From contig JAGGWM010000173.1 of assembly GCA_021157445.1 (NCBI GenBank), forward strand, positions 1 through 10,024: a DNA stretch of 10,024 bases. The letters are read 5' to 3'. This document shows positions 1 through 10,024 of this stretch, piece by piece. A program made the translations under genes and the position numbers. The DNA is from Thermococcus sp. (lineage in GTDB: Archaea; Methanobacteriota_B; Thermococci; Thermococcales; Thermococcaceae). Within the stretch, counting starts at the first letter, position 1; the number at the start of each line of letters is the position of its first letter. The notes beneath the pieces were generated by a model, which was not told where the DNA came from, made no database searches, and saw nothing but the letters and a program-made list of their open reading frames with translations.

Positions 1-76
1 GGACCTCGCTATGGCCGAGCTGTTGCCCCTGCATCGCCCCCACCTTCATTAATTGGGTGGGTCCTCGCGCGGGGGC
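1..76 (-). ncRNA. GC-rich segment, possible structured RNA (partial)
   Basis: These 76 bases contain about 51 G or C, against roughly 40-45% in the rest of the window. In a hyperthermophile such islands usually mark stable RNAs. Read on the minus strand, a TATA-like element at 97-105 would place the start near base 76, exactly where the GC-rich part begins. From there the strand can fold: GCCCC (76-72) pairs with GGGGC (29-25), and CCCACC (61-56) pairs with GGTGGG (44-39) around an 11-base loop. An ACA (23-21) lies 15 bases after the upper stem, which resembles an archaeal H/ACA guide hairpin. A canonical K-loop is not evident and I recognise no target. The GC-rich sequence continues to the left edge, so the element is probably incomplete. 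No tRNA, 5S, SRP or RNase P signature was recognised. A short reading frame (ATG at 36) is a weaker alternative. Confidence 0.3.
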
Positions 77-96
77 ATTATAAATTAGTACAACCC

Positions 97-105
97 TTTA
101 TAAAT
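97..105 (-). promoter_or_regulatory. TATA-like box for the GC-rich left-edge segment
   Basis: The minus strand reads ATTTATAAA here, a good archaeal TATA box. With the usual distance of about 25 bases, transcription would start near base 76 on a G, at the boundary of the GC-rich island. The box overlaps the stop codon of the HAD gene, so it cannot serve that gene. Prediction from sequence only. Confidence 0.4.
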
Positions 106-763
106 CCTTATCTCTCAATGAACGCATCAACTGAAGAAGTTCCCTCAAGTCTCTTACATAATAATCCGCGCCCTCTACTTTTCCAAACCTCATAGCTTGC
201 ACTGTCTTAACTCCGGCTCTGTGTGCGGCTATTATATCCGAGAGGGAATCTCCCACCACAAGGGCCTCTTTTGGAGATACTCCAAGGGCATTGAGGGCTT
301 TGTTTATGAGATATGGGTCAGGCTTAACCCCATCAAGGTAGCTGTAATCTTTCCCAAAGATGACGTCGAAATATTTTTTTAGATCAAACAGCTCCAGCAC
401 GAACTCAGTACACTCCTGAGAAGCGTTGCTAACGGCAGCCATTTTTAGCCCCATGCTTTTTAAGTCCCTTAAAACATCAACATCAGGAAAAGCCTTTATT
501 AGTCCCTGCTTTGCCGCCCATTTTCTGTATTCGAGGTTTGCCTTATCTATAGCTTTCCAAAATTCCACGTGATTAACTCCCAGTGTTTCAACCCAGCTTC
601 GCGGTAGTTCACCTTTGACCATCTTTTTGTAAGTTTCAAAGTCCACACTAACGTTGAGTTTTTCTATTTCCTTCTTCCCCCACTTTTCAAACCATTCTCT
701 ATCATTGTAGTTCTCATAATAAACGAGGGTTTCATCAACGTCAAATATTAATGCCCTTGGCAT
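98..763 (-). CDS. HAD-superfamily hydrolase (phosphatase-like)
   Basis: A 221-residue protein with all four HAD motifs. Motif I is DVDET at residues 8-12 (nucleophile Asp8, acid/base Asp10), motif II is the Ser in VSNAS near residue 112, motif III is the Lys in GVKPDP, and motif IV is GDSLSD. An alpha-helical C1-type cap lies between motifs I and II, as in the subfamily IA phosphatases (phosphoglycolate phosphatase or beta-phosphoglucomutase type). It probably removes phosphate from a small cytosolic metabolite; the substrate cannot be told. The start is taken at ATG 763 because GGGGGAT lies a few bases upstream and the protein then begins MPRALIFD, as in its relatives. An in-frame ATG at 796 lies inside the C/D sRNA and has its AGGT abutting the codon, so it is less likely. 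The gene may be transcribed from the sRNA promoter, with the sRNA forming its leader. Confidence 0.88.
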   Translation of the reverse strand: MPRALIFDVDETLVYYENYNDREWFEKWGKKEIEKLNVSVDFETYKKMVKGELPRSWVETLGVNHVEFWKAIDKANLEYRKWAAKQGLIKAFPDVDVLRDLKSMGLKMAAVSNASQECTEFVLELFDLKKYFDVIFGKDYSYLDGVKPDPYLINKALNALGVSPKEALVVGDSLSDIIAAHRAGVKTVQAMRFGKVEGADYYVRDLRELLQLMRSLRDKDL

Positions 764-780
764 TCTTATCCCCCAGATAC

Positions 781-838
781 GTCTCAGATAAGCCATACCT
801 CATCATCTTTCAGCTGGTTGATCCATCATCATTGACTG
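781..838 (-). ncRNA. C/D-box 2'-O-methylation guide sRNA targeting 16S rRNA
   Basis: The minus strand carries the complete archaeal C/D architecture in order. Box C is ATGATGA (832-826), then a 12-base guide TGGATCAACCAG (825-814), box D' CTGA (813-810), box C' ATGATGA (806-800), a second 12-base guide GGTATGGCTTAT (799-788), and box D CTGA (787-784). Short flanks GTC (836-834) and GAC (783-781) can pair. The D' guide complements GGTTGATCC, the conserved start of archaeal 16S rRNA (from memory, CCGGTTGATCCTG). The D guide complements TAAGCCATGC of the same 5' domain with one G-U pair. By the fifth-base rule the predicted methylated bases are about U13 and G52 in E. coli numbering. Two neighbouring targets in one domain make chance unlikely. 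L7Ae, Nop5 and fibrillarin would be the partners. It lies 20 bases upstream of the HAD start codon. Confidence 0.87.
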
Positions 839-857
839 GGAAATATTAGGGGAGAAC

Positions 858-867
858 GAATAAAAAG
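858..867 (-). promoter_or_regulatory. TATA-like box for the C/D sRNA and HAD gene
   Basis: The minus strand reads CTTTTTATTC. A start about 25 bases downstream falls near base 838, just before box C of the sRNA. The same T-run follows the stop of the upstream dehydratase gene and could also help end that transcript. Inferred from spacing and base composition. Confidence 0.5.
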
Positions 868-894
868 TTTTGGAAAAGAGAGATGACGATTATC

Positions 895-1854
895 TTAACA
901 CTTTAGGATTTTTCTAAGGGTATCTACACTTATTCTGCAGCCGCTAATTACCAGAGCAACGTTTTTGTCCCTAAAACGTTTCAGCTCTTTTAAATAGGCC
1001 GCTACCGGAAGGGCCGCTGCTCCCTCTATAAGCATGTGGTGCTTTTCCAGCATTAAAACAATCGCCCCTGCTATTTCTTTCTCGGAGACAAGAACAAAAT
1101 CATCTACGTATCTCTTGCAGAGTTCAAAGGTTATAGAATTTTCTTCAATCCCTCCAGCCGTACCATCCGCCAACGTGGGCTTTGACTCCATTTCAATGAT
1201 TCTCCCTGCTTTTATTGAGTGGTACATAACGGCAGAATTTTCTGGTTGAACCCCGATTATTTCTACGTTTTCGGCCTTTTCCTTTAGATACCCGGCAATA
1301 CCGGAGATAAGCCCTCCTCCACCAACTGGAACTAAAACGGCATCAATTTCCTCAAGCTGTCTTTCGAGCTCAATAGCTATAGTGCCTTGACCGCCTATGA
1401 TCTTTAGGTCGTTATAAGGGGGCACATAGGTCATCCCATTTTCGTCGGCAAACTTTCGGGCGAATTCCTCTGTTTTGGCAACATCATCTCCGTAAAATCT
1501 AAGCTCCACTTTGTACTGACCTATATCTTGAACTTTTGCTTGAGAAGCGTTCTTCGGCAAAAAAACAATTCCTTTAAGACCGAGGAGTGTGGTGGCATAA
1601 GCAAACGCAACACCGTGGTTTCCGCTTGATGCAGTCACAAGTCCTTTTTTCCTCTCTTCCTCGCTTAGTGAAAGCAGCTTGTTAAACACACCCCTGATTT
1701 TAAATGAGCCTGTTACCTGAAAATTCTCAAGCTTCAAACAAACGTTAGCATTTCCTTTTTTACTCAAAAAGGGGGAATATTCTAAGGGAGTCTCCCTTAT
1801 GTACTCCCTAATTCTTTTCTCTGCTTTTAGAACTTCACTGGCAACGTCAAGCAC
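895..1854 (-). CDS. Threonine dehydratase-like PLP enzyme (threonine/serine ammonia-lyase or serine racemase family)
   Basis: A 319-residue fold-type II PLP enzyme. It has the PLP lysine in TGSFKIRG (about residue 52), the substrate loop SSGNHG (about 77-82), the glycine-rich phosphate loop GGGGLISG (about 177-184), and a Ser/Gly-rich C-terminal motif VISGC. The length fits the catalytic domain alone; there is no C-terminal ACT-type regulatory domain, so isoleucine feedback as in biosynthetic IlvA is not expected. The family removes ammonia from threonine or serine to give 2-oxo acids, or racemises serine. The GTG start lies one base after the stop of the aminotransferase gene, behind an AGGCAGGT ribosome site, so the two are co-transcribed and probably act in one pathway. 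The substrate is uncertain: a specialised beta-elimination on a hydroxy-amino acid is as possible as housekeeping threonine deamination. Confidence 0.85.
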   Translation of the reverse strand: MLDVASEVLKAEKRIREYIRETPLEYSPFLSKKGNANVCLKLENFQVTGSFKIRGVFNKLLSLSEEERKKGLVTASSGNHGVAFAYATTLLGLKGIVFLPKNASQAKVQDIGQYKVELRFYGDDVAKTEEFARKFADENGMTYVPPYNDLKIIGGQGTIAIELERQLEEIDAVLVPVGGGGLISGIAGYLKEKAENVEIIGVQPENSAVMYHSIKAGRIIEMESKPTLADGTAGGIEENSITFELCKRYVDDFVLVSEKEIAGAIVLMLEKHHMLIEGAAALPVAAYLKELKRFRDKNVALVISGCRISVDTLRKILKC

Positions 1855-1855
1855 T

Positions 1856-2983
1856 TTAACCTGCCTCCAAAGCCCTTAGAAATTCTTTGAAGCGCCTAAG
1901 TCCCTCTATCATAACTTTCGTGGGGTTTCCATAGCCGATTCTAAGATGCTTCTCTATTCCAAAGCATGATCCCGGCACAAGAAATGTGCTTTTCTCTTTT
2001 ATGAGTCTTATGGCAAGCTCTTCAGATGGGATCTCAAGGTTGTATCTCAAAAAGGCAACAGTGCCAGCTTTGGGAGGAACCCAGTCTATTAGAGGCTCTC
2101 CCCTGATCCATTCTTCAAGGAGCTTGAAGTTTGTGCGAAGTATCTGTAAATTACGATCGTATATTTTCTCCGCATGTTTGACTGCAAGAGCGGCTATCTT
2201 TTCCACAAGGATGCTGATGCTTATCGTGGTGTAATCCCGGTGGAGAATTAATTCCCTAGCAACGTCTTCGCTTGAAGTCGCAATCCATCCAAGACGTAGG
2301 CCCGTTAGAGATAATGGCTTTGAGAAAGAGCTCGTTGCTATTGCCTTGTCATAGATATCAACTATCGATGATACGTGGTCTTTGGGGTCTATGTAAAGCC
2401 CTCTGTAGGATTCATCGTTTAGGACGTAAGCCCCTGCATCCTCCGCTATCTCGGCAATTCCTTTCAGCATTTTTTCATCCAAAAGAGCTCCCGTTGGATT
2501 GTTGGGGCTGTTTATTACGATGAGCTTTGTATTTTTGTCCACAAGTTCGTTAAGCTCATCTAGGTCAGGCATCCAGTTGTTTTCTTCGTGAAGATGCCAA
2601 AACTTTACGTTAGCTCCAAATGATTCAGGAACGCCATATAGCTGTTGGTAAGTGGGAAAGATTGAGATAACAGTGTTACCGGGTTCAATCAGGCTGTAAA
2701 AAACCTGGAAGTTGGCATCTATTGCACCGTGTGTTATAAAGATGTTCTCGGGAGTTATGTTTTGATAAAACTTGCTTAAGCCCTCTTTTAGTTCTGGAAG
2801 TCCCTCAACGTATCCGTAGGTCAGTTTTAAGTCTTTGATTTTTTCAAGGAAATCTGGTTCACCTACAAATTCCAAGAATTCTCCTAAACTAAAGGGCTGT
2901 ACACACGTTTCCGCAATGTTTACCTCTACTTGATGTTCCCATTCCCCCATAAATCTTTCAACGAGAAATGGTTTGACTTTCAA
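1856..2983 (-). CDS. Class I/II PLP-dependent aminotransferase
   Basis: A 375-residue fold-type I aminotransferase. Visible motifs are YGYVEGLPELKEGL near the N-terminus, NSPNNPTG (about residues 158-165), LNDESYRGLY with the Asp and Tyr that touch PLP (about 188-197), SSFSKPLSLTGLRLGW with the Schiff-base Lys (about 222), and the Arg in HLRIGYGN near residue 350 that would hold the substrate carboxylate. All catalytic residues appear present, so it should be active. The general look (ETCVQPF near the start, single-domain size) recalls the aminotransferase branch that includes capreomycidine synthase-type enzymes, but I cannot assign a substrate. The start is TTG 2983, preceded by AAGGGTG at 8 bases and a strong TATA box. 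It heads an operon with the dehydratase-like gene, whose start lies one base after this stop. Confidence 0.87.
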   Translation of the reverse strand: MKVKPFLVERFMGEWEHQVEVNIAETCVQPFSLGEFLEFVGEPDFLEKIKDLKLTYGYVEGLPELKEGLSKFYQNITPENIFITHGAIDANFQVFYSLIEPGNTVISIFPTYQQLYGVPESFGANVKFWHLHEENNWMPDLDELNELVDKNTKLIVINSPNNPTGALLDEKMLKGIAEIAEDAGAYVLNDESYRGLYIDPKDHVSSIVDIYDKAIATSSFSKPLSLTGLRLGWIATSSEDVARELILHRDYTTISISILVEKIAALAVKHAEKIYDRNLQILRTNFKLLEEWIRGEPLIDWVPPKAGTVAFLRYNLEIPSEELAIRLIKEKSTFLVPGSCFGIEKHLRIGYGNPTKVMIEGLRRFKEFLRALEAG

Positions 2984-3016
2984 GACAAATACACCCTTCT
3001 GTAATTACGTATGTAG

Positions 3017-3026
3017 TATATATAAA
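3017..3026 (-). promoter_or_regulatory. TATA box of the aminotransferase-dehydratase operon
   Basis: The minus strand reads TTTATATATA, a near-ideal archaeal TATA box about 40 bases before the TTG start. The expected start near base 2997 gives a leader of some 14 bases that still contains the ribosome site. A perfect 8-bp palindrome, GTAATTAC at 3001-3008, sits between box and start and could be an operator. Confidence 0.65.
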
Positions 3027-3050
3027 CATTGCTTAGAAACTCTCACGTAA

Positions 3051-3066
3051 CGAAAAAGAAAAAACA
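3051..3066 (-). terminator. T-rich transcription terminator after serK
   Basis: Just beyond the serK stop codon the minus strand reads TTTTTTCTTTTTCG. Archaeal polymerase ends transcription at such T-runs, assisted by FttA, with no hairpin needed. Its position between serK and the next promoter supports separate transcripts. Confidence 0.55.
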
Positions 3067-3074
3067 AGAGAGCA

Positions 3075-3806
3075 TCAGAACAGATCTTCAAGCTTCACGT
3101 CGATTTTGTCGGGAATAAATGGTAGAACGTGTCTGGTTGTCTTTGGAGAATACACTTCTCCTCTCTTTACAAGCTCCATAACTTCTTCCTTGCTTGGAGC
3201 TTTTCTGATGAAGACATAATCGATTTCGCCCTTGTCCATATCTTCTCTCGCATCTTCCTTGAGTCCATAGTATATCAGCTCTATCTCGCCTTCGACGCTC
3301 ATTTCATCAAGTACTTTGCTGACCTTCTTTTGTTCTTCAAGTGCCCCTGGGATGACAAAGCTTTTCTCTTTGCCAATGAGGGCAAAGGCTACCTCCCCTC
3401 TTTCGGCTTTCTCTTCAGCCTCTTCGTCCTCTACTACTTCCAAACCCTCTGTCTTTAGTCTTTCCAGAACCTTGTTTAGTTCTCCTTTAAAAGCTGGATA
3501 CCATGTGTAAACTTTAACATCATCGCTGAAATAGTCGAGAATTACCGAGGGTGCCTTCTTTGCCCCAAGCTTCTCCAAGCCCGCCCATCTGTGGTGACCG
3601 TCAACGATGAGGTACATATCCTCACCGGGAACTTTTGCCAAAAGCATCGGCTTCCAGAAAACACCGGAGCCTGTTACACTTTCAATAAATGCTTCAAGCT
3701 CTTTTTGGACGAGCTGCTCGTGAGGCTTCATCTTTTCAAGCTCAATAAAAACATATTCAACTTTCTTTATCGGTATGTTGTATTTTGGGACTTTCTCAAC
3801 ACCCAT
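3075..3806 (-). CDS. serK: ADP-dependent free L-serine kinase, ParB/sulfiredoxin fold
   Basis: A 243-residue ParB-domain protein that matches SerK of Thermococcus kodakarensis (TK0378 from memory). That enzyme phosphorylates free L-serine with ADP to give O-phosphoserine and AMP, feeding cysteine synthesis and serine use. The hallmark ParB-type motif DGHHR is at residues 69-73 and Glu30 follows KPH. Both positions coincide with the residues I recall as catalytic or metal-binding in the T. kodakarensis enzyme (Glu30, Asp69), which also confirms the start. ATG 3806 is chosen because the ideal ribosome site AGGAGGTATGAT lies directly before it; an in-frame ATG at 3845 has none and lies near the transcription start. 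There is no DNA-partition context (no parA, no parS-like repeats), so older 'ParB' labels would mislead. An acidic, Glu-rich stretch lies at about residues 122-135. It stands alone with its own promoter and terminator, divergent from psmB. Confidence 0.9.
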   Translation of the reverse strand: MGVEKVPKYNIPIKKVEYVFIELEKMKPHEQLVQKELEAFIESVTGSGVFWKPMLLAKVPGEDMYLIVDGHHRWAGLEKLGAKKAPSVILDYFSDDVKVYTWYPAFKGELNKVLERLKTEGLEVVEDEEAEEKAERGEVAFALIGKEKSFVIPGALEEQKKVSKVLDEMSVEGEIELIYYGLKEDAREDMDKGEIDYVFIRKAPSKEEVMELVKRGEVYSPKTTRHVLPFIPDKIDVKLEDLF

Positions 3807-3852
3807 TTTATCATACCTCCTGATGGTTACACTATTGTAAAACATTTCATGG

Positions 3853-3860
3853 AATAAAAG
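3853..3860 (-). promoter_or_regulatory. TATA-like box of serK
   Basis: The minus strand reads CTTTTATT about 50 bases before the chosen start codon. A start near base 3832 would leave a leader of about 26 bases that includes the strong ribosome site. Prediction only. Confidence 0.5.
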
Positions 3861-3874
3861 CTTTTTCTTTTAAC

Positions 3875-3895
3875 TGCCCATCTGGGAAATGGACA
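3875..3895. repeat. Imperfect inverted repeat between serK and psmB promoters
   Basis: TGCCCAT (3875-3881) and ATGGACA (3889-3895) are inverted copies with one mismatch and a 7-base spacer. They sit between the divergent TATA boxes of serK and psmB, upstream of both. A dimeric regulator could bind here; no known archaeal operator consensus was recognised. Confidence 0.35.
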
Positions 3896-3917
3896 ACTCA
3901 TATTGCTTTGCGAAAAC

Positions 3918-3925
3918 TTTAAATA
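3918..3925 (+). promoter_or_regulatory. TATA box of psmB-FttA operon
   Basis: TTTAAATA preceded by an A-rich BRE-like stretch (CGAAAAC). The expected transcription start is near base 3948. Any psmB start codon must lie beyond that, which rules out the upstream in-frame TTG at 3903. Confidence 0.65.
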
Positions 3926-3992
3926 CTCCCTTAGTCAAACCCCCCTTGTAACATTTGTTTCTATTCTCAGGCAAAACGAATATCCTGAAGGG

Positions 3993-4616
3993 GTGTTGGC
4001 TTTGGACAAAATTAAAGGGACAACAACAGTAGGCATTGTTTGTAAGGATGGGGTAGTATTAGCTGCAGACATGAGGGCTTCACTTGGCAACATGGTTATA
4101 TCCAAGGGAGTCAGCAAAATATTCCAAATAGATGACCATCTAGCTCTAGCAGGAGCCGGGAGTGTAGGCGATATACTGGGTCTTGTAAGACTTTTAAGGG
4201 CAGAGGCAAAGCTTTACAAGGCAAGAGTGGGGAAGGAAATGAGCACAAAGGCTCTGGCAACATTAACTTCCAACATCTTAAGTGGGAGAAGATACTTCCC
4301 ATATTTTGGCTGGTTTTTAGTGGGAGGTTACGATGAAAAGCCAAGTCTTTATTCGATTGATATGAGTGGGGGAATAACTGAAGATAGATATGTTTCTGCA
4401 GGTTCTGGTATGGAGTTTGCTTACTCTGTTTTGGATAATGAATACGACGAAAAGATGAATGTTAAAAAAGGCGTTAAATTGGCCATAAAGGCTATAAACA
4501 CCGCAATAAAAAGGGATGTTTTTACTGGAGATGGTATAATGGTTGTTGTTATTACAAAAGAGGGCTATAGCGAGCTTTCTAAAGAAGAAGTCGAGAAAAT
4601 CATTAAAAAGCTTTGA
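3993..4616 (+). CDS. psmB: Archaeal 20S proteasome beta subunit (self-processing protease)
   Basis: The beta subunit of the cytosolic 20S proteasome, an N-terminal nucleophile hydrolase. Autocleavage at Gly|Thr in [10 protein letters not shown] (Thr1 at bases 4020-4022) exposes the catalytic Thr. Asp17 (AADMRAS) and Lys33 (GVSK), counted from Thr1, are present, as are the conserved [16 protein letters not shown] and RDVFTGDG segments. It should therefore be an active rather than structural subunit. The propeptide is only about 9 residues. GTG 3993 is given as start by analogy with relatives whose propeptide begins with Met-Leu; TTG 4002, six bases after AAGGGGTG, is an equally good choice. 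An upstream TTG at 3903 precedes the TATA box and is rejected. Thermococcales have two beta subunits; which one this is cannot be settled, but linkage to aCPSF1 fits the beta gene at that locus in Pyrococcus. The gap to the next gene is 17 bases. Confidence 0.93.
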
Positions 4617-4633
4617 TTCTAGGGGTGGTCGGT

Positions 4634-6580
4634 GTGATAAAAAGAGAAACAAACGTTGATGAAGTTCTAAAAGAAATTAGAGAGATTATTAACCAGATGG
4701 TGCCTAGAGAGACCAAGATAACTGAAATTGAATTTGAAGGGCCGGAGCTTGTTATTTATGTGAAAAATCCCGAAGTTGTAATGCAGGATGGGGATCTCAT
4801 AAAAAACCTTGCAAAGGTTCTCAAAAAGAGAATTAGTGTGAGACCTGATCCAGACGTTCTTCTCCCTCCCGAAAAAGCTGAGGAGTTGATTAAGCAAATA
4901 GTCCCGCCAGAAGCGGAAATAACGAATATAAGCTTTGATCCTTCCGTTGGTGAGGTAATAATCGAAGCTAAAAAGCCAGGACTTGTAATTGGAAAAAACG
5001 GAGAAACACTTAGAGAGATAACCCAGAAAGTTTACTGGGCACCGAAAGTTGTTAGAACTCCTCCCCTGCAGTCCCAGACCATATATTCCATTAGGGGTAT
5101 TCTGCAGTCTGAGAGCAAGGACAGAAGGAAATTCTTAAGGCAGATTGGAAGAAACATCTATAGGAAGCCGGAGCTTAAGAGTGATTGGATAAGAATAACA
5201 GGACTTGGAGGATTTAGGGAAGTCGGAAGGAGCGCTCTTCTACTCCAAACAAATGAGAGTTTCGTACTGGTTGATTTTGGTGTAAACGTTGCGGCATTAA
5301 ACGACCCTAAGAAGGGGTTCCCGCACTTTGATGCTCCGGAGTTTACCTATGTCCTTAAAGAAGGACTTTTGGATGCAATAATAATTACCCACGCACACCT
5401 TGACCACTCTGGTTTGCTGCCTTATCTCTTCAGATACAACCTATTTGACGGACCTATTTACGCAACTCCGCCTACTAGGGATTTAATGGTTCTCCTTCAG
5501 AAGGACTTCATTGAAATACAGCAGAGCAACGGTATTGATCCGCTTTATAGAATGAGGGATATAAAAGAAGTTGTCAAGCACACAATAACCCTTGACTACG
5601 GGGAGGTTAGGGATATCTCGCCAGATTTGAGACTTACTCTTCATAACGCAGGCCACATTCTCGGGTCCTCAATAGTTCATCTTCACGTTGGAAACGGCCT
5701 CCACAACATAGCAGTTACCGGAGACTTCAAGTTCATTCCAACAAGACTCTTTGAACCAGCAAATGCAAAGTTCCCAAGACTTGAGACTCTGATAATGGAG
5801 TCAACCTATGGAGGGAGTAGAGATTATCAAATGCCAAGAGAAGAAGCTGAAAAGCGGCTTATTGAGGTTATCCTCCATACAATCAAGCGTAAGGGGAAAG
5901 TTCTTATCCCTGCAATGGCCGTTGGAAGAGCTCAAGAAATAATGATAGCCCTTGAAGATTATGCAAGGGTAGGGGGCCTGGATGTTCCAATATACCTAGA
6001 CGGTATGATATGGGAGGCAACGGCAATTCATACAGCCTATCCTGAGTACTTGAGCAGAAACCTGAGAAACCAAATATTCCATGAAGGCTACAATCCGTTC
6101 TTAAATGAGATATTCAAACCGGTCGCAAATGCAAATGAGAGGAAAGATATAATAGAAAGTGAAGAGCCTGCAATAATTATAGCCTCCTCTGGCATGTTAG
6201 TAGGCGGACCAAGTGTGGAGTACTTCAAGCACCTTGCCCCAGACCCGAGGAATTCGCTAATATTCGTAAGCTACCAGGCAGAGGGGACTTTGGGCAGGCA
6301 GGTTCAAAGAGGCTTAAGGGAGATACCCACGATAGGTGAAGGCGGAAAGACAGAGGTTATTCAAGTAAACATGGAAATCCACACGATAGATGGATTTTCA
6401 GGCCACGCTGATAGAAGGGAGCTAATGAGCTATGTTGCAAGGGTAAAGCCGAGACCGGAAAGAGTAATAACAGTTCACGGAGAGCCCCAGAAATGCCTTG
6501 ACCTTGCTTCGAGCATCCACAAGAAGTTTGGTCTTTCCACAAGGGCTCCCAATAACCTCGACGCCATCAGGCTAAAGTGA
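4634..6580 (+). CDS. fttA: aCPSF1/FttA, KH-beta-CASP transcription termination ribonuclease
   Basis: A 648-residue archaeal CPSF73 homologue that cleaves nascent RNA and terminates transcription. Order of parts: N-terminal KH-like region with GKNG at about 120-123; metallo-beta-lactamase domain with HAHLDH (His253, His255, Asp257, His258), NAGH (His341) and GDF (Asp364); beta-CASP insert with ESTYGG, IIASSGMLVGGP and the closing motifs GFSGHAD (His591) and VHGE (His615). All zinc ligands seem intact, so it should be an active endo/exonuclease. The length agrees with Pyrococcus orthologues of about 650 residues. GTG 4634 is taken as start because AGGGGTGGT lies at 4621-4629; an in-frame TTG at 4613 overlaps the psmB stop and lacks a ribosome site. 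It shares the psmB transcript, a linkage I recall in other Thermococcales. It acts on chromatin-bound RNA polymerase with the U-rich terminators seen here. Confidence 0.95.
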   Translation: MIKRETNVDEVLKEIREIINQMVPRETKITEIEFEGPELVIYVKNPEVVMQDGDLIKNLAKVLKKRISVRPDPDVLLPPEKAEELIKQIVPPEAEITNISFDPSVGEVIIEAKKPGLVIGKNGETLREITQKVYWAPKVVRTPPLQSQTIYSIRGILQSESKDRRKFLRQIGRNIYRKPELKSDWIRITGLGGFREVGRSALLLQTNESFVLVDFGVNVAALNDPKKGFPHFDAPEFTYVLKEGLLDAIIITHAHLDHSGLLPYLFRYNLFDGPIYATPPTRDLMVLLQKDFIEIQQSNGIDPLYRMRDIKEVVKHTITLDYGEVRDISPDLRLTLHNAGHILGSSIVHLHVGNGLHNIAVTGDFKFIPTRLFEPANAKFPRLETLIMESTYGGSRDYQMPREEAEKRLIEVILHTIKRKGKVLIPAMAVGRAQEIMIALEDYARVGGLDVPIYLDGMIWEATAIHTAYPEYLSRNLRNQIFHEGYNPFLNEIFKPVANANERKDIIESEEPAIIIASSGMLVGGPSVEYFKHLAPDPRNSLIFVSYQAEGTLGRQVQRGLREIPTIGEGGKTEVIQVNMEIHTIDGFSGHADRRELMSYVARVKPRPERVITVHGEPQKCLDLASSIHKKFGLSTRAPNNLDAIRLK

Positions 6581-6587
6581 CCTTTAA

Positions 6588-6597
6588 TTCTTTTTTG
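6588..6597 (+). terminator. Possible T-run terminator after fttA
   Basis: TTCTTTTTTG lies in the 27 bases between the fttA stop and the next start. It resembles archaeal U-tract terminators. As no clear TATA box precedes the next gene at the right distance, termination here may be only partial and the next gene may depend on read-through. Confidence 0.35.
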
Positions 6598-6607
6598 GTG
6601 GGTGATG

Positions 6608-7939
6608 ATGATAAAGTGTCTCAAATGCGGAAAGGAGTACAGGCAGATCGTTCCACCCCGATGCTCATGCGGGGCTTTCCTTGAAGTGTCATATGATTAT
6701 TCCAGGGTAGATATTGGAAAATGGAAAAATAGGGAAAGAGGCGTATGGAGGTACAAGGAACTCCTCCCTGATGTGGCCAAAATAATTTCATTAAAGGAAG
6801 GTGGAACGCCTTTAGTTAAAGCAAAAATCGGTGAAGAGCTTGGAATAAATGTTTTTATTAAAGATGAAACGAGGAACCCAACAGGTTCATTTAGGGATCG
6901 GCTTGCTACAGTGGGAGTTTCTTACGGTTTACCCTATGCAGATAATGGTTTTATAGTTGCCAGTGATGGTAACGCAGCAGCGTCTTTGGCCGCTTACGCT
7001 GCTAGAGCCAATAAAGAAGCCTTTGTTGTTGTTCCTAAAAAAGTTGATAAAGGAAAGCTTATTCAGATGATAGCTTTTGGGGCTAAGATAATTCGCTATG
7101 GCGAGAGCGTGGATGAGTGCATAGAATATGCAAGAGAGCTTTCCCGGTTAAACGGTCTCTACGACATAACCCCCGAAAACAACATAATCGGACTTGAAGG
7201 GCAGAAAACCCTTGCGTTTGAGCTCTGGGAAGAAATAAACCCAACCCATGTTATTGTCCCAACTGGGAGTGGAAGCAATATCTACAGCATTTACAAGGGA
7301 TTTAGAGAGCTTTTGGAAATCGGGGTTGTTGAGGAAATCCCCAAGCTAATTGCTGTGCAGACTGAAAATTGCTCTCCAATAGTGGCCGAGATATTGGGAA
7401 TAGAAGGCAAGAGAGAGTTCACTAAAGCATTGGGGCTGTACGTTAAAGACCCGGTAAATAAAGAACTTGCAATAAGGGCCGTTAGGGAAAGCGGTGGGAC
7501 TGCTGTTGCTGTGAGTGAGGATGAGCTCGATTTTGGAGAGAGAGCTCTTGCCAAGGAAGGCGTCTTTGCTGAGTATTCTTCGGCTGTTGTTATTCCAGCT
7601 TTGGTAAAGCTCCACGAAAATGGGTATTTTGAGAAGGGAGACAGGGTGGCTCTGGTGGTCACGGGCTCGGGATTAAAAAGCTACTATGTGGAGGAAAGGG
7701 AGCGCTTTTCAATTGGTGGAACAAAGCTCGAAATACTAAAGCTCTTACGAGAAAAGCCCATGTATGGTTACGAGATCTGGGAAAATCTTGAAAAGCCAAT
7801 GAAATATCAAGCGGTTTATCAGCATATAAAGGAACTTGAGGCTCTCGGGTTGATAGAGGAAGCATACAAAAGAGGAAGAAGGGTTTATTATAAGCTCACT
7901 GAAAAAGGGGAACGATTGCTCGAGAACTTCGAGGACTGA
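6608..7939 (+). CDS. Threonine synthase-like fold-type II protein with PLP lysine replaced, fused to PadR-type winged helix
   Basis: 443 residues in three parts. Residues 4-21 hold a four-cysteine zinc ribbon (CLKC...CSC). Residues about 60-355 have the threonine synthase fold (GGTPLV, DETRNPTGSF, DGNAAASLAAYAARA, VPTGSGSNI). Residues about 367-443 match a PadR-like winged helix (PMYGYEIWENL, VYQHIKELEALGLIEE, and a wing before YYKLTEKGERLL). The PLP-binding Lys of NPTGSFKDR is Arg here (residue 96, codon AGG at 6893-6895), the usual SSGN loop is SDGN, and the usual G-x-GGN phosphate loop is GSGSN. Threonine synthesis is therefore unlikely. I infer a transcription regulator whose enzyme-like domain senses an amino acid, phospho-amino acid or free PLP. 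GTG 6602 and ATG 6605 are alternative starts; ATG 6608 best fits GGTGGG spacing. A plain 'thrC' label would be misleading. It follows fttA by 27 bases and precedes a membrane protein and rpiA. Confidence 0.85.
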   Translation: MIKCLKCGKEYRQIVPPRCSCGAFLEVSYDYSRVDIGKWKNRERGVWRYKELLPDVAKIISLKEGGTPLVKAKIGEELGINVFIKDETRNPTGSFRDRLATVGVSYGLPYADNGFIVASDGNAAASLAAYAARANKEAFVVVPKKVDKGKLIQMIAFGAKIIRYGESVDECIEYARELSRLNGLYDITPENNIIGLEGQKTLAFELWEEINPTHVIVPTGSGSNIYSIYKGFRELLEIGVVEEIPKLIAVQTENCSPIVAEILGIEGKREFTKALGLYVKDPVNKELAIRAVRESGGTAVAVSEDELDFGERALAKEGVFAEYSSAVVIPALVKLHENGYFEKGDRVALVVTGSGLKSYYVEERERFSIGGTKLEILKLLREKPMYGYEIWENLEKPMKYQAVYQHIKELEALGLIEEAYKRGRRVYYKLTEKGERLLENFED

Positions 7940-7948
7940 TGGAAAGTA

Positions 7949-7956
7949 TTTTAAAT
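7949..7956 (+). promoter_or_regulatory. Weak TATA-like box before the membrane protein-rpiA pair
   Basis: TTTTAAAT lies between the regulator gene and the small membrane protein. A start 25 bases on would fall near 7979, inside the ribosome site AGGTGAT (7976-7982), leaving a very short leader. It may be a real promoter of the rpiA unit or just AT-rich spacer. Confidence 0.3.
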
Positions 7957-7987
7957 GAATCCTTAAACTAAGTTTAGGTGATAGAGG

Positions 7988-8311
7988 GTGAATGTTGAAA
8001 ACAAGATGTCGCTCATATTTTACGCAATTGGAGCAATAGCGGGGATAGTGAGTGGAGTACTATCAACTCAAGCTCAAATGGGCTACGTTGCAGGCTTACT
8101 GATTTATCTGCTCTCCCCAAAAGTAGTTATCGCTCTCGTTAAAGACCTTCCAGATGAGCTGAGGGATGAGAAAGTTCTACTCAAAAAAGGGTTCTGGGGA
8201 TTTTTCTTGTTCTGGCTGTACTTCACGATCTTTAGCTATAATCTCATCTTGCAGCCCGAGCCAAAGTTTTATTCAAACCAATCTCTCCTTTATAACATAA
8301 CGAAGGGATGA
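7988..8311 (+). CDS. Small membrane protein of unknown function, three predicted helices
   Basis: A 107-residue protein I do not recognise. Hydrophobic stretches at about residues 8-25 (LIFYAIGAIAGIVSGVLS), 31-52 and 69-88 (FWGFFLFWLYFTIF) suggest three membrane helices. A charged loop (DLPDELRDEKVLLKK) lies between helices two and three, and a polar tail follows. There is no signal peptide cleavage site, cysteine pair or catalytic motif. The GTG start follows AGGTGAT by five bases, which makes translation convincing. Its stop lies three bases before the rpiA start, so both are on one transcript and their expression is coupled, though that does not prove joint function. Small conserved hypothetical membrane proteins of this size are common in Thermococcales. 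The gene looks intact, with composition like its neighbours. Confidence 0.75.
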   Translation: MNVENKMSLIFYAIGAIAGIVSGVLSTQAQMGYVAGLLIYLLSPKVVIALVKDLPDELRDEKVLLKKGFWGFFLFWLYFTIFSYNLILQPEPKFYSNQSLLYNITKG

Positions 8312-8314
8312 TAG

Positions 8315-8998
8315 ATGGAGGAATTAAAAAGAATGGTCGCCAAGGAGGCTTTAAAGTACATTGACGATGACATGATAATTGGGTTAGGCACTGGTTCAAC
8401 AACCGCTCACTTCATTCAAATGCTGGGAAAAAAGCTGATGACAGGGGAACTTGAGGATGTTTATGGTATTCCTACCTCACACCAATCACGCCTTTTAGCC
8501 CTTGAGAGTGGAATTCCGGTTGTGAGCCTTGATGAAGTTGATGCAATTGACCTCGCAATCGATGGTGCGGATGAAGTTGATCCCCATCTAAATCTCATTA
8601 AGGGCAGAGGTGCCGCATTAACAATGGAGAAGATCATCGAGTATAGGGCTGGAGCATTTATAGTGCTTGTAGACGAAAGCAAACTTGTGGAGTACCTTGG
8701 CCAGAAAATGCCTGTTCCTATAGAGGTAATCCCTGCCGCTTGGAGAGCAATAAAAGACGAGCTTGAAGTTTTCAACGCAACGGCTGAGCTTAGAATGGGT
8801 GTTAAAAAAGATGGACCTGTGATAACTGATAACGGAAACTTTATCCTCGATGCAAAATTTGAAAGAATCGAAGACCCGCTTGACATGGAAATTGAGCTAA
8901 ATAACATCCCGGGAGTTGTCGAAAACGGCATCTTTGCAGATATAGCGGATATTGTTCTAGTAGGAACAAAAGAGGGCGTTAAAAAGTTAGAGCGTTAG
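8315..8998 (+). CDS. rpiA: Ribose-5-phosphate isomerase A
   Basis: A 227-residue RpiA, near the usual length for the archaeal enzyme (about 229 in Pyrococcus horikoshii from memory). It interconverts ribose 5-phosphate and ribulose 5-phosphate in the cytosol, supplying nucleotide, aromatic and PLP synthesis. In Thermococcales ribulose 5-phosphate comes from the reversed ribulose monophosphate pathway. Motifs seen are the phosphate-binding GLGTGSTT (about residues 23-30), DGADEVD with the two catalytic aspartates, KGRGAALT with the catalytic Lys, and the general base Glu in TMEKIIEY. A second phosphate-contact region occurs in VITDNGNFILD. ATG 8315 is preceded by GGGATGAT three to four bases upstream, overlapping the end of the membrane protein gene. 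Its end converges with the cysteine synthase-type gene, 29 bases apart. Confidence 0.95.
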   Translation: MEELKRMVAKEALKYIDDDMIIGLGTGSTTAHFIQMLGKKLMTGELEDVYGIPTSHQSRLLALESGIPVVSLDEVDAIDLAIDGADEVDPHLNLIKGRGAALTMEKIIEYRAGAFIVLVDESKLVEYLGQKMPVPIEVIPAAWRAIKDELEVFNATAELRMGVKKDGPVITDNGNFILDAKFERIEDPLDMEIELNNIPGVVENGIFADIADIVLVGTKEGVKKLER

Positions 8999-9006
8999 AT
9001 GAATCA

Positions 9007-9016
9007 TAAAGAAAAA
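9007..9016 (-). terminator. T-run terminator of the cysteine synthase-type gene
   Basis: In the 29-base gap between the convergent ends of rpiA and the cysteine synthase-type gene the minus strand reads ATATTTTTTCTTT, beginning about 12 bases after that gene's stop. This fits an archaeal U-tract terminator. No matching T-run is seen for rpiA on the plus strand in the gap. Confidence 0.5.
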
Positions 9017-9027
9017 ATATAGAAAGC

Positions 9028-10024
9028 TCAGTCTTCTCTTGCCAGTTTCAGCATTCTTTCGTGCTCTTCTGTTGTTAGTCTTCTCTTCAGGAAAAGCCTT
9101 GTACTAAAGTACCTTGCCGCATAGTCGGGGAGAATTGTAACGACTCTATCCCCCTCTTTAAAATCATGCTTTTCTGCCAGTTTTATCGCTGCTGCCACAT
9201 TAGCTCCGGAGGAAATACCCACTGGGAGGGCTTCTTTTCTTGCAATTTTTCTCGCCATTTCAATGGCCTCATCACTACTTATGGTAACCCAATCATCAAT
9301 ATACTGTTTGTACTTTGCTATAAGCTTGGGAACAAATCCATCTCCAATTCCCTCTACCTCATGTCTTCCCCAAGCTCCAACTTTGCCTGTCTTAAACCAG
9401 CCTTCTGCAGTTGGGCACTCTGCTGGCTCCATTCCTGCAGTTATTATTTTTGGGTTAGCTTCTTTCAATCTCTTTGCAACACCTACTAACGTTCCACCCG
9501 AGCCTACTCCAGCCACGAAACCTTTAATATTCTCTACTCCCAGTTGTTCTATTATTTCTCTTCCCGTGGTTTCATAATGAGCCTTGAAGTTTGCCTCGTC
9601 ACTCCACTGGTCTAATGCCACATATTTCTCGGGATTCTCTTTCTCAAGTTTCTTTGCATATTCTAATGCTCCCATAGCGTCGCTTTCTCCTCCGGGAGTG
9701 TAAACTAATTTGGCGCCGAAAAGCATGTCTAGGAGCTTTCTTTCGTAGCTCATTTCCTCCGGCATAACTATTAGGACATCATAACCAAAGTAAGCGCCCC
9801 ATGCTGCAAATGCTATCCCCGTGTTCCCAGTCGTAGCTACAACTATCGTCATTCCCGGTTTTAATTTTCCTTGTTTTTCGGCCTCTTTTATCATGTAATA
9901 AGCCATTCTGTCTTTTACGCTTCCCGTGGGATTCATGAACTCACATTTCACCCAAATTTCAAAGGGATGGTCTTTATTTTTTTTAGAAAGCCTTACTCCT
10001 ATAGTAAGGCTTTTTAAGATGGAA
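9028..10024 (-). CDS. Cysteine synthase-family PLP enzyme, possible O-phosphoserine sulfhydrylase (5' end outside window)
   Basis: A fold-type II enzyme of the CysK/cystathionine beta-synthase group. The PLP lysine is in NPTGSVKDR, the substrate loop in ATTGNTGIAF, the phosphate loop in GVGSGGTLVG, and a PLP N1 Ser in GISSGANVAA, so the active site looks complete. The reading frame stays open from the GTG at 9951 to the right edge (about 24 more codons, ending in DHPFEIWVK before the GTG). That stretch continues the family's beta strand before NPTGS, so 9951 is not the start and the true N-terminus lies beyond 10024. The family makes cysteine from sulfide and an activated serine. With serK in the same window, and as I recall for T. 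kodakarensis, O-phosphoserine is a likely substrate; O-acetylserine is the alternative. Transcribed convergently to rpiA, with a T-run after its stop. An 11-bp inverted repeat lies inside the frame near the edge. Confidence 0.87.
   Translation of the reverse strand, partial: SILKSLTIGVRLSKKNKDHPFEIWVKCEFMNPTGSVKDRMAYYMIKEAEKQGKLKPGMTIVVATTGNTGIAFAAWGAYFGYDVLIVMPEEMSYERKLLDMLFGAKLVYTPGGESDAMGALEYAKKLEKENPEKYVALDQWSDEANFKAHYETTGREIIEQLGVENIKGFVAGVGSGGTLVGVAKRLKEANPKIITAGMEPAECPTAEGWFKTGKVGAWGRHEVEGIGDGFVPKLIAKYKQYIDDWVTISSDEAIEMARKIARKEALPVGISSGANVAAAIKLAEKHDFKEGDRVVTILPDYAARYFSTRLFLKRRLTTEEHERMLKLARED
9987..10013. repeat. Perfect 11-bp inverted repeat (hairpin) in the cysteine synthase-type frame
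   Basis: AAAGCCTTACT (9987-9997) and AGTAAGGCTTT (10003-10013) are exact inverted copies around a 5-base loop, CCTAT. Allowing one mismatch the pairing extends about three more pairs on each side. On the plus strand the stem ends in TTTTT, like an intrinsic terminator, and an 8-T run lies on its other side (9977-9984). The reading frame of the minus-strand gene passes through it without a stop. Confidence 0.8.

Follow-up and report, generated by a model that had tools for sequence, protein, structure and literature searches.

In the MocR/GabR/PdxR regulators, an enzyme-derived PLP-fold domain and a winged helix are joined in one polypeptide, and MocR regulators bind PLP covalently. As described for MocR regulators, an N-terminal GntR-kind winged helix is combined with a fold-type I aminotransferase-like domain, and one paper reports MocR as "not present in Archaea" (PMC5320631). 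For fold-type II, the nearest case of a PLP enzyme governing a transcription factor is the CysK-CymR pair. These are two separate proteins, and CysK is an active enzyme. A published table entry on this fold-type II PLP enzyme of Bacillus subtilis speaks of "control of CymR activity" (PMC6522883).

Here we describe a protein encoded in the window, the whole 10,024-nucleotide stretch of Thermococcus sp. DNA that was analysed. Relative to MocR, its PLP-type fold is fold-type II, its winged helix is C-terminal and of PadR kind, and the GntR family is not among the 21 Pfam families that match it at E <= 1. The PALP plus C-terminal PadR architecture thus follows a MocR-like logic with another fold and the opposite domain order, as the first-pass annotation had proposed; consistent with its remark that it knew of no characterised example, a full-text literature search in which few subscription journals were covered showed no paper on the fusion. 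With threonine synthase (ThrC) the protein has its fold in common, and the zinc ribbon is shared with archaeal paralogues, but the catalytic Lys and the substrate-phosphate Arg are missing and a winged-helix tail is present. The winged helix is like that of PadR-family regulators (PF03551) by profile and by fold, whereas here it forms the tail of a large putative sensor. We propose, with a probability of about 0.7, that this is a metabolite-sensing, DNA-binding one-component regulator of Archaea, a pseudoenzyme derived from an old PLP enzyme, this function being putative. The features of the gene and its product are as follows, with contact numbering for threonine synthase taken from an alignment to the Thermus thermophilus enzyme.

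6608..7939, + strand: CDS of 443 aa, starting at ATG 6608 (alternative in-frame starts GTG 6602 and ATG 6605)
6617..6670, + strand: N-terminal zinc ribbon CxxC...CxC, Cys 4, 7, 19 and 21
6785..7666, + strand: PALP / threonine-synthase fold-type II domain, aa 60-353
6872..6874, + strand: Arg89 beside the NPT motif
6893..6895, + strand: Arg96 (AGG), where T. thermophilus threonine synthase has Schiff-base Lys61
6962..6976, + strand: SDGN-A loop (SDGN aa 119-122), with Thr85->Asp120 and Thr88->Ala123, Asn122 retained
7190..7192, + strand: Gly195 in place of Arg160, presumed to contact the substrate phosphate
7259..7279, + strand: cofactor-phosphate loop PTGSGSN, aa 218-224 (PVGNAGN in threonine synthase)
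7661..7663, + strand: Thr352, retained by alignment to threonine synthase, presumably the pyridine-N contact of PLP
7673..7714, + strand: linker, aa 356-369, of low confidence in structure prediction
7733..7924, + strand: PadR-type winged helix, aa 376-439, from Pfam and fold comparison
7805..7843, + strand: predicted recognition helix, aa 400-412 (YQAVYQHIKELEA)

The reading frame, its coordinates and the AGG codon at 6893-6895 are exactly those given in the first-pass annotation, and its claims of a kept zinc ribbon and a lost Schiff-base Lys likewise stand: all four cysteines are present, and Arg96 occupies the aligned position in an otherwise recognisable threonine-synthase fold domain (PALP Pfam match at aa 60-353, E 1.3e-69). 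Its account of altered loops needs revision. SDGN and PTGSGSN are indeed present, but the reference loops in threonine synthases are STGN and GNAGN rather than SSGN and GGN, so the telling changes are Thr85 to Asp or Asn and the loss of Arg160, the latter previously overlooked. We take Arg160, Thr88 and Asn188 of threonine synthase to be substrate-phosphate residues, and the Asn of SxGN (PLP-O3') and the Thr of TGxGLK to be PLP contacts. The first three correspond to Gly195, Ala123 and Ser221 in the window protein; the two PLP contacts are retained. Across 348 fused proteins compared (see below), Arg160 is Arg in none and Thr85 is Thr in none, against 19 of 20 and 20 of 20 paralogues, respectively. 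Thr88 (1/348) and Asn188 (4/348) are also largely lost, but only 7 of the 20 paralogues keep them, which makes Arg160 the discriminating residue. Asn122, by comparison, is present in 347 of the 348 (with one gap) and Thr352 in 346, and Arg89 characterises the fused proteins (322/348 vs 1/20 paralogues). These differences support the view that, judged by sequence, the protein has ceased to be a threonine synthase. The window protein falls narrowly below the TIGR00260 (thrC) cut-off (164.3 vs 167.1 bits), a score that says little because the fused relatives P0079, P0106 and P0112 exceed that cut-off and the window protein passes the cut-off of its own model, NF004170. A substitute lysine was sought among positions conserved in 90% of the 224 Arg-type proteins, namely 85, 150, 200, 230, 357 and 373, and none qualifies; Lys373 lies in the tail and the other five are also conserved in paralogues, so that no conserved PALP-domain lysine of the Arg type appears to replace the Schiff-base Lys.

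The assignment of the C-terminal domain to PadR is upheld by profile, PF03551 matching aa 376-439 with 41.9 bits against a cut-off of 27 (E 1e-10), and by fold, in which PadR is the nearest relative: the last 82 residues folded alone give the PadR structure 5dym as best Foldseek match (E 1.5e-5, TM 0.80). The top rows are 5dym and 6abt, followed by MarR- and ArsR-type rows whose E-values are less than 50-fold higher. That MarR- and ArsR-type folds match almost equally well counts against the regulator reading. The motif AxYQH in the recognition helix is common to Arg and Lys types among the 348 listed proteins. After the wing, the predicted monomer has a single 11-residue helix; PadR proteins have a longer C-terminal dimerisation part than one short helix.

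The architecture is already modelled by NCBIfam as NF004170/PRK05638, which covers the full length (804 bits vs a cut-off of 421) and whose name, threonine synthase, is annotation only. A match exceeds this cut-off in 69 of 115 genomes of the phylum; among fused relatives, P0079 scores above it, whereas the distant P0112 and P0106 do not reach it. Three protein searches scored about 8000 candidates each, and the best 120 of the 4232, 4007 and 2338 that passed, together with the window protein, make up the 348 proteins compared, which are listed best matches and not a census. At the Schiff-base position they carry 224 Arg, 122 Lys, one Met (P0343, the single such relative listed) and one gap. 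The tail is found in 346 of the 348, the exceptions (P0065 and P0066) being short records, and a Pfam PadR match is precomputed for all but these two and P0041, which has other HTH families. All named listed relatives are archaeal, with Thermococcus, Pyrococcus, Palaeococcus, "Methanomicrobia archaeon", Bathyarchaeota, Nitrososphaerota, Thermoproteota, Odinarchaeota, Freyarchaeota, Jordarchaeales and Promethearchaeota among the names. Arg and Lys types are not scattered among these listed relatives: all 116 new proteins listed from the P0112 search are Lys, and 110 of 111 from the P0106 search are Arg, the other being Met. Where Lys-type records are named, which is seldom, the names are Bathyarchaeia, MCG or Thermoproteota; Arg-type Bathyarchaeota also exist. 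A contig search with a single-sequence query recovered 13 Thermococcales-type loci; viral contigs gave pattern matches only, none confirmed as relatives.

Whether the PadR tail always accompanies the Arg had been posed as a check. The tail is not specific to Arg: PadR occurs with Lys in 122 of the 348 listed proteins (a large clade and a Palaeococcus lineage) and is hence no marker of Lys loss. A Lys clade bearing this tail means that the architecture does not depend on a dead site, which counts against the regulator reading. Orthologues with Lys had also been named as a refuting finding, one that would point to sequencing error or strain mutation. Such orthologues do exist in the Palaeococcus lineage and in one large clade, but error is excluded, since of 41 genomes read in the window's class (38 from its order and three from family f2) 40 have Arg at the site and one, G002, has Lys, and since the Arg96 codons across genomes are AGG, AGA, CGA, CGC and CGT.

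We placed the Lys/Arg changes on two phylogenies. Tree 1 comprised 94 fused proteins and an outgroup of 20 paralogues (19 from Thermococcales, one from family f4), with the site masked. The fused family lies on one side of a branch (SH-aLRT 99), a large Lys clade (32 rows, support 100) falls among Arg rows, and Palaeococcus pacificus and its sister P0018, both Lys (93), lie inside Arg-bearing Thermococcales (100); the tree carries a warning of long branches meeting. Tree 2 (69 fused proteins and 11 paralogues, without the Palaeococcus rows) agreed in setting the large Lys clade (27 rows, support 100) amid Arg rows, with several weak forks (5 to 75). AU tests did not reject a single clade of all Arg proteins (p 0.426 when the Palaeococcus pair is included; p 0.479), so one deep loss of Lys is possible. 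For the Palaeococcus lineage, the simplest reading of the tree is that Arg changed to Lys, and this Lys likewise counts against the regulator reading. PLP bound to Lys as a Schiff base, as in MocR, has no counterpart in the window protein; the 122 listed Lys-type relatives could bind it in this way. We tentatively raise, at somewhat less than even odds, the possibility that the family is an archaeal fold-type II counterpart of MocR in which the Lys type can hold PLP covalently and the Arg type cannot, with Lys regained in Palaeococcus and perhaps in the whole Lys clade.

The gene is under purifying selection, with dN/dS against three of the nearest orthologues of 0.032-0.040 for PALP and 0.003-0.017 for PadR; dS is saturated in three more distant pairs. 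It is nevertheless dispensable to some genomes, being absent from 22 of the 74 that are near complete in Thermococcales when the broken copy of G078, a near-complete genome of the same genus whose orthologue is split into two reading frames (L076 6322-7574), is counted as present. None of the 23 aCPSF1 loci read in gene-less genomes shows a remnant behind aCPSF1, and for 22 the sequence covers 1.5 kb downstream. The absences and the broken G078 copy weigh against the regulator reading; selection plus patchy presence would fit an accessory regulator. Whether a separate intact threonine synthase exists had been posed as a check. None was found in the window's assembly (61% complete, 220 contigs), whose other matches are the window's dehydratase and cysteine-synthase-like genes and one winged-helix match on another contig, and the near-complete G012 gave no other match at E <= 1e-10; in relatives, however, Lys-bearing paralogues do occur, and all 20 that were read keep Lys and have no tail. 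The seven paralogues that keep Thr88/Asn188 are of one type; of the six in genomes searched for thrB, five adjoin it and one (G006) does not. Two more threonine-synthase-like paralogue types of Thermococcales (L122, L124 and similar) carry NPTGAFKDR with VPIGAGTHL or NPTWSFKDR with PTSSGG, and neither lies beside the listed thrB places.

The fused gene stands within a conserved row consisting of psmB, aCPSF1, the fused gene, a 107-aa gene and rpiA:

3903..4616, + strand: proteasome beta subunit (psmB; TIGR03634), start of the conserved row
4613..6580, + strand: beta-CASP ribonuclease aCPSF1 (TIGR03675), immediately 5' of the fused gene
7988..8311, + strand: conserved 107-aa protein, downstream of the fused gene
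8315..8998, + strand: ribose-5-phosphate isomerase RpiA

The conserved 107-aa protein between the fused gene and rpiA has no Pfam or NCBIfam match, and its gene follows aCPSF1 in 12 of the 23 loci without the fused gene, within about 90 bases in 11. Comparison covered 21 neighbourhoods (17 with the fused gene called, three from family f2 and one not called). The fused gene follows aCPSF1 in 16 of the 17 Thermococcales neighbourhoods where it is called; Palaeococcus (L078) and the three f2 contigs have other neighbours, with aCPSF1 not adjoining. A row of unrelated housekeeping genes is uninformative as to a target. Between the fused gene and the 107-aa gene, inspection by eye for an operator revealed promoter-like conservation only and no convincing palindrome; neighbourhoods and intergenic conservation pointed to no operator, regulon or ligand, which weighs against the regulator reading, as does the housekeeping setting. 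Serine-related PLP genes abound in the window: a threonine/serine dehydratase lies at 895-1854, an aminotransferase at 1856-2983, and a cysteine-synthase-like gene is truncated by the window end. ADP-dependent L-serine kinase SerK (3075-3845, - strand; NF053625, 401 bits vs a cut-off of 380) points away from psmB in the six neighbourhoods of the same genus but in none of the others compared. Co-occurrence with homoserine dehydrogenase (92/94) and SerK (85/94) is near universal and therefore uninformative; hom itself is preceded by another gene in those loci that were read.

Under the regulator reading, the threonine-synthase fold would be kept as sensor and dimer body, no longer able to bind phosphohomoserine or, lacking the Lys, to form an internal aldimine, and the C-terminal PadR winged helix would bind DNA. 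Because the PLP contacts remain and the substrate-phosphate site is gone, the signal may be PLP plus an amino acid (as a PLP-amino acid aldimine, with no protein Schiff base) or a related small molecule. On ligand binding in the cleft, closure of the small domain would move the paired winged helices; the parent enzymes are dimeric. According to their titles, PDB entries 1d6s and 3x44 are fold-type II proteins mutated from Lys to Ala that carry amino acid adducts, which makes a trapped PLP-amino acid adduct plausible.

Several other explanations draw on the same observations. The protein could be a trigger enzyme that catalyses another reaction under a regulatory winged helix, the Lys type being a normal PLP enzyme and the Arg type Lys-independent; Lys in 122 of the 348 listed proteins, the retained fold and PLP contacts and the Arg-to-Lys change that is the simplest tree reading in Palaeococcus would all suit it, but the Arg type has no substitute lysine and the substrate-phosphate Arg is gone from both types, and we consider it unlikely. 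Quite improbable is a regulator of threonine synthesis that senses phosphohomoserine or threonine. Descent from threonine synthase speaks for it, as does a weak thrB association that is not significant (a match in 22 of 52 near-complete genomes with the fused gene vs 5 of 22 without; Fisher p 0.12), yet 30 of those 52 have no thrB match and Arg160, the presumed contact of the phosphohomoserine phosphate, is lost in all 348 listed proteins; threonine sensing by the window protein is not indicated.

Besides DNA, a winged helix can recognise a protein or RNA, and the position directly after aCPSF1 in 16 of 17 Thermococcales neighbourhoods would suit a co-regulator whose partner is RNA polymerase or aCPSF1 itself. 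Against such a partner stand the Palaeococcus and f2 loci, where aCPSF1 does not adjoin, the 23 gene-less loci with no trace after aCPSF1 and the conserved recognition helix, and we regard this account as very doubtful. A sequencing error or strain-specific decay has next to no probability: although the assembly is fragmentary and the G078 orthologue is split between two frames, the presence of Arg in 40 of 41 genomes through five codons and the low dN/dS refute error as the source of Arg, and selection of this strength argues against decay. The one-component regulator remains our preferred reading.

For the family, this reading means that proteins annotated as threonine synthase, hundreds in number, probably act as regulators, and that the name misleads metabolic reconstructions. 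If true, Archaea derived gene regulation through a PLP-type pocket from a second enzyme fold, and the split into Arg and Lys types would be a natural experiment on what a Schiff base adds to sensing. The regain of Lys, if true, would have brought a pseudoenzyme site back towards PLP chemistry.
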